Source: a virus. Taken from it: 49,992 bases of DNA. Under the pieces are notes generated by a model. That model searched no databases. It worked only from the letters and a program-made list of their open reading frames with translations, and was not told the origin of the DNA. Positions 1 to 49,992 of this stretch are shown in pieces. The stretch covers positions 1 through 49,992 of IMG/VR virus record IMGVR_UViG_3300043449_000769; one strand, given 5' to 3'. Both the position numbers and the translations under genes were made by a program. Each line of letters begins with the position of its first letter. The first letter of the stretch is position 1.

Positions 1-47
1 TTTCATGAAAAAATATATATATATACCCCCCCCCCCCCCCTTTCATG
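1..47. repeat. TTTCATG repeat flanking AT run and C15 tract
   Basis: TTTCATG occurs at 1-7 and again at 41-47, bracketing an A-run, an alternating AT run and 15 consecutive C residues (26-40). Long C homopolymers are rare in phage DNA and prone to slippage and assembly error, so the exact tract length should not be trusted. Whether it marks a genome end, an origin or an assembly seam cannot be told. Confidence 0.5.
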
Positions 48-113
48 TAATTGAGTTGCTGCATACCGCGACGAACTCGTTCTGCCCGACCCTACCCCCC
101 TCTTTTTTGGCTG

Positions 114-199
114 TAACATTGTAACATTAGAAACATTGTATGCAAATCAAGCACTTAGAGCATAACATTAAAGTGACCATTTTATAACTTTGTAACATT
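114..199. repeat. TAACATT iteron-like repeats
   Basis: Four exact TAACATT copies lie at 114-120, 122-128, 163-169 and 193-199; three of them are preceded by G. A one-mismatch copy, AAACATT, is at 131-137. All are in the same orientation in an AT-rich, gene-free stretch. Short same-strand repeats of this kind are typical of initiator or regulator binding sites. No cognate protein can be assigned. Confidence 0.5.
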
Positions 200-324
200 A
201 TCCCGAGCACACTACAAATCAATGACTTACGACGTTTTCTTAAAGTAACCGCCTGTTTACCCCCTCAACCCGTGGTACAACGTTATAAACACGCTAAAAA
301 GTTGGCACGCTTTTCTTATGAATA

Positions 325-339
325 GTCAACGCTGTTGAC
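325..339. repeat. Inverted repeat GTCAAC-gct-GTTGAC
   Basis: A perfect 6-bp inverted repeat with a 3-base centre, in gene-free DNA. A related palindrome (TTGACA-A-TGTCAA) overlaps the promoter-like site at 42065-42092, so the same type of regulator could read both. This is inference from similarity only. Confidence 0.3.
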
Positions 340-389
340 CTAAAGCAGAAAAACTGGCGGAAACCCGTTGACACCCGCGCAAACCGGGA

Positions 390-412
390 TTAAGCTGTGG
401 CTTACAGCTTAA
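390..412. repeat. 9-bp stem-loop
   Basis: TTAAGCTGT (390-398) and ACAGCTTAA (404-412) are perfect reverse complements around a 5-base loop, GGCTT. No T-tract follows on either strand, so it is not a classic terminator. It could be a DNA structural element or a protein site. Confidence 0.5.
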
Positions 413-451
413 CTTCTTCACCCCGCAAATTTCCCCCGCTCCCGCCGCTAT

Positions 452-467
452 CTAGGCAGCTGCCTAG
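452..467. repeat. 16-bp perfect palindrome CTAGGCAGCTGCCTAG
   Basis: Uninterrupted two-fold symmetric 16-mer centred on CAGCTG, embedded in a pyrimidine-rich gene-free tract. A perfect palindrome of this length suggests a site for a dimeric protein. No function is assigned. Confidence 0.5.
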
Positions 468-574
468 TTACCGCGCCACCTACCTTCCCCCGCTGCTACT
501 ACTGCTACTCCAACAAATGGAACTATCACGCGACACTATCATGTCACTGTCATCAGGCCGCGAGAAATCGCGGG

Positions 575-600
575 CAAAAAAACCCCGCCGAAGCGGGGTT
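575..600 (-). terminator. Rho-independent terminator of the 618-1346 gene
   Basis: Read leftward, the sequence is a GC-rich stem AACCCCGC / GCGGGGTT (581-600) with a TTCG-type loop, followed directly by a run of T residues (A7 on the given strand, 576-582). It lies 18 bases past the stop of the leftward gene, which is where its terminator would be expected. Confidence 0.85.
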
Positions 601-617
601 CGTCAAGCGGGTCTGGC

Positions 618-1346
618 TTAGAGGCTTTCTAGTGCCTCAGTCAATAAATCCATAACGCTGGCCTTTCCGGCTTTTTCAGCCATATCTATGGCACGCTGGA
701 TTATATCCGCCAGCGACTCGCTGGCCTTGGTTTCCATTATGGCCTTGCCAGCTTCCACTGCCTTGGCCTTGGCTTGTTCCGCCTTGGCCTTGGCTTGTTC
801 CGCCTCGGCCTTTTTCTCTTCAAGATTGGCCTTGGCTTCCGCCACGCCTTTTTTCTCGACACTAGCCACAATGAGTGCGGCGCGTGCCAAGTCTACTTGC
901 GTTTTCGCTTCCTTGGCTTCCGCCTTGGCAGCATTCGCCGCTTTGGCTTCCGCCGATAACGTTACGGGTTCGCTGGCCTTGGGGGTGGCGCGACCGAAAT
1001 ATGCTCTCTGGTATTCTTGCCACACGTTATGCCGAATGGCGTTGATCCCGTTTACAATATCGGCTAGCTGGCGCGCTTTGTGAGAGGGCATTCCAAGGCG
1101 AGAGGCTTCCGCCTTCCGCGTTTCATCCTTCGTGCCCGTTCTGAATGCGGCGCAATTGATGCCACCAGCCTTTGCTGGCATCAAGGCTGGCGCGCCGAAT
1201 TCGGCTGATAACGTTTCCATTATTGCCTTGCGATCCCCATCTATTGTGCTGGCGCTGGCTTCCACGTCACGTACGCGCACCATAAGTGCCTCAGTGTCGA
1301 AGGAAGTTACGGTAACTACATTTGCGTTATTGGTTTTCGATTTCAT
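618..1346 (-). CDS. Ala/Lys/Glu-rich coiled-coil protein, unknown function
   Basis: Function not recognised. The protein is 242 residues from the ATG at 1346. A GTG at 1379 would add 11 residues, but that extension runs through the operator-like palindrome. The second half (about residues 135-205) is a long run of Ala, Lys and Glu with heptad-like spacing and repeated AEQAKAK units, matched by a direct repeat of about 21 bases in the DNA. It is predicted to be a helical coiled coil. The N-terminal part is more mixed in composition. The gene stands alone, points away from the terminase genes, and has its own promoter and terminator. That makes it a separately expressed, probably early or regulatory gene. 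Confidence 0.75.
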   Translation of the reverse strand: MKSKTNNANVVTVTSFDTEALMVRVRDVEASASTIDGDRKAIMETLSAEFGAPALMPAKAGGINCAAFRTGTKDETRKAEASRLGMPSHKARQLADIVNGINAIRHNVWQEYQRAYFGRATPKASEPVTLSAEAKAANAAKAEAKEAKTQVDLARAALIVASVEKKGVAEAKANLEEKKAEAEQAKAKAEQAKAKAVEAGKAIMETKASESLADIIQRAIDMAEKAGKASVMDLLTEALESL

Positions 1347-1367
1347 GCTAAGTGCCTCTTTATCTAT

Positions 1368-1383
1368 GTAGGTGGTCACCTAC
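1368..1383. promoter_or_regulatory. Operator-like inverted repeat GTAGGTG-gt-CACCTAC
   Basis: A perfect 7-bp inverted repeat with a 2-base centre sits between the predicted leftward promoter (1418-1447) and the ATG at 1346. The position fits repressor binding or a 5'-leader hairpin controlling the 618-1346 gene. Confidence 0.45.
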
Positions 1384-1711
1384 GTTGTGCCGGTGCGATA
1401 TTGCTCCGACTGAAACCAATATAGCATATCGTGGCACATTGTTCCAACCGGGCGACAGGGGCAAAACGGGCCAGACGCGACCCCACCGGGCGGGCAGGGG
1501 CCACTTAGGAGCGAAGGAGTCCCGCCTCCCCCCTACATACTAATCCACTCATCCCCCCACACTTTTTCCACAACTACATTACAATGTGGCACAGGAAACA
1601 CCCCCCTTACCTTTTCAAATCGCAACCCCCCGGGGGGTATATATTTTTTCAAAAAGCGCCGCTACACTGCGGGCCACCGGTATCCCCATACCTGCGAAGA
1701 CCTAAGCTGCT
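1384..1711. other. Gene-free region upstream of terminase genes
   Basis: No supported gene. It holds the leftward promoter at 1418-1447, a C6G6 palindrome (1626-1637) immediately followed by TATATA and a T-run (1638-1649), and several polypyrimidine stretches. I found no well-spaced rightward promoter for the terminase operon, although the TATATA next to the C6G6 palindrome is a candidate promoter element. Confidence 0.5.
1418..1447 (-). promoter_or_regulatory. Leftward sigma70-type promoter
   Basis: Reading leftward, TTGGAA (1442-1447) is followed by an 18-base spacer and TATATT (1418-1423). The -10 is preceded by TGC, giving an extended -10. It drives the 618-1346 gene. Confidence 0.55.
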
Positions 1712-2335
1712 ATGTCTATAGTGCACATTGAACCAACAGCGGAGCACCCGCTGCCCTACAGTCTCGATGCAGAGAAGTCCTCAACTTTCTTGGAAGAGAT
1801 GGCTGTTGCCGGGAACACCGTAGAGCTCCAGATGGAGCTTGGTGCGGAACTCGAGCTTGATCCCATTGATGCCGAGAGGCAGACCCGGCTAATTACCGAG
1901 GCCATCAAGAACAAGAAAACTTCCGAACTTAAGACGCCGAATACTGCTTTTGCTGCCGCAGCTTTCTTGCGTACGTACGGCCAGCAGCTGGCGCTTGATG
2001 TTGCTGTTACTAGAGCCGCTGTTACCAACAAGTTGATGGAGATTGCCAACTGCGGCGACCCGCGGTACGAGCTAAAAGCCCTTGAGTTGTTAGGTAAGCA
2101 CAGCGACGTGGGTTTGTTTACGGAGCGGAGTGAGGTCACCATCAACTACAAGAACCCCGAGGACTTGGAGAGGGCCATCAAGGAGCGCGTCAAGCGGCTT
2201 CTTAACGCTACTGTAGTAGAGACAGTACCTATCGGGGCGTCATTGGACGAAGAGTTGGGGGTCTTGGAGTCCCGTCCGAAGTTGGGTGACGAGCTTGATC
2301 TTCCTGCCCCCGACACCGAGGCGGCGAATGTTTGA
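1712..2335 (+). CDS. terS: Terminase small subunit (probable)
   Basis: A 207-residue protein directly upstream of the large terminase and overlapping it by 8 bases, the usual position of the DNA-recognition subunit. The central part (about residues 85-165) resembles phage small terminases: helices ending in a 'RYELKALELLGKHSDVGLF' type motif, followed by a basic amphipathic helix. The N-terminus is acidic, and the C-terminal 35 residues are acidic and Pro-rich, which suits contact with the large subunit. No strong Shine-Dalgarno precedes the ATG. The assignment rests mainly on position plus this motif. Confidence 0.7.
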   Translation: MSIVHIEPTAEHPLPYSLDAEKSSTFLEEMAVAGNTVELQMELGAELELDPIDAERQTRLITEAIKNKKTSELKTPNTAFAAAAFLRTYGQQLALDVAVTRAAVTNKLMEIANCGDPRYELKALELLGKHSDVGLFTERSEVTINYKNPEDLERAIKERVKRLLNATVVETVPIGASLDEELGVLESRPKLGDELDLPAPDTEAANV

Positions 2336-3845
2336 AGGGGTGAGCCTCAAGGACATCCCGACCATACTGCCTCTGCTATCCTCGTCAGAGCAGGAAAAGC
2401 TCCTCGCTGAGTTGGACCACTTGGGGGAGCTGAAAAAGCGTCAACTGGCGCAGACTCGGTTCCTTGAGTTCGTGAAAGACATGTGGCCTTCCTTTATAGG
2501 AGGCAGACACCACAAGATTATGGCGGAAGCCTTCGAGCGAGTGGCCCGCGGGGAGTTGAAACGCCTCATCATCAACATGCCACCCCGGCATACCAAGAGC
2601 GAATTCGCTTCATACCTGCTCCCTGCGTGGTTTTTGGGGCGATTTCCGCACAAAAAGGTCATCCAGACCTCCCACACTGCCGAGTTGGCCACTGGTTTTG
2701 GTCGTAAAGTGCGAAATTTGGTCGATCAGGAGGCTTACACTGCCGTTTTTCCTGACGTGCAGCTGCAAACTGACTCAAAAGCGGCGGGTAGGTGGGCGAC
2801 TAACAAGGGTGGTGACTACTTTGCCATCGGTGTGGGGGGTGCGGTGACTGGGAAGGGTGCCGACCTGCTCATTATTGACGATCCGCACTCCGAACAAGAG
2901 GCCACCATGGCCGAGACTAACCCGGAGATATACGACAAGACCTACGAGTGGTACACCTCCGGCCCCCGGCAGCGTCTGCAACCGGGTGGGGCCATTGTCA
3001 TCGTCGCTACCAGATGGTCCAAAAAAGACTTGACCGGGCAGGTGATAAAAGCGGCGGCGCAGCGCAACGGAGAGGAGTGGGAGGTCATTGAGTTTCCTGC
3101 CATCATGCCCTCGGGCAAGCCGCTGTGGCCGGAGTTTTGGCCCATCGAGCAGTTGGAGGCGTTGCGTCAGGAGCTGCCCAACGGCAAGTGGATGGCGCAG
3201 TACCAACAGCAGCCCACCTCCGACGTGTCTGCCATCGTCAAGCGCGAGTGGTGGAAAATGTGGACCGAGGATGACCCACCCCCCTGTGATTTCATCATCC
3301 AATCGTGGGATACTGCGTTTTTGAAGACCGAGCGCTCTGACTACTCTGCTTGTACGACGTGGGGGGTGTTTTATCATCCCGACGACCGAGGAGAACTCCA
3401 AGCCAACATTATCCTGTTGAATTCGTTCAAGAGCAGGATGGAGTTTCCCGAGCTGAAGCAGCGTGCGCAGCGGGAGTACACTGAGTGGCAACCGGACTCG
3501 TTGATCGTCGAGGCCAAAGCGTCGGGTGCGCCGCTGGTGTTTGAGCTGCGGGCGATGGGGATACCAGTGCAGGAGTTCACCCCGACCAAGGGTAACGACA
3601 AGATTGCACGACTCAACGCGGTGGCTGATATGTTTGCCTCCGGCATGGTCTGGGTGCCCCAGACGCGTTGGGCGGAAGAGTTGATGGAGGAGGTGGCCAG
3701 TTTTCCTTCCGGTGAGCACGATGACTTGGTGGACTCCATGTCCCAAGCCTTGATGCGGTTCCGCAAGGGCGGCTTCATTCGCCTCCCGTCGGACGAGCGG
3801 GAAGAAGTTCGTGGGTTCAGGCGGCGTAAGGGAGGGTATTACTAA
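2328..3845 (+). CDS. terL: Terminase large subunit (packaging ATPase/nuclease)
   Basis: ATP-driven motor that packages DNA through the portal and cuts the concatemer. From the ATG at 2328 (505 residues, GAGG just upstream) there is an N-terminal ATPase with a Walker A-like PPRHTKS (about residues 85-91), a Walker B LLIIDDP (about 180-186) and the coupling segment IVIVATRW. A C-terminal RNase H-fold nuclease follows, with likely metal ligands D328 (SWDTAF), E395 (SLIVEAKAS) and D465/D466 (GEHDDLVDS). An upstream in-frame ATG at 2286 would overlap terS by 50 bases and has no good ribosome-binding site. Length is normal for the family. The stop overlaps the next ATG (TAATG). Confidence 0.95.
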   Translation: MFEGVSLKDIPTILPLLSSSEQEKLLAELDHLGELKKRQLAQTRFLEFVKDMWPSFIGGRHHKIMAEAFERVARGELKRLIINMPPRHTKSEFASYLLPAWFLGRFPHKKVIQTSHTAELATGFGRKVRNLVDQEAYTAVFPDVQLQTDSKAAGRWATNKGGDYFAIGVGGAVTGKGADLLIIDDPHSEQEATMAETNPEIYDKTYEWYTSGPRQRLQPGGAIVIVATRWSKKDLTGQVIKAAAQRNGEEWEVIEFPAIMPSGKPLWPEFWPIEQLEALRQELPNGKWMAQYQQQPTSDVSAIVKREWWKMWTEDDPPPCDFIIQSWDTAFLKTERSDYSACTTWGVFYHPDDRGELQANIILLNSFKSRMEFPELKQRAQREYTEWQPDSLIVEAKASGAPLVFELRAMGIPVQEFTPTKGNDKIARLNAVADMFASGMVWVPQTRWAEELMEEVASFPSGEHDDLVDSMSQALMRFRKGGFIRLPSDEREEVRGFRRRKGGYY

Positions 3846-4057
3846 TGGCTGACCCACTCGACTGGCTCCGTAGCAACATGCCCAGCTTTACGCCCGAGAC
3901 AAAGGCGCTGGCCAGAGTAAGGTTGAAGGACTGTAAAGTCTGTCCTCAGTTAATCAGGGCGACTGGGCAGTGCCGCGAGTGCGGCTGCATAATGCCGGTC
4001 AAGGTGTTTTTCCGTAATGCAAAGTGCCCACTGGATAAGTGGGGAGAGGCGGAGTAG
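3845..4057 (+). CDS. Small zinc-ribbon-like protein
   Basis: A 70-residue protein whose start overlaps the terL stop. Six cysteines (about C30, C33, C43, C46, C48, C61) are arranged CxxC, then CxxCxC, then C, which suits one zinc-ribbon fold with an additional ligand. Small Cys-rich proteins of this form occur between terminase and portal in other phages, but their role is not established. Tight coupling to the packaging genes implies co-expression. It could be a packaging accessory or a regulatory protein; the sequence does not decide. Confidence 0.7.
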   Translation: MADPLDWLRSNMPSFTPETKALARVRLKDCKVCPQLIRATGQCRECGCIMPVKVFFRNAKCPLDKWGEAE

Positions 4058-4059
4058 AT

Positions 4060-6486
4060 ATGGCAATAGATAAGAGCATGTACGCCGCCCCGTTGGGGTT
4101 GGACAGTCTTGGTGCCGACATGCCGGCGCTGGAAATTGAGATCGTCAACCCCGAGCGGGTGGTGCTCGATGACGGCAGTGTGGAGATCACGCTGGCGCCG
4201 GGACCGGATGCCAACAGTCTCGAAGGGGCTCCGTTTGATGCCAACCTTGCCGAGTATCTGGACGACAACGTGCTAACCGGGCTCTCCTCCGACCTGATGG
4301 GCGAGGTGGATGCCGACATTCAGGGGCGCAAAGAGTGGGCGGATACATTCGTCAAGGGGCTTGAGGTACTGGGCTTCAAGTACGAGATGCGCACCGACCC
4401 GTGGGAGGACGCCTGCGGGGTCTACTCCACCATCCTTGCCGAAGCAGCCATACGCTTCCAAGCCGAGACCATGAGCGAGACATTCCCCGCTGCAGGTCCA
4501 GTGAAGACCAAGATTCTTGGGGAAGTCACCCGAGAGAAGGAAGAAGCTGCCGAGCGCGTCAGGACAGATATGAACTACGAGCTGACCGATGTGATGACCG
4601 AGTACCGCCCCGAGCATGAGCGGATGCTCTACGCCTTGGGTCTGGCGGGGTCTGCGTTCAAGAAGGTGTACTACGACCCGACGCTGGGTCGCCAAGTGGC
4701 TATCTACCTCCCAGCGGAAGATGTCATCGTGCCCTACGGCGCCTCCCACCTCGAGACTGCCGAGCGTGTCACCCACGTCATGCGCAAGACCGAGAACGAG
4801 ATGGCCAAGCTGCAAGCAGCGGGCTTCTACCGGGACGTCGAGCTGGGTGAGCCGACCCCATACCACACGGACATTGAAGAGAAGAAGGCCGAGGAAGGTG
4901 GCTTCTCCATCACCCAAGATAACCGGTTCTCGCTGTATGAAGTGCACGCTAACCTCGTGATTGACGGGGTGGACGACGAGGACGAGCTGGCCAAGCCTTA
5001 CGTTGTGACCATCGAGAAGGGCACCGGCCTTGTGCTGGCCGTCCGCCGCAACTGGAACCCTGATGACCCCCTTGAGCTTAAGCGGCAGCACTTCGTGCAC
5101 TACGTGTACGTGCCGGGCTTCGGGTTCTACGGTCTCGGTTTGATCCACATTATTGGCGGCTACGCCAAGGCCGGTACGTCTATTATTCGCCAGCTTGTTG
5201 ATGCGGGTACGCTGAGTAACTTGCCCGGGGGGCTCAAATCACGCGGCCTGCGTGTGAAGGGCGACGACACCCCCATCGCCCCGGGCGAGTTCAGAGATGT
5301 GGATGTACCAAGCGGCTCCATCCGCGACAACATCCTCCCGCTACCTTACAAGGAACCAAGCCAGACCCTGCTGGCGTTGCTGAATCAGATCACTGAAGAG
5401 GGACGACGTTTAGGCGCCATCTCTGACATGAACATCAGTGATATGAGCGCTAATGCGCCAGTGGGGACCACACTTGCTCTCCTCGAACGCACACTGAAAC
5501 CGATGGCCGCGGTGCAATCCCGCGTGCACTACGCGATGAAGCAGGAGTTCAAACTCCTCCGCAAGATCATCGCCGAATACGCCCCGACTGAGTACACCTA
5601 CGTCCCCGAGCGCGGTGAACCCCGTGCGCGTCAGGATGACTACGCCATGGTCGAGGTCATTCCGGTCAGCGACCCCAACAGCAGCACCATGGCGCAACGG
5701 GTTGTGCAGTACCAAGCCGTGCTGCAAATGGCTCAAGGGGCTCCCCAGATATACGACCTGCCGATGTTGCACCGCCAGATGATCGAGGTGATGGGCATCA
5801 AGAACGCCGACAAGTTGGTCCCGTCCTCGAAAGACGCCAAACCAGCCGATCCAGTGAGCGAGAACATGGCGGCGCTGGTCGGCAAACCGATGAAGGCATT
5901 CATTTATCAAGATCACGACGCCCACATGGCCACCCACCAAGCGTTCATGCAGGACCCGATGATTATGGCCACTATTGGGCAAAACCCGATGGCGCAGCAG
6001 GTCATGGGGGCGCTACAAGCGCACATGGCTGAACACTTGGCGTTTGCTTACCGCAAGCAGATGGAAGACAAGCTGGGTGTGCCGCTGCCCGCGCCCGACG
6101 AAGAGATGCCGGAAGAGATGGAGATTCAGCTCTCTCGTCTGTTGGCTGACGCCGGTCGTCAGGTTGCTCAGGCCCATCAGCAAGAGGCTGCGCAGCAACA
6201 GGCACAACAGCAGCAACAAGACCCAGCCTTCCAGCTCCAGCAGCAGGAAGTGCAGATCAAGGCGCAGGAAGTACAGCGCAAGACCCAGAAAGACCAGACC
6301 GACGCTGCCCTTGCTGCCGAGAAGCTCCAGCTTGAGAAAACCAAGGTTCAAATCAACGCCGTTGCCGAGGGAGAGAAACTCGACGCCGCGCAGCGCCAGC
6401 ACAAACGCAAGACCGATATAGACGTGGCCAAAACCATGCTCAGTATGAATAAGCTACAGCAACCTAAACCGCCGGGGAGACGATAG
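4060..6486 (+). CDS. Portal protein
   Basis: Forms the dodecameric ring at the capsid vertex through which DNA enters and to which the tail attaches. It is 808 residues from ATG 4060, preceded by the strong GGGGAGAGGCGGAG. An alternative start 7 codons upstream lacks this spacing. The size fits the large podovirus-type portals. The middle part carries the aromatic/Gly-rich block around 'VYVPGFGFYGLGL' and a helical segment with 'APVGTTLALLERTLKPM', seen in this portal group. The last 150 residues are Gln-rich with runs of Q and a basic helical tail, probably a coiled-coil barrel reaching into the capsid. Position between terminase and scaffold supports the call. Confidence 0.88.
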   Translation: MAIDKSMYAAPLGLDSLGADMPALEIEIVNPERVVLDDGSVEITLAPGPDANSLEGAPFDANLAEYLDDNVLTGLSSDLMGEVDADIQGRKEWADTFVKGLEVLGFKYEMRTDPWEDACGVYSTILAEAAIRFQAETMSETFPAAGPVKTKILGEVTREKEEAAERVRTDMNYELTDVMTEYRPEHERMLYALGLAGSAFKKVYYDPTLGRQVAIYLPAEDVIVPYGASHLETAERVTHVMRKTENEMAKLQAAGFYRDVELGEPTPYHTDIEEKKAEEGGFSITQDNRFSLYEVHANLVIDGVDDEDELAKPYVVTIEKGTGLVLAVRRNWNPDDPLELKRQHFVHYVYVPGFGFYGLGLIHIIGGYAKAGTSIIRQLVDAGTLSNLPGGLKSRGLRVKGDDTPIAPGEFRDVDVPSGSIRDNILPLPYKEPSQTLLALLNQITEEGRRLGAISDMNISDMSANAPVGTTLALLERTLKPMAAVQSRVHYAMKQEFKLLRKIIAEYAPTEYTYVPERGEPRARQDDYAMVEVIPVSDPNSSTMAQRVVQYQAVLQMAQGAPQIYDLPMLHRQMIEVMGIKNADKLVPSSKDAKPADPVSENMAALVGKPMKAFIYQDHDAHMATHQAFMQDPMIMATIGQNPMAQQVMGALQAHMAEHLAFAYRKQMEDKLGVPLPAPDEEMPEEMEIQLSRLLADAGRQVAQAHQQEAAQQQAQQQQQDPAFQLQQQEVQIKAQEVQRKTQKDQTDAALAAEKLQLEKTKVQINAVAEGEKLDAAQRQHKRKTDIDVAKTMLSMNKLQQPKPPGRR

Positions 6487-6489
6487 TCC

Positions 6490-6690
6490 ATGGCAAAAAC
6501 CGTCTTTGACGTGCTCGAGGAAAAAATCGCTGCCCAACAGCGCAACTTTGAAGAACACCTGAGTGCTGGAGGAGCTAAAGACTTCCCAGAGTACAGGGAT
6601 ACGTGCGGAGTGATCCGGGGTCTAGCTATCGCACGGCGTGAACTATCCGACCTTTTGCGTGTGTACAAGGAACAGAACGATGATGACTGA
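6490..6690 (+). CDS. Small conserved head-module protein, unknown
   Basis: A 66-residue, highly charged helical protein starting 3 bases after the portal stop. The body reads as one or two amphipathic helices, with 'EKIAAQQRNFEEHL' early and an acidic DDD end. No catalytic motif or membrane segment. Its end overlaps the start of the GroES-like gene, so the two are translationally coupled. Function not recognised. Confidence 0.75.
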   Translation: MAKTVFDVLEEKIAAQQRNFEEHLSAGGAKDFPEYRDTCGVIRGLAIARRELSDLLRVYKEQNDDD

Positions 6691-7084
6691 ATTGGAACTA
6701 CAACGTAGAGCCAAGATCGAGCAAGAAGAACAAACACAAGCAGAGTTGGAAGCGTCGATACCAAAGCCTGTGGGCTATCGTCTGCTGATTGCCCTTCCCA
6801 ACGTAGAAGAAACTTTTGGAGACAGCGGGATCGTCAAAGCCATCAAAACGGTGAGGGAGGAGTACATCCTGTCCACCATTGGGCTTGTGTTGGACGTGGG
6901 CGAGCAAGCGTATTCGGACCCTGACCGGTTCCCGAACGGGCCTTGGTGCAAACCGGGCGACTACGTGATGTTCAGAGCAAATACCGGAACGCGATTCAAG
7001 ATTGGCGACCAAGAATACCGACTGATGAACGATGACTCAGTCGAAGCGGTCGTCCCCAATCCCAAAGCAATCTCCCGTGCGTGA
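6680..7084 (+). CDS. GroES-like co-chaperonin
   Basis: A probable phage Cpn10 that would cap the host GroEL ring, here probably for folding of the capsid protein. It is 134 residues from ATG 6680; AAGG lies 9 bases upstream. The family layout is visible: 'GYRLLIALPNVEE' as first strand, a mobile-loop equivalent with SGIVKA, 'GLVLDVGEQAY', then 'KPGDYVMF' and 'TRFKIGDQEYRLMNDDS' matching the GroES pattern of VGDKVLF followed by the closing strand. An N-terminal extension of about 30 charged residues is unusual for GroES. T4 Gp31 is the classic phage example of this role. Confidence 0.75.
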   Translation: MMTELELQRRAKIEQEEQTQAELEASIPKPVGYRLLIALPNVEETFGDSGIVKAIKTVREEYILSTIGLVLDVGEQAYSDPDRFPNGPWCKPGDYVMFRANTGTRFKIGDQEYRLMNDDSVEAVVPNPKAISRA

Positions 7085-7095
7085 GGAAATAAACC

Positions 7096-8136
7096 ATGGC
7101 GTTTAAACCAGTAGAGTACGAATTTCCAGACCCGGACAATAAGTCCGACAAAGAGTCCTTGAATATTGAAGTGGAAGGCGCAGTAGGGGAAACCCAGCTC
7201 GACCCGAAACCGACGAAGAAAAAGGACGTTGTAGAGGTCATCAAGGCAGACGATCTTGAAATCGAGATCGTAGACCCGACCCCGAAAGCGGATCGAAACC
7301 GCAAGCCATCCGAACCACCGGAAGAGGTAACCGACGACGAACTTGGGCAGTATTCCGAGAAGGTCAAGAAGCGCATCCAGCACTTCAGCAAAGGTTACCA
7401 CGACGAGCGTAGGGCTAAAGAGCAAGCGCTTCGTGAGCGTGAAGAGCTTGAACGCTACGTCAAAGCCGTGATGGACGAGAACTCTCAGCTGAAAGGCTCC
7501 GTCAATAAGAGTCAAACCGCGCTGGTTGAGCAGGCGAAAAGGGCGGTGGAGAGCGAGGTAGCTGACGCCAAGCGCAAGTACAAAGAAGCCTACGAGGCAG
7601 GTGATTCGGAGCTTCTTTTGGCTGCACAGGAAGCACTCACTACCGCTAAAATCCGTATGGATCGGGTACAGAATATTAAAGTACCCCCTTTACAAGCCAA
7701 AGAGAATGAAGTAAAACTCCCCCCAAACCCCCAGCCGGCGCCGCCAACCGTCCAACAGGACGCGCGAGCACAGAACTGGGCCAAGAATAATCCTTGGTTT
7801 GGAGATGACGAACAACCGGAAATGACGGCATTCGCTCTGGGGCTGGATACGAAATTAAGGCGGGAGGGTATTGACCCCCGCTCCGATGAATACTACGAGC
7901 GCATTAACGCACGTATGCGACAGGTGTTCCCCGACGCTTTCCAAGGGGAAGAAGTTCCGAGTAGGACACCTCAACAGAGGAAAGCAAGCAGCGTGGTGGC
8001 ACCCGCAACGCGGAGCACGGCCCCTAGAAAGGTCACCCTTTCGCCATCAGCACAAGCGATAGCCAAACGGCTAGGGCTTACTTTGGAACAATACGCCGCA
8101 CAGGTTGCAGAATTGGAGATGAAACGAAATGGCTGA
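7096..8136 (+). CDS. Capsid scaffolding protein (probable)
   Basis: A 346-residue acidic protein between portal/co-chaperonin and coat genes. The N-terminal 85 residues are disordered and charged. Residues about 90-195 form a long coiled coil ('ERRAKEQALREREELERYV' onward). A Pro-rich linker follows, then a C-terminal part with a basic helix suited to coat binding. No enzymatic motif. Composition, size and location match scaffolding proteins, which guide procapsid assembly and then leave. GAGGAAATAA precedes the ATG. Its end overlaps the next start by 8 bases. Confidence 0.75.
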   Translation: MAFKPVEYEFPDPDNKSDKESLNIEVEGAVGETQLDPKPTKKKDVVEVIKADDLEIEIVDPTPKADRNRKPSEPPEEVTDDELGQYSEKVKKRIQHFSKGYHDERRAKEQALREREELERYVKAVMDENSQLKGSVNKSQTALVEQAKRAVESEVADAKRKYKEAYEAGDSELLLAAQEALTTAKIRMDRVQNIKVPPLQAKENEVKLPPNPQPAPPTVQQDARAQNWAKNNPWFGDDEQPEMTAFALGLDTKLRREGIDPRSDEYYERINARMRQVFPDAFQGEEVPSRTPQQRKASSVVAPATRSTAPRKVTLSPSAQAIAKRLGLTLEQYAAQVAELEMKRNG

Positions 8137-8578
8137 GAACAGACTTGATAGAGAGTTGAACACCCGCGAAAAGACAACGCGTAAAAAATCTTGGACCAAG
8201 CCGGAGTTACTTCCGTCGCCCAAGCCCCAAGATGGGTATGCGTTCCACTGGGTTCGTGTGTCGATGCAGGGTCAGTCTGATCCTACCAACGTCTCCTCCA
8301 AAATACGTGAAGGCTGGGAGCCTGTAAAAGCTGTGGACCACCCCGAAATTTTCTTGACGCATTCTGAAAATGATCGTTTCAAGGACAACGTCGTAATGGG
8401 TGGACTCATGCTTTGCAAAGCCCCAATAGAAATGGTCGAAGAGCGCAATGCCTACTATAACCAGCAGGCGGACGCGCAGATTCGATCGGTAGACAACAAT
8501 CTCATGCGCGAGAATGACCCGAGGATGCCGCTCTTCAACGAGCGTAACTCGAAGGTCACTTTCGGCAAAGGAACTTAA
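8129..8578 (+). CDS. Head-module protein of unknown function
   Basis: A 149-residue soluble protein whose ATGGCTGA start overlaps the scaffold stop. The N-terminus is basic; the middle carries 'YAFHWVRVSMQGQSDPTNVSSKIREGW'-type sequence, split here as a beta-rich core ('GYAFHWVRVSMQG') and 'GWEPVKAVDHPE'. The last 40 residues are charged, with 'NDPRMPLFNERNSKVTFG'. Proteins of this type sit next to coat genes in related phages. A structural or assembly role is likely, but not demonstrable here. Confidence 0.65.
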   Translation: MAENRLDRELNTREKTTRKKSWTKPELLPSPKPQDGYAFHWVRVSMQGQSDPTNVSSKIREGWEPVKAVDHPEIFLTHSENDRFKDNVVMGGLMLCKAPIEMVEERNAYYNQQADAQIRSVDNNLMRENDPRMPLFNERNSKVTFGKGT

Positions 8579-8595
8579 ACATTTAGGAGTCTCAT

Positions 8596-9243
8596 ATGGC
8601 TTTTCCAACAGTATCAGCCCCTTACGGGCTAAAACCTGTTAACCTAATCGGTGGACAGGTGTTTGCGGGTGCCACCCGACAAATGCGTATAGCTTCTGGC
8701 TATAACACTAGCATTTTCTACGGTGACATTGTTTCTCGTATCGCTGACGGCACCATCGCCAAAGAAGCGGGTACTACTTCGGTTGCTGCAACTGGGGTTG
8801 TGGGTGTGTTTTTGGGTTGCTCGTATATCAATACGGCTACCAATCAGCCTACCTTTAGCCAGTATTTTCCGGCTAACACCACTGTAACTTCTGGCTTCAT
8901 CACTGCTTTTGTAGCGGATGACCCGGACCAACTGTTCCAAGTAGCCGTTGTATCGGCCACTACTGTTATTGCAGGTCTCCAGTATACGGATATCGGCTTG
9001 AACAGTGCTTTGGTGCAGAACGCTGGTGTTACTACTAGCGGTAACTCACAGGTGGCTATTTTGCAAGCGGCTGCTACAACATCTACCCTGCCGATGCGCA
9101 TTGTGGATGTGGTACCCGACACTTCTTACGTAACTAGCGGCACTACCTACTTTGCAGAAGCAATTGTGAAGTTCAACGCGCCCGTTATCGTTAGTAGCGT
9201 AGTGACAGGTGGCCATTCCTATAACAATTCAGTTGGCTTATAA
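8596..9243 (+). CDS. Probable capsid decoration/structural protein
   Basis: A 215-residue Ala/Thr/Val-rich, beta-type protein immediately before the coat gene, preceded by a good TAGGAG. It starts 'AFPTVSAPYGLKPVNLIGG', an opening typical of a phage structural family found beside major capsid genes, and has no charged catalytic signature. It may stabilise or decorate the shell. A fibre or minor coat role is possible. The separate gene at 9257 fits the coat protein better. Confidence 0.65.
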   Translation: MAFPTVSAPYGLKPVNLIGGQVFAGATRQMRIASGYNTSIFYGDIVSRIADGTIAKEAGTTSVAATGVVGVFLGCSYINTATNQPTFSQYFPANTTVTSGFITAFVADDPDQLFQVAVVSATTVIAGLQYTDIGLNSALVQNAGVTTSGNSQVAILQAAATTSTLPMRIVDVVPDTSYVTSGTTYFAEAIVKFNAPVIVSSVVTGGHSYNNSVGL

Positions 9244-9256
9244 GGGGTAATAACTC

Positions 9257-10168
9257 ATGGCTATTTCACGCGCACAACTACTAAAAGAACTACTCCCCGG
9301 CCTTAACGCTTTGTTTGGTTTGGAGTACAAGAAGTATGGTGAGGAGCACAAAGAGATTTTCGAGAGCGAAACCTCTGACCGTTCCTTTGAAGAAGAAACC
9401 AAGTTGTCTGGCTTTAGCGCCGCCCCAGTGAAAAACGAAGGCGCCGCCATGGCCTACGACAACGCACAGGAAGCGTGGACCGCTCGTTACACCCACGAAA
9501 CCATCGCTATGGGTTTCTCGCTGACCGAAGAGGCCATCGAAGACAACCTGTACGACTCCCTGTCTGCCCGCTACACCAAAGCACTGGCTCGCGCCATGGC
9601 TTACACCAAGCAGGTCAAGGCCGCGGCGATTCTAAACAACGCTTTTGCCTCGGGTGTAACCTACGGTGATGGTCAAGTTCTGTGCTCGACTGCGCACCCG
9701 CTGGTTAACGGTGGCACCAACAGCAACCGCCCGACTACTCCTGCCGACCTGAACGAGACTTCCTTGGAAGCCGCCGTTATCCAGATCGCTGCATGGACTG
9801 ACGAACGTGGTCTGCTGATCGCCGCCAAACCAAACAAGCTCATCATCCCGCCTGCACTGCAATTCGTTGCAACCCGCATTCTGGAAACCGAGCTGCGTGT
9901 GAGCACAGCGGACAACGACATCAACGCGTTGAAAAACAACGGTTCGATTCCCGGTGGTTACGCAATCAACCACTATCTGACCGATACCAACGCTTGGTTC
10001 TTGACGACCGACGTTCCAAACGGCCTGAAGCACTTTACCCGTACCCCGATGTCTACGTCCATGGACGCCGATTTCGACACGGGCAACAGTCGCTACAAGG
10101 CGCGTGAACGCTACTCGTTCGGGGTCAGCGACCCTCTGGGCATCTTTGGTTCGCCCGGTGCCTCATAA
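9257..10168 (+). CDS. Major capsid protein (Mu gpT-like)
   Basis: The 303-residue main shell protein. It resembles the Mu-like major head subunit family: 'AISRAQLLKELLPGLNALFG' at the N-terminus, the 'AYDNAQEAWTARYTHETIAMG' region with 'FSLTEEAIEDNLY', 'LCSTAHPLVNGG' and the late 'RYSFGVSDPLGIFGSPG'. AAGGGG precedes the ATG. Codon use is strongly biased to C-ending codons compared with neighbours, as expected for the most abundant protein. A terminator follows 24 bases after the stop, so the head module probably ends as a unit here. Confidence 0.85.
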   Translation: MAISRAQLLKELLPGLNALFGLEYKKYGEEHKEIFESETSDRSFEEETKLSGFSAAPVKNEGAAMAYDNAQEAWTARYTHETIAMGFSLTEEAIEDNLYDSLSARYTKALARAMAYTKQVKAAAILNNAFASGVTYGDGQVLCSTAHPLVNGGTNSNRPTTPADLNETSLEAAVIQIAAWTDERGLLIAAKPNKLIIPPALQFVATRILETELRVSTADNDINALKNNGSIPGGYAINHYLTDTNAWFLTTDVPNGLKHFTRTPMSTSMDADFDTGNSRYKARERYSFGVSDPLGIFGSPGAS

Positions 10169-10192
10169 GTTGTTGATTTACAAGTAGTATTT

Positions 10193-10222
10193 GAAAGGGG
10201 CTTCGGCCCCTTTCTTTTTATT
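10193..10222 (+). terminator. Rho-independent terminator after the capsid gene
   Basis: GAAAGGGGC and GCCCCTTTC flank a short loop (10193-10214), and a T-rich tail (TTTTTATT) follows. This is a strong GC stem plus U-tract 24 bases after the coat stop codon. Confidence 0.9.
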
Positions 10223-10250
10223 GCTATACAAGACTTGTATCTGGTACAGT
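10221..10250 (+). promoter_or_regulatory. Promoter with palindromic spacer for the GIY-YIG gene
   Basis: TTGCTA (10221-10226), an 18-base spacer and TACAGT (10245-10250). The spacer contains a perfect 7-bp inverted repeat, ATACAAG-A-CTTGTAT (10226-10240), placed to act as an operator. It lies directly after the capsid terminator and 31 bases before the endonuclease ATG. Confidence 0.45.
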
Positions 10251-10281
10251 ATGGAAACTTAGCTTTATACCGGAGATAAGC

Positions 10282-11139
10282 ATGGCAAAAGCGCGAAAAA
10301 TTATTGCGGTGTACAGAATACAAAACGTTGTGACCAAAAGTTTTTATATAGGTAGCAGCGGTAACTTGTACGAGCGTTGGAGGGTGCATAAAAACAAGTT
10401 GCGCAAGCGCTCTCACCCCAATCCTAAACTACAAGCAGCATGGGACAAGTACGGCGAGGACGCTTTTAAATTTGAGTTGCTAGAGGAATTTGCGTCAATT
10501 GTTGCAATGGAGGCGTTGGAACAAGCATTGCTTCATGAGCATTTAAAAAATCCCGCGTGCTATAACCTTGCGGAATGGGTCGCAGCTCCCATGCGGGGGC
10601 GTACGGGATCGCTTCATCCCGGTTTTGGTAAAGTTATGCCCGAAGCCGCCAAAGCCGCGCTATCCACAGCCGCCAAACGCCAGTGGGGTGTTTCCGACCC
10701 CCGTACGGGTAAATCGCACACCGCGGAAACCAAAGCCCTTATATCTGCCAAAATTCAAATAGCCCTAGCGGAAGGCCGAGGGGGCAGATTTATCCCTTCA
10801 GAAGAAACGCGCCGCAAGATGTCTGAAGCTCTCAAAGGTAACCAGTGCGCCAAAGGGCATATCAGGCTCGAAGAACACCGCCGTCGTCTTTCCGAAGCCA
10901 ACAAGGGTAATCAGAACTGGCTGGGTAAGCATCACTCCGAAGAGTCACGGTTGAAGATGAGCAAACGCGTACTGGAGGTCTCGACCAACATCGAGTTCCC
11001 AAGCCTCACCGCGGTGTTGCAGCACTACGGCATGACGATGCCGACTCTACGTCGTGCGCTGGTATCAGGTAGCTCCATAACCAAGGGGAAATTTACTGGC
11101 TTACTCTTCAGGTACGTTGACCATTCCCTCATACCCTGA
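10282..11139 (+). CDS. GIY-YIG homing endonuclease with NUMOD3 repeats
   Basis: A 285-residue free-standing homing endonuclease, which would cut an allele lacking the gene and so spread itself. The N-terminal nuclease domain has 'AVYRIQN' in place of the canonical GIY strand, then 'FYIGSSGNLYERW' with the YIG motif and the catalytic-type Arg; the metal-binding Glu probably lies in 'YNLAEWV'. Four DNA-binding NUMOD3-like repeats follow ('HTAETKALIS', 'PSEETRRKMSEALKGNQ', 'RLEEHRRRLSEANKGNQ', 'HSEESRLKMS'), then a C-terminal helix-turn-helix-like segment. It sits between the capsid terminator and the next structural gene and has its own promoter. Confidence 0.88.
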   Translation: MAKARKIIAVYRIQNVVTKSFYIGSSGNLYERWRVHKNKLRKRSHPNPKLQAAWDKYGEDAFKFELLEEFASIVAMEALEQALLHEHLKNPACYNLAEWVAAPMRGRTGSLHPGFGKVMPEAAKAALSTAAKRQWGVSDPRTGKSHTAETKALISAKIQIALAEGRGGRFIPSEETRRKMSEALKGNQCAKGHIRLEEHRRRLSEANKGNQNWLGKHHSEESRLKMSKRVLEVSTNIEFPSLTAVLQHYGMTMPTLRRALVSGSSITKGKFTGLLFRYVDHSLIP

Positions 11140-11145
11140 TATACA
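11117..11145 (+). promoter_or_regulatory. Sigma70-type promoter for the 11233 operon
   Basis: TTGACC (11117-11122), a 17-base spacer and TATACA (11140-11145). The -35 and spacer lie inside the last codons of the endonuclease gene. It can restart transcription downstream of the terminator at 10193-10222. Confidence 0.6.
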
Positions 11146-11164
11146 GTGCGCACCGGGATAACCC

Positions 11165-11207
11165 GCGTATCTGACAGCCCCGGCTGACGACATGCAGACA
11201 GATACGC
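11165..11207 (+). promoter_or_regulatory. Structured 5' leader (nested stem-loops)
   Basis: GCGTATCTG (11165-11173) pairs perfectly with CAGATACGC (11199-11207). Nested inside is CAGCC-cc-GGCTG (11175-11186). The structure lies between the promoter at 11117-11145 and the GAGGA ribosome site at 11221. There is no U-tract, so it looks like a stabilising or regulatory leader rather than a terminator. Confidence 0.5.
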
Positions 11208-11232
11208 CCAACTCGCATGTGAGGAATTTCTA

Positions 11233-11694
11233 ATGGCTTCAACTACTTTTTCCGGCCCAGTTACGTCAACCAATGGTTTTATCGGTGCCCTAACCGGCAA
11301 TGTAACAGGCAACATCGCAGGTTCAGGCAGCATCACTCACGCTACCACCGCCGCAATTAACGCCACAGCAACGGCAACCGCCGCAGAAGTTGCAACTGGC
11401 TACATTACTTCTACCTCTGCCGCGGCAACCGTCATCACTCTGCCCACAGGCACGTTGTTGGGCGCAGCTCTTGGTGCGGTTCGAGGCACAGTTTTTGACC
11501 TCTACGTTGACAACACTGCCGGTGCCAGCACTGTGACTATGGTTGTTGCAGTTAACGGTATTTTGTCTTCTGCCGCTGCGGACACTGCCGGCAGCTTTGG
11601 CGACCTGACTGTTGCTTCTGGTGTAACTGGACTGGCCCGCTTTACACTTATGTTTTCGAGCGCAACAGCGTACGTGTTCACACGCACTGCTTAA
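11233..11694 (+). CDS. Ala/Thr-rich structural protein, unknown
   Basis: A 153-residue beta-type protein rich in Ala, Thr, Gly and Val with almost no charged residues, a composition typical of phage surface or tail proteins. The N-terminal 'NGFIGALTGNVTGN' is the kind of repetitive sequence seen at the start of fibre-like proteins. It is the first gene of the transcription unit after the GIY-YIG gene, with GAGGA at 11221. The exact structural role is not recognised. Confidence 0.65.
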   Translation: MASTTFSGPVTSTNGFIGALTGNVTGNIAGSGSITHATTAAINATATATAAEVATGYITSTSAAATVITLPTGTLLGAALGAVRGTVFDLYVDNTAGASTVTMVVAVNGILSSAAADTAGSFGDLTVASGVTGLARFTLMFSSATAYVFTRTA

Positions 11695-11706
11695 TAGGAG
11701 TGTGTT

Positions 11707-12228
11707 ATGACAATGCAATATGACGTAAAACAAGGTCATTTGAACCAAAGTGGTTTTTTTGTTCTTGGGAGAAACCGGGTCAAAGGCATTTCATTTTTTG
11801 GTTCTGGCACAGATGGCACTTTGGTGCTGTTTGATACAACCACCGCGCCGGTAACTTCCAGTGTTACTTACGCTCGCTCCACTACCACCGTAACCGTGAC
11901 AAAAAATTCACACGGATTGCTAACCGGAGCCACGGTTGGCATTCACTTTAATAGCGCTACTAGTGAATCCGCAACAGACGGAAACTATGTTATTACCGTT
12001 GTAGACGCCAACAGTTTTACGCTTACAGATATTAACTCTGGCACTATAGCTGGGGGTACCGCCGCTTCGTACGTAAGCGGTAGCGGGCGTTGGTTAATGA
12101 CATATGAAATAGATAGCACTGATACTTTTAGCAATGCACCGGTTATTCCCGGCGAAGGTGTGCTGGCAGCCAACGGCATTTATGCATTAATGACTGCTAT
12201 TGATTCGGCGCAAATTTTCTATGGCTAA
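11707..12228 (+). CDS. Structural protein with an Ig-like/SH3-like insert
   Basis: A 173-residue virion-type protein with TAGGAG before the ATG. Residues about 60-115 ('TVTKNSHGLLTGATVGIHF' followed by 'DGNYVITVVDANSFTL') form a small beta module. A clearly related module is inserted in the much larger protein at 22860-24701 (HG...TxxxV...NGEYQVTVINANTY). Such modules recur in phage tail proteins. Around it the sequence is ordinary beta-rich structural protein. Its stop overlaps the next start by 8 bases. Confidence 0.65.
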   Translation: MTMQYDVKQGHLNQSGFFVLGRNRVKGISFFGSGTDGTLVLFDTTTAPVTSSVTYARSTTTVTVTKNSHGLLTGATVGIHFNSATSESATDGNYVITVVDANSFTLTDINSGTIAGGTAASYVSGSGRWLMTYEIDSTDTFSNAPVIPGEGVLAANGIYALMTAIDSAQIFYG

Positions 12229-12475
12229 GTCGCCAGCGTGGCAACGCAAAGAAGGCAAGAACCCAAAAGGTGGTTTGAACGCCAAGGGTCGAGCGGCCTA
12301 CAATGCGGCCAACCCGGGGAAGCCGGGGTTAAAACGCCCTCAGCCGGAAGGCGGCAAACGACGGGATTCATTCTGTGCGCGTATGAAAGGGATGAAGGCT
12401 AAGAACACCAGTTCGGAAACGGCCAAAGACCCAAACAGCAGGATCAACAAATCGTTGCGGGCGTGGAACTGTTAG
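12221..12475 (+). CDS. Small basic phage protein (DUF6321-like)
   Basis: 84 residues from the ATG at 12221, overlapping the previous stop (ATGGCTAA). It opens 'SPAWQRKEGKNPKGGLNAKG' and ends with 'RRDSFCARMKGMK' and 'SLRAWNC'. I associate this pattern with the DUF6321 family of phage proteins, from memory. It is strongly basic, with no membrane segment. It heads a run of small Lys/Gly-rich proteins lying between coat and connector genes, so it may be a minor virion or nucleic-acid-binding protein. Function unknown. Confidence 0.7.
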   Translation: MAKSPAWQRKEGKNPKGGLNAKGRAAYNAANPGKPGLKRPQPEGGKRRDSFCARMKGMKAKNTSSETAKDPNSRINKSLRAWNC

Positions 12476-12522
12476 CCCAGTCTAATTTTAAACCGCAGTA
12501 CAATTTTGCAAAGGGTGGTGAC

Positions 12523-12741
12523 ATGAAAGAGTCAAAGTCGATGATGAAGAAAGAAATGGCGTTTATGCAAAAGAAAGGCGCTCCCAAGTCCATGGTCAAG
12601 CATGAGAAGAAAGAGATGGCCAGCAAATCCAAGAAGTACGCCAAAGGTGGCTCCGTGTCAGCACGCGCTGACGGTATCGCCAAGAAGGGCAAGACCAAGG
12701 GCACCATGGTAAAAATGAACAAAGGCGGAATGGCCTGCTGA
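12523..12741 (+). CDS. Lys/Gly-rich small protein with KGG motif (1)
   Basis: 72 residues from ATG 12523, just after GGGTGG; a GTG at 12463 would overlap the previous gene and is less likely. The first half is a Lys/Met-rich helix ('KKEMAFMQKKGAPKSMVKHE'). The second half carries 'YAKGGSVSARADGIAKKGKTKG' in two parts: a YAKGGSV motif, then ARADG and KGKTKG. The protein ends NKGGMAC. The same second-half pattern recurs in the next gene, so they are paralogues. The protein is highly basic and could bind DNA or an acidic virion surface; role unknown. Confidence 0.65.
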   Translation: MKESKSMMKKEMAFMQKKGAPKSMVKHEKKEMASKSKKYAKGGSVSARADGIAKKGKTKGTMVKMNKGGMAC

Positions 12742-12751
12742 GGAGATTGAC

Positions 12752-12985
12752 ATGCCGAACAAACAACCGGACGACGCAATAAACCCGGATGCAATTTCTA
12801 CTACTCCCATCCCGGGTAAAGCCGCTCCCAAACGCAAAATGACTCGTGACGAGATCAAAGCGCAGATGAACAAGGCTGGTCAAAAAATACCGAAGAAGTT
12901 TGCCAAAGGTGGTTCGGTTGGTTCCGCGTCAAAGCGGGCTGATGGTTGCGCCGTAAAGGGCAAAACCAAGGGTAAATTTGTATGA
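12752..12985 (+). CDS. Lys/Gly-rich small protein with KGG motif (2)
   Basis: A 77-residue basic protein after a strong GAGGAG. The N-terminus is Pro/Asp-rich, then comes a short amphipathic helix ('MTRDEIKAQMNKAGQKIPKK') and the tail FAKGGSVGSASKRADG with KGKTKGKFV, which matches the tail of the preceding protein. Paralogous duplication is the simplest reading. The stop overlaps the next ATG (ATGA). Function unknown. Confidence 0.65.
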   Translation: MPNKQPDDAINPDAISTTPIPGKAAPKRKMTRDEIKAQMNKAGQKIPKKFAKGGSVGSASKRADGCAVKGKTKGKFV

Positions 12986-13257
12986 TGTCGTCTCGCGGCA
13001 TGGGGGCGATAAACCCTAGCAAAGTGCCCAAAGGCAAGACCATGACGCGCAAGGATGGTGACAAGTTCACCATGTACAACAAAGGCGGCAAGGTCAACGA
13101 GGCAGGTAATTATACCAAACCTGACTTGCGCGAGCGCCTGTTCAACCAGATCAAGGGGCAGGCCACGCAAGGTACCAAAGCTGGGCAGTGGAGTGCGAGA
13201 AAAGCGCAGCTGCTAGCTAAACGATATAAGGGTGCTGGTGGCGGGTACCGTGATTAG
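12982..13257 (+). CDS. Small basic virion-module protein (3)
   Basis: A 91-residue basic protein coupled to the previous gene by ATGA. It begins 'MSSRGMGAINPSKVPKGK', has the MYNKGGKV motif at about residues 31-38, then 'NEAGNYTKPDLRERLFNQIK' and a C-terminal 'GQWSARKAQLLAKRYK'. The second half is a recognisable conserved block in small proteins of phages with this gene order. Its stop lies 4 bases inside the converging HNH gene. A structural or DNA-binding role is possible but unproven. Confidence 0.7.
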   Translation: MMSSRGMGAINPSKVPKGKTMTRKDGDKFTMYNKGGKVNEAGNYTKPDLRERLFNQIKGQATQGTKAGQWSARKAQLLAKRYKGAGGGYRD

Positions 13258-13772
13258 GACTTGCGCCGTAGTGTCGCCGCTACAGCCGAGTGGGATGTAC
13301 CAAATGCTTTTGCAATTGCACGTAGGCTGTATCCTTGCGACCGCAAAGAAGCAAATTCTTCTTGGTGTGCTTCATGTATACGACGTTTTGCCGAGGCTAG
13401 CTTTTGTGCGCCCCATTCGTGGCGGGTACCGCCGTACCGCGAGTTGTCCTGTGCAGAAACCCAGCGGAGGTTGGATGCAGCGTTGTTTTTTCGGTTTCCG
13501 TCAATATGGTCAACTTGTGGCAAGTTGTCTGGGTTTTCATGGAATGCAATTGCTACAAGCCTGTGCAAATAGCGTTGCGTTCCCCGCCCAAGAGAAACGC
13601 GCAAATACCCTGTTGTGTGGGTGTGGGGCTTTAATTGTTGAGAACGCTCAATTCGGATACGATGCTTTAAGTTTCGTTGAGGCACGTCGGACCAATTGGC
13701 GCGAACGTTTCCGTGGTTACTTACGGAATAACGCCCGGCGGTTCCAGCAATTTCGACCCAAATCTCTTTCAT
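13254..13772 (-). CDS. NUMOD4-HNH homing endonuclease (antisense)
   Basis: A 172-residue homing endonuclease on the strand opposite to the surrounding virion operon. An N-terminal NUMOD4 motif ('EIWVEIAGTAGRYSVSNHG') is followed by an HNH_3-type core with 'LHRLVAIAFHENP', 'VDHIDGNRKNNAASNLRWVS' and Asn/Gln ligands, and a C-terminal helix-turn-helix ('SLRAIAKAFGTSHSAVAATL') for DNA binding. AAAGGAG lies 8 bases before the ATG. It has its own promoter (13792-13820) and separates the small basic gene at 12982 from the one at 13800, so it is most likely an insertion there. Confidence 0.88.
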   Translation of the reverse strand: MKEIWVEIAGTAGRYSVSNHGNVRANWSDVPQRNLKHRIRIERSQQLKPHTHTTGYLRVSLGRGTQRYLHRLVAIAFHENPDNLPQVDHIDGNRKNNAASNLRWVSAQDNSRYGGTRHEWGAQKLASAKRRIHEAHQEEFASLRSQGYSLRAIAKAFGTSHSAVAATLRRKS

Positions 13773-13791
13773 TTTGTGCTCCTTTGGCTGG

Positions 13792-13820
13792 ACTATAGCA
13801 TGGCGCTACGAAAAGAACAA
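13792..13820 (-). promoter_or_regulatory. Leftward promoter of the antisense HNH gene
   Basis: Read leftward: TTGTTC (13815-13820), a 17-base spacer, TATAGT (13792-13797). It lies 20 bases before the endonuclease start and overlaps the first codons of the divergent gene at 13800, so the two start regions share DNA. Confidence 0.65.
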
Positions 13821-14045
13821 CGGAGTTTAAAAGACTGGGGAGACGCCAAGTGGACTACTAAGTCTGGCAAACCGTCGAGTAAGACTGGTGAGCGGTACCT
13901 GCCCGAGGCGGCTATCAAGGCCCTGAGCCCTGCGGAATACGCAGCAACAACCAAAGCAAAACGGGCGGGTAAGCGGAAGGGCGAGCAGTTTGTTGCACAG
14001 CCGAAGAAAGTAGCCCAAAAGACTGCGGCGTATAGGAAAAAGTAA
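13800..14045 (+). CDS. Small basic phage protein (DUF5872-like)
   Basis: 81 residues from ATG 13800. The pattern 'RSLKDWGDAKWTTKSGKPS', then 'GERYLPEAAIKALSPAEYAA' and a Lys-rich tail ('KGEQFVAQPKKVAQKTAAY') fits the DUF5872 group as I remember it. It is strongly basic. Its start codon lies between the -10 and -35 boxes of the antisense HNH promoter, and no good Shine-Dalgarno precedes it. The endonuclease insertion may therefore have removed its original leader. The stop overlaps the next ATG (TAATG). Confidence 0.7.
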   Translation: MALRKEQRSLKDWGDAKWTTKSGKPSSKTGERYLPEAAIKALSPAEYAATTKAKRAGKRKGEQFVAQPKKVAQKTAAYRKK

Positions 14046-14746
14046 TGGCCACATCGGGCACCGCTGTATTCAACATGGAGTTCACTGAGATCGCTGAGGA
14101 AGCGTGGGAACGTGCTGGGCGCGAGATGCGCTCTGGTTACGACCTGCGCACGGCCCGCCGATCCATGAACCTGTTGACTATCGAGTGGGCCAACCGCGGT
14201 ATCAACATGTGGACCATCGAGGAGGGGTATATTGACCTCGTCCAAGGGCAAGCGGAGTATGACCTTCCCGACGATACCATTGATCTGCTCGAGCACGTTG
14301 TGCGTACCGGCTCCGGAAACTACAGCACCCAGCAAGACATCACCATCTCCCGCATCAGTGTTTCCACCTACGCGTCTATCCCTAACAAACAGACGCAAGG
14401 GCGCCCCATCCAAGTCAAGGTTGAGCGACTGCGCGATAACCCGCGCATCGTGATCTGGCCGGTACCGAACCAAGGCACTGCACAAGACCCGTACTACTTG
14501 TTTGTGTACTGGCGCCTCCGTCGTATCGAGGACGCCGGCAGTGGGGTGCAGACCCCCGACATGAACTTCCGGTTCTACCCGGCGTTGGTCGCGGGCTTGG
14601 CGTACTACATCGCCATGAAAGTCCCTGAGTTGACAGATCGCATCCCGATGCTGAAGTCCATATACGATGAGCAGTACGATCTGGCGGGGCAGGAAGATCG
14701 TGAGAAGGCCCCAGTCAGGTTTGTTCCGCGCTCCCCGAGGAGATAA
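14045..14746 (+). CDS. Head-tail connector (P22 gp4-like adaptor)
   Basis: A 233-residue protein expected to bind below the portal and join capsid to tail. The N-terminal helical half ('YDLRTARRSMNLLTIEWANRG') and the following 'LVQGQAEYDLPDDTIDLLEHV', then 'ISRISVSTYASIPNKQTQGRP' and 'FYPALVAGLAYYIAMKVPE', match the tail-accessory/adaptor proteins annotated in aquatic podoviruses. Length fits. It is followed by a second adaptor-like gene at 15533. The call is from family pattern plus position. Confidence 0.72.
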   Translation: MATSGTAVFNMEFTEIAEEAWERAGREMRSGYDLRTARRSMNLLTIEWANRGINMWTIEEGYIDLVQGQAEYDLPDDTIDLLEHVVRTGSGNYSTQQDITISRISVSTYASIPNKQTQGRPIQVKVERLRDNPRIVIWPVPNQGTAQDPYYLFVYWRLRRIEDAGSGVQTPDMNFRFYPALVAGLAYYIAMKVPELTDRIPMLKSIYDEQYDLAGQEDREKAPVRFVPRSPRR

Positions 14747-14748
14747 GC

Positions 14749-15060
14749 GTGAGCAGCAGATTTGCGTCAGCCCGGATCGCTATCGCCGAGTGCGATATAT
14801 GCGGCTTCCGGTACAAGTTGAAAGAACTACGAAGCCTTATCGTGAAGGGGAAAGACACCAACATAAAAGCCTGCTTTGAGTGTTGGAATCCCGATCACCC
14901 ACAGTTACACTTGGGCGAACAACCGATTTACGATCCGCAAGCGGTGCGTAACCCAAGGCCGGACTTCACGGGGTACCCCGAAAGCCGGGCAAGAATACAG
15001 CCTGTGTTGTCGATTACCGGCACAGGATTCATCGGTAATGTCCGCATAGTTATCACTTAG
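14749..15060 (+). CDS. Small zinc-ribbon-type protein
   Basis: A 103-residue protein from a GTG start 2 bases after the previous stop, with GAGGAGA upstream. Two Cys pairs (CDIC and CFEC), about 28 residues apart and followed by 'WNPDHPQLHLG', suggest a zinc ribbon with possible His ligands. The C-terminal 40 residues are Pro-rich and end in short beta strands. It lies in the connector block and probably belongs to the virion neck. Function otherwise unknown. Confidence 0.7.
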   Translation: MSSRFASARIAIAECDICGFRYKLKELRSLIVKGKDTNIKACFECWNPDHPQLHLGEQPIYDPQAVRNPRPDFTGYPESRARIQPVLSITGTGFIGNVRIVIT

Positions 15061-15069
15061 GAGTGATGT

Positions 15070-15294
15070 ATGAAAGGCAAAACAGGCAAGAATTACCTCA
15101 GCGGCGGCGACGTTAAGCAGGTCAAAGGCATCGCTGACAAAGCAGTCAAAGGCCACGAGAAGTCGATGCACGCCAAAGGCTTTGCCAAAGGTGGCAAGAC
15201 CAACGCCAACATGAAGAAGATGGGCCGCGGTATGGCGAAAGTAGCCAACCAGAAAGTCTCCTCGTTCAAGAAGTCCAGTATGGGTAAACCATAG
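15070..15294 (+). CDS. Lys/Gly-rich small protein with KGG motif (4)
   Basis: A 74-residue, very basic protein after TTAGGAG. It has Gly/Lys-rich ends and the motif GFAKGGKTNANM in the middle, similar to the FAKGGSV motif of the 12523 and 12752 products. No acidic surface, membrane segment or catalytic residues. It may bind nucleic acid or an acidic partner; function unknown. Confidence 0.65.
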   Translation: MKGKTGKNYLSGGDVKQVKGIADKAVKGHEKSMHAKGFAKGGKTNANMKKMGRGMAKVANQKVSSFKKSSMGKP

Positions 15295-15304
15295 GAGCAC
15301 GACC

Positions 15305-15529
15305 ATGGCTAAGAACAATCTCCCGGCCTCGAGCTACGCCAAGCCCCATACCATGTCTGGTGGCAGAGTGACGATCAGCACCGGCACTTCTGCAACGGCC
15401 AACGACGTCAACATGTCGGTGGGGAACATCACCCGCGAAGCGCAGCCGGGCACCAAAACCTCGGGCCTCAAAATGCGCGGCGTCGGTGCTGCCATCAAAG
15501 GCACTATGTCTCGTGGCCCAATGGGTTAA
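15305..15529 (+). CDS. Small Gly/Thr/Ser-rich protein, unknown
   Basis: A 74-residue protein after AGGAGCACGACC, poor in hydrophobic residues and probably extended or disordered. 'GRVTISTGTSATANDVNMS' may be a short beta hairpin, and the end is basic and Gly/Met-rich. It lies between the KGG protein and an adaptor gene with only 10- and 3-base gaps. Function not recognised. Confidence 0.6.
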   Translation: MAKNNLPASSYAKPHTMSGGRVTISTGTSATANDVNMSVGNITREAQPGTKTSGLKMRGVGAAIKGTMSRGPMG

Positions 15530-15532
15530 GCG

Positions 15533-16162
15533 ATGAACTACACGGAGCTGACAGCCAACATTCAAACCATCTGTGAAAACACATTTGGGGCGACAGAGTT
15601 GGCGATGTTCACCCAACAGGCGGAGCAGAAAATTTACGCTACTGTCGAGCTTCCCGCGCTTCGGAAGAACCAAACCGGGACGGTAACGGCAAACAACAGT
15701 TACCTGACTATGCCTACGGGCATGTTGTACGTGTATTCGCTTGCGGTCATTGACGCTACTGGGGAATACCACTTCCTGCTAAACAAAGACGTTAACTTCA
15801 TCCGCGAAGCCTACCCAACGCCGACGAGCACGGGGATTCCTCAGCACTATGGGGTTTTTGACCAGAATACGTTCATACTGGGGCCAAGGCCCAACTCCAA
15901 TTACGCTGTTGAGATGCACTTTGGGTACTACCCTGAGTCCATTGTGACAGCGGGCACTACATGGCTTGGAGAGGAGTTTGACTCCGCCCTGTTGAACGGT
16001 GCGTTGGTCGAAGCCATTCGGTTTATGAAAGGCGAGCCGGACCTTGTCGCTCTCTACGAGAAGATGTATGTGCAAGCCATTGCCTTGTTGAAAAATCTGG
16101 GGGATGGCAAACTGCGTCAGGATATGTATCGTGATGGCCAAGTCAAAGTGAGGGTGGGTTGA
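15533..16162 (+). CDS. Phage adaptor/neck protein
   Basis: A 209-residue protein starting 'NYTELTANIQTICENTFG', the usual opening of phage adaptor proteins. It then has 'MFTQQAEQKIYATVELPALRK', a beta region with 'LTMPTGMLYVYSLAVID', and a C-terminal helical part ('LNGALVEAIRFMKGEPDLVALY'). Adaptors of this type form a ring in the neck or connector. Its stop overlaps the next start (TGATG). Confidence 0.72.
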   Translation: MNYTELTANIQTICENTFGATELAMFTQQAEQKIYATVELPALRKNQTGTVTANNSYLTMPTGMLYVYSLAVIDATGEYHFLLNKDVNFIREAYPTPTSTGIPQHYGVFDQNTFILGPRPNSNYAVEMHFGYYPESIVTAGTTWLGEEFDSALLNGALVEAIRFMKGEPDLVALYEKMYVQAIALLKNLGDGKLRQDMYRDGQVKVRVG

Positions 16163-16449
16163 TGTTCAGTATCGTAGCGGGCGCACAGCTAGGCAATATC
16201 AAAGCAAGAATGGTTTCTGGGCGCGGGTTTACCCCAGAAGAAGTTGCGGATATGGCGCTAGAGCAAATTATTCATATTGGTGTTTCGGCTAACCCAATAC
16301 TCCGCGATCAAGCGGAGGCGTACAAAGAACAGCTTCGTGCGGTGTTGGTGAGATACATGAAGCAGGCGGTTGCGTCACACAACACCACGTTGATGAACCG
16401 CTTTAATAACGCGGGGCACCCCGAACTTGTAAAATTACTGGAGATTTAA
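16162..16449 (+). CDS. Small helical protein, unknown
   Basis: 95 residues from ATG 16162; a TTG one codon upstream is less likely. Mostly helical, with 'GFTPEEVADMALEQIIHIG', 'DQAEAYKEQLRAVLVRYMKQA' and a basic C-terminal part. Coupled to the adaptor by overlapping stop and start. Small helical proteins at this place are often annotated only as hypothetical. Possible neck or assembly role; not demonstrable. Confidence 0.65.
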   Translation: MFSIVAGAQLGNIKARMVSGRGFTPEEVADMALEQIIHIGVSANPILRDQAEAYKEQLRAVLVRYMKQAVASHNTTLMNRFNNAGHPELVKLLEI

Positions 16450-16450
16450 C

Positions 16451-16906
16451 ATGCCTATTTCAATTACTACCGCAATGCCGACTAGTTTCAAAGTAGAAAT
16501 CCTGAAAGGGGTGCATGACTTTACCGTCACTACAGGGGATGTGTTCAAGGTAGCGTTGCTTAAAGCAACCGCGTCGGGCTCCCTCACTTTTGGTGCGGCT
16601 ACCACTAACTATTCGGATTTAGGTGCGGATCAGTTACCAACAGCGACGGGGTACACACAGACGGGTAATACGCTGGTAAGCGCTACGCCTGTCGCTGACG
16701 GCACTACTGCTATCTGTGATTTTGCTGACACCACATGGTCCTCAGCATCCTTCACTACCTGTGGCGGCTTGATTTACAACAGCACCGAGTCAGGTAAGGC
16801 TTGCGCAGTGTTGAGCTTTGGTGGTGACCAGACAGTGAGTTCCGGGGATTTCCAGATTCAATTTCCAGCCGCTGCAGCCGCGACCGCGATTATTAGAATA
16901 GCGTAA
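16451..16906 (+). CDS. Virion structural protein, beta-rich
   Basis: A 151-residue protein with 'MPTSFKVEILKGVHDFTVTTG' near the start, then alternating Thr/Ala/Val strands and 'SSGDFQIQFPAAAAATAIIRI' at the end. This is a common small structural protein of podo- and siphoviruses, placed beside tail-fibre genes. The exact part of the particle is unknown. Low charge and high Thr/Ala content support a surface or tail location. Confidence 0.7.
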   Translation: MPISITTAMPTSFKVEILKGVHDFTVTTGDVFKVALLKATASGSLTFGAATTNYSDLGADQLPTATGYTQTGNTLVSATPVADGTTAICDFADTTWSSASFTTCGGLIYNSTESGKACAVLSFGGDQTVSSGDFQIQFPAAAAATAIIRIA

Positions 16907-16922
16907 AAGGTAGGAGACTACC

Positions 16923-17699
16923 GTGAGTGGATGGGGCGAGCGCCCGTGGGGCTACAACCGATGGGGCGGGGAAGCTAGTACAATAGTTAACCTCGGTCCT
17001 GTTTGGGGGGCCGGTGGATGGGGAAACGGTGCGTGGGGCGATAACGGCGTTGCAGTACAAGGTACTGGCGCAGTAGGCACGGTTCTTTTTAGTATTGGCA
17101 CAAATGTTATACCTGTTGGCGTATCTGGCACAGGCGCAATAGGAACGGTAGTAACCGGAATTAACGACGCGGTTATACCCGTCGGAGTAGTAGGAACAGG
17201 TTCAGTAGGAAGTGTAGGGATCGGTGTAGCTCTTGTACCAACAGGTGTTTCTGGTACAGGGCAGATGGGTAATTTCACCGTCAACGTACACGAGATTATT
17301 ATTCCTATAGGCGTAGTAGGTGCGGGTGCATTAGGCACTGTTACCTTTAGTATAGGCACAGTAGTTAACGCTACTGGAATAAGCGGTACTGGAGGGGTGG
17401 GTACTGTAACCCCCGCCTACGATTGGACAGTAGTGGCAAGTGGAGTATCCGGCACAGGTGCTGTGTCCACAATAACTCCGATAGTACGTAAGGCCGTAAC
17501 GGGTGTAGCAGGAACTGGCGCGATAGGCACTGTTACTAATACCCGCAGCGCAAATGTTTTCCCTATAGGTGTCGCTGGCACAGGAACCGTAGGAACGATT
17601 ATAGTAGCTGGGTGGACCACGATTAACGATGGTCAGACCCCAAACTGGACAGGCGTAAACGATAGTCAGACCCCGAACTGGGTTGACATAGCAGCTTGA
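16923..17699 (+). CDS. Repeat-built fibre-like structural protein
   Basis: 258 residues from a GTG start preceded by TAGGAG. After a Trp/Gly-rich head ('SGWGERPWGYNRWGG', 'WGAGGWGNGAWGDNG') come nine copies of a degenerate unit, G-V-x-G-T-G-x-V-G-T-V, spaced about 18-30 residues. The end holds two copies of I/V-N-D-x-Q-T-P-N-W. Such Gly/Thr/Val repeats would build an elongated beta structure like a fibre shaft. Neighbouring fibre-like genes support a tail or fibre role. No enzymatic site. Confidence 0.7.
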   Translation: MSGWGERPWGYNRWGGEASTIVNLGPVWGAGGWGNGAWGDNGVAVQGTGAVGTVLFSIGTNVIPVGVSGTGAIGTVVTGINDAVIPVGVVGTGSVGSVGIGVALVPTGVSGTGQMGNFTVNVHEIIIPIGVVGAGALGTVTFSIGTVVNATGISGTGGVGTVTPAYDWTVVASGVSGTGAVSTITPIVRKAVTGVAGTGAIGTVTNTRSANVFPIGVAGTGTVGTIIVAGWTTINDGQTPNWTGVNDSQTPNWVDIAA

Positions 17700-17710
17700 G
17701 GACTTAAAAC

Positions 17711-18784
17711 ATGGCAACGTATGTAAATGACTTACGACTTAAAGAGATCACCACAGGCGATGAGTCAGGCACATGGGGCACCAGCACCAACACCAACCTG
17801 TCTCTGATCGCTGACGCTTTTAGCCTTGGCACCAAGCAGATGGCCGCTGACGCCAATGAAACCTTCACGATGCCGGATGCGACGGCGGACGGTACGCGCT
17901 CGCTGTACCTGAAGATTACCTCTGCGGTGTCCTTGACTGTAACGCGTACCGTTACACTTGGCCCGAACACGGTATCCAAGGTCTGGATCATTGAGAACGC
18001 CACGACCGGCAGTCAGTCAATTACGATTGCTCAGGGCTCTGGTGCTACCGTGACGATTGCCACCGGCACAAAGGCGATGATAGTCACTGATGGTGCAGGC
18101 GGCGGTGCGGCGGTGTTTAATGCCAACCCCACGGCAGCCACAAGCGGCACGGTGACAAGCGTAGCGGCGACAGTCCCTAGTCTTCTAAGCATTGCTGGCA
18201 GTCCGATTACGTCCTCTGGCACATTGGCGTTTACTTATTCTGGCACTGCACTCCCGGTAGCGAATGGCGGCACAGGCATAACGTCTTTTGGTTCAGGGGT
18301 GGCTACGTGGTTAGGCACACCATCAAGCGCGAACCTACTAGCAGCAGTCACCGATGAAACGGGCACAGGTGCTCTGGTATTTGCAACAAGCCCTACGCTG
18401 GTTACTCCGGTACTTGGCACACCATCTTCAGGCACGTTGTCAGGCTGTACTGTAGACGGCACAAACTCTGTAGGCTTTAAGAACCTTCCAGCAGTCGGAA
18501 CCAAGACGGCGAGCTACACACTAGCAGTGGGCGATGTTGGTAAGTACGTTCAACTAGGCGCAAGCGGCGCGATCGTTATCCCAGACGCGACCTTTTCTGA
18601 AGGGAACGCAATTACCCTGTTCAACAACACAGGCTCTACTGCGACCATCACTTGCAGCATCACCACAGCGTACATCGCAGGGACTTTCACTGACAAGGCG
18701 ACCATGACCCTTGCTGCTGCGGGTGTTGCGACTATCCTCTTCATATCCGGCACAGTGTGTGTTGTTGCGGGGAATGTGACCTAA
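17711..18784 (+). CDS. Tail fibre-like structural protein
   Basis: A 357-residue Thr/Ser/Ala/Gly-rich, beta-type protein after TTGAGG. It opens 'ATYVNDLRLKEITTGDESG' with 'TWGTSTNTNLSLI', a typical N-terminal anchor of phage fibre/appendage proteins. The middle has 'GTALPVANGGTGITSFG' and 'GALVFATSPTLVTPVLGTPS', which are collar/shaft-like repeats seen in such proteins. The C-terminal part is a beta-rich tip. Its stop overlaps the next ATG (TAATG), linking it to the larger fibre gene. Confidence 0.78.
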   Translation: MATYVNDLRLKEITTGDESGTWGTSTNTNLSLIADAFSLGTKQMAADANETFTMPDATADGTRSLYLKITSAVSLTVTRTVTLGPNTVSKVWIIENATTGSQSITIAQGSGATVTIATGTKAMIVTDGAGGGAAVFNANPTAATSGTVTSVAATVPSLLSIAGSPITSSGTLAFTYSGTALPVANGGTGITSFGSGVATWLGTPSSANLLAAVTDETGTGALVFATSPTLVTPVLGTPSSGTLSGCTVDGTNSVGFKNLPAVGTKTASYTLAVGDVGKYVQLGASGAIVIPDATFSEGNAITLFNNTGSTATITCSITTAYIAGTFTDKATMTLAAAGVATILFISGTVCVVAGNVT

Positions 18785-20748
18785 TGGCAAATAATCAGCA
18801 GCTATTATTGGGTGAGGGCGCTGGAAGCGCTCCGGCGGTGTATATCGAGGATGTGTTCTCGACTTATTTGTATACGGGCAATGGCTCTACGCAGACGATT
18901 ACGAATAACATTGACCTGTCCACAAAGGGTGGGTTGACGTGGATCAAAGGTCGAACGCAAGCGTTTAATCATACCTTGGTTGACACAGTTCGAGGCGCAA
19001 CGAATTTACTGGTTTCTAACACAACCGATGCTCAAGCTACTCAAGCAAATTCATTAACCGCGTTTACTAGCACCGGGTTCTCTATTGGTGCAGGCTCTAT
19101 TGTTAACTACTCAGGTGACAACTTTGCCTCATGGACATTCCGCAAGCAGCCGAAGTTCTTTGATGTTGTGACGTATACGGGTACAGGCTCAAACACAACC
19201 ATTGCACACACTCTGGGCGCAGTTCCGGGCTGCATCATTGTCAAGCGCACAGACACATCAGCAGCTTGGGCTGTCTACCACAGAAGCCTAGCCAATACCC
19301 AGTACCTTGTTTTGAACGACACAGCCGCAGCAGCCACTGGTGCAACTTGGTGGAACTCTACAACTCCAACATCCGCAGTCTTTAGCGTAGGCACTGACGC
19401 AAGTGTTAATGCCTCTGGTGGGACTTATGTCGCCTATATCTACGCCCATGACGCAGGCGGCTTTGGTCTGGCTGGTACGGACAATGTGATTTCGTGTGGG
19501 AGTTATACGGGAAATAATAGCGCCATAGGGCCAGAAGTTACGCTTGGGTATGAGCCTCAATGGGTTATGGTTAAGCAATCCAGCGCGGCTGGGCAGTATT
19601 GGAACATGATTGATGTCATGCGCGGATTTAATGTTTCTACCGGAGCGCAAACATTGGGGGCTAATGCTGCGGATATTGAATACACCAATGCTGCATTTGG
19701 TTCTGGCACTCCGATTATGTCGCCTACTGCAACAGGATTTCAGGTTCGCAGCGCACAGCCTGCAACAAACGCCTCTGGAGAAACCTACATCTACATCGCC
19801 ATCCGCCGTGGCCCGATGAAAGTGCCTACAGTGGGGACGAGTGTGTTCGACCCCGTAACTTACACTGGAGCTGGAGCAGGAACAACGTATACAACAAATT
19901 TTCCTGTTGATATGACACTTGTTAAATCAAGAACTACAGTAACTCAAACGGAAGCATGGGACAGATTGCGTGGTGGTTCTCAATATTTATTAACAGACTC
20001 CACTAATGCAGAAGCTAATTTTGGCTCACAACAATGGCTAGCAGATAGAATGACTAGCATTAAATGGAATGGTGGCGATGGTTATTCTAATACTTTGGCA
20101 ACAAACTATGTAACATGGAACTTTAAACGCGCCCCCGGCTTCTTTGATGAGGTTTGCTATACAGCTGTTTCACCGGCAGGCGCAAATGTAATAACGCATA
20201 ATTTAGGAGTAGCCCCAGAATTAGTAATTGCAAAAACAAGGTCAGCGTCCGCAAGAAATTGGGCTGTTGTTTGTTCTTACACAGGTTTTGGTAGCAGTAA
20301 TGGATATCGTTTAAATAGTGCTTCAGCGCAAGGTAATGATGGGCCATCAGCAGTATCGACTACAACTGTAACAATGGATATGCCATCAGACATTACTCAA
20401 GCAGGTGAAACACAAGTTGCCTACCTATTCGCCACCTGCGCTGGTGTTTCCAAAGTAGGTACATACACCGGCAACGGCTCAAGCCAAACAATCGCTTGCG
20501 GCTTCTCAGCAGGCTCGCGTTTCGTGCTCATCAAACGCACAGACTCAACGGGTGACTGGTACGTCTGGGACTCGGCCCGTGGAATTGTTGCAGGTAACGA
20601 CCCGCACCTAAGCCTGAACACCACTGCGGCTGAAGTCACCACAGACGACAGCGTAGACACCGACAACAGCGGGTTCATTGTGAATCAGGTCGCAGCAACA
20701 AACGTCAACGTGACTTCAGCCACCTACATCTTCCTTGCAATCGCGTAG
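18784..20748 (+). CDS. Large modular tail fibre / receptor-binding candidate
   Basis: 654 residues from ATG 18784. It is built of repeated modules that begin 'YTGNG...TI' or 'YTGTG...TI' and continue with 'P..V.VKR' and a Trp-rich turn ('WAVYHRS', 'WYVWDSARG'), ending with 'YLFA' or 'YIYAHDA'. At least four or five modules can be seen. A receptor-binding or fibre role is likely from composition and context. The DNA changes character inside the gene: about 19870-20420 is AT-richer (for example 21 of 60 GC at 19981-20040) than the end (35 of 60 at 20521-20580). That suggests a swapped module. Confidence 0.72.
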   Translation: MANNQQLLLGEGAGSAPAVYIEDVFSTYLYTGNGSTQTITNNIDLSTKGGLTWIKGRTQAFNHTLVDTVRGATNLLVSNTTDAQATQANSLTAFTSTGFSIGAGSIVNYSGDNFASWTFRKQPKFFDVVTYTGTGSNTTIAHTLGAVPGCIIVKRTDTSAAWAVYHRSLANTQYLVLNDTAAAATGATWWNSTTPTSAVFSVGTDASVNASGGTYVAYIYAHDAGGFGLAGTDNVISCGSYTGNNSAIGPEVTLGYEPQWVMVKQSSAAGQYWNMIDVMRGFNVSTGAQTLGANAADIEYTNAAFGSGTPIMSPTATGFQVRSAQPATNASGETYIYIAIRRGPMKVPTVGTSVFDPVTYTGAGAGTTYTTNFPVDMTLVKSRTTVTQTEAWDRLRGGSQYLLTDSTNAEANFGSQQWLADRMTSIKWNGGDGYSNTLATNYVTWNFKRAPGFFDEVCYTAVSPAGANVITHNLGVAPELVIAKTRSASARNWAVVCSYTGFGSSNGYRLNSASAQGNDGPSAVSTTTVTMDMPSDITQAGETQVAYLFATCAGVSKVGTYTGNGSSQTIACGFSAGSRFVLIKRTDSTGDWYVWDSARGIVAGNDPHLSLNTTAAEVTTDDSVDTDNSGFIVNQVAATNVNVTSATYIFLAIA

Positions 20749-20756
20749 AGGTAATT

Positions 20757-21242
20757 ATGCAGATCAGAATTAGAGCAACAGGTCAGGTGCTGCTAGAGCA
20801 CGAATGGATCAAGTGGGTAGCAACGACTTACGCAAAGTCTATTAGCGCAATGACCGCAGACATATACGATAGGTTTGATTCTGACGCAGTGTTTGAAGGC
20901 CCACAGGCAACGGGTGGGACTGTGTATCAATACTCCCAGCGTGACGGCGTAGAGCAGCAGTCTGATGGCAAGTGGTACACCAAGTACATCCTTGGCCCTG
21001 TGTTCACTGACGGCGAGACTACAGCGGCAGAACAGGAAGCGGCTTACAAGGCGCAGAAAGATACTGAGCAGGCTGCAAGTGTACGAGCATCACGCACAGA
21101 GAAACTCAAGGACTGTGACTGGACTCAAATAAATGACAGCACAGCAGACAAAGCAGCTTGGGCTACTTATCGGCAAGCATTAAGAGACATCACAAAACAA
21201 GCAGGCTTTCCTTGGATTGTTGAGTGGCCCGTACAACCTTGA
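20757..21242 (+). CDS. Tail fibre assembly / tail assembly chaperone-like protein
   Basis: A 161-residue protein directly after the fibre gene (GAGG before the ATG). The C-terminal 50 residues ('LKDCDWTQINDSTADKAAWA', 'YRQALRDITKQ', 'GFPWIVEWP') match the characteristic block of phage tail assembly chaperone / fibre assembly proteins. The N-terminal part is beta-rich and may contact the fibre. Such proteins help trimerise or attach fibres. Confidence 0.78.
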   Translation: MQIRIRATGQVLLEHEWIKWVATTYAKSISAMTADIYDRFDSDAVFEGPQATGGTVYQYSQRDGVEQQSDGKWYTKYILGPVFTDGETTAAEQEAAYKAQKDTEQAASVRASRTEKLKDCDWTQINDSTADKAAWATYRQALRDITKQAGFPWIVEWPVQP

Positions 21243-21250
21243 GGTGATCC

Positions 21251-21505
21251 ATGCTCACCGACGAAACAGCATTATTACGCCAGATAATCCGCGAAGAGAT
21301 GAAGTCCGTCCTCAAGGAAATCGGCCTGCACGACGATGACGCTGGCAACGATGTACGCGACTTGCGTAGCTTAATCACTGATTGGCGCGGCATGAAGAAG
21401 GTCGTTTGGCAGACAGTTGCCCGTGCAGGTACGGTCTTTGTTTTGGGTCTGCTCATGTTGGGTGCGTGGGCTAAGTTTGGTGGTGGAGATGGAGGACAGC
21501 AATGA
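21251..21505 (+). CDS. Small membrane protein of the lysis cassette
   Basis: 84 residues: a charged helical N-terminus ('LRQIIREEMKSVLKEIG'), 'DLRSLITDWRGMKKVVWQTV', then one clear membrane segment near the C-terminus ('TVFVLGLLMLGAWAKFG') and a Gly-rich tail. It precedes two further membrane proteins and the endolysin, so a holin, pinholin or regulator role is possible. GAGG before the ATG. It ends in an ATGA overlap. Confidence 0.7.
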   Translation: MLTDETALLRQIIREEMKSVLKEIGLHDDDAGNDVRDLRSLITDWRGMKKVVWQTVARAGTVFVLGLLMLGAWAKFGGGDGGQQ

Positions 21506-21864
21506 GCGACGAGAATCCCGAACGTTACGAATCCGCAAAAGAAGTCGCAGGCAAAGCCATAGGCCAGTACGGCTTGATGTATATCACAGCTATTGTCTTG
21601 ATCGGTGTTGGCTCTAGTTATTTCCTCACTGAGTCCGCGATCACTGCTGTGATGACGATGGTCGGTGGCGCGTTGGTTGCACTGATCAACATGATGAACG
21701 GCATTGCCGGAACTCAAGAGAAACCTGACCGCCCAGAGTTTGAAGTGATCCAGCACTTGATTGCCAAGCTGGCTGAGAAAGAACCCCCGATGCGCGTGGA
21801 TGTGGAAGATGGCAAAGTGACTGTACGCAAGGGCGATGACATCACGACGATGAGGTCTGAATAA
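21502..21864 (+). CDS. Putative holin (two membrane segments)
   Basis: A 120-residue protein with two membrane segments, 'GLMYITAIVLIGVGSSYFL' and 'ITAVMTMVGGALVALINMM', followed by a charged cytoplasmic tail. Two-segment proteins next to an endolysin usually act as holins, which open the inner membrane at lysis. Coupled at both ends by overlap (ATGA and TAATG). It may work together with the neighbouring membrane proteins; which of the three is the true holin cannot be told. Confidence 0.6.
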   Translation: MSDENPERYESAKEVAGKAIGQYGLMYITAIVLIGVGSSYFLTESAITAVMTMVGGALVALINMMNGIAGTQEKPDRPEFEVIQHLIAKLAEKEPPMRVDVEDGKVTVRKGDDITTMRSE

Positions 21865-22358
21865 TGCTTACCCTACTGTCAACCATCGCCAGCTTCCTGA
21901 CTGGGGGCTTGCCAAAAATCCTCGACCTTTTCAAAGACCGGGGCGACAAAAAGCACGAGCTGGAGATGATGCGAATCTCCATCGAGCGTGAAACCCAAAT
22001 GGCCGAGCGCGGCTTCGTTGCACAACAGCGCATCGAGGAGATCAGGGCAGATGCCGCAGCGGCGCAGGCGATGACATCGGAAAGGCTGGCACTATATAAG
22101 CACGACACCGACATCGGCAAAGGCGCGAGCCAGTGGGTGATTGGTCTTCGCGCCTCGGTTCGTCCGGTCATCACTTACTGCATGTTCTTTATGCTGTGCG
22201 CCATCAACCTGTTTGGCTGCTGGTACGCCGTGAAGCAAGGCGTGCCTTTTGAAGAGACACTAAGCCTTCTGTGGGACGACGAGACGCAGGCGCTGTTTGC
22301 CTCGATCATTGCGTTTTGGTTCGGGTCGCAGGCGTTTGAAAGCCGTGCGCGTCGGTGA
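21864..22358 (+). CDS. 3TM-holin-like protein
   Basis: A 164-residue protein with an N-terminal amphipathic segment ('LLSTIASFLTGGLPKILDLF'), a long charged helix ('HELEMMRISIERETQMAERG'), then two C-terminal membrane segments ('VITYCMFFMLCAINLFGCWY' and 'ALFASIIAFWFGSQAF'). It resembles the 3TM holins described with gene transfer agents and phages, where it would permit release. The endolysin starts 14 bases before its stop, so lysis genes are tightly coupled. Confidence 0.68.
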   Translation: MLTLLSTIASFLTGGLPKILDLFKDRGDKKHELEMMRISIERETQMAERGFVAQQRIEEIRADAAAAQAMTSERLALYKHDTDIGKGASQWVIGLRASVRPVITYCMFFMLCAINLFGCWYAVKQGVPFEETLSLLWDDETQALFASIIAFWFGSQAFESRARR

Positions 22359-22824
22359 TGCAGGCAGGGCGCTAATCAAGCATTTCGAGGGCGTCCATCG
22401 TCGCCCTTACCTTTGCCCCGCGATCCTTTGGACCGTGGGTGTTGGACGAGTCCTCTACCCCGAGCAGAACAAGCTCAAGGTGCCGGAGCGGAAGCTGTAC
22501 CCCCTGAAGCCCGAACACGACCGAGAGTGGACCGATGAGGCAATTGATCTACTTTTTGATGCAGACCTGCTTAGGTTTGAGAGCGGTGTTCTGCGACATT
22601 GTCCTGATAGCGTTACTAGCCAAGGCCAGTTTGACGCCTTGGTTGCCTTCAGCTTTAATTGCGGCCTTGGTGCCCTTCAGGCTTCTACACTCCGTCGTCT
22701 TTACAATGCCGGGGATATAGCCGGTGCAGCGGATGAGTTCTTAAAGTGGAACAAGGGTGGGGGCAGGATATTACCGGGACTGACCCGGCGCAGGCTGGAA
22801 GAGCAAGCGCTGTTTTTGTCGTAG
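22345..22824 (+). CDS. Endolysin, GH24 lysozyme (Glu-Cys-Thr type)
   Basis: Muramidase that cuts peptidoglycan at lysis. From the GTG at 22345 the protein has 159 residues. A TTG at 22297 would overlap the holin by 62 bases and adds a non-conserved basic stretch. The family catalytic pattern Glu-x8-Asp/Cys-x5-Thr is met by E15, C24 and T30, with Cys in the middle position as in phage 21 and P1 lysozymes. Later 'SQGQFDALVAFSFNCGLGAL' and 'GLTRRRLEEQALF' are typical lysozyme segments. No signal peptide is visible, so it should depend on the upstream holin candidates. Confidence 0.88.
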   Translation: MRVGDAGRALIKHFEGVHRRPYLCPAILWTVGVGRVLYPEQNKLKVPERKLYPLKPEHDREWTDEAIDLLFDADLLRFESGVLRHCPDSVTSQGQFDALVAFSFNCGLGALQASTLRRLYNAGDIAGAADEFLKWNKGGGRILPGLTRRRLEEQALFLS

Positions 22825-22859
22825 TTGTGCCATAATACCCCCACAAAAGGGTCACCGTT

Positions 22860-24701
22860 ATGCTCAAGAAGATACAACTCAAACCCGGGGTAAATCGTGA
22901 AAATACCCGCTACACCAACGAAGGTGGCTGGTACGAGTCTGAGAAAATTAGATTTCGCCAAGGGACACCTGAAAAGATCGGTGGGTGGCAACGCATTTCT
23001 AGTTATACCTATCTGGGCGTATGTCGGTCTCTTTGGAACTGGATAACCCTTGGCGGGCAAAACATCGTTGGTGTCGGTACTAACCTGAAGTTCTATATTG
23101 AGCAGGGCGGGCAGTACTACGACATTACCCCTATCCGGTACACTGTAGTCCTCACTAACCCCTTTACCACTACTAACTTATCCACAACAGTACTTGTCAC
23201 CGATGTGGGGCATGGCTGCGTAACCAACGACTTCGTTACCTATAGCGGAGCTAGTACGTTTAACGGGGTTACCCTAAACGGGGAGTATCAAGTCACTGTA
23301 ATTAACGCCAACACCTACAACATTACGTATGCGTCTGCTGCTACTGGCACGGGTGCAGGGGGCGGCACAGTTACGGCGGCTTACCAATTAAACACTGGCT
23401 CGGAAATAAGTACACCACTTACAGGGTGGAGCGCAGGTGCGTGGGGTGCGGGTAGTTGGGGTAATGGCGGCACTAACTACACGCCGATTCGACTTTGGAG
23501 CCAGTCTAACTTCGGGGAAGACCTGATATTTGCTTATCGCGGTGGTGTTATATGTTACTGGGAGGCAAACCTAGGCACGGGCACACGCGGCACTTTGCTA
23601 ACTGCTAGCGTCGGGGCTTCTGACGTACCTACTATAGTTAACGGGGTTCTCGTATCAGATACTAGCCGCTTTACCTTTGCGCTTGGGTGTAACGAGCTTG
23701 GGTCTGGGGTACTCGACCCGATGCTTATCCGTTGGTCTGACCAAGAAAACCCTGCTATGTGGACTCCGTCTATTACTAACCAAGCGGGTAGCCTACGCCT
23801 GTCTCACGGTTCCGAGATCATTACGGCGGTGCAGTCACGTCAAGAAGTTCTGGTATGGACTGACTCTACACTTTACGCCTTGCAGTATCTCGGTGCGCCG
23901 GATGTGTGGGGCTCACAGTTGCTAGGTGATAACTTGTCTATCGCAAGTCCCAATGCGGTAGCCTTTGTTGGTGGTGCGTCGTACTGGATGGGGCAAGATA
24001 ACTTTTATGTGTATGACGGTGCAGTGCGCATCTTACGCTGTGACTTACGTAGGTTTGTGTTTAACGATATTAACCTTTTACAGTATGAGCAAGTATTTGC
24101 CAGCACTAACGGGGGATTCAACGAGGTCTGGTGGTTCTACTGCACCGCCGCTTCTAATACCATTGACCGGTATGTTGTGTATAACTATATGGAAAACATC
24201 TGGTACTACGGCTCTATGGCGCGCACCGCGTGGTTGGACTCTGGGTTGCTCTCTTACCCACTTGCCGCGACTTACAGCTTCAACTTGGTTAACCACGAGT
24301 ACGGTACCGACGATGCGGTGACGGCGACTCCCGCTGCTATTTACTCTTCTATTACGTCTGCCCAGTTTGACTTGGACGACGGGCATCAGTTCAGCTTTAT
24401 CTGGCGCGTATTGCCTGACGTAACATTTAGTGGGTCTACGGCGCAGTCCCCCGCGATAGTGCTGACTTTGCTACCTTTGAAAAACTCAGGCTCTGGGTAT
24501 AACAGTCCGTTGTCGGTAGGTGGTGATGCTGACGCTACTATTACGCGGTCTGCGGTTATTCCTGTTGAAGAGTTCACTGGGCAAGTATATACCCGGCTAC
24601 GGGGTAGGCAGATGTCAATGCAGGTAGAGTCTACTGCGCTGGGTGTAGCGTGGCAGTTGGGCGCTCCTCGTTTGGATATTAGACCTGATGGGAGGCGTTG
24701 A
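22860..24701 (+). CDS. P22 gp10-like tail nozzle/stabilisation protein (probable)
   Basis: A 613-residue beta-rich protein opening 'LKKIQLKPGVNRENTRYTNE' with 'GGWYESEKIRFRQGTPEKIGG', the signature start of podovirus stabilisation/nozzle proteins. WD-like blades follow ('NIVGVGTNLKFYI', 'LVWTDSTLYALQYLG', 'SYWMGQDNFYVYDG', 'DRYVVYNYMENIWYYG'). The end has 'GRQMSMQVESTALGVAWQLG' and 'PRLDIRPDGRR'. About residues 105-180 look like an inserted small beta module related to one in the 11707 product. It probably closes the head below the adaptor. Confidence 0.75.
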   Translation: MLKKIQLKPGVNRENTRYTNEGGWYESEKIRFRQGTPEKIGGWQRISSYTYLGVCRSLWNWITLGGQNIVGVGTNLKFYIEQGGQYYDITPIRYTVVLTNPFTTTNLSTTVLVTDVGHGCVTNDFVTYSGASTFNGVTLNGEYQVTVINANTYNITYASAATGTGAGGGTVTAAYQLNTGSEISTPLTGWSAGAWGAGSWGNGGTNYTPIRLWSQSNFGEDLIFAYRGGVICYWEANLGTGTRGTLLTASVGASDVPTIVNGVLVSDTSRFTFALGCNELGSGVLDPMLIRWSDQENPAMWTPSITNQAGSLRLSHGSEIITAVQSRQEVLVWTDSTLYALQYLGAPDVWGSQLLGDNLSIASPNAVAFVGGASYWMGQDNFYVYDGAVRILRCDLRRFVFNDINLLQYEQVFASTNGGFNEVWWFYCTAASNTIDRYVVYNYMENIWYYGSMARTAWLDSGLLSYPLAATYSFNLVNHEYGTDDAVTATPAAIYSSITSAQFDLDDGHQFSFIWRVLPDVTFSGSTAQSPAIVLTLLPLKNSGSGYNSPLSVGGDADATITRSAVIPVEEFTGQVYTRLRGRQMSMQVESTALGVAWQLGAPRLDIRPDGRR

Positions 24702-24704
24702 TCT

Positions 24705-24758
24705 GTATACTGTATACCAAATGTATAGTAGACTAGAAGCTCTTTTAATCAGGAGCTT
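24705..24758 (+). promoter_or_regulatory. Palindrome plus RBS-overlapping hairpin before the 24763 endonuclease
   Basis: GTATAC-T-GTATAC (24705-24717) is a palindrome in which each arm is itself palindromic; TATAGT (24724-24729) is a -10 candidate without a well-spaced -35. Then AAGCTC (24737-24742) can pair with GAGCTT (24753-24758) around a 10-base loop. The ribosome site AGGAG (24751-24755) lies partly in that stem. The layout recalls the RBS-sequestering hairpin known for the T4 I-TevI gene. Confidence 0.45.
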
Positions 24759-24762
24759 TGTT

Positions 24763-25392
24763 ATGCCTAAATTTGTAGCTCGTACAGGACAGCGTTTTGG
24801 TAGGCTTGTTGCGTTAGAACATGCCGGTAGTAATACGTATAAGAAGGTAGTGTGGCGGTGCCTCTGCGATTGTGGGACAGAGACTTTTGTGGTGTCCGGG
24901 GCTCTTACTTCGGGGAATACTACGTCTTGTGGGTGCTACCTTAAGGAACGAATCACTAAGCATGGGGGGTGGAAACGCTCGTCTTATAACTCGTGGAGAG
25001 CCATGATACGTCGTTGTAATGTATCCACGGATAAGGACTACCCACGGTATGGGGCTGTAGGGGTTACAGTGTGCCCTGAGTGGCTGGATTACAAAGTGTT
25101 TGCCGAGGATATGGGGGAACCCGAAGGGACACAAACTTTAGATCGTATAGATGCTTATGGAGACTATACTAAGGCTAACTGTCGCTGGGTTTCCGTTGCT
25201 ACCCAAAATAGGAACACTAGGGTTCGTAAAACTAGCAAGTCTGGGTTTACCGGGGTGCATCTTCGGTCCAACGCGTGGTATGCGGAGATAACGGTAGGGA
25301 GTAAAAAGTTTTATTCCAAAGTATGCAGGACAGTCGAAGAAGCCGCCGCCGCTAGGAAGGAACTAGAGCTGTTGCATTGGGGTGTGATCTAA
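24763..25392 (+). CDS. HNH-type homing endonuclease with AP2-like domain
   Basis: 209 residues from ATG 24763 (AGGAG upstream); an earlier in-frame start would run into the nozzle gene. The N-terminus 'GQRFGRLVALEHAG' with a Cys-rich finger (C-L-C-D-C-G and S-C-G-C) is typical of phage HNH/AP2 endonucleases. The middle part has 'TLDRIDAYGDYTKANCRWVS' and 'TQNRNTR' resembling an HNH core that lacks the classic first His. The C-terminal 50 residues ('KSGFTGVHLRSNAWYAEI', 'FYSKVCRTVEEAAAARKELE') look like an AP2 DNA-binding domain. It fills the gap between two virion genes with its own leader. Confidence 0.82.
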   Translation: MPKFVARTGQRFGRLVALEHAGSNTYKKVVWRCLCDCGTETFVVSGALTSGNTTSCGCYLKERITKHGGWKRSSYNSWRAMIRRCNVSTDKDYPRYGAVGVTVCPEWLDYKVFAEDMGEPEGTQTLDRIDAYGDYTKANCRWVSVATQNRNTRVRKTSKSGFTGVHLRSNAWYAEITVGSKKFYSKVCRTVEEAAAARKELELLHWGVI

Positions 25393-25743
25393 ATGGCGAT
25401 TACGATCACCCAAATACCTGCACCGGCATTACCGCAGGCGCCAGACGAGTATGACAAAGCCTACATGGACGGGTTAAATAAAGTATTGCGCATATACTTC
25501 AATCAGTTAGGTGCAATACGACAATACAACGCAGCGCGGTTAAACTTTAGCTTAGATACACTTCCTACTCAGGTTGACCTGCCCAACTTAAGGATAGGCG
25601 ACGTGTACCGGGATACCACTGACGGGGTTCAAGAGACAAGTCAGATGCTCAGAATAAAGACCGCTATATACGCTACAGTTACCGCTGCTAGTGTAGGCAG
25701 TACAGGCAGTGTGGGTACTGTGGCTATCGTGATAACCCCGTAG
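25393..25743 (+). CDS. Small virion-module protein, unknown
   Basis: A 116-residue protein whose ATG follows the endonuclease stop directly. The N-terminal part is helical ('DEYDKAYMDGLNKVLRIYFN'), with 'LPNLRIGDVYRDTTDGV' and a Val/Thr/Gly tail. Its ribosome site (GGGGTG) is supplied by the last codons of the inserted endonuclease gene. The function is not recognised; a structural role is suggested by context. Confidence 0.65.
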   Translation: MAITITQIPAPALPQAPDEYDKAYMDGLNKVLRIYFNQLGAIRQYNAARLNFSLDTLPTQVDLPNLRIGDVYRDTTDGVQETSQMLRIKTAIYATVTAASVGSTGSVGTVAIVITP

Positions 25744-25752
25744 GATAAGGAT

Positions 25753-27456
25753 ATGAGTGAGCTAAGAACCAACTACCAAGGGGTACCTATACCCGTTGAC
25801 TCTACTGCTGGGGGTATTAAGTCGCTCTTGTCCGGCGCTGTGAACCCCGTTTCATGGTTGCCGTCGCTGTTGGGGTTTCTTGCGGGACCGTCTAGGTTTG
25901 TCCGGGGCCCACTCAACAGCCCATACCCACACCTAGGTACATATCAGCCGGACAGTGATGGTACCGAAACCGCGCCGCCATCTGTTCAGCAAGATTGGTC
26001 CGACTTCCTTGAGCAAAACCCAGAGCTGATTGCCGCGTATTCTGGGGGTAACTCGTTGTATTCTGGTGCAAACTCATTCAACCCGGTAGACACGGTTACC
26101 GATTACGGCAGAGACGTAGTGGACACGGTAGCGGGTATCCTTAAAGCCAATGACACCCTCAAGGGAGTGATTTTTGGACCGGGTGGAGTAACGGGCAACG
26201 TCATTTTTGGTGGTGGTGTTGGGCCTATCCCCGGAGCCGACCCTGCGATATACACCGGCACTTACGGTGGGGTTGACACTGGAGTAACCACAGGCATTCC
26301 GGTGATTGATGCTGCTATCCAAAAGGTAGTAGGGCAAACGGTTGGGGGCGAAACCACGACCGCTGACGTAATCATAGAAACTGTCGCCAACGCGACGGGT
26401 ATCCCCATAGATGAAGCCATCGACATCCTTAAAAGCACTGGGGTTTTGACCCCCAACACAGGTGCCAACACCAACACAGGCGCCAACACCAACACAGGCG
26501 CCAACACAGGCGCCAACACCAACACAGGCGCCAACACCAACACAGGCGCCAACACAGGCGCCAACACAGGTACCACTGTCTCCAACGACCCAACCGGGGG
26601 CACTACAGTGGGGGTCAGCAACGAGCCATCGCTTTACGATAAAATTCTGGATTGGCTAAATAAGCACAAAGATGCCACTGACGAAGAAATCCGAACCGCT
26701 GCCGAGAAGGCGAAGGTTACACCAGCAGATATTGCCAAGGCCACGGGCGCTTCGGTAGAGGACGTGCAAGAACGGTGGGAAAACGCCGGGGGGAGTGACG
26801 TTGTTGATACGGTTTTGCGTAGCAGCGACGACGTGAAGAACGCTCCTGTGTACGGCCCAGATAAGTCGGTACTGGATACGAAAACCAAACCCCCAGTACT
26901 GGATACGACAAAGCCTGTGGTAAACCCTCCGCCCAAGACTGTGGTAGCCTCAGAGCCTCCGCCCAAGATTGTGGTAAACCCTCCGCCCAAGATTGTGGTA
27001 GACCCAGAGCCTGTGGTAGACCCTCCGCCCAAGATTGTGGTAGACCCAGAGCCTCCGCCCAAGATTGTGGTAGACCCTCCGCCGCCTCCGCCGCCTCCGC
27101 CGCCCCCGCCGCCCCCGTGCCCTGACGGGCAGGATAGAAACTCAGCTGGCGTATGTGTTGGCCCTCCGACTCCGACGCCTATTGATGTAACACCGACGCC
27201 TACACCGACGCCTACGACTACGACTACGACTACGCCAAGAGTCCCGTCTTATGAACAGGGTTACCAGACGGTAACAACGGAACCGGGTGACCTTGCACTC
27301 ATCAAGTACCTATATGACATTGGCGGGGAAAGCATTTTTGCTCCGCAAATGGCAGAGGAAGACAACCCATCGCTATACACCACTTACGCCAGTGGTGGTA
27401 AAGTAGCGGAATTCGATATTGTGGAAGAAGCGCTGCGGCTGCTTCGGGGGGACTGA
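25753..27456 (+). CDS. Low-complexity virion protein with NTGA and Pro repeats
   Basis: A 567-residue protein. Residues about 1-235 are Gly/Asp/Val-rich with 'IPVIDAAIQKVVGQT'-like helices. About 237-275 is a run of N-T-G-A units encoded by a DNA tandem repeat. A helical domain follows ('YDKILDWLNKHKDATDEEI' to 'ASVEDVQERWENAG'). Then come repeated PPPKIVV(N/D)P(E)P units, a stretch of about 15 prolines, and Thr/Pro repeats. The C-terminus has the motif TYASGGKVAEF. It resembles modular, flexible virion proteins of podoviruses, perhaps a linker or ejected protein. The role is not known. Confidence 0.65.
   Translation: MSELRTNYQGVPIPVDSTAGGIKSLLSGAVNPVSWLPSLLGFLAGPSRFVRGPLNSPYPHLGTYQPDSDGTETAPPSVQQDWSDFLEQNPELIAAYSGGNSLYSGANSFNPVDTVTDYGRDVVDTVAGILKANDTLKGVIFGPGGVTGNVIFGGGVGPIPGADPAIYTGTYGGVDTGVTTGIPVIDAAIQKVVGQTVGGETTTADVIIETVANATGIPIDEAIDILKSTGVLTPNTGANTNTGANTNTGANTGANTNTGANTNTGANTGANTGTTVSNDPTGGTTVGVSNEPSLYDKILDWLNKHKDATDEEIRTAAEKAKVTPADIAKATGASVEDVQERWENAGGSDVVDTVLRSSDDVKNAPVYGPDKSVLDTKTKPPVLDTTKPVVNPPPKTVVASEPPPKIVVNPPPKIVVDPEPVVDPPPKIVVDPEPPPKIVVDPPPPPPPPPPPPPPCPDGQDRNSAGVCVGPPTPTPIDVTPTPTPTPTTTTTTTPRVPSYEQGYQTVTTEPGDLALIKYLYDIGGESIFAPQMAEEDNPSLYTTYASGGKVAEFDIVEEALRLLRGD
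26461..26568 (+). repeat. In-frame tandem repeat, 18/12-bp units
   Basis: Seven units in the order 18-18-12-18-18-12-12 bases, all beginning GG(C/T)GCCAACAC and encoding GANTNT or GANT. The near-identical DNA copies, rather than only similar protein, indicate recent slippage or unequal recombination and predict length variants. Reading frame is kept because all units are multiples of three. Confidence 0.9.
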
Positions 27457-27457
27457 T

Positions 27458-28465
27458 ATGTGGGATAAAATCAAAGATTTTTTCACCGACGACGGTGTAG
27501 GTTTTGATAAGCTGGATTGGTCCCGCATACTTGGGACTGCCGGTGGTGCCGCCCTTTTATATGGCTTAACCAACAAGGATAGTAAGATCGGTGAATTCAT
27601 GGGGCTTGGTGGGGGCAACCAACAGCCCGTAGGGTACCAAGGCAAAATTCCCGAAATGACGGGTATCCGTGCTGCCATACCCCAGATTTACGACGCCAAA
27701 TTGCGTCCGGGTAGTGCCGGGCAACGCTACTTCAGCGATATGAACTACGCCACCACCCCTGCAGACGCAACAGCAAAGCAAGCTGCTGCAGAAACACAGG
27801 CTTCTGGGTTGTCATCACTCAACATTGGCAATCCAGTGCGGCAAATGCGTCCGCAGTTACAAAGGTCCCCCGCGGAAATCCTTGCGAACTACAAATACAT
27901 AATGGACGACCCCGGTCGAGCCCGTTGGACTGAGGCTCAAAGGCGGAGCGAAGTACAGGGGGTGATGGACAGGGAAGGCGTCTCTCCTCTGATGTTGTCC
28001 CAAGCCATTGGTATGCCCGTAGAAAATGTGCAGCAGTACGGTCGGTCGGTCAAAGGGCTTACTCCCCCCGTGCCATCGACGCCCACTGCCGGCGCTGGTA
28101 TCTCCAAGACCCTCGAAGACCTACTTGCCGCGGCCAACAAACCCAAGGCATACGGAACAGGGGCGCCTCCGGTGAAGGGGATGGCTACTGGGGGGCTGAC
28201 GTCCATGAAACAAGGGATGTACCTCGGTGGCGCTACCGATGGCATGGCGGACGAGCTGCCTGCTACCATCAACGGTGAGCAAGAAGCGGCGTTGAGCGAC
28301 GGTGAGTTTGTGGTTCCGGCGGACGTAGTGAGCCACCTTGGCAACGGGAATTCCGATGCAGGTGCACAGGTGCTGTACGCTATGATGGATCGTGTACGCC
28401 AAGCGCGTACGGGTAACGTCAAGCAAGGCAAGAGAATCAACCCCGGCAAAATGTTGCCAAAGTGA
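27458..28465 (+). CDS. Virion-module protein with GG motifs, unknown
   Basis: 335 residues from ATG 27458 (GGGGGGACTGAT upstream). The N-terminal half is helical and basic. The last 90 residues contain 'KGMATGGLTSMKQGMYLGG' followed by 'GMADELPATINGEQEAALS', 'DGEFVVPADVVSHLGNGNS' and 'MMDRVRQARTG'. This C-terminal block is strongly conserved in style in phages with giant multi-domain virion proteins. Function unknown; perhaps a capsid-internal or ejected protein. Confidence 0.7.
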   Translation: MWDKIKDFFTDDGVGFDKLDWSRILGTAGGAALLYGLTNKDSKIGEFMGLGGGNQQPVGYQGKIPEMTGIRAAIPQIYDAKLRPGSAGQRYFSDMNYATTPADATAKQAAAETQASGLSSLNIGNPVRQMRPQLQRSPAEILANYKYIMDDPGRARWTEAQRRSEVQGVMDREGVSPLMLSQAIGMPVENVQQYGRSVKGLTPPVPSTPTAGAGISKTLEDLLAAANKPKAYGTGAPPVKGMATGGLTSMKQGMYLGGATDGMADELPATINGEQEAALSDGEFVVPADVVSHLGNGNSDAGAQVLYAMMDRVRQARTGNVKQGKRINPGKMLPK

Positions 28466-28473
28466 GGTGGTAA

Positions 28474-29295
28474 ATGGCCACAGATATAGGTAACACAGGC
28501 AACGCAGGACAACCGCTGGGCATGGAATCTTCCCTATCTAACTGGGTAGGCCCGTATGTCACGGACATGCTCGGCAAGGGCAAGGCGCTGGCACAAACGC
28601 CGTATCAGGCGTACACCGGCCCCCTCACTGCTGGGTCTTCTGCCCTGCAGAACCAAGCGTTCACCGGGTTGGCAGGATTGTCGATGCCAACCTCCACCAT
28701 GGGGGCCTACAACCCAACATCGTTTACTACGCCCGGCATGGCCGAGTCGTACATGTCACCTTACTTGACAGCGTCACTCGCCCCACAGCTTGCAGAAGCC
28801 CAGCGTCAATCGGAAATTCAGCGCGTGCAAAACGCAGGCAGGCTGACTAAAGCGGGTGCTTATGGTGGTTCGAGGCAGGCCATCATGGAGTCCGAAGGTG
28901 TGCGCGGGTTGCTGGCCAACCTTGCCGGTATCACTGGCCGCGGTTACGAAGAGGCTTACAAAACCGGCATGGGGCAGTTCAACACCGAAGAGGGGCGCCG
29001 TCAGCAGGCTCAGGACATGACCAACAAGTACGGTTTTGATGTGTCCAGAATGCAGCAAGATGCGGGTGCTACCCAGCGTGGCATTGAGTCCGAGGGTATC
29101 GCCGCCGATTACGGTCAGTTCAAAGAAGAGCGTGACGACCCCTTCAAGAAAGTCCAGTACATGCAGTCGCTGCTGCAGGGGATGCCCGTTGAGGCGCAGT
29201 CTACAACTTACTCGCAACCAAGCGGGCTCAGTTCGGTGTTGGGTGCTGGAGGCGACATAATAAAATTGTTGAAGGACATGAAGATCATAAAGTAA
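28474..29295 (+). CDS. Virion-module protein, helical
   Basis: A 273-residue protein after GTGAGG. It has a Gly/Pro-rich N-terminus, then long helices with 'LAPQLAEAQRQSEIQRVQNA', 'RLTKAGAYGGSRQAIMESEG', 'GYEEAYKTGMGQFNTEEGRR' and 'DDPFKKVQYMQSLLQGMPVE'. Such Ala/Gln/Glu-rich helical proteins are common among ejected or internal podovirus proteins. No catalytic motif. It stands between two other large virion proteins. Confidence 0.7.
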   Translation: MATDIGNTGNAGQPLGMESSLSNWVGPYVTDMLGKGKALAQTPYQAYTGPLTAGSSALQNQAFTGLAGLSMPTSTMGAYNPTSFTTPGMAESYMSPYLTASLAPQLAEAQRQSEIQRVQNAGRLTKAGAYGGSRQAIMESEGVRGLLANLAGITGRGYEEAYKTGMGQFNTEEGRRQQAQDMTNKYGFDVSRMQQDAGATQRGIESEGIAADYGQFKEERDDPFKKVQYMQSLLQGMPVEAQSTTYSQPSGLSSVLGAGGDIIKLLKDMKIIK

Positions 29296-29350
29296 GGCTA
29301 AGACGCCCCTCCGACAACTCATTAACAGCACAACCGCGTAAGGTACCCCC

Positions 29351-31027
29351 ATGGCATACGGCATCGGCAGCGTAATTGGCGACATCGACCAGAAAGTAGA
29401 CACCTACCGGAACAATCCGGAGGCGTTGGCGCAGATGTATCAGCAGAATCAGCAGCTGATCGACTTGCTTGCCCTCCAGAAGCTCAAGACCGAGAAAGAA
29501 GCGGCCATGCGGGACATGCAGATGAAGATGCAGACCCCAGCCGCCAGCATCAAGGACCAGCGCGAGCAAGAAGTGATGGGCATGATGCGCAACGAGGTTG
29601 CCCAGCAGGTAGCCCCGGGTCTCCAAGTCGCCGGACAGCAAGCAGCTCAAGCGGCAGCACCCCCCGTCCCACAAGGTGGTGGTCTCCAGTCACTCCCTGC
29701 ACCCAACATGCAGGGTATGGGCATGGCCGAAGGTGGCATCGTGGCGTTTGCCGACGGTGGAAATACAGGAGGCCGGGACGTAGATAATCCGGTGGTTGGG
29801 TATAACCCCGACGGCACACCGATTACACGCGCTGATTACGAGCGTATGATATTTGCACTTGAGCAAGAAACTGCACCAACGGCGGAAGTTGCGGGGCTTC
29901 AGGCGTTGTTGTCTGGGGGTGAGGGCGGCGGTGCTCTCAGTACTTTTGAACGAGGGAAAAGAGAGTCACATAGGTCTTTCCCCGCCAGAGACAGAGCACA
30001 TCGCTCTGTACCAAATGTGTTAGAGCTTCTGGAAAGCCCAGAAGAAAAATATGTGCAACTCATGGAGAACCCTGAGAGTGGGTTGACTGAGGCACAGAAA
30101 CAGCTCGAAGCCGCCAAGCGTATGGGGTTGATTCCTGACGAGCGCGCACAAGCTACACCCGCTGCTCCACCCGCTGCTCCACCCGCTGCTCCACCCACTA
30201 CTACATTCACTACTACACCCGATGCCACAGCGGGTATTCGCGCTGCGCTACCCCAAACACCTCCCACTATGCCGACGCGGGACGACCCAGACGCGCTTAT
30301 GAACCTGTCTTACAATGCAGGCAAACAGGCACCGCCTGAAGTGCAGAACGAATACACGCGCCGCCTTGGGGAATTGCGTGAAGAGCAGGAAAGCAAACTC
30401 GAAGCGCTTATTGCATTCCTGCAAGGTGCCGGTGGTAAGACCAGCTTTGCAGCTACTATGGCAGGTGGTGCTGCTGGTATGAACGCCCGCGAGCAGCAAA
30501 TCGAAAACGAGATCATGGCCACCGTGGACAAGATCGAAGGGCTCAAACTGGAAGAGCGTAAAATGGGTGTCGAGGAAGACAAGGTAAGCGCCCTGCGCGA
30601 AGGAAACAGATTGCAGGCCGAGGCTTCTCGGTACAACGCGGACAGAGATTACGACGCTGCGATGGCCCAAGTAGACGCCGACAACTACAACACTCTAACG
30701 GATTACCAAGCCGCAATGGCAGAGAAGGCCGCAAGCAGCGCCAAGGCGATCAACGACGCCATCGAGAAACAACAGCTGACTCCCGCGCAACGGCTTGAGT
30801 TGTTTGCCTCTTTTGATGAAAACTTGGCTGATGACGTACGCGATGCGCTCATTGAGCAGATCAAAGAAAAAGGGGAAAACACCCCTGACTCCCCTGAAGG
30901 TCAGGAAATAATCCAAGATGGGATCACCGCTGCACGTAACGACTACGTGCTGGTGCGCATTGGCGAGGTGGCGCAGAGTTATTCGGCTACACCGGGGTAT
31001 ACTGTGTTGGGTGTGAAGCAGCCATAG
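29351..31027 (+). CDS. Large helical virion protein with AEGGIV motif
   Basis: A 558-residue protein. Residues 1-110 form a charged/Gln-rich helix ('LAQMYQQNQQLIDLLALQKL'). The stretch around 126-140 has GMAEGGIVAFADGG, a GG motif shared with other virion-module proteins. A middle region has repeated APPAAPPAAPP units. The C-terminal 250 residues are a long coiled coil ('QQIENEIMATVDKIEGLKLE' onward). It fits an ejected or capsid-internal protein preceding the giant protein at 31040. Function not shown. Confidence 0.7.
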   Translation: MAYGIGSVIGDIDQKVDTYRNNPEALAQMYQQNQQLIDLLALQKLKTEKEAAMRDMQMKMQTPAASIKDQREQEVMGMMRNEVAQQVAPGLQVAGQQAAQAAAPPVPQGGGLQSLPAPNMQGMGMAEGGIVAFADGGNTGGRDVDNPVVGYNPDGTPITRADYERMIFALEQETAPTAEVAGLQALLSGGEGGGALSTFERGKRESHRSFPARDRAHRSVPNVLELLESPEEKYVQLMENPESGLTEAQKQLEAAKRMGLIPDERAQATPAAPPAAPPAAPPTTTFTTTPDATAGIRAALPQTPPTMPTRDDPDALMNLSYNAGKQAPPEVQNEYTRRLGELREEQESKLEALIAFLQGAGGKTSFAATMAGGAAGMNAREQQIENEIMATVDKIEGLKLEERKMGVEEDKVSALREGNRLQAEASRYNADRDYDAAMAQVDADNYNTLTDYQAAMAEKAASSAKAINDAIEKQQLTPAQRLELFASFDENLADDVRDALIEQIKEKGENTPDSPEGQEIIQDGITAARNDYVLVRIGEVAQSYSATPGYTVLGVKQP

Positions 31028-31039
31028 TAAGGAGGCCAT

Positions 31040-34000
31040 GTGCCTATATACGAAGTTCAGGGTCCTGATGGAACCATCTATGATGTTGAGGGCCCCGAAA
31101 ACGCTGACCCCAATATCCTGATAGCCACAGTAGCTCGGCATGTTGAGGCTCCGACACGAGAGACTCCAGAAGACATTCAACAACGCATCGCTGCGCTGAA
31201 ACCCGAGTATGGGTTCGGTGAGACTATCTCGCGCGGTGCTTCTCGTGGTTTCACACGCTTTGGTTCTACCTTCGGGGACGTATTCCCTGCCATGGTTGCA
31301 AGCGGGCTCGGGTTTGACGACTACGCCGCGGAGCAGATGGGCGAAGCCGCGCAGACCGAGCAGGAGCTCGCACGTACCAATGCCCCTGAGTTCCAAAGCT
31401 ACAAAGACGTGGAAGGCATAGGTGACGCGCTCAAGTTTGCTTCGCAGGTGGGCTCTGAGCAGCTTGCGAACTTGGCCACTGCGATCGTGCCCGGTGTGGG
31501 CTTTGGTGGGCTTGCTGCCCGAGGCGCCGTCGGTACCGCAGCGCAGATCGCCGCCCGAAAAGCTGCAGGACAGATGATGGGTACGTACTTGGGCTCCTAC
31601 GCGCTCAACGCCCCCGAGGTATTCCAGAACGTATACGAAGAAACCGGCACCATGGCACCGGGCGCATCTGCGTTGTTTTCCATTGCCTCTGCCGCTTTGG
31701 ACAGCTTCCTCCCTGCGAGCCTCATGCGCACAATGCCGGCTTCGTTGAAGGCAGGGGTCGTCGAGCGTTTGCTTGCGCGCTCCGGCATGGACAAAGGCTT
31801 ATTGCGTTCTGTCACCTCCAATGCCATTAAAAATACAACCGGTGAAGCAGCCACTGAGGCTGCGCAAGAAGGCATAAGCATCGCTGCAGAACGGTTCATC
31901 AACGAGCATCCCGAAGCCTTCGGTAAAGAAGAGTGGGACCGTATCATGGAGTCCGCAGTACAAGGCGGCGTTGGCGGGGGTGTATTTGGTATCGCTGGTG
32001 GCGCAGCGGAGAGAGCGAGTGAGAGACAGCAGACCGCAGCGCGTGCTCAAAACATCCAGCAGATCAGGGGAGATCGGGTTGCAAAGGAGCAACGAGAGAC
32101 AGACCTTGGTGGGCAGATGGAGCTTGCGGGTGTGCCACCCCCGCCCCCGGGAACTCCTGCTACTCAGCCTGCGGCTACGCTCCCCAATGTAGTGAACCGG
32201 AATTACGTGTTCCAGCGTGGGCGGCAATTAGGGGTGATCCAGTCTGGCAAGCTGGAGAATCTCACGCAGACGGAGCAAAAAGAGTTTGACACTTTGTACA
32301 AGGCGGAGAATGAGCGTGTGTTGTTCGCTCAGGCTGCGGCGGAAGCCGAAGTTCAAGGTGTGCCGTTTGATACCAACAAAACGCTAGAGGAGCTGAACCC
32401 CGAAGAACGAGCGATACTGAATACGGTTGCCAAGCAGAAGCCGGAAGACCAAGAGGCGATGTTCACTGCGTCTGGTGCGCCTACCAAACCGTTTATCGCA
32501 AAAGAAAAGGAAGCCGCCAAAGCACAGAAAGAGGCCGCAGCAGTTGTCACAGCGGAAGAAAAGGCCGCTGCCATCCGTGCTCGTCAGGAAGCACAACGCC
32601 AAGCAGCTGCACAGAAAGAGGCCGACAGACTGGCAAAAGAACAAGAGCGCAAAACGGCAGAAGCTCGCGCTACGGGTTTAGCAGAGGTAGCCCCGAAAAG
32701 CGTAGACCTGTTGGCTAATGCACGACCCCCGCTTGAGCGCGTATTAGGCACCGAATTCACCGCCAAAGCGCAAAAAGACCTCGATGCTGCTGCTGCCAAA
32801 CAAGGCAAACTTCAGGCTGGGCGTCCTACTACGGCTCCTGCCCCTGCGGCGGCACCCTCCTCCGTGCTGCCTACAGACCGCGCTTCACTTCGCGCACTGA
32901 TCCCGGGTGCTAACTCGGGGTTGGGCATTTTTGCGGAGAACGGCCCTCTTGCTGGCAGAGACATATCCGACCCCGCAGTTGCTGCACAGGTCAAGACTGA
33001 CTTGGAAACCGCTGCTCAAGGATACCGCGGCGGGAAGAACGCAACTGCGGTGGAGACGTTTCTCAAGCGCCCCGAATTTCAAGTTGCAGCACCTTTTCAA
33101 GTAGCACCTGCGCAACCTGCGGCCAAGGCAGAGGCGGGCACCGTAAACACCGTATGGGCCAACAAGGACACTGACCTCCCTGTGGCTGTTTACAACGAAG
33201 CCCCCGGGAAAGGCCCTGATGGGAGGCAGTACTCTAGGGTCCGTGCGGCAAATGCAACCGCAGACAGCTACGTCCCCACTGACGAACTAAAAGGCTTTAC
33301 ACCACCCACACCAACCCCAATAGCCGAGGAGACCAGTGGCCAAGCTCAAACCGTCAAAACAAAAACGCAAGAACGACAAGTGGGACCAAAAACATCCAAG
33401 GCCCCAGCTACCGGCGAACCCACCGCAACAGCCACAACAGCCGACACCACAACTACAGGTACGCCAGTAGTTAGAAGCAAGTCGTCGAAAGGTCGTAAGG
33501 GTGGTGCAGATAAAGGCACAACCGCCCCTGCGGTAGAAAGCGTTACACCCCCTGAGGACAAACTTAAAACCAGAAAGGCACGGGGCAAGAAGTACACCGA
33601 AGAGGATTTCTTCGGTGAGGGTGTAACACAGAAGGCTGGTACGGAAGCCTTGATATCCTTCTTCAACAGCGATCCGGGCAACCGCTCTCTACAGCAGCTC
33701 ATAAAGGACTCCGCAAAGTGGGTGGACGACCCCGCCGCTAAAGCGGCGCTGACGAAGACAGCTAAAAACATCCCGGGCCTTATAGCGCTAGAAAACGCCA
33801 CTGCCTCCCCTAAGCTGGAAGGTGACTTGCTCGACGCTGTTACGTCCGGTGACTTGAAGAAAACCATCGCCCTGCTTGTGGCCAAAATGTCCGGACGCCC
33901 GGAAGCGCAACAGGTTTTGCGCAAGATTCAGTCCCTCGGGTTGAAGACAAAGATCGTTGTGGGGGCGGTGCCGGAAGAGGGGTTGGCTCTTAACGAGCAA

Positions 34001-37000
34001 TGGGCGGAGCAAGAAGATTATCCGTCTCGTGTAGGGCGTGAAGAAGCGCTGAAACGCGTATATAACCGTTTGAGTGGTATATACGACGAGTCGTTTTCCC
34101 CAGAGGACGCTTACGACGCCGCTATGCGGGAGCTACCCTCCCCGGAACAGTCTCTACTGCGCGCTTTGAATAAAGCTGACATGCTTGGGTTTGACTACCC
34201 TCACCAAGCTATTCAGGCAATACTCGAAGAGCCCACAGCATTTGAAATATCGCCACAACTCAAAGCAGCTATATCGAGGGTGGGTAACAGAGAGTTTTAC
34301 GCCTCCCAACGTGCTGGCTCCTACGACCCCGTAACCGACACTATCACGCTCGACCCGGAGCTTGGCCTCAACGAACACACACTGGTGCATGAAGTGTCCC
34401 ATGCGGCGCTTGTACATGCTTTGGCAAACCCAGAGCTTGAAGTTACCAAACAGTTCACCAAGTTCTTCAACGAGATCAAGGACCGCATGGGTAATGCCTA
34501 TGGTGGGCAGGACCTGCAAGAGTTCGCTGCGGAGCTGGTAAGCAACCCCGAGTTCCAAGCGTTGCTGAAGTCCATCAAGGCACCACGCAGCGATAGCCTG
34601 TGGAAACGTGTCATGCAGGCAGTGGCAGAGTTCTTCGGTTTCCGCGAACGTCAGAGTGCGTACGATACCGGCCTCAAGTTTGTATCCGACGTGCTGGACG
34701 TATCCGGCGACCAGAAAGCAGACATCGCAGACTCCATATTCTACGGCCCGGGCAAGTTAAACGAGCTTGGGGCAGAGGTTGCAGCGGCGGCGCAGGGCAC
34801 CCAAGACCGGGTACGAGACGCACTGTCCAACGCCAGAACCATGGGGCTTCGACGCGCTATCTTGGGCGCTGTGTCTCTCAACGATATGGACTCCATGGTC
34901 GGAGACAAGCTGCCTATCCGCGAGCTGGAAACTGCTGTTGAGTCCAAGCGCGGGGCCATCGACCAAGGTATTGATCGTGTCAGCAAAATTGTGCGTGAAC
35001 TGATGCGGGTGGAAAACAAGTACTCCGAGCAAGTCAAACGCATGAACAGGATGGCAATCGACGCCCGTCGTGCCGGTGTCGATCTGTTGAACCCACAGTT
35101 CAAACCCACCCCGAGCAAGCAAGCGGAGTACACCAGACTTCTTGGGGTATACAACAGCCTGCCTGCTGAAGTGCGCAACGCTTATCGGTTGATGCGTGAG
35201 GACTTGGACAGCTCGCTTAAGAAATTCACAACCCTCCTGCAGTCGTTCCTGTCTCCGTCTACTGCGCAGAAACTGTTGAAAGACTTTGCCAATATGGAAG
35301 GGGTCATCGGGTACATGCCGTTCATGCGCTATGGGGAGTATTGGATTGAGTACACTGATCCGACTACCGGGGAGCGCACCCCAATGGCGTTCGAGTCAGA
35401 TGCCGCGAGAGCGCAAGCCGTCAGCGCGTTGAAGCGCCAGTATCCTAAGTTGAAAATTGACTCGTTCATGAATATCCAAAACGTGAAGGCACCCAAGGAC
35501 CTACCGGCGGCGTCGTTCATCAGTAAGACCATCAACGAGATGCGTGCCAATAAAGTAAGCGAAGATGTCGTGAACGAGGTGTACCAGCAGTACTACCTGA
35601 TGTTCCCCGCCAACTCGATTATGAAACAGTTCACCAAAGCCAAATTGCTGCCCGGCATGAACGAAGACATGATCCGTGCGTATTCTGACGTAGCAGTAAA
35701 GTGGGTAAATAAGCTGGCCAACACTGAGTACAACCCAAAGATCGTCACCGCCTTGGATCGCGTTCAAGACGTAGCGGGCAAAGAAGGGAAGTACAGTGAT
35801 GACATGAACATACAAGCCGTAGCCAGCAGCATCGAAGGGCAGCGGGAGTCATTCCTGAATTTGAACTACAGCCCAATTGCCCGTGCACTCACCACCGGCA
35901 GCTACTATCTGCATATCCTTGGCAGTGTGGCGTCGGCGGTAGTCAACCTTACAGGCTTGCCGTTCTTTGTGTACCCCATACTGGGCGGGCGTTTCGGTTA
36001 CGGCGCCACGATGAGCACTATGACTGAGGCAGGGTCGGCTGCAGCGCGGGGTTGGGGAGAGAGTTGGAGTAAGGGTAAGTACAAGGCCCTGTATACCAGC
36101 TTGGACAACCGCGGCCTGCTGCAACACACCACGGCGCGGGAAGCATTGGAGCGGAGCAAGACCACCGGCAAGGAGCTGGGAGGGTTGACTACCAAAGTGA
36201 TTGACCTGCTCTCTATACCCTTCAACGCCAGCGAACGATACATGCGCGCTACCACCGCTATAGCTGCGTATGAGCTTGCACGCAAAGGGGCTCCGGGGCA
36301 GAAGCCGATGTCTGAAGCGGAGGCTATCGAGTTTGCTGCCAAGACAGTGAAAGACACGCACACCGCTGGCATGTCCGAAGTGTCGCCTGAGTATTTCAAG
36401 AACGACTTCGGACGCGTAATCCTGACGTTCAAAAAGATCGGCTTTCAGCAAGCCACTGTCATCGCTTTGGCTTTCCACCGAGCGTTCCTCAAGTCTGATT
36501 TGGACCCAAAAGTCAAAGACGTTGCGCGGCGTCAGCTGCTTGGTATCTTCGGCATGTCAGGTGCATTCCTCGGAGCCGCTGGACTTCCGTTCTACGGGGC
36601 GTTCTCCGTACTAGGGCGTATGCTGGCGGCGTTGCTGTCTGACGATGATGACGAACCGTACGACTTCAACATGCAGATGCGGGAAATATCCGGGGACTTC
36701 TACGACGGGCTGATTGCCAAGGCGTTGAACATCGACCTCAGCAAACGCGCCGCGTTGGCCAGTGACATTCTCTGGCGGGACGACCCCCTCAGTGTGCAGA
36801 ACTACGGATACGCACGCACACTGATGATGAGCTTAATGGGCCCGATGGGTAACTACGCCATCAACTTTGAACGCGCCATCACCGAGATAGAGCGGGGCAA
36901 TGTCGAGCGAGGCATTGAAACGCTGTTGCCTACGTTCCTCAGCAATGGGATGAAAGGGTACCGCTACATGACCGAAGGTGCTGAGACGCTCGACGGTGAC

Positions 37001-37372
37001 CCCATAGAGAGCGACATCAACGTGCTGAACGCGTTGGGGCAGATGGCTGGCTTCGCTCCCGCTGACTTGGCGGACCTTCAGGAACGGCGCAGTGCAGCAA
37101 AGCAGTATGAGGCAGCGGTGCTGGCGCGTAAGCAACGGATACTGGACGGGTACAACATGGCAAGGGCTGATGGCGACCCAGACATGGCACGGGAATTCCA
37201 GAAACAGGCGGCTGAATTCCGCCGCAAGTACCCGGGGCTGATGGGGACAGACACTCTGCAGCGGTCAGTTAGGTCCCGTGAGGCCGCGCAAGAAGAAATG
37301 ATGCGCGGTATCCGAATCTCCAAGAGCCTGCAGCGAGACATCGAAAAACGGTTCAAGCTCGGGGAGGACTAA
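31040..37372 (+). CDS. Giant virion protein with metallopeptidase motif
   Basis: 2110 residues from a GTG start directly after AAGGAGG. Visible parts in order: an N-terminal 'YEVQGPDGTIYDVEGPENA' element (1-35), helical region (100-330), Ala/Lys/Glu/Gln-rich coiled coil (about 480-560), a disordered Thr/Pro/Ser linker (about 750-840), a zinc-metallopeptidase-like motif HEVSH (H1117, E1118, H1121) with a possible third ligand E1161 in 'LQEFAAELVSNPEFQ', more helices, then hydrophobic segments at about 1622-1650 and 1833-1866 ('GMSGAFLGAAGLPFYGAFSV'). It resembles very large polyvalent (PLxRFG-like) phage proteins that are probably packaged and ejected. Enzyme activity is inferred from the motif only. 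Confidence 0.8.
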   Translation: MPIYEVQGPDGTIYDVEGPENADPNILIATVARHVEAPTRETPEDIQQRIAALKPEYGFGETISRGASRGFTRFGSTFGDVFPAMVASGLGFDDYAAEQMGEAAQTEQELARTNAPEFQSYKDVEGIGDALKFASQVGSEQLANLATAIVPGVGFGGLAARGAVGTAAQIAARKAAGQMMGTYLGSYALNAPEVFQNVYEETGTMAPGASALFSIASAALDSFLPASLMRTMPASLKAGVVERLLARSGMDKGLLRSVTSNAIKNTTGEAATEAAQEGISIAAERFINEHPEAFGKEEWDRIMESAVQGGVGGGVFGIAGGAAERASERQQTAARAQNIQQIRGDRVAKEQRETDLGGQMELAGVPPPPPGTPATQPAATLPNVVNRNYVFQRGRQLGVIQSGKLENLTQTEQKEFDTLYKAENERVLFAQAAAEAEVQGVPFDTNKTLEELNPEERAILNTVAKQKPEDQEAMFTASGAPTKPFIAKEKEAAKAQKEAAAVVTAEEKAAAIRARQEAQRQAAAQKEADRLAKEQERKTAEARATGLAEVAPKSVDLLANARPPLERVLGTEFTAKAQKDLDAAAAKQGKLQAGRPTTAPAPAAAPSSVLPTDRASLRALIPGANSGLGIFAENGPLAGRDISDPAVAAQVKTDLETAAQGYRGGKNATAVETFLKRPEFQVAAPFQVAPAQPAAKAEAGTVNTVWANKDTDLPVAVYNEAPGKGPDGRQYSRVRAANATADSYVPTDELKGFTPPTPTPIAEETSGQAQTVKTKTQERQVGPKTSKAPATGEPTATATTADTTTTGTPVVRSKSSKGRKGGADKGTTAPAVESVTPPEDKLKTRKARGKKYTEEDFFGEGVTQKAGTEALISFFNSDPGNRSLQQLIKDSAKWVDDPAAKAALTKTAKNIPGLIALENATASPKLEGDLLDAVTSGDLKKTIALLVAKMSGRPEAQQVLRKIQSLGLKTKIVVGAVPEEGLALNEQWAEQEDYPSRVGREEALKRVYNRLSGIYDESFSPEDAYDAAMRELPSPEQSLLRALNKADMLGFDYPHQAIQAILEEPTAFEISPQLKAAISRVGNREFYASQRAGSYDPVTDTITLDPELGLNEHTLVHEVSHAALVHALANPELEVTKQFTKFFNEIKDRMGNAYGGQDLQEFAAELVSNPEFQALLKSIKAPRSDSLWKRVMQAVAEFFGFRERQSAYDTGLKFVSDVLDVSGDQKADIADSIFYGPGKLNELGAEVAAAAQGTQDRVRDALSNARTMGLRRAILGAVSLNDMDSMVGDKLPIRELETAVESKRGAIDQGIDRVSKIVRELMRVENKYSEQVKRMNRMAIDARRAGVDLLNPQFKPTPSKQAEYTRLLGVYNSLPAEVRNAYRLMREDLDSSLKKFTTLLQSFLSPSTAQKLLKDFANMEGVIGYMPFMRYGEYWIEYTDPTTGERTPMAFESDAARAQAVSALKRQYPKLKIDSFMNIQNVKAPKDLPAASFISKTINEMRANKVSEDVVNEVYQQYYLMFPANSIMKQFTKAKLLPGMNEDMIRAYSDVAVKWVNKLANTEYNPKIVTALDRVQDVAGKEGKYSDDMNIQAVASSIEGQRESFLNLNYSPIARALTTGSYYLHILGSVASAVVNLTGLPFFVYPILGGRFGYGATMSTMTEAGSAAARGWGESWSKGKYKALYTSLDNRGLLQHTTAREALERSKTTGKELGGLTTKVIDLLSIPFNASERYMRATTAIAAYELARKGAPGQKPMSEAEAIEFAAKTVKDTHTAGMSEVSPEYFKNDFGRVILTFKKIGFQQATVIALAFHRAFLKSDLDPKVKDVARRQLLGIFGMSGAFLGAAGLPFYGAFSVLGRMLAALLSDDDDEPYDFNMQMREISGDFYDGLIAKALNIDLSKRAALASDILWRDDPLSVQNYGYARTLMMSLMGPMGNYAINFERAITEIERGNVERGIETLLPTFLSNGMKGYRYMTEGAETLDGDPIESDINVLNALGQMAGFAPADLADLQERRSAAKQYEAAVLARKQRILDGYNMARADGDPDMAREFQKQAAEFRRKYPGLMGTDTLQRSVRSREAAQEEMMRGIRISKSLQRDIEKRFKLGED

Positions 37373-37562
37373 CCCGCCAAATACGTATCCCCTGTACTTT
37401 GCCTTCTATGACTACCTTGGTAGTCACATGTAACTTCAAGCGTTTAGTTACACGAAGGACTTCCTTCAGGGCTTCAGGCGGGTTGAGGCAGGGGATGAAG
37501 AAGGAGCACCCCACTTTGAAGTGCTCCCAGTTAATCTCGTAATTGACGGATTCAACCTTCAT
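37353..37562 (-). CDS. Small protein at the end of the replication operon
   Basis: A 69-residue protein coupled to the primase-helicase (ATG overlaps its end by 11 bases). It reads 'YEINWEHFKVGCSFFIPCLN', then 'PPEALKEVLRVTKRLKLHVT' and a basic end with 'GIRIWRV', suggesting a small alpha/beta fold. Function not recognised. Its 3' end overlaps the 3' end of the converging giant virion gene by 20 bases. No clear terminator separates the two units, so transcripts may run into each other. Confidence 0.7.
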   Translation of the reverse strand: MKVESVNYEINWEHFKVGCSFFIPCLNPPEALKEVLRVTKRLKLHVTTKVVIEGKVQGIRIWRVSPPRA

Positions 37563-40392
37563 CGGACTTCGGCGGCGGGGCTACGTGGTCCATGTTGATG
37601 AAGTCCGGGTTGGAGCAGTCGAACACCAGTGCGCGCACGCCGGGGGCTACAATCTTGGAACCCTTCGCTAACCGCTTGGTGGTCACTTCGAGCAACACTC
37701 CGTTTGTCTCCAACTCCTTCAGTATGTCTTTGTAGTTGACTTGGTTTTCTACGCAGTCCTTCTTGAACTCCCGCACGGAGAAGAACAACCGTTTGGTGTC
37801 CGGCTCGTAGCGTATGAGCAAGGCACCGCGTGGCTCCAGTACAGGGAACTTCTGCATCTGACTGCGGTTGTCCACCCCGTCTTCAACGACGAGTATGTTG
37901 TGGTTATGCCGGTAGATATAATCCCCGATGACGCTGCTCGCGCTGTTGGCGGATGCTACGGCGTCTGCTCCCAAGTCCAGAATCTTCGGTGCCACGACGT
38001 TGAAGATGCGCTTTACATCCCAGTCAATCAGCCCCAACTGCTTGGCTATCAAACCCCCGGTGATGTTGGCAGCAACGATGGCGGAGTAGTTACGTTCGCG
38101 TTGGGACAGCCTCAGTTCTTGGTCTATCTTCTTCTGCACACGCAGCATCGTGGACACTGCTTCCTCCAGATTGCCCACGAGCCACCGGGCATACAGCTCC
38201 CCGGCAGTCCCGTAGTTGTCGTCCAGAACGTGGTCAAACAAATGCTTACCCTCCGCAACGGTGATAACCTCGGCGTCGGTGTACTCCACCTTGAACTCCA
38301 ACAGGCGCATAAGCTCGCCTTCGGGGGTGTTCTTGACTGCCATCAGCTTCTCCGCGAACGAAGCGTTGGAGCTACTCAGGGTAATGGTGCGCCACGTAAT
38401 GTGGTTCTCGCGCAGCTCGTTGGCGTTGCTCTTCGCCTTATCCTTACCTCGCCCTTGCGAATAGGCATATGCAAGCTGGGAGAAGTCTTCACCGGAAGTG
38501 TTGGTCAGCTCGTCGATGGTGTTGACGATGTTGTTCAGTATGCCGACCTTGATGATGCGACCCACCTTGGTGTCGTCTGGGGTGCCGAGCAGATTCTCTG
38601 GGTGCCCAAAAACGCTGTTGGCCATACGCAGTACGGTGGTCTTACCCGTGCCCGACCGGGAGTGAATGAGGTTGATAATCGCCCCCTTCTGCCCAGTGAA
38701 TTTAAGCAACGGCGCACCGAACCCGCTCAACGCGGCGAATGCCTGAACCTCTAACCCCTCACGCCCGTACAGCTTGAATACTTCCTTCCATGCTTCCAGC
38801 GTACCCCGTACCTCGAAGTTGTGCGCGAGGCTGCCGGTAACTGTGGATGGCGGGCTGTGGTAGACCCCGTCCTTTGAAATCTCGCGGTCTCCCACGATGA
38901 ACTTGCTGTCTTTGTCGGCCCAGCCGAATTGCAATCTCATAAGCTCTGCTTTCCTCTTGAATTGATGCTCGCGTATTGACGCCAAAATGTAGCTGGCAAT
39001 GAGCGCGAACTTGGCTTCAGTACCCACCACGCCAACCTTGGACAGGGCCTTGCGCAGCTCTCCGCGTTCCGTGACGCTCACGTTGGGGATGACGAACTCC
39101 CTTACTCCGTCCTGTGGTAGGTGCACTTTCAACACGACGACAAACCCCGCCAGTGGGTCGTGCATCAGCTTCACCACGTAGAGGTCGTGCTCGTAGACCA
39201 ATCTGGGTTCTTCCTCGTCACCCTCCCCCTGCACGTAAACACCACCCGTCTTGCCCCTGAAGAACGGAAACGGATACGCTGGTATCTGGTGCTCTTCTAC
39301 TTCCCCTTCCTCATCCTCCACCGTAACGGTGTTGTCTTCCTCGGTGGCGCGGATCACGTCTCTGCCCAGCACGATGGGGCTGGTTATCTTGCCCTTGTGC
39401 GGACAGCCATCGCACCCGCCCGGATTCTTGGCTTCAAACTCTTCACAACTGTGTGGTCCCTTTATGCCTTGAGCCTTCTTCTCCACGACGGCGTAGTCGT
39501 AATCGGGGTGCCCTTCGGACATCTTGTGGATCGCAGTGTCGCGGTCCGAGCAGAACTTGGCAATAGACAGGGCGTTGAACCAACGTGGTTCTTCCAACGT
39601 GGCCCGTTCCTGAAAGCAGGACAGCAGCTGCCTACACCCCGAACCCTTCGCACTGCGTACCATCAACGTGCTGAACTTGGACTCGACGTTGTTCATCATG
39701 GCCTTGCCCAGCGCGGTCAACTCACGCTTCACTCTCGGTGCTGCTACCGGTGTTTCCTCCACCCCCAACAGGCGGCAGAACTCACTGAACGCTACCGGCG
39801 GAGCGACGTTCATCACTACTACTGGCTTGGGCGGGTCGTCCTTGAAGTTCAGCGTGCCCGGGATACGCAGGATGCGAGAGACTTCAAACACTGCCGTGTC
39901 CACATGCAGACCGTGCGTGAAGCACAACTTGCGCAAACGTGCGGCAACGGGTTCCCACTCGTGCTGAGTTACCACCTTGTCGAGTACCCAGTAGACGTGG
40001 ATGCCACGCCCTGAGTTTACAAGGGTGGGTTTGGGCAACCCGACCAGCTTGCAGAAGTCACGCAGTGCGCTCAGTCCGGTGGCTTGGTCTATGTACCCGT
40101 TCGGCCTGCCGGTTTTGGGGTTTACCGCTGCCTTGTCCTCACCGCAGTCGATGTCCAACCACAGTGCCTTGAGGCTCTGCACGTTTTCCTTAGTGCGGTC
40201 GCTGTCGGTAGCAAACTTGGCAACACCGAAGAACACATTCCGTTGTTGGGCTATAAACTTGGCGGCAACCTTATCTACCTCTTCTCGGGTAGCTACAAGT
40301 AGCTGGCGCGCACTTTTGTCGCTGTGTATCCCCACCACCGCGAACCACCCATCCGGTGGCTGAACATAACTTAGCAGGTCAAATTCGCTCAT
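37552..40392 (-). CDS. Primase-helicase (AEP-like N-terminus, DUF927/SF3-like helicase)
   Basis: A 946-residue replication protein. The N-terminal region resembles archaeo-eukaryotic-type primases: 'ALWLDIDCGED' with D80/D82, 'NSGRGIHVYWVLD' (H132) and 'FEVSRILRIPGTLNFKDDP'. A Cys/His segment at about 313-335 ('HSCEEF', 'CDGCPHKGKI') may bind zinc. The C-terminal half has Walker A SRSGTGKTT (about 578-586), Walker B 'NIVNTIDE' (D627/E628) and 'TLSSSNASF' as sensor, fitting DUF927 helicases. It would prime and unwind at the phage fork, beside the polymerase gene product. The Shine-Dalgarno is weak. Confidence 0.85.
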   Translation of the reverse strand: MSEFDLLSYVQPPDGWFAVVGIHSDKSARQLLVATREEVDKVAAKFIAQQRNVFFGVAKFATDSDRTKENVQSLKALWLDIDCGEDKAAVNPKTGRPNGYIDQATGLSALRDFCKLVGLPKPTLVNSGRGIHVYWVLDKVVTQHEWEPVAARLRKLCFTHGLHVDTAVFEVSRILRIPGTLNFKDDPPKPVVVMNVAPPVAFSEFCRLLGVEETPVAAPRVKRELTALGKAMMNNVESKFSTLMVRSAKGSGCRQLLSCFQERATLEEPRWFNALSIAKFCSDRDTAIHKMSEGHPDYDYAVVEKKAQGIKGPHSCEEFEAKNPGGCDGCPHKGKITSPIVLGRDVIRATEEDNTVTVEDEEGEVEEHQIPAYPFPFFRGKTGGVYVQGEGDEEEPRLVYEHDLYVVKLMHDPLAGFVVVLKVHLPQDGVREFVIPNVSVTERGELRKALSKVGVVGTEAKFALIASYILASIREHQFKRKAELMRLQFGWADKDSKFIVGDREISKDGVYHSPPSTVTGSLAHNFEVRGTLEAWKEVFKLYGREGLEVQAFAALSGFGAPLLKFTGQKGAIINLIHSRSGTGKTTVLRMANSVFGHPENLLGTPDDTKVGRIIKVGILNNIVNTIDELTNTSGEDFSQLAYAYSQGRGKDKAKSNANELRENHITWRTITLSSSNASFAEKLMAVKNTPEGELMRLLEFKVEYTDAEVITVAEGKHLFDHVLDDNYGTAGELYARWLVGNLEEAVSTMLRVQKKIDQELRLSQRERNYSAIVAANITGGLIAKQLGLIDWDVKRIFNVVAPKILDLGADAVASANSASSVIGDYIYRHNHNILVVEDGVDNRSQMQKFPVLEPRGALLIRYEPDTKRLFFSVREFKKDCVENQVNYKDILKELETNGVLLEVTTKRLAKGSKIVAPGVRALVFDCSNPDFINMDHVAPPPKSDEG

Positions 40393-40403
40393 GCTTATTT
40401 CAG

Positions 40404-40420
40404 GGGGATGTTATCCCCCA
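40404..40420. repeat. 7-bp stem-loop between HTH and primase genes
   Basis: GGGGGAT-GTT-ATCCCCC forms a strong hairpin in the 58-base gap upstream of the primase start on the leftward strand. No T-tract follows, so it is not a standard terminator. It could lower or regulate primase expression. Confidence 0.5.
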
Positions 40421-40450
40421 AGTTTCCTCGGTAGTAATGTGGGGAAGGAG

Positions 40451-40681
40451 TCAGCCCTTGGAAGCGATGAACTTCTCAATGGACGGCACAAATTCTGCCC
40501 TTGGGTTGGAAGCGCCAACAAACCAGTTGTAAATGGTCTGCCTGCTGACTCCCAGCTTGTAGGCTACTTCTGCCACCGGCACGTCATGCGCGATACAGAC
40601 GCGCCCCAGTCGGACGCCGAGGAGCTTCCGACTGGTTTGCTTGTTGAGCTTTATCAGCTTGGCGTTATACCCGTAACTCAT
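40451..40681 (-). CDS. Helix-turn-helix protein
   Basis: 76 residues from ATG 40681, 1 base after the upstream stop; a GTG at 40693 is an alternative start. It opens 'SYGYNAKLIKLNKQTSRKLL' and carries an HTH of Cro/C1 type: 'VPVAEVAYKLGVSRQTIYNW' with 'NPRAEFVPSIEKFIAS' after it. Small HTH proteins of this kind in phage replication operons are candidate transcription regulators. DNA target unknown; the hairpin and promoter-like palindromes in this region are possible sites. Confidence 0.8.
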   Translation of the reverse strand: MSYGYNAKLIKLNKQTSRKLLGVRLGRVCIAHDVPVAEVAYKLGVSRQTIYNWFVGASNPRAEFVPSIEKFIASKG

Positions 40682-40682
40682 A

Positions 40683-41624
40683 TCAGTCGTCACCGGCCCA
40701 TTCAGCGATCACACCTGCAAGGTCCGCAGTGGGTGCTGGGGGAGCAGCTTCACGCTTCTTCTCGCGCTTGACTGGCTCCGCTACTGCGGCGGGGGCTGGG
40801 GCAGGGGCATCGTCGTCCGGGTCTTCACTGCGGGACACCTTCGGTTTCGGTGCTTCCTTCACGGGTTCCGGCTTGGGAGCAGCCTTGACTGGAGCCTTGG
40901 TCACGCCGTCCATCTGCGCCACGGTGATCTTGGTGTACGTCTCCGTCTCTGGGCGTGCTTGAGCAGCCACAACCTGCTGGTACTCTGCATCGCTTGTGTT
41001 GCGCATTGGGGAGAACAGCAGCTCCATGGAGTCGGCGTTGTCGTCGTAGCTGATCTTGGTCACCACGTTATCCGGGGACTCACCGTTGGCGATCAGGAAC
41101 TTGATGTAGCTCTCGAACGGGTGCACGTTGCCAGTGCCCTTGCCGAACAGCGATTTGGCCGGGATGTTGAACTGGTACACGTCACCCGATGGGTCGTTGG
41201 CAAGCAGTACGGAGATACGACGCTGGTAGCGGCACGCCTTGCTGCCATTCTCGCCGGAGCCTTTGACGTTCATCGGGCAGTCTGCGCAGTTGGCGTGTTG
41301 CGGGTCGGCCACGTTCTTCTCTGGTGCTTCCCCGAGGTTGGACCAGCAGTTGGGCATGGTTGGTTCTGCTTTGGGGTCGTACTTTTGCTCGTAGTACACG
41401 CGGGATACCTGCGGCAGTGCCCCGACGATGATTACGTCAAGCTCGCCACGGACAGCGTTGCCGACTTGCTCCCCGTTCACCAAGCGTTTGAACGTGCCGT
41501 TGGTGTTGGTCTGGATGCGTCGTACCATCGAGGTGGATGCGAGGGTCTGAGCCAGTTTACTCAGCTTGCGTTCACCGGACGTTACAACGTCGTTGTTACC
41601 GAAAATGCTTACTTCTTTAGTCAT
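40683..41624 (-). CDS. Possible ssDNA-binding protein (acidic tail)
   Basis: A 313-residue protein with TAGGAG before the ATG. The core (about 1-215) contains a Cys cluster ('MPNCWSNLG', 'ANCADCPMN', 'KACRYQRR') that may bind zinc, and beta-rich segments. The C-terminal 80 residues are a disordered Pro/Ala/Lys linker ending in 'AGVIAEWAGDD'. A core followed by a flexible linker and a short acidic tip with an aromatic residue is the plan of phage single-strand-binding proteins such as T7 gp2.5. The operon context (helicase, primase, polymerase) agrees. The family itself is not recognised. Confidence 0.5.
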   Translation of the reverse strand: MTKEVSIFGNNDVVTSGERKLSKLAQTLASTSMVRRIQTNTNGTFKRLVNGEQVGNAVRGELDVIIVGALPQVSRVYYEQKYDPKAEPTMPNCWSNLGEAPEKNVADPQHANCADCPMNVKGSGENGSKACRYQRRISVLLANDPSGDVYQFNIPAKSLFGKGTGNVHPFESYIKFLIANGESPDNVVTKISYDDNADSMELLFSPMRNTSDAEYQQVVAAQARPETETYTKITVAQMDGVTKAPVKAAPKPEPVKEAPKPKVSRSEDPDDDAPAPAPAAVAEPVKREKKREAAPPAPTADLAGVIAEWAGDD

Positions 41625-41633
41625 AGCTCGCTC

Positions 41634-42035
41634 CTATTTAGCGGTTGGTTTGCGTACAGATATTACGTATTCGTTGTTGGACTGCAGTCCGGGCGGGACT
41701 GACTCTGGGTTGTCCGCCAAGAATTCTTTTAGTGCGGTGTTGTTGATGCGCTTCTCCAGCAGGAACCCTGCGTTGTTGTCGTGAATAAACTTGTACATAG
41801 CATCCCAGTCGCTGGTCCAATAACGCGACGACAGGCGTCGGCTGATGGTGCCCTCTGGGGTCTTGATGCTGTCGAGGTTGTCAGCGGCACAGAAATCCAG
41901 CATTTTGTTGCTGACCATCTGCATCTGCTCTTTGAAGCGGTCGATCTCTTCCTCGTGTTCTTTGATCTTGGAGCGAATCTTCAAGTAGATCGCAACCAGT
42001 TTATCGGCGGTCAGGCCGTCTATTGAGTCACTCAT
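41634..42035 (-). CDS. Coiled-coil protein of replication operon, unknown
   Basis: A 133-residue protein after GGAGG. The first 45 residues form a coiled coil ('VAIYLKIRSKIKEHEEEIDR'), followed by 'CAADNLDSIKTPEGTISRRL' and a compact region with 'WDAMYKFIHDNNAGFLLEKR'. The plan of a coiled coil plus a 'TPEGTI' beta element resembles small Gam-like or Gp157-like phage proteins, but the match is too weak to name. Located directly upstream of the putative SSB gene. Confidence 0.65.
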   Translation of the reverse strand: MSDSIDGLTADKLVAIYLKIRSKIKEHEEEIDRFKEQMQMVSNKMLDFCAADNLDSIKTPEGTISRRLSSRYWTSDWDAMYKFIHDNNAGFLLEKRINNTALKEFLADNPESVPPGLQSNNEYVISVRKPTAK

Positions 42036-42064
42036 AGTGCCTCCATGTTGGGGTTGAGTTTGGG

Positions 42065-42092
42065 AGTTTACCTACGTCTTTGACAATGTCAA
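42065..42092 (-). promoter_or_regulatory. Leftward promoter with palindrome over the -35
   Basis: Read leftward: TTGACA (42087-42092), a 16-base spacer, TAAACT (42065-42070), located before the 41634-42035 gene. The -35 is one arm of the palindrome TTGACA-A-TGTCAA (42080-42092), so a dimeric regulator could block it. It would give separate control to the genes from 42035 leftward. Confidence 0.5.
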
Positions 42093-43649
42093 CTATTTAG
42101 TGTCAACTTCTTGTCGATATAGGTCAATTATTTTTGTGTGACTGTGTATGTTTTGTTGGAGCATGGTGTACAGCTTGGCTTCTACTGGGCTTCCTTGGAT
42201 ATGCACTATCGTCATCGGATTGTGCTGCCCGGGACGGTTGATGCGTGCGTTGGCCTGCAAGTAAGTCTCTACGCTGGTAACCGGAGCGTACCAAATAATA
42301 GTGTTTGCTGCGGTAAGGGTAAGCCCGTGGGATGCCGCTTGTGGCTGGATAACAAGAACGTGTGGGTCTGGTTTCTCTTGGAAGTTCTGGATGATCCGCG
42401 CCCGGTTGTTGACTGACACACTGCCGGAAATCACATCGTTGGTTATCTTGTGCTTGGTCAGGAACTCGCTCAGCAGGTTTATGGTATGCGTGAACGGCAC
42501 GAACACAAGCACCTTGTGCGATGACTCCTCGATTACCTCAAGCACCACGTTCAGTCTGTTGCTTACGTCGAACTCTACGACCCCTCCAGTATCCGAGTAG
42601 ACCGCACCCCCTGATATTTGCAACAGCTTGTTGAGGTTGGTAGCTGCATTGACGGACGTGATCTGCTCACCCGCCGCTTCACATGTCATCTGATTTTTCA
42701 GCTTGGTGTAGTACGTCTGCTGCATGGGGGTCAGCGGGGCGTCACGTTCTACAAACGTCAATGGGGGCAGGTCAAGGCACTGGTCTTTCTCGAAACGGAT
42801 CGCAGGTTGCAACATGGTGTGAACGATCTTGTCTGCGGTGTTGCGCGGCTTCCACAAGAACTCGGTGACCTTGTACATCACCATGTCCCGGAACTGCCCG
42901 AAGTATTTCGGTGCCCCTGCGGGGTTAATCAGTTTGGCCAACCCATACGCATCCAAGGGGGATTGTGCTGCTGGAGTACCTGTAAGCATCCACAGCCACT
43001 CTACGTGACTCATGATTTCGTTCAACACTTTCCAACGATTTGTCTTGACGTTCTTATAGGCAGAGGCTTCGTCAACAACCACCATGTCAAAGCCGCCCTT
43101 GATGATCTCGTCCTTTATCACCGCCACGCCGTCAAAGTTGATGATGACGAACTCAGACTTGGCGTTGAGTATCTTGCGCCGCGCTGTGGCATCTCCGTGG
43201 GCTACAGAGCAGCTACGGTGCATAGCGAACTTGAACAGGTCTTGCTGCCACGCCGACTTCATAATCGACAGTGGGCATATCACCAGTACGCGTTTGATGG
43301 CGTTGATCTTCATCAAGTAGTCCACTGCCCATATCACGCTGGCAGTCTTACCTGTACCCTGCTCGTTGAAGCAGAATGCTTTTTTGCGGAGTGTCAAAAA
43401 CCCGGAAGTTTCTTTCTGGTGTGCGAACGGTGAGAACTTCCCTGTCCACGCGTAATCCCTGAGTATAGGGGATGGTGAAGTCTTGAGACCGATAGCCGCC
43501 AGTGCTTGCGCTTCTGCCAACCCCCAATGGATAGCCACCTCAAACAGTCCATCCGTCTCACGGAGCACCTTGGATTTCTTGATGCGTTCCGTAATGAGGT
43601 GCGGTTGCTTGGTCTTCACCAACACCACTGCGTCGTTCACGATTTCCAT
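42093..43649 (-). CDS. SNF2-type DNA helicase/translocase
   Basis: A 518-residue superfamily 2 ATPase. Motif I NEQGTGKT (about 95-102), Ia 'RVLVICPLSIMKSAWQQDL', motif II VVVDEAS (about 190-196, DEAS in place of DEAH), motif III LTGTPAAQSP (about 222-231). The C-terminal RecA-like domain has 'KVLVFVPFTHTINLLSEF', 'QAASHGLTLTAANTIIWY' and motif VI 'QANARINRPGQ'. Phage proteins of this class act in replication, recombination or displacement of bound proteins. Start overlaps the HNH gene stop (TAATG). Confidence 0.9.
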   Translation of the reverse strand: MEIVNDAVVLVKTKQPHLITERIKKSKVLRETDGLFEVAIHWGLAEAQALAAIGLKTSPSPILRDYAWTGKFSPFAHQKETSGFLTLRKKAFCFNEQGTGKTASVIWAVDYLMKINAIKRVLVICPLSIMKSAWQQDLFKFAMHRSCSVAHGDATARRKILNAKSEFVIINFDGVAVIKDEIIKGGFDMVVVDEASAYKNVKTNRWKVLNEIMSHVEWLWMLTGTPAAQSPLDAYGLAKLINPAGAPKYFGQFRDMVMYKVTEFLWKPRNTADKIVHTMLQPAIRFEKDQCLDLPPLTFVERDAPLTPMQQTYYTKLKNQMTCEAAGEQITSVNAATNLNKLLQISGGAVYSDTGGVVEFDVSNRLNVVLEVIEESSHKVLVFVPFTHTINLLSEFLTKHKITNDVISGSVSVNNRARIIQNFQEKPDPHVLVIQPQAASHGLTLTAANTIIWYAPVTSVETYLQANARINRPGQHNPMTIVHIQGSPVEAKLYTMLQQNIHSHTKIIDLYRQEVDTK

Positions 43650-43915
43650 TACTTCACCGAGTTGTCTTTGTTCCGTGCGTATCCACGGTTTGCGCTTACT
43701 GGTTTAACCCGCAGGTTACCTGTGTTGGTGCCACCGCCCTTGGACAGAGGCTTTACGTGGTCAACGTCTTTGCCATCTCCCTTGTGCACCTTGCCTTTGC
43801 GCTCCATCTCCCGGCGGGCCTTGTTGCGTTTGGCGCGGTTCTTCTTCTGTTCTTCTGTGCCTTGGTACTGCTCGTATTCTTTCTTGTAAGGGCGGGGCTT
43901 GTTTACATAGGGCAT
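43649..43915 (-). CDS. Small HNH nuclease
   Basis: An 88-residue basic protein preceded by AGGAG. An N-terminal Lys/Arg/Glu-rich helix is followed by the HNH core 'DVDHVKPLSKGGGTNTGNLR' with D-H, N and N/R ligands and 'VSANRGYARN'. Unlike the homing endonucleases in the virion module it has no extra DNA-binding domain and is coupled by overlap with the helicase gene. It could serve in packaging, recombination or host DNA breakdown, or be a resident homing-type gene. Confidence 0.85.
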   Translation of the reverse strand: MPYVNKPRPYKKEYEQYQGTEEQKKNRAKRNKARREMERKGKVHKGDGKDVDHVKPLSKGGGTNTGNLRVKPVSANRGYARNKDNSVK

Positions 43916-43917
43916 GG

Positions 43918-44580
43918 CTATCTCCTGTTATGTTCGCATGTGGTGACTGGACAGAACTTGCACAACGGACCGGAATTGGCGTTCCACACCCCGGTGCTTT
44001 CCGCTACCGATAGTCTATCCAGTTCCGGCGTAAATGTAGCGAAGTACGATTTGCTCAGGTCGGAGGTATGCTCCTTCTTCACGAACTCGTTACTGACTAC
44101 GAAAGCAAGGGCAGACTTCAACTTCCGCAGTTGGGGGAAGCGAGTAAACACTGCTGCTGCCAGAATGTCCAATTGTTTGGTGTCTGCATACTTCGCGTTC
44201 TTGCTGGTCTTGTAGTCCACCAAGTAGCCGGTGTCCCCGTTGATAATCAGCAGGTCCGCAATACCCCTCCACCATACCTCCTCCCCGAAGAACTCGCAGG
44301 GTAGGTAGCCGGTGTCACTGAGTTCCACGCCCAGCTTCAACTCGCAGTGCTTCTCTCCGGGGATAGCCAGCAGTGCGTCGAGTGTCTTCTGCATGTAGCT
44401 GAACCGGGCTGGCAGCGGTGTGCCTGCAGACACGTAGTCCTCCGCAGCTTTGTGCGCTTCGTTACCGTAGATGGTGGCTTCGCTGCCCACATCCTTCACA
44501 TCCTTGAGCACCTTCAGGTGGTAGTACTTCTTTGCGCACTGCTCGAATGTTTTCAAGCTGCTGTAGGACCATGTAGTCAT
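43918..44580 (-). CDS. PD-(D/E)XK exonuclease (Cas4/RecB-like)
   Basis: 220 residues from ATG 44580, 1 base after the upstream stop. RecB/Cas4 pattern: 'SYSSLKTFEQCAKKYYHLKV' with a first Cys, 'GNEAHKAAEDYV' with His, then 'WWRGIADLLIINGDTGYLVD' giving Asp and the catalytic 'VDYKTSK' (D-x-K). Three Cys at the end ('LCKFCPVTTCEHNRR') complete a likely 4Fe-4S cluster. Such nucleases resect DNA ends and serve recombination. The neighbouring SNF2 helicase and HNH gene support a recombination or replication role. Confidence 0.88.
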   Translation of the reverse strand: MTTWSYSSLKTFEQCAKKYYHLKVLKDVKDVGSEATIYGNEAHKAAEDYVSAGTPLPARFSYMQKTLDALLAIPGEKHCELKLGVELSDTGYLPCEFFGEEVWWRGIADLLIINGDTGYLVDYKTSKNAKYADTKQLDILAAAVFTRFPQLRKLKSALAFVVSNEFVKKEHTSDLSKSYFATFTPELDRLSVAESTGVWNANSGPLCKFCPVTTCEHNRR

Positions 44581-44581
44581 C

Positions 44582-44938
44582 TTATGCCTCGTCAAATAGG
44601 TCTAGCTGAACAGTAAGGGGCAGTGGGGTAGTGCTGGGGCGGTCGTCGGTTCCTGTGTTGCGTTGCTCATACGCTATTAGGAACATCAGGCAACAGGCAG
44701 CGTGCCACAAGTGGCTGTACCCTGTCTCCTTGTCCTTTGACTCTCCACCCCACCACGCCCACATGTGACGCATCAAGGCACTGAACCCCCTGCTCCATGA
44801 CATACCTTTCTCCCAATTGCGTGGGGAGTACTTGCGAGCACCAAACGTAAGCACCACTGCGAGTGCGATCAGCATCTCAGGAGCGATAAGATTCATTTGC
44901 ATCTTGTCTTTGTCGTGCTTGTTACCTTCAGTTTTCAT
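44582..44938 (-). CDS. dATP/dGTP diphosphohydrolase-like protein
   Basis: 118 residues from ATG 44938, set by the strong repeated leader (GGAGGGGAAAACAAA). The core 'NKHDKDKMQMNLIAPEML', 'FGARKYSPRNWEKGMSWSRG', 'ALMRHMWAWWGGESKDKETG' and 'HLWHAACCLMFLIAYEQ' fits phage proteins described as dATP/dGTP diphosphohydrolase N-terminal domain (DUF5664-type). Charged E/D/H residues on helices would bind nucleotide and metal. It may shape the nucleotide pool for replication. No other base-modification genes are visible in the window, so a modified genome is not indicated. Confidence 0.78.
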   Translation of the reverse strand: MKTEGNKHDKDKMQMNLIAPEMLIALAVVLTFGARKYSPRNWEKGMSWSRGFSALMRHMWAWWGGESKDKETGYSHLWHAACCLMFLIAYEQRNTGTDDRPSTTPLPLTVQLDLFDEA

Positions 44939-45224
44939 TTTGTTTTCCCCTCCTTCCCGCTGTTTCAATTTCGTTTGTGTATTTGATCCGGCCATAAAAG
45001 CCAACGTCATTTTTGTTATGGAACAAATGATCAGGTAACGTGGCACCTCTGGGTCTTTTTTTTATTTCACACAACATAATTGATGTGCATCCCTCTTCCT
45101 TCAGCATATTGAACACATTTTCGGCAATATCCTTATCGAAATAAAACCCATCGACAGAGCCTGTTACGCAGTCCCATATCATCCAAAGTGGTTTTTTATT
45201 CATTACTTTTATGTTGTCTTTCAT
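44928..45224 (-). CDS. Small protein of the coupled gene chain, unknown
   Basis: 98 residues from ATG 45224, which lies in the 30-bp repeated start module. It reads 'MNKKPLWMIWDCVTGSVDGF', 'DKDIAENVFNMLKEEGCTSI' and 'KKRPRGATLPDHLFHNKNDV', a small alpha/beta protein with no known motif. The DNA is AT-rich (20 of 60 GC at 45061-45120), unlike the surrounding replication genes. Its stop lies 11 bases inside the next gene, whose start module it encodes in another frame. Function unknown. Confidence 0.72.
   Translation of the reverse strand: MKDNIKVMNKKPLWMIWDCVTGSVDGFYFDKDIAENVFNMLKEEGCTSIMLCEIKKRPRGATLPDHLFHNKNDVGFYGRIKYTNEIETAGRRGKQNEN
44936..44955 (-). repeat. Repeated start module, copy 1
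   Basis: Leftward AAGGAGGGGAAAACAAAATG, giving Shine-Dalgarno and start codon for the diphosphohydrolase-like gene. The same 20 bases occur at 45222-45241 and 45443-45462. Here the upstream gene reads it in a different frame (ends KQNEN) than at the other two sites. Confidence 0.9.
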
Positions 45225-45241
45225 TTTGTTTTCCCCTCCTT
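45212..45241 (-). repeat. Repeated start module, copy 2 (30-bp identity with copy 3)
   Basis: Identical over 30 bases to 45433-45462. It covers the Shine-Dalgarno, the start codon and the first codons (MKDN) of the 44928-45224 gene, and the last codons (KEGKTK) of the gene upstream. Confidence 0.92.
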
Positions 45242-45445
45242 CACCACAACTATGAGTTGTGATTCGTTGTATATATGCAAGGCTCCCCTGACTTCTGGAA
45301 CTGTACACTCTACGACTACACGGGTTTCTCCGCTGAGTGTTTTGAAAACCGCCACAACCACGCCGGGCCATTTATACCCAACAACTTTTTCTACTTCGGC
45401 ACCTACTTGCATAACGTATCGCTCCATTACCGTGTTGTCTTTCAT
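45221..45445 (-). CDS. Small beta-type protein of the chain, unknown
   Basis: 74 residues from ATG 45445. 'RYVMQVGAEVEKVVGYKWPG', then 'VVVAVFKTLSGETRVVVECT' and 'VRGALHIYNESQLIVV' form an all-beta SH3-like barrel with a Gly-Pro turn, a pattern I have seen in short phage proteins without known function. It ends VVKEGKTK, which is the coding reading of the repeated module. ATGA overlaps on both ends show tight coupling. Confidence 0.75.
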   Translation of the reverse strand: MKDNTVMERYVMQVGAEVEKVVGYKWPGVVVAVFKTLSGETRVVVECTVPEVRGALHIYNESQLIVVVKEGKTK

Positions 45446-45462
45446 TTTGTTTTCCCCTCCTT
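45433..45462 (-). repeat. Repeated start module, copy 3
   Basis: Thirty bases identical to 45212-45241, holding the Shine-Dalgarno and ATG of the 45221-45445 gene and the KEGKTK end of the 45442-45672 gene. A shorter, altered copy (TTTCATTTTGTTTT at 45783-45796) lies inside the 45665-45925 gene without a Shine-Dalgarno. Confidence 0.92.
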
Positions 45463-45672
45463 CCATCCCTGCTTGATTTTATGCTTGTCGTTGTTTATCA
45501 CAAATGCGCGTTGCTTCAGCGGGTTATATACGGTCTCCCCGATCTGTGCCTCGTAGACGACCCCGCCCCGTTTTCTAAATGCCGCGACTTGATCCGGTAT
45601 GTCCGCGAACCATGCCTCCTTCTCCCTCGCGTGACTGTCTGTCATCGTGTGATACACCTTACCTTTAATCAT
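45442..45672 (-). CDS. Small protein of the chain, unknown
   Basis: A 76-residue protein starting 'IKGKVYHTMTDSHAREKEAW' with 'FADIPDQVAAFRKRGGVVYE' and 'ETVYNPLKQRAFVINNDKHK', ending GWKEGKTK. A small alpha/beta fold is likely; no motif recognised. The start overlaps the upstream gene by 8 bases and the end by ATGA with the next. The shared KEGKTK terminus comes from the DNA module, not necessarily from protein function. Confidence 0.72.
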   Translation of the reverse strand: MIKGKVYHTMTDSHAREKEAWFADIPDQVAAFRKRGGVVYEAQIGETVYNPLKQRAFVINNDKHKIKQGWKEGKTK

Positions 45673-45925
45673 TTCGTTTTATCTCCCGCTTTCGTTGTGC
45701 AATGGCAAGTTGTGCTTGCAGCAGTTCGTTTTTTCCTTCCGTGTAACATTCAAAACAGATAAAGCCGTTGGAGTGTAAATGTTTCATTTTGTTTTGGGTT
45801 TGCTTTCCCTCGCGCTTACACTGTTTGCAAACTACAGTTATCCTTATCAAACCTGCGAGATAGTATGCTTTTGATTTCCGTGCTTTCGGAACTGCGGATA
45901 GCAGGGATTCCCCCATTTTTCTCAT
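45665..45925 (-). CDS. Small zinc-finger-like protein
   Basis: 86 residues from ATG 45925 with GGAGG 9 bases upstream. It holds CKQC and CFEC, 25 residues apart, typical of a zinc ribbon, with a basic N-terminus ('KARKSKAYYLAGLIR') and a helical, Lys/Arg-rich end. It may bind nucleic acid. Coupled by ATGA to the Cys-rich gene upstream. A degenerate copy of the repeated start module lies inside it. Confidence 0.75.
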   Translation of the reverse strand: MRKMGESLLSAVPKARKSKAYYLAGLIRITVVCKQCKREGKQTQNKMKHLHSNGFICFECYTEGKNELLQAQLAIAQRKREIKRND

Positions 45926-46116
45926 TTCGTTTCCTCCGGCAGCTGCGTAGGTTGATGACACGCCTCATCATGTGCGCACTCATTACCGTCGCTGCCAATG
46001 TTGCGGCACCAGTTGAGTTCAGCAGAACATGCTTCAAACTCTTGGTCACACACCGGTGACATGCAGATGTTCTTTAGCTCGCACACGCATGTTCGTTCTT
46101 TCGTGTACGTAGTCAT
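45922..46116 (-). CDS. Small Cys-rich protein, unknown
   Basis: 64 residues from ATG 46116; a GTG at 46125 is an alternative. Seven Cys are spread over 50 residues (CVC, C, C, C, C, C pattern) with acidic residues and His, which suits metal binding or disulfide bonds. No family recognised. It is joined by ATGA to the membrane protein upstream and to the zinc-finger gene downstream. The end PEETK encodes the next gene's GGAGG ribosome site. Confidence 0.7.
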   Translation of the reverse strand: MTTYTKERTCVCELKNICMSPVCDQEFEACSAELNWCRNIGSDGNECAHDEACHQPTQLPEETK

Positions 46117-46280
46117 ACGTACCACCCCGACAATAACGGAAACGTAAAAAACACTGCCGCCACGATAGCCGCCAGCGAAGTCAACCCAAACACTACGCCT
46201 GCAGGAGTAGTGTCAGACTCTTGCATCGCCAGCGCAGCAAGCACGCCGAAACCGAACCCGATCATGATTGACTCATTCAT
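46113..46280 (-). CDS. Small membrane protein, 55 residues
   Basis: Found by direct translation. It opens MNESIMIGFGFGVLAALAMQ, giving a first membrane segment, then a short polar loop (ESDTTPAG), then a second segment ('FGLTSLAAIVAAVFFTFPLL') and SGWYV. A strong AGGAGGGGG lies just upstream. Its stop and the next start share ATGA, and its own start overlaps the upstream stop in the same way. A two-segment phage membrane peptide outside the lysis cassette may act on host membrane or superinfection; the role is unknown. Confidence 0.75.
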   Translation of the reverse strand: MNESIMIGFGFGVLAALAMQESDTTPAGVVFGLTSLAAIVAAVFFTFPLLSGWYV

Positions 46281-46477
46281 CTTGCCCCCTCCTTAGTATG
46301 TCCACTTCGCTCTTTGCCCGGCACAGCTCGGCCCACGGGTTTATCAGTTCTCTCCAGTTCATGCTTGTCTCCTCTGTGTTTAACTCGGTTCCACCCAATA
46401 ATGTAGTTACGACTCTTGCCCTGCAGTAGTTCCCGATCCTCTTTGTCTGGGGTGTTGCTGGGTCGTTTGCATTGCAT
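46277..46477 (-). CDS. Small basic protein of the chain, overlapping frame
   Basis: 66 residues from ATG 46477 with GGAGAGAG 4 bases upstream. 'MQCKRPSNTPDKEDRELLQG' and 'KSRNYIIGWNRVKHRGDKHE' read like a real folded basic protein, and the end HTKEGAR encodes the next gene's Shine-Dalgarno and joins it by ATGA, as elsewhere in the chain. It overlaps the end of the 46407-46580 gene by 71 bases in another frame. The C-terminal 25 residues are less protein-like. Function unknown. Confidence 0.55.
   Translation of the reverse strand: MQCKRPSNTPDKEDRELLQGKSRNYIIGWNRVKHRGDKHELERTDKPVGRAVPGKERSGHTKEGAR
46294..46321 (-). repeat. 28-bp direct repeat (copy 1; copy 2 at 47182-47209)
   Basis: The same 28 bases occur just upstream of the start codons of the 46113-46280 and 46735-47163 genes. 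Both copies are followed leftward by a G-rich ribosome-binding site. In copy 1 they code part of PGKERSGHT in the 66-residue gene. Confidence 0.9.
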
Positions 46478-46580
46478 CCATCTCTCTCCAGAAATCGGTG
46501 TCCACGGGTCGTGGCTTGTTGTTCAGTGGCGGCAGTGCTTTGAGGCGCTGCATGAAGTTGTTCCACTCGGTGTTAGTCAT
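46407..46580 (-). CDS. Small protein of the chain, 57 residues
   Basis: Found by direct translation from ATG 46580, which overlaps the upstream stop (TGATG). It reads 'MTNTEWNNFMQRLKALPPLN' and 'NKPRPVDTDFWREMDAM', then a Gln/Gly/Thr-rich tail. The first 37 residues look like a real helical protein; the tail looks out-of-frame in character. Either it is a true gene whose end overlaps the following gene, or an indel has separated it from the 46277-46477 frame. Function unknown. Confidence 0.55.
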   Translation of the reverse strand: MTNTEWNNFMQRLKALPPLNNKPRPVDTDFWREMDAMQTTQQHPRQRGSGTTAGQES

Positions 46581-46738
46581 CACTCATCGCCCCCATCGTT
46601 CTTATTCTTCAACGCTATCTCAATGTCTACCGCTACTGCGTAGACGCCTTCGTATAATCGGGAGTCGGTGATCGTGATGTTGGACTTGATGATGTCCTCA
46701 ATTTCTTCTAGTGTCAGTCCGATAAACTGCTTATTCAT
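46580..46738 (-). CDS. Small acidic helical protein, 52 residues
   Basis: Found by direct translation: 'MNKQFIGLTLEEIEDIIKSN', 'ITITDSRLYEGVYAVAVDIE' and a charged end (KNKNDGGDE). GGAAGGAAA lies before the ATG, which overlaps the upstream stop by ATGA. Probably a helix-strand-helix fold; no family recognised. Its end DGGDE is read from a G-rich ribosome-site element resembling the one before the 47163 start. Confidence 0.68.
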   Translation of the reverse strand: MNKQFIGLTLEEIEDIIKSNITITDSRLYEGVYAVAVDIEIALKNKNDGGDE

Positions 46739-47163
46739 TTTCCTTCCCCCACAACCGGATCGCCGTTGTCATCTATCTGCACTATCGGTCGCCCTCTAAG
46801 CTTATGGAGGTGCATACCATCCTCAAGCTGCAACTTCCAGTCCGGGGCACTGTGCCAACCTAGCACCACGTAGCGCTTCAGGTCCGCCTCGAAGTATGTC
46901 TCGCAAGCTATCTTGAACTTCACCACTTCATCATGCGGCGCATCGGGGGGCAGCTTGAACGAACGTGCTATGACCATCGTTGAGACTCTCATTTCCCTAC
47001 TCCTCTCCCTCCACAGTCTGTTAACAAAGCTATATAGGTCAAGCGGGGTTATCACCAGAATCATCCGGCCCTCCGAGTCCTCGTACATGTTTTCGTACAT
47101 GGCGTTCTTCTCCAGCGCGTCCAGAAATTTGGCGCAGTCCATAAACGTATCGCGCTCACTCAT
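46735..47163 (-). CDS. Protein of the chain, 142 residues, unknown
   Basis: Starts 'SERDTFMDCAKFLDALEKNA', continues with 'SEGRMILVITPLDLYSFVNR' and 'VSTMVIARSFKLPPDAPHDE', and ends with 'YVVLGWHSAPDWKLQLEDGM'. Mixed alpha/beta, soluble. No catalytic motif seen. A G-rich site (AAGGGGG) lies about 12 bases before the ATG, and the 28-bp repeat lies just upstream. The end GEGK joins the next gene by ATGA. Function unknown. Confidence 0.75.
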   Translation of the reverse strand: MSERDTFMDCAKFLDALEKNAMYENMYEDSEGRMILVITPLDLYSFVNRLWRERSREMRVSTMVIARSFKLPPDAPHDEVVKFKIACETYFEADLKRYVVLGWHSAPDWKLQLEDGMHLHKLRGRPIVQIDDNGDPVVGEGK

Positions 47164-47181
47164 CGCTCATCGCCCCCTTCG

Positions 47182-47209
47182 TAGTATGTCCACTTCGCTC
47201 TTTGCCCGG
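47182..47209 (-). repeat. 28-bp direct repeat (copy 2 of 46294-46321)
   Basis: Exact second copy, lying in the short gap between the 47218-47673 and 46735-47163 genes. No gene needs to be translated through it here, so the identity is more likely a copied leader than conserved protein. Confidence 0.9.
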
Positions 47210-47217
47210 TTTGCGCT

Positions 47218-47673
47218 TCATTTCTTGATCGCCTCCGACAGCTTGGCAAGCTGGCCCGACTTTTCCATTTCGGCAAGGGTGGACATCGCCACTGCTGCGC
47301 GTTCCAACAAATCGACCATGCGCTCAAGGCGGTCAAAGTTTGCGGCCTTCTCGATTTTAGCCAGTCCAGCAGCCATGGTGTCTGCGGCGGTGCGAACCGA
47401 CGAACTTGCTTTCTTCGCGCTACTAGAGAAATCAATATGCGTCTTAGTGAATGCGTTCAGCGCGGACGCGAAGCGTTTGTCAGCTTCTTCGGTCAGGTCG
47501 ATCGCGGTTTTTATGTCGGCGTTCATACGCTTGGTTACCCTCTTGAAATAGTCTTCGATTAAAATGGCTTTTACAACGTGGGCGTCAACCGTTGCCTGAG
47601 AATATTGTGGCCCTTCCTTGTCGTATCCTACAGGTTCGATACCGAGGCGTTTGAGTTCAAGTTCTATGTGCAT
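47218..47673 (-). CDS. Coiled-coil protein, unknown
   Basis: A 151-residue, almost fully helical protein with AAAGGAG before the ATG. It runs 'ELELKRLGIEPVGYDKEG', then 'VKAILIEDYFKRVTKRMNAD', 'LTEEADKRFASALNAFTKTH' and 'AKIEKAANFDRLERMVDLLE', ending LSEAIKK. Heptad-like Ala/Leu spacing suggests a long coiled coil. No enzymatic motif. Function not recognised. Confidence 0.72.
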   Translation of the reverse strand: MHIELELKRLGIEPVGYDKEGPQYSQATVDAHVVKAILIEDYFKRVTKRMNADIKTAIDLTEEADKRFASALNAFTKTHIDFSSSAKKASSSVRTAADTMAAGLAKIEKAANFDRLERMVDLLERAAVAMSTLAEMEKSGQLAKLSEAIKK

Positions 47674-47697
47674 TCCCTACTCCTTTCAGCGCCGTAT

Positions 47698-47868
47698 TCA
47701 TCTTGCACCCCGCGGCCTGTACCGAACTTTGTCCAAGTCCAACTCGCGGATGTACCGTTTGAAACGGCCCATTACCTCTTCTTTAGTCTGGCCGAACCAC
47801 GTCAACTTCACTACGCCATCGTCACTGGTAAGCATCCACCAGCGGTCTTTAATTTTCTTGAGTACCAT
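47698..47868 (-). CDS. Small basic protein, 56 residues
   Basis: Found by direct translation from ATG 47868, which overlaps the upstream stop (TAATG), with GGAGG 5 bases before. It reads 'MVLKKIKDRWWMLTSDDGVV', 'KLTWFGQTKEEVMGRFKRYI' and a basic end. Beta strands followed by a helix, Trp-rich. No family recognised. A 14-codon frame (MNTALK...) starts within its stop and may be only the leader to the 47673 start. Confidence 0.72.
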   Translation of the reverse strand: MVLKKIKDRWWMLTSDDGVVKLTWFGQTKEEVMGRFKRYIRELDLDKVRYRPRGAR

Positions 47869-48077
47869 TAGTGCACCTCCACCCCGTCCATGTGGTCGTC
47901 GGACTCGTCCCAGAAAGCAAGTATCGTGGCGGCGAAAACATCTTTGGGCATACCGATATGCTTTGCGAAGTCGATTAACATTACGCTGAGAACCGAACCG
48001 ATTTCGTCAACTTTGTGCCCCTTACATGCGCGCTTAATTGCTGCCTCAAGTGCAGCCATCTTTTTAGTGTCACCCAT
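47868..48077 (-). CDS. Small protein, 69 residues, unknown
   Basis: It reads 'GDTKKMAALEAAIKRACKGH', 'KVDEIGSVLSVMLIDFAKHI' and 'PKDVFAATILAFWDESDDHM', two or three helices with a charged end. GAGGA lies before the ATG. First gene of the small-gene chain after the gene-free gap beside the polymerase. Function not recognised. Confidence 0.72.
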   Translation of the reverse strand: MGDTKKMAALEAAIKRACKGHKVDEIGSVLSVMLIDFAKHIGMPKDVFAATILAFWDESDDHMDGVEVH

Positions 48078-48296
48078 TACATAATCCTCAGTATTTCAAT
48101 TGCTTGTTTGCCTCTGTGTTGGAAGAGTGCCTCCTGCGGATGCAGGAGGGCTAACCGTAGCGTGGTTTCTCCGACGTATACCCGGCAGGAGGACAACAAA
48201 GTGTCAACCGCTATACGTTGAGGGTGTTTTTTGCATCAGCCCACCGCCCACTGGGACCGTGATAGGAGTAAAACGCTAACCCCCTACCATTACGAA
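48078..48296. other. Gene-free gap with an 8-bp stem-loop
   Basis: A 219-base stretch between the polymerase stop and the small-gene chain. It holds a perfect hairpin, CCTCCTGC-ggat-GCAGGAGG (48130-48149), whose arm spells an AGGAGG ribosome-site sequence on both strands, and a TTGACA-like element reading leftward without a well-spaced -10. The hairpin lacks a T-tract. It may regulate the chain, but nothing here proves it. Confidence 0.45.
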
Positions 48297-49992
48297 TTAA
48301 CAATCGCCGTAGGACTCCCCGGACCCGCCCTCACAGTTCAACGGTAAGTCTGGTGCCCACACGGGGCGCGTCCGCATACACTGTTCAACGAACTCAAGCC
48401 CTTCTGTTTCTTGTGCCTCGGGTACAACCACACCAATGGCGTCATGCACCGTCAAGGCAACCCGATACTTGCGGCTGACACGTATCAACTGCTCACCGAT
48501 AACGATGCGAGCAATCGCCTGACAGCAGTTCTCCACGACCTTACCTCCGTATATCCGGTTAGGTATAACGCTCTTGCCTTTCTTGGTGTCGTACACCATT
48601 TCTTTTTTGCCTGTCGTGGCATCGTTATGCCAGCGCAAGTTCGGATACCGCAGGTATAACCCGTTTGGCAGGCGTATGCCTTTGCGTCCTTCCACAACTA
48701 CTACTCCGTCTCGCCCCAAGGGTGCGGTCTGGTCATTCATCATGGCGACCAAGGCTTCACCAGCCTGCTTCCACAACTCAGGGATGCGGTCGTAGGTTTG
48801 ACGGTACACAGCGATGATGCGCTGGCATTCCTCCAGTGGGGTTACCACCTTGAAGTTTTGCAGCTGCACCTGAAACTTATTCGGCCCCATGTTGTACCCG
48901 CTACCCAAAATTGTTGCCTTACCAACGAAGCGTTCGCTTTTGTCTATCTCTTCCACGGGCTTACCGTATATGGCCGAAGCCATGATCTTGTACACGTCGT
49001 CTCCACGTTCAAACGCAGTGACCAAGTCGTCCTGCCCCGCCCACCATGCCAACGTGCGGGCCTCAATCTGCGAAGAGTCGCAGTCGATGAACTTGTATCC
49101 TGTCGGTGCACGTAGCGCATACTTGAGTACGGAGTTGCGCGGCAAGTTCTGCATGTTGACCTTATCATCGCCTCCCCAACGCCCGGTATGCGCCGCGTAG
49201 TAACGCAGAGGTATGGGCATCAACCCACGGGTAGCGATACTGAGTAGCCGCTCGGTGCGTGACTCCTCGATAGTGGACTTCACCCCCAGCCTCGCCGCTG
49301 CCAGCGCCTGTACGTGCAGGTTGTCGTGCTCCAGCAACTCCAAGAACGCTTCGTCCGTTTTGGCAAAGGCGTAAACCTGCTTGCCCGTGGTTGGGCTTAT
49401 CTTGGTAGGTGGTTGCACCCCCAAGCTCCGCAGTAGTTCTGCCAGCTGCTCGTTGCTCATCAGTTGATCCTTGTCGATCATCGCCTTGGCAAGTGCAACG
49501 CGTTTGGCTTCCCGCACGTTATTGAGGTTGAGTTCCAACACCCCAGCATCCAGCTCGATGACTGGTTCGCTGAACATGCGGATGGTCAGGTCGATCAAGT
49601 TAAGCTCTGACACCGGAAAGCCCTGTGCCAACCGCCCGAACAGTTTGTAGGTCAACGCTACGTCGTTCTTGCAGTACTCGCCGTACCTCGCCAACTCCTC
49701 CGCTGTAAAGTCCAGACGCCGTTTGCCCAGCGCGTCACCTACTTCCGTACCCTTTGCCCCAAGCCCGTAGTACTCCGCCAGCGCAGCGAGACTGCCACCT
49801 ACCTCGATGGTGTGTAGTGCCCTTGCCATTGACAGAGTATCCGCAACCTTCTTGGGCTTGATACCAAAGTGCCAGTTGAGGATGGCCATGTCGAACATGG
49901 CGTTGTGCGCCAATGCTGCGGCGTTCTGCCAGTCATACTGCGCAAGGAACTTCTTTATCTGCGCGTGCGTTCCGCTGAACCACACTGATGAC
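48297..49992 (-). CDS. polA: DNA polymerase, family A (5' end beyond window)
   Basis: At least 564 residues, open through the right edge, so the start and the first exonuclease motif are missing. Visible: 3'-5' exonuclease motif II ('ALAHNAMFDMAIL') and motif III (YCKND), then polymerase motif A 'FIDCDSSQIEARTLAWWAG' (DSSQIEAR where most have DYSQIELR), motif B 'RFVGKATILGSGYNMG' and motif C 'ALTVHDAIGVVV' with HDA. The C-terminus ends in a Gly/Ser/Cys tail. A replicative, proofreading phage polymerase without visible 5' nuclease. Works with the primase-helicase of the same operon. Confidence 0.95.
   Translation of the reverse strand, partial: SSVWFSGTHAQIKKFLAQYDWQNAAALAHNAMFDMAILNWHFGIKPKKVADTLSMARALHTIEVGGSLAALAEYYGLGAKGTEVGDALGKRRLDFTAEELARYGEYCKNDVALTYKLFGRLAQGFPVSELNLIDLTIRMFSEPVIELDAGVLELNLNNVREAKRVALAKAMIDKDQLMSNEQLAELLRSLGVQPPTKISPTTGKQVYAFAKTDEAFLELLEHDNLHVQALAAARLGVKSTIEESRTERLLSIATRGLMPIPLRYYAAHTGRWGGDDKVNMQNLPRNSVLKYALRAPTGYKFIDCDSSQIEARTLAWWAGQDDLVTAFERGDDVYKIMASAIYGKPVEEIDKSERFVGKATILGSGYNMGPNKFQVQLQNFKVVTPLEECQRIIAVYRQTYDRIPELWKQAGEALVAMMNDQTAPLGRDGVVVVEGRKGIRLPNGLYLRYPNLRWHNDATTGKKEMVYDTKKGKSVIPNRIYGGKVVENCCQAIARIVIGEQLIRVSRKYRVALTVHDAIGVVVPEAQETEGLEFVEQCMRTRPVWAPDLPLNCEGGSGESYGDC

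Follow-up and report, generated by a model that had tools for sequence, protein, structure and literature searches.

Organization of the small-gene block

The window analysed here, a stretch of 49,992 nt from the viral record IMGVR_UViG_3300043449_000769, contains a block of small genes of about 50–150 codons that form one leftward run on the (−) strand. The gene set was obtained with our own simple gene caller and includes no experimental gene calls. The genes of the run and its borders are as follows (L numbers denote contigs used for comparison):

DNA polymerase gene, 48297–49985: upstream of g1, at the near border of the small-gene run
g1, 47868–48077, (−): 69 aa; opens the run after the DNA polymerase gene
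g2, 47698–47868, (−): 56 aa; TAATG overlap with g1; common to polA relatives (65–72% aa) and L170–L173 (83–95% aa)
g3, 47218–47673, (−): 151 aa; common to L170–L172 (92–94% aa)
A+C, 46735–47163, (−): 142-aa open reading frame; gene A (47163 to about 47001) and gene C (46992–46735) fused in frame
g5, 46580–46738, (−): 52 aa; ATGA overlap with C
g6a, 46407–46580, (−): 57 aa; relative in L043 (83% aa)
g6 frame b, 46277–46477, (−): 66 aa; ends KEGAR
gene a, 46362–46273, (−): out-of-frame overlap with g6 frame b; shorter than in L072, L061 and L086
g7, 46113–46280, (−): 55 aa; small hydrophobic protein
g8, 45922–46116, (−): 64 aa; Cys-rich
g9, 45665–45925, (−): 86 aa; CxxC...CxxC
g10, 45442–45672, (−): 76 aa; relatives in L090 and L170–L173
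g11, 45221–45445, (−): 74 aa; its flanks MKDN... and ...KEGKTK fall within the joint repeat
g12, 44928–45224, (−): 98 aa; C-terminus AGRRGKQNEN
g13, 44582–44938, (−): 118 aa; N-terminal domain of dATP/dGTP diphosphohydrolase (PF18909)
g14, 43918–44580, (−): PD-(D/E)XK exonuclease; a conserved gene that closes the variable block at its far end

The only recognizable function inside the block is the diphosphohydrolase domain of g13, and the earlier suggestion of host-takeover genes found no support; Pfam matches of the small genes at E values of 0.02–0.05 lay below the family cut-offs and were discarded. An Rfam search of positions 44000–49992 returned nothing. The last 10 kb of the window gave no megablast match to named phages, and at the protein level the identity of the window polymerase to theirs does not exceed about 38%. 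The block had been described as AT-rich, which holds to a slight degree: its GC content is about 0.48, compared with 0.49–0.59 in other parts of the window.

Six joints are ATGA overlaps of stop and start codon, at 46738 (C/g5), 46280 (g6 frame b/g7), 46116 (g7/g8), 45925 (g8/g9), 45445 (g10/g11) and 45224 (g11/g12). Position 46477, which the preliminary description also placed in this class, is no such joint but simply the point where one of the g6 reading frames starts. The g9/g10 joint (45672) has an 8-nt overlap, ATGATTAA, and the g12/g13 joint (44938) an 11-nt overlap that is not of the ATGA type. Among called joints, a 4-nt overlap is present at 5 of 13 in the block and at 2 of 48 elsewhere in the window (Fisher p = 0.0035). 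As had been noted earlier, the Shine-Dalgarno sequence of the next gene sits in the coding end of the upstream gene, and the six ATGA overlaps have the arrangement of coupled overlapping genes. Coupled translation is therefore expected along the run: overlapping stop and start codons, together with Shine-Dalgarno sequences in the last upstream codons, would link the whole series of genes, presumably also in vivo.

Exact repeats at gene joints

Some of the joints are exact DNA repeats, which the first reading overlooked. They and the segment associated with them are located as follows:

Joint repeat copy 1, 45433–45463, (−): g10/g11 joint, 31 nt, GAAGGAGGGGAAAACAAAATGAAAGACAACA
Joint repeat copy 2, 45212–45242, (−): g11/g12 joint, 31 nt, same as copy 1
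Joint repeat copy 3, 44933–44957, (−): g12/g13 joint, 25 nt exact match to copy 1
28-nt repeat, left copy, 47182–47209, (−): CCGGGCAAAGAGCGAAGTGGACATACTA; g6-derived, in the 21-aa remnant open reading frame MKRKPGKERSGHTTKGAMSDE
28-nt repeat, right copy, 46294–46321, (−): in the 3′ part of g6
Inserted segment with A, C, g5, g6a and g6, 46295–47208, (−): missing from L170–L172
g5/g6a joint, 46577–46599, (−): ATGGGGGCGATGAGTGATGA

The sequence GAAGGAGGGGAAAACAAAATGAAA is present at three joints, and two of these copies are identical over 31 nt. Its 18-nt core, GGAGGGGAAAACAAAATG, occurs three times, against 0.02 occurrences expected from shuffles. All three consecutive genes have a strong Shine-Dalgarno sequence at fixed spacing; folding of the three copies gave no consistent structure, and little mRNA structure is predicted across the start. 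The identity of both the 31- and the 28-nt repeat extends into codons 2–4 and into the upstream coding sequence. An exact scan of viral_contigs with the 18-mer found only L003 and L004, two near-identical contigs of one other phage, which is about chance level; the match was put down to chance or ribosome-site convergence, the sole detected similarity of that phage to the window being a 29%-identical terminase.

The C-terminus of g12 is the joint DNA of copy 3 translated in a different frame; what is conserved is therefore DNA, not protein. No relatives of g12 were found when looked for, and the core of g11 (residues about 12–64) corresponds to a small gene also present in several other phage contigs. 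L090, which has the same backbone, is 93.8% identical to the window up to copy 3, where the homology starts (44952), and carries a GIY-YIG gene in place of g11–g12; the joints of the shared genes differ in sequence between the two. The 31-nt joint appears to be a hybrid, with a left half that matches the end of g10 and a right half that matches the start of g13 as in L090. This would fit an earlier state in which g10 directly adjoined g13, with g11 and g12 arriving afterwards, each carrying a copy of the g10/g13 joint.

The C-termini quoted in the preliminary description are correct: KEGKTK (g10), KEGKTK (g11), KEGAR (g6), PEETK (g8) and GEGK (A+C). Their likeness had been ascribed to translational rather than protein reasons. 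Protein conservation is indeed not the cause, but the need for a ribosome site is not sufficient either: the KEGKTK endings owe their likeness to copied DNA, not merely to the demand that endings double as ribosome sites, as the frame-shifted copy in g12 and the takeover of a C-terminus in L061 indicate. In the latter contig, the ending RGN of one gene is swapped for EEPARGIN, the ending of the gene upstream.

The 28-nt repeat stands at both ends of an inserted segment of four to five genes. Its 26-nt core, used as the query, occurs twice compared with 0.00 from shuffles, and has no exact match in viral_contigs. In L170–L172, g3 runs straight into the g7 joint, and these contigs therefore represent the empty site of the 47208–46295 segment. 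Within the segment, the 142-aa open reading frame (47163–46735) was found to comprise two genes of relatives, A and C, which had also been overlooked. Their placement varies: in L072 and L085, g6 lies in between (order A-g6-C), L061 has C without A, and L086 has both, far apart. A joint resembling that of g5/g6a also precedes A (47160–47182) and different genes in L061, L072 and L086. Both g6 reading frames are open in relatives; g5 has no relative among the compared loci.

Gene content and breakpoints in related phages

The interval between the polymerase and PD-(D/E)XK genes holds differing small genes in 55 contigs and ranges from 346 to 4511 nt (0.35–4.5 kb). Part of the content is shared across backbones: g2, g3 and g7–g10 are 85–90% identical in phages whose backbone, represented by L170–L172 (Sak annealing protein and YqaJ; a Terminase_3 protein in L173), is unlike that of the window. 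In L170–L172 the g9/g10 joint is tandemly duplicated (AAGCGGGAGATAAAACGAA twice). Alignment with related phages, proposed earlier as a check, revealed whole-gene differences, changed gene order and breakpoints that cluster at joints. A constant gene set and order, which would have spoken against exchange, was not seen; breakpoints inside genes were seen in some cases, namely gene a cut before g7, the g7–g8 fusion in L170 and the A+C fusion.

Among 336 distinct breakpoints, which derive from different contig pairs and are not all independent events, 63% of the scored ends of abrupt homology breaks are found no more than 15 nt from a start codon, compared with 11% for random positions. The relatives thus differ by whole genes with breakpoints at gene boundaries, the pattern of boundary-sequence mosaicism. 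Sequence shared at both ends of exchanged genes is limited to the 31- and 28-nt repeats and to 5 of 70 clean gene indels, mostly not polarised as gain or loss, that share a joint of at least 17 nt; most share 8 nt or less. Since joint repeats of at least 16 nt also occur in only a handful of the 97 contigs, copied joints are sporadic. Accordingly, the proposal that genes are exchanged as units at identical joints stands for whole-gene exchange, whereas identical joints explain a minority of cases.

The most similar joints are neighbours. With homologous pairs left out, an exact run of at least 12 nt is common to 8 of 448 unique pairs of adjacent joints but to 5 of 1809 non-adjacent pairs (p = 0.001); when the window is left out, the counts are 6/434 and 3/1729 (p about 0.002–0.003). 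A family-wide joint motif was considered and rejected: at 10 nt, non-adjacent joints in one contig (0.42%) are hardly above joints of different contigs (0.35%).

Origin of the joint repeats

We consider it likely that the block, as a whole, belongs to a tailed phage with DNA polymerase A and is its hypervariable small-gene module, reshuffled by whole-gene recombination, in a minority of events through joint-to-joint crossover. Recombination between co-infecting phages, some of another backbone, would add, remove or rearrange genes singly or a few in a row. The surviving recombinants would be those joined at gene boundaries, since a cut there harms neither neighbour, and most exchanges appear to fit ordinary recombination of this type. 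As joint DNA is short and shareable, crossover between joints would follow in the minority of events and would leave exact copies at neighbouring starts and the same C-terminus on unrelated genes.

Selection alone could produce part of this picture if illegitimate recombination were random, between-gene products survived, and joints were alike as ribosome sites of one genome. The short sequences shared in most clean indels and the nearly equal 10-nt likeness of non-adjacent joints within and between contigs agree with this explanation, which we regard as possible but doubtful: against it stand repeats that run into codons on both sides of the joint, the excess of likeness between adjacent joints, or a gene that acquired the last eight codons of its neighbour, as in L061. 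Selection probably accounts for most exchanges but not for the copied joints. The 31-nt repeat might alternatively be retained because it regulates translation, as a functional element at gene starts comparable to the start-associated sequences (SAS) of Cluster K mycobacteriophages. Its Shine-Dalgarno strength and spacing at three consecutive genes and its open predicted mRNA structure would suit such a role; however, there are just three copies, all adjacent and private to this genome, the 18-mer elsewhere is at chance level, L090 carries different joints at the same genes, and the identity enters the codons. We consider this function unlikely.

That short repeats led the metagenome assembler to join pieces of different phages is quite improbable. 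The L170 contig does end in joint-like sequence, as expected at branches of an assembly graph, but L090 independently links g10 to g13 in the same backbone, g2, A, C and g6 are likewise present in polA relatives, reading frames continue across joints, and most rearrangements lack a repeat long enough to fool an assembler. Tandem duplication of genes that then diverged, with conservation persisting longest at the joint, would explain why adjacent joints are the most similar ones. It is nevertheless extremely unlikely: g10, g11, g12 and g13 have no detected homology outside the joint, the excess between adjacent joints remains after exclusion of homologous pairs, g11 has relatives of its own in other contigs, and a 31-nt identical joint next to bodies diverged beyond recognition is implausible.

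We tentatively suggest, as a rather long shot, that when a small gene enters a coupled operon, the stop/Shine-Dalgarno/start joint that receives it tends to be duplicated, which leaves a second, equal docking site alongside, from which joints then spread locally. If so, neighbouring joints would recombine with each other and the block would lengthen or shorten accordingly, whatever genes are inserted.

Comparison with known systems

In the boundary-sequence (linker) model of lambdoid mosaicism (Susskind and Botstein 1978 for P22 and Clark et al. 2001 for HK620, as cited in PMC3029335), short conserved sequences between genes provide the homology for whole-gene exchange, as in the window block. 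Unlike the boundaries of that model as summarized there, the boundary in the window consists of the very overlap of stop, Shine-Dalgarno sequence and start; it is private to the genome and was copied mainly between adjacent joints. The pattern at genes 67–68 of the Cluster I mycobacteriophages Brujita and Island3, ascribed to recombination between sequences of about 50 bp (PMC3029335), is shared by g10/g11 of the window and two genes in L061. Brujita/Island3 represents a single event, whereas the window block and several relatives record multiple events, together with a copy that is translated in a different frame.

The SAS of Cluster K (PMC3203893) is a 13-bp sequence with 11–19 copies across each genome, conserved cluster-wide, and Cluster EF has a similar motif (PMC7302621). 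The window joints resemble it in that a repeat longer than a ribosome site requires occupies the ribosome-site position before unrelated genes. They differ in being three adjacent copies that include codons; copies are not spread over the genome, and related phages do not conserve them, the exact core recurring in two contigs of one other phage and the L090 joints being different. The authors of the SAS study suggested that such repeats could be recombination targets (PMC3203893).

Relaxed homologous recombination by Red/Rad52-like phage proteins can use short or diverged homology, and at about 30% of the mosaics formed between temperate or defective phages, traces of homology are seen on the flanks (PMC2327257, PMC3945230). 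The partner lineage (L170/L172) encodes the Sak annealing protein and YqaJ; family searches of the window found no Red/Rad52-like recombinase, only a PD-(D/E)XK exonuclease. Our account of the enzyme behind the exchanges, and of the sequence in which they took place, is an inference.

Taken together, the block is a clear example of an already proposed route of phage gene shuffling, the boundary-sequence mosaicism of HK620/P22 and Brujita/Island3. It bears on the old question of whether turnover of small phage genes proceeds by boundary-sequence homology or by random joining and selection, and shows signs of both. It offers countable cases in the form of copied joints, an empty site, an other-frame copy, a C-terminus takeover and the excess likeness of neighbouring joints, and much of its small-gene content is common to phages of a different backbone. 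For annotation, it carries the warning that like C-termini in neighbouring small phage proteins may stem from copied joint DNA and not from homology.

Organization of the early region

The right part of the window, a virus record of 49,992 bases, is the early region, whose genes run leftward from the polymerase:

48297-49985, leftward, DNA polymerase A, start of the early region

Beyond it lie small genes, g13 with a dATP/dGTP diphosphohydrolase domain, a PD-(D/E)XK exonuclease, a small HNH-like gene, an SNF2-type helicase and a DUF927 primase/helicase. The copied joint is located among the small genes of the polymerase-to-exonuclease interval (the block), a joint being the stop, Shine-Dalgarno and start DNA where two genes meet. 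A role in host takeover, proposed for these small genes in the preliminary description, is a hypothesis. The gap of 219 nt that separates g1 from the polymerase (48078-48296) contains two short stretches, CGGAGAAACCACGCTACGGTTAGCCC and GTCCCAGTGGGCGGTGGGC, identical in several relatives, and a hairpin, CCTCCTGCATCCGCAGGAGG, whose arms include an anti-Shine-Dalgarno and a Shine-Dalgarno sequence. The gap gave no match in Rfam, and its overall fold z-score was -0.9.

The six ATGA joints of the preliminary description are all directly readable in the sequence, once coordinate 46477 is dropped; two other joints have overlaps of 8 nt (45672) and 11 nt (44938). Genes were called for this analysis with a simple purpose-made program that accepts genes of at least 28 codons. 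By these calls, 4-nt overlaps occur at 5 of 13 block joints, compared with 2 of 48 elsewhere in the window (p = 0.0035); the sixth ATGA joint was missed because the caller took the other frame of g6. The two g6 frames (46277-46477 and 46273-46362) overlap, both are open and similar in several relatives (L072:13464-13740), and either or both may be coding. Overlapping genes are an established setting for translational coupling, and coupling is predicted on this basis for the block joints.

A joint repeated between neighbouring genes

One 31-nt sequence (GAAGGAGGGGAAAACAAAATGAAAGACAACA) recurs exactly at the g10/g11 and g11/g12 joints (copies 1 and 2), a repeat overlooked in the preliminary description, and the g12/g13 joint (copy 3) matches it over 24-25 nt. 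The identity spans the Shine-Dalgarno sequence, the spacer, the start codon and at most three further codons, which exceeds the requirement for ribosome binding. Copies 1 and 2 are read by the upstream gene as ...KEGKTK and copy 3, in a different frame, as ...RRGKQNEN; the repeat is therefore not kept by protein selection.

The nearest relative, contig L090, matches the window at 93.8% identity from 44952 downward, and homology therefore starts within copy 3. Its gene order is g10, a GIY-YIG-like gene, g13; its g10 ends with GGATGGAAGGAGGGAAAATGA and its g13 starts with GAGGAGAAAACAAAATGAAAACTGAAGG. The window's joint looks like a hybrid of the left part of the former and the right part of the latter. 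In the simplest history, from which we infer the order of events, g10 and g13 would once have been neighbours via the hybrid joint, and g11 and g12 would have been added later with copies of it. Several other phage contigs contain relatives of the g11 core (residues about 12-64), and the ends of g11 fall here in the joint.

The GIY-YIG-like gene (L090:631-1149) sits where the window has g11-g12, and a homing endonuclease of the free-standing type could be what promotes gene exchange here. Separately, the L090 helicase ORF (L090:2435-4987) encodes 850 aa, compared with 518 aa in the uninterrupted window gene (42093-43649), and carries an in-frame insert of ~332 aa at the Walker A motif (NEQG/CVDAD...FASGN/TGKT). 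By sequence the insert has the look of an intein; a Pfam search of the protein reported no intein family.

A second repeat and a shared block

A 28-nt repeat (47209-47182 and 46321-46294) appears to bound an insertion. Four contigs found via g10 (L170-L173) have g2 as well as g8 and g10 relatives; g3 and g9 are also present in L170-L172, and g7 in L171-L172. Long segments shared by L170-L172 with the window show 85-90% DNA identity. In these three contigs the g7 joint directly follows the g3 end (GCGCAAACTAAGGAGGGAGCAGGCGCTATGAATGAATCA in L170); at this site the window has about 914 extra bases, comprising A, C, g5, g6a and g6, with the 28-nt repeat at both ends. A, C and g6 occur in other orders in polymerase-A relatives and neighbouring contigs (L043, L061, L072/L085, L086, L088, L089), such as A-g6-C in L072 and g6-C without A in L061; fragment L087 has C alone, and in the window A and C are fused into a single 142-aa frame. 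A 21-aa ORF at 47158-47220, MKRKPGKERSGHTTKGAMSDE, retains the g6 start and part of its end, and looks like an internally deleted g6 remnant.

Neither the polymerase nor the terminase of the window was seen in L170-L173, which between them carry Sak, YqaJ, phage lysozyme and Terminase_3 genes; the block is therefore common to more than one backbone. Two lysis-region genes are common to L170, L172 and the window (57-69% protein identity), which, together with the small genes at 85-90% DNA identity, suggests a common host.

Joints and breakpoints among relatives

L061 and L072 provide a clear independent case of joint copying. In both, the same gene precedes the small gene MDWPTAVV..., whose C-terminus is EHLIGRGN in L072 and EHLIGEEPARGIN in L061, the preceding gene ending in EEPARG(M/I)N; L088 lacks the MDWPTAVV... 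gene and has a single joint copy. This pattern is that described for Island3 genes 67/68 (PMC3029335). The g9/g10 joint is itself duplicated in tandem over 19 nt in L170-L172 and is single in the window.

The polymerase-to-exonuclease interval ranges from 346 to 4511 nt (55 contigs). Homology between contigs broke off abruptly at 336 distinct breakpoints; 63% of scored ends lay no more than 15 nt from a start codon, compared with 11% of random positions (median distance 10 versus 74 nt). Only 5 of 70 distinct clean gene indels had at least 17 nt common to both joints, most having at most 8 nt; all sequences are metagenomic contigs, and such event counts are not fully independent.

Indels with at least 17 nt of shared joint (contig pair, nt)
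L061/L088, 37
L064/L049, 24
L086/L061, 21
L030/L027, 17
L072/L061, 17

Exact within-block repeats of at least 16 nt numbered 20 in 240 kb, with both copies at starts in 8, start zones making up only 6% of block sequence. With the window left out and near-identical pairs counted once, exact runs of at least 12 nt occurred in 6 of 434 adjacent joint pairs versus 3 of 1729 non-adjacent pairs of the same contig (p = 0.003); at 10 nt, the latter were near the between-contig level. The adjacent-joint excess and the sparse shared-joint indels thus indicate that joint copying is real, local and uncommon.

Mechanism and classification

Coupled joints are probably the sites where recombination does least harm, so that selection alone would place most breakpoints there. 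In addition, joint DNA probably serves at times as the homology used in exchange and is thereby copied. The 28-31 nt repeats are near the 30-bp minimum homology of Red-beta (PMC3945230); RecET events occur at 5-13 bp at low frequency (cited in PMC2327257). A Start-Associated Sequence system was rejected on both copy number and conservation. Boundary-sequence phage mosaicism entails breakpoints at gene boundaries, which are found in the block and its relatives, and sequence common to both ends, which here accompanies a minority of events only. The block appears to work like such mosaicism and to fit it in part.
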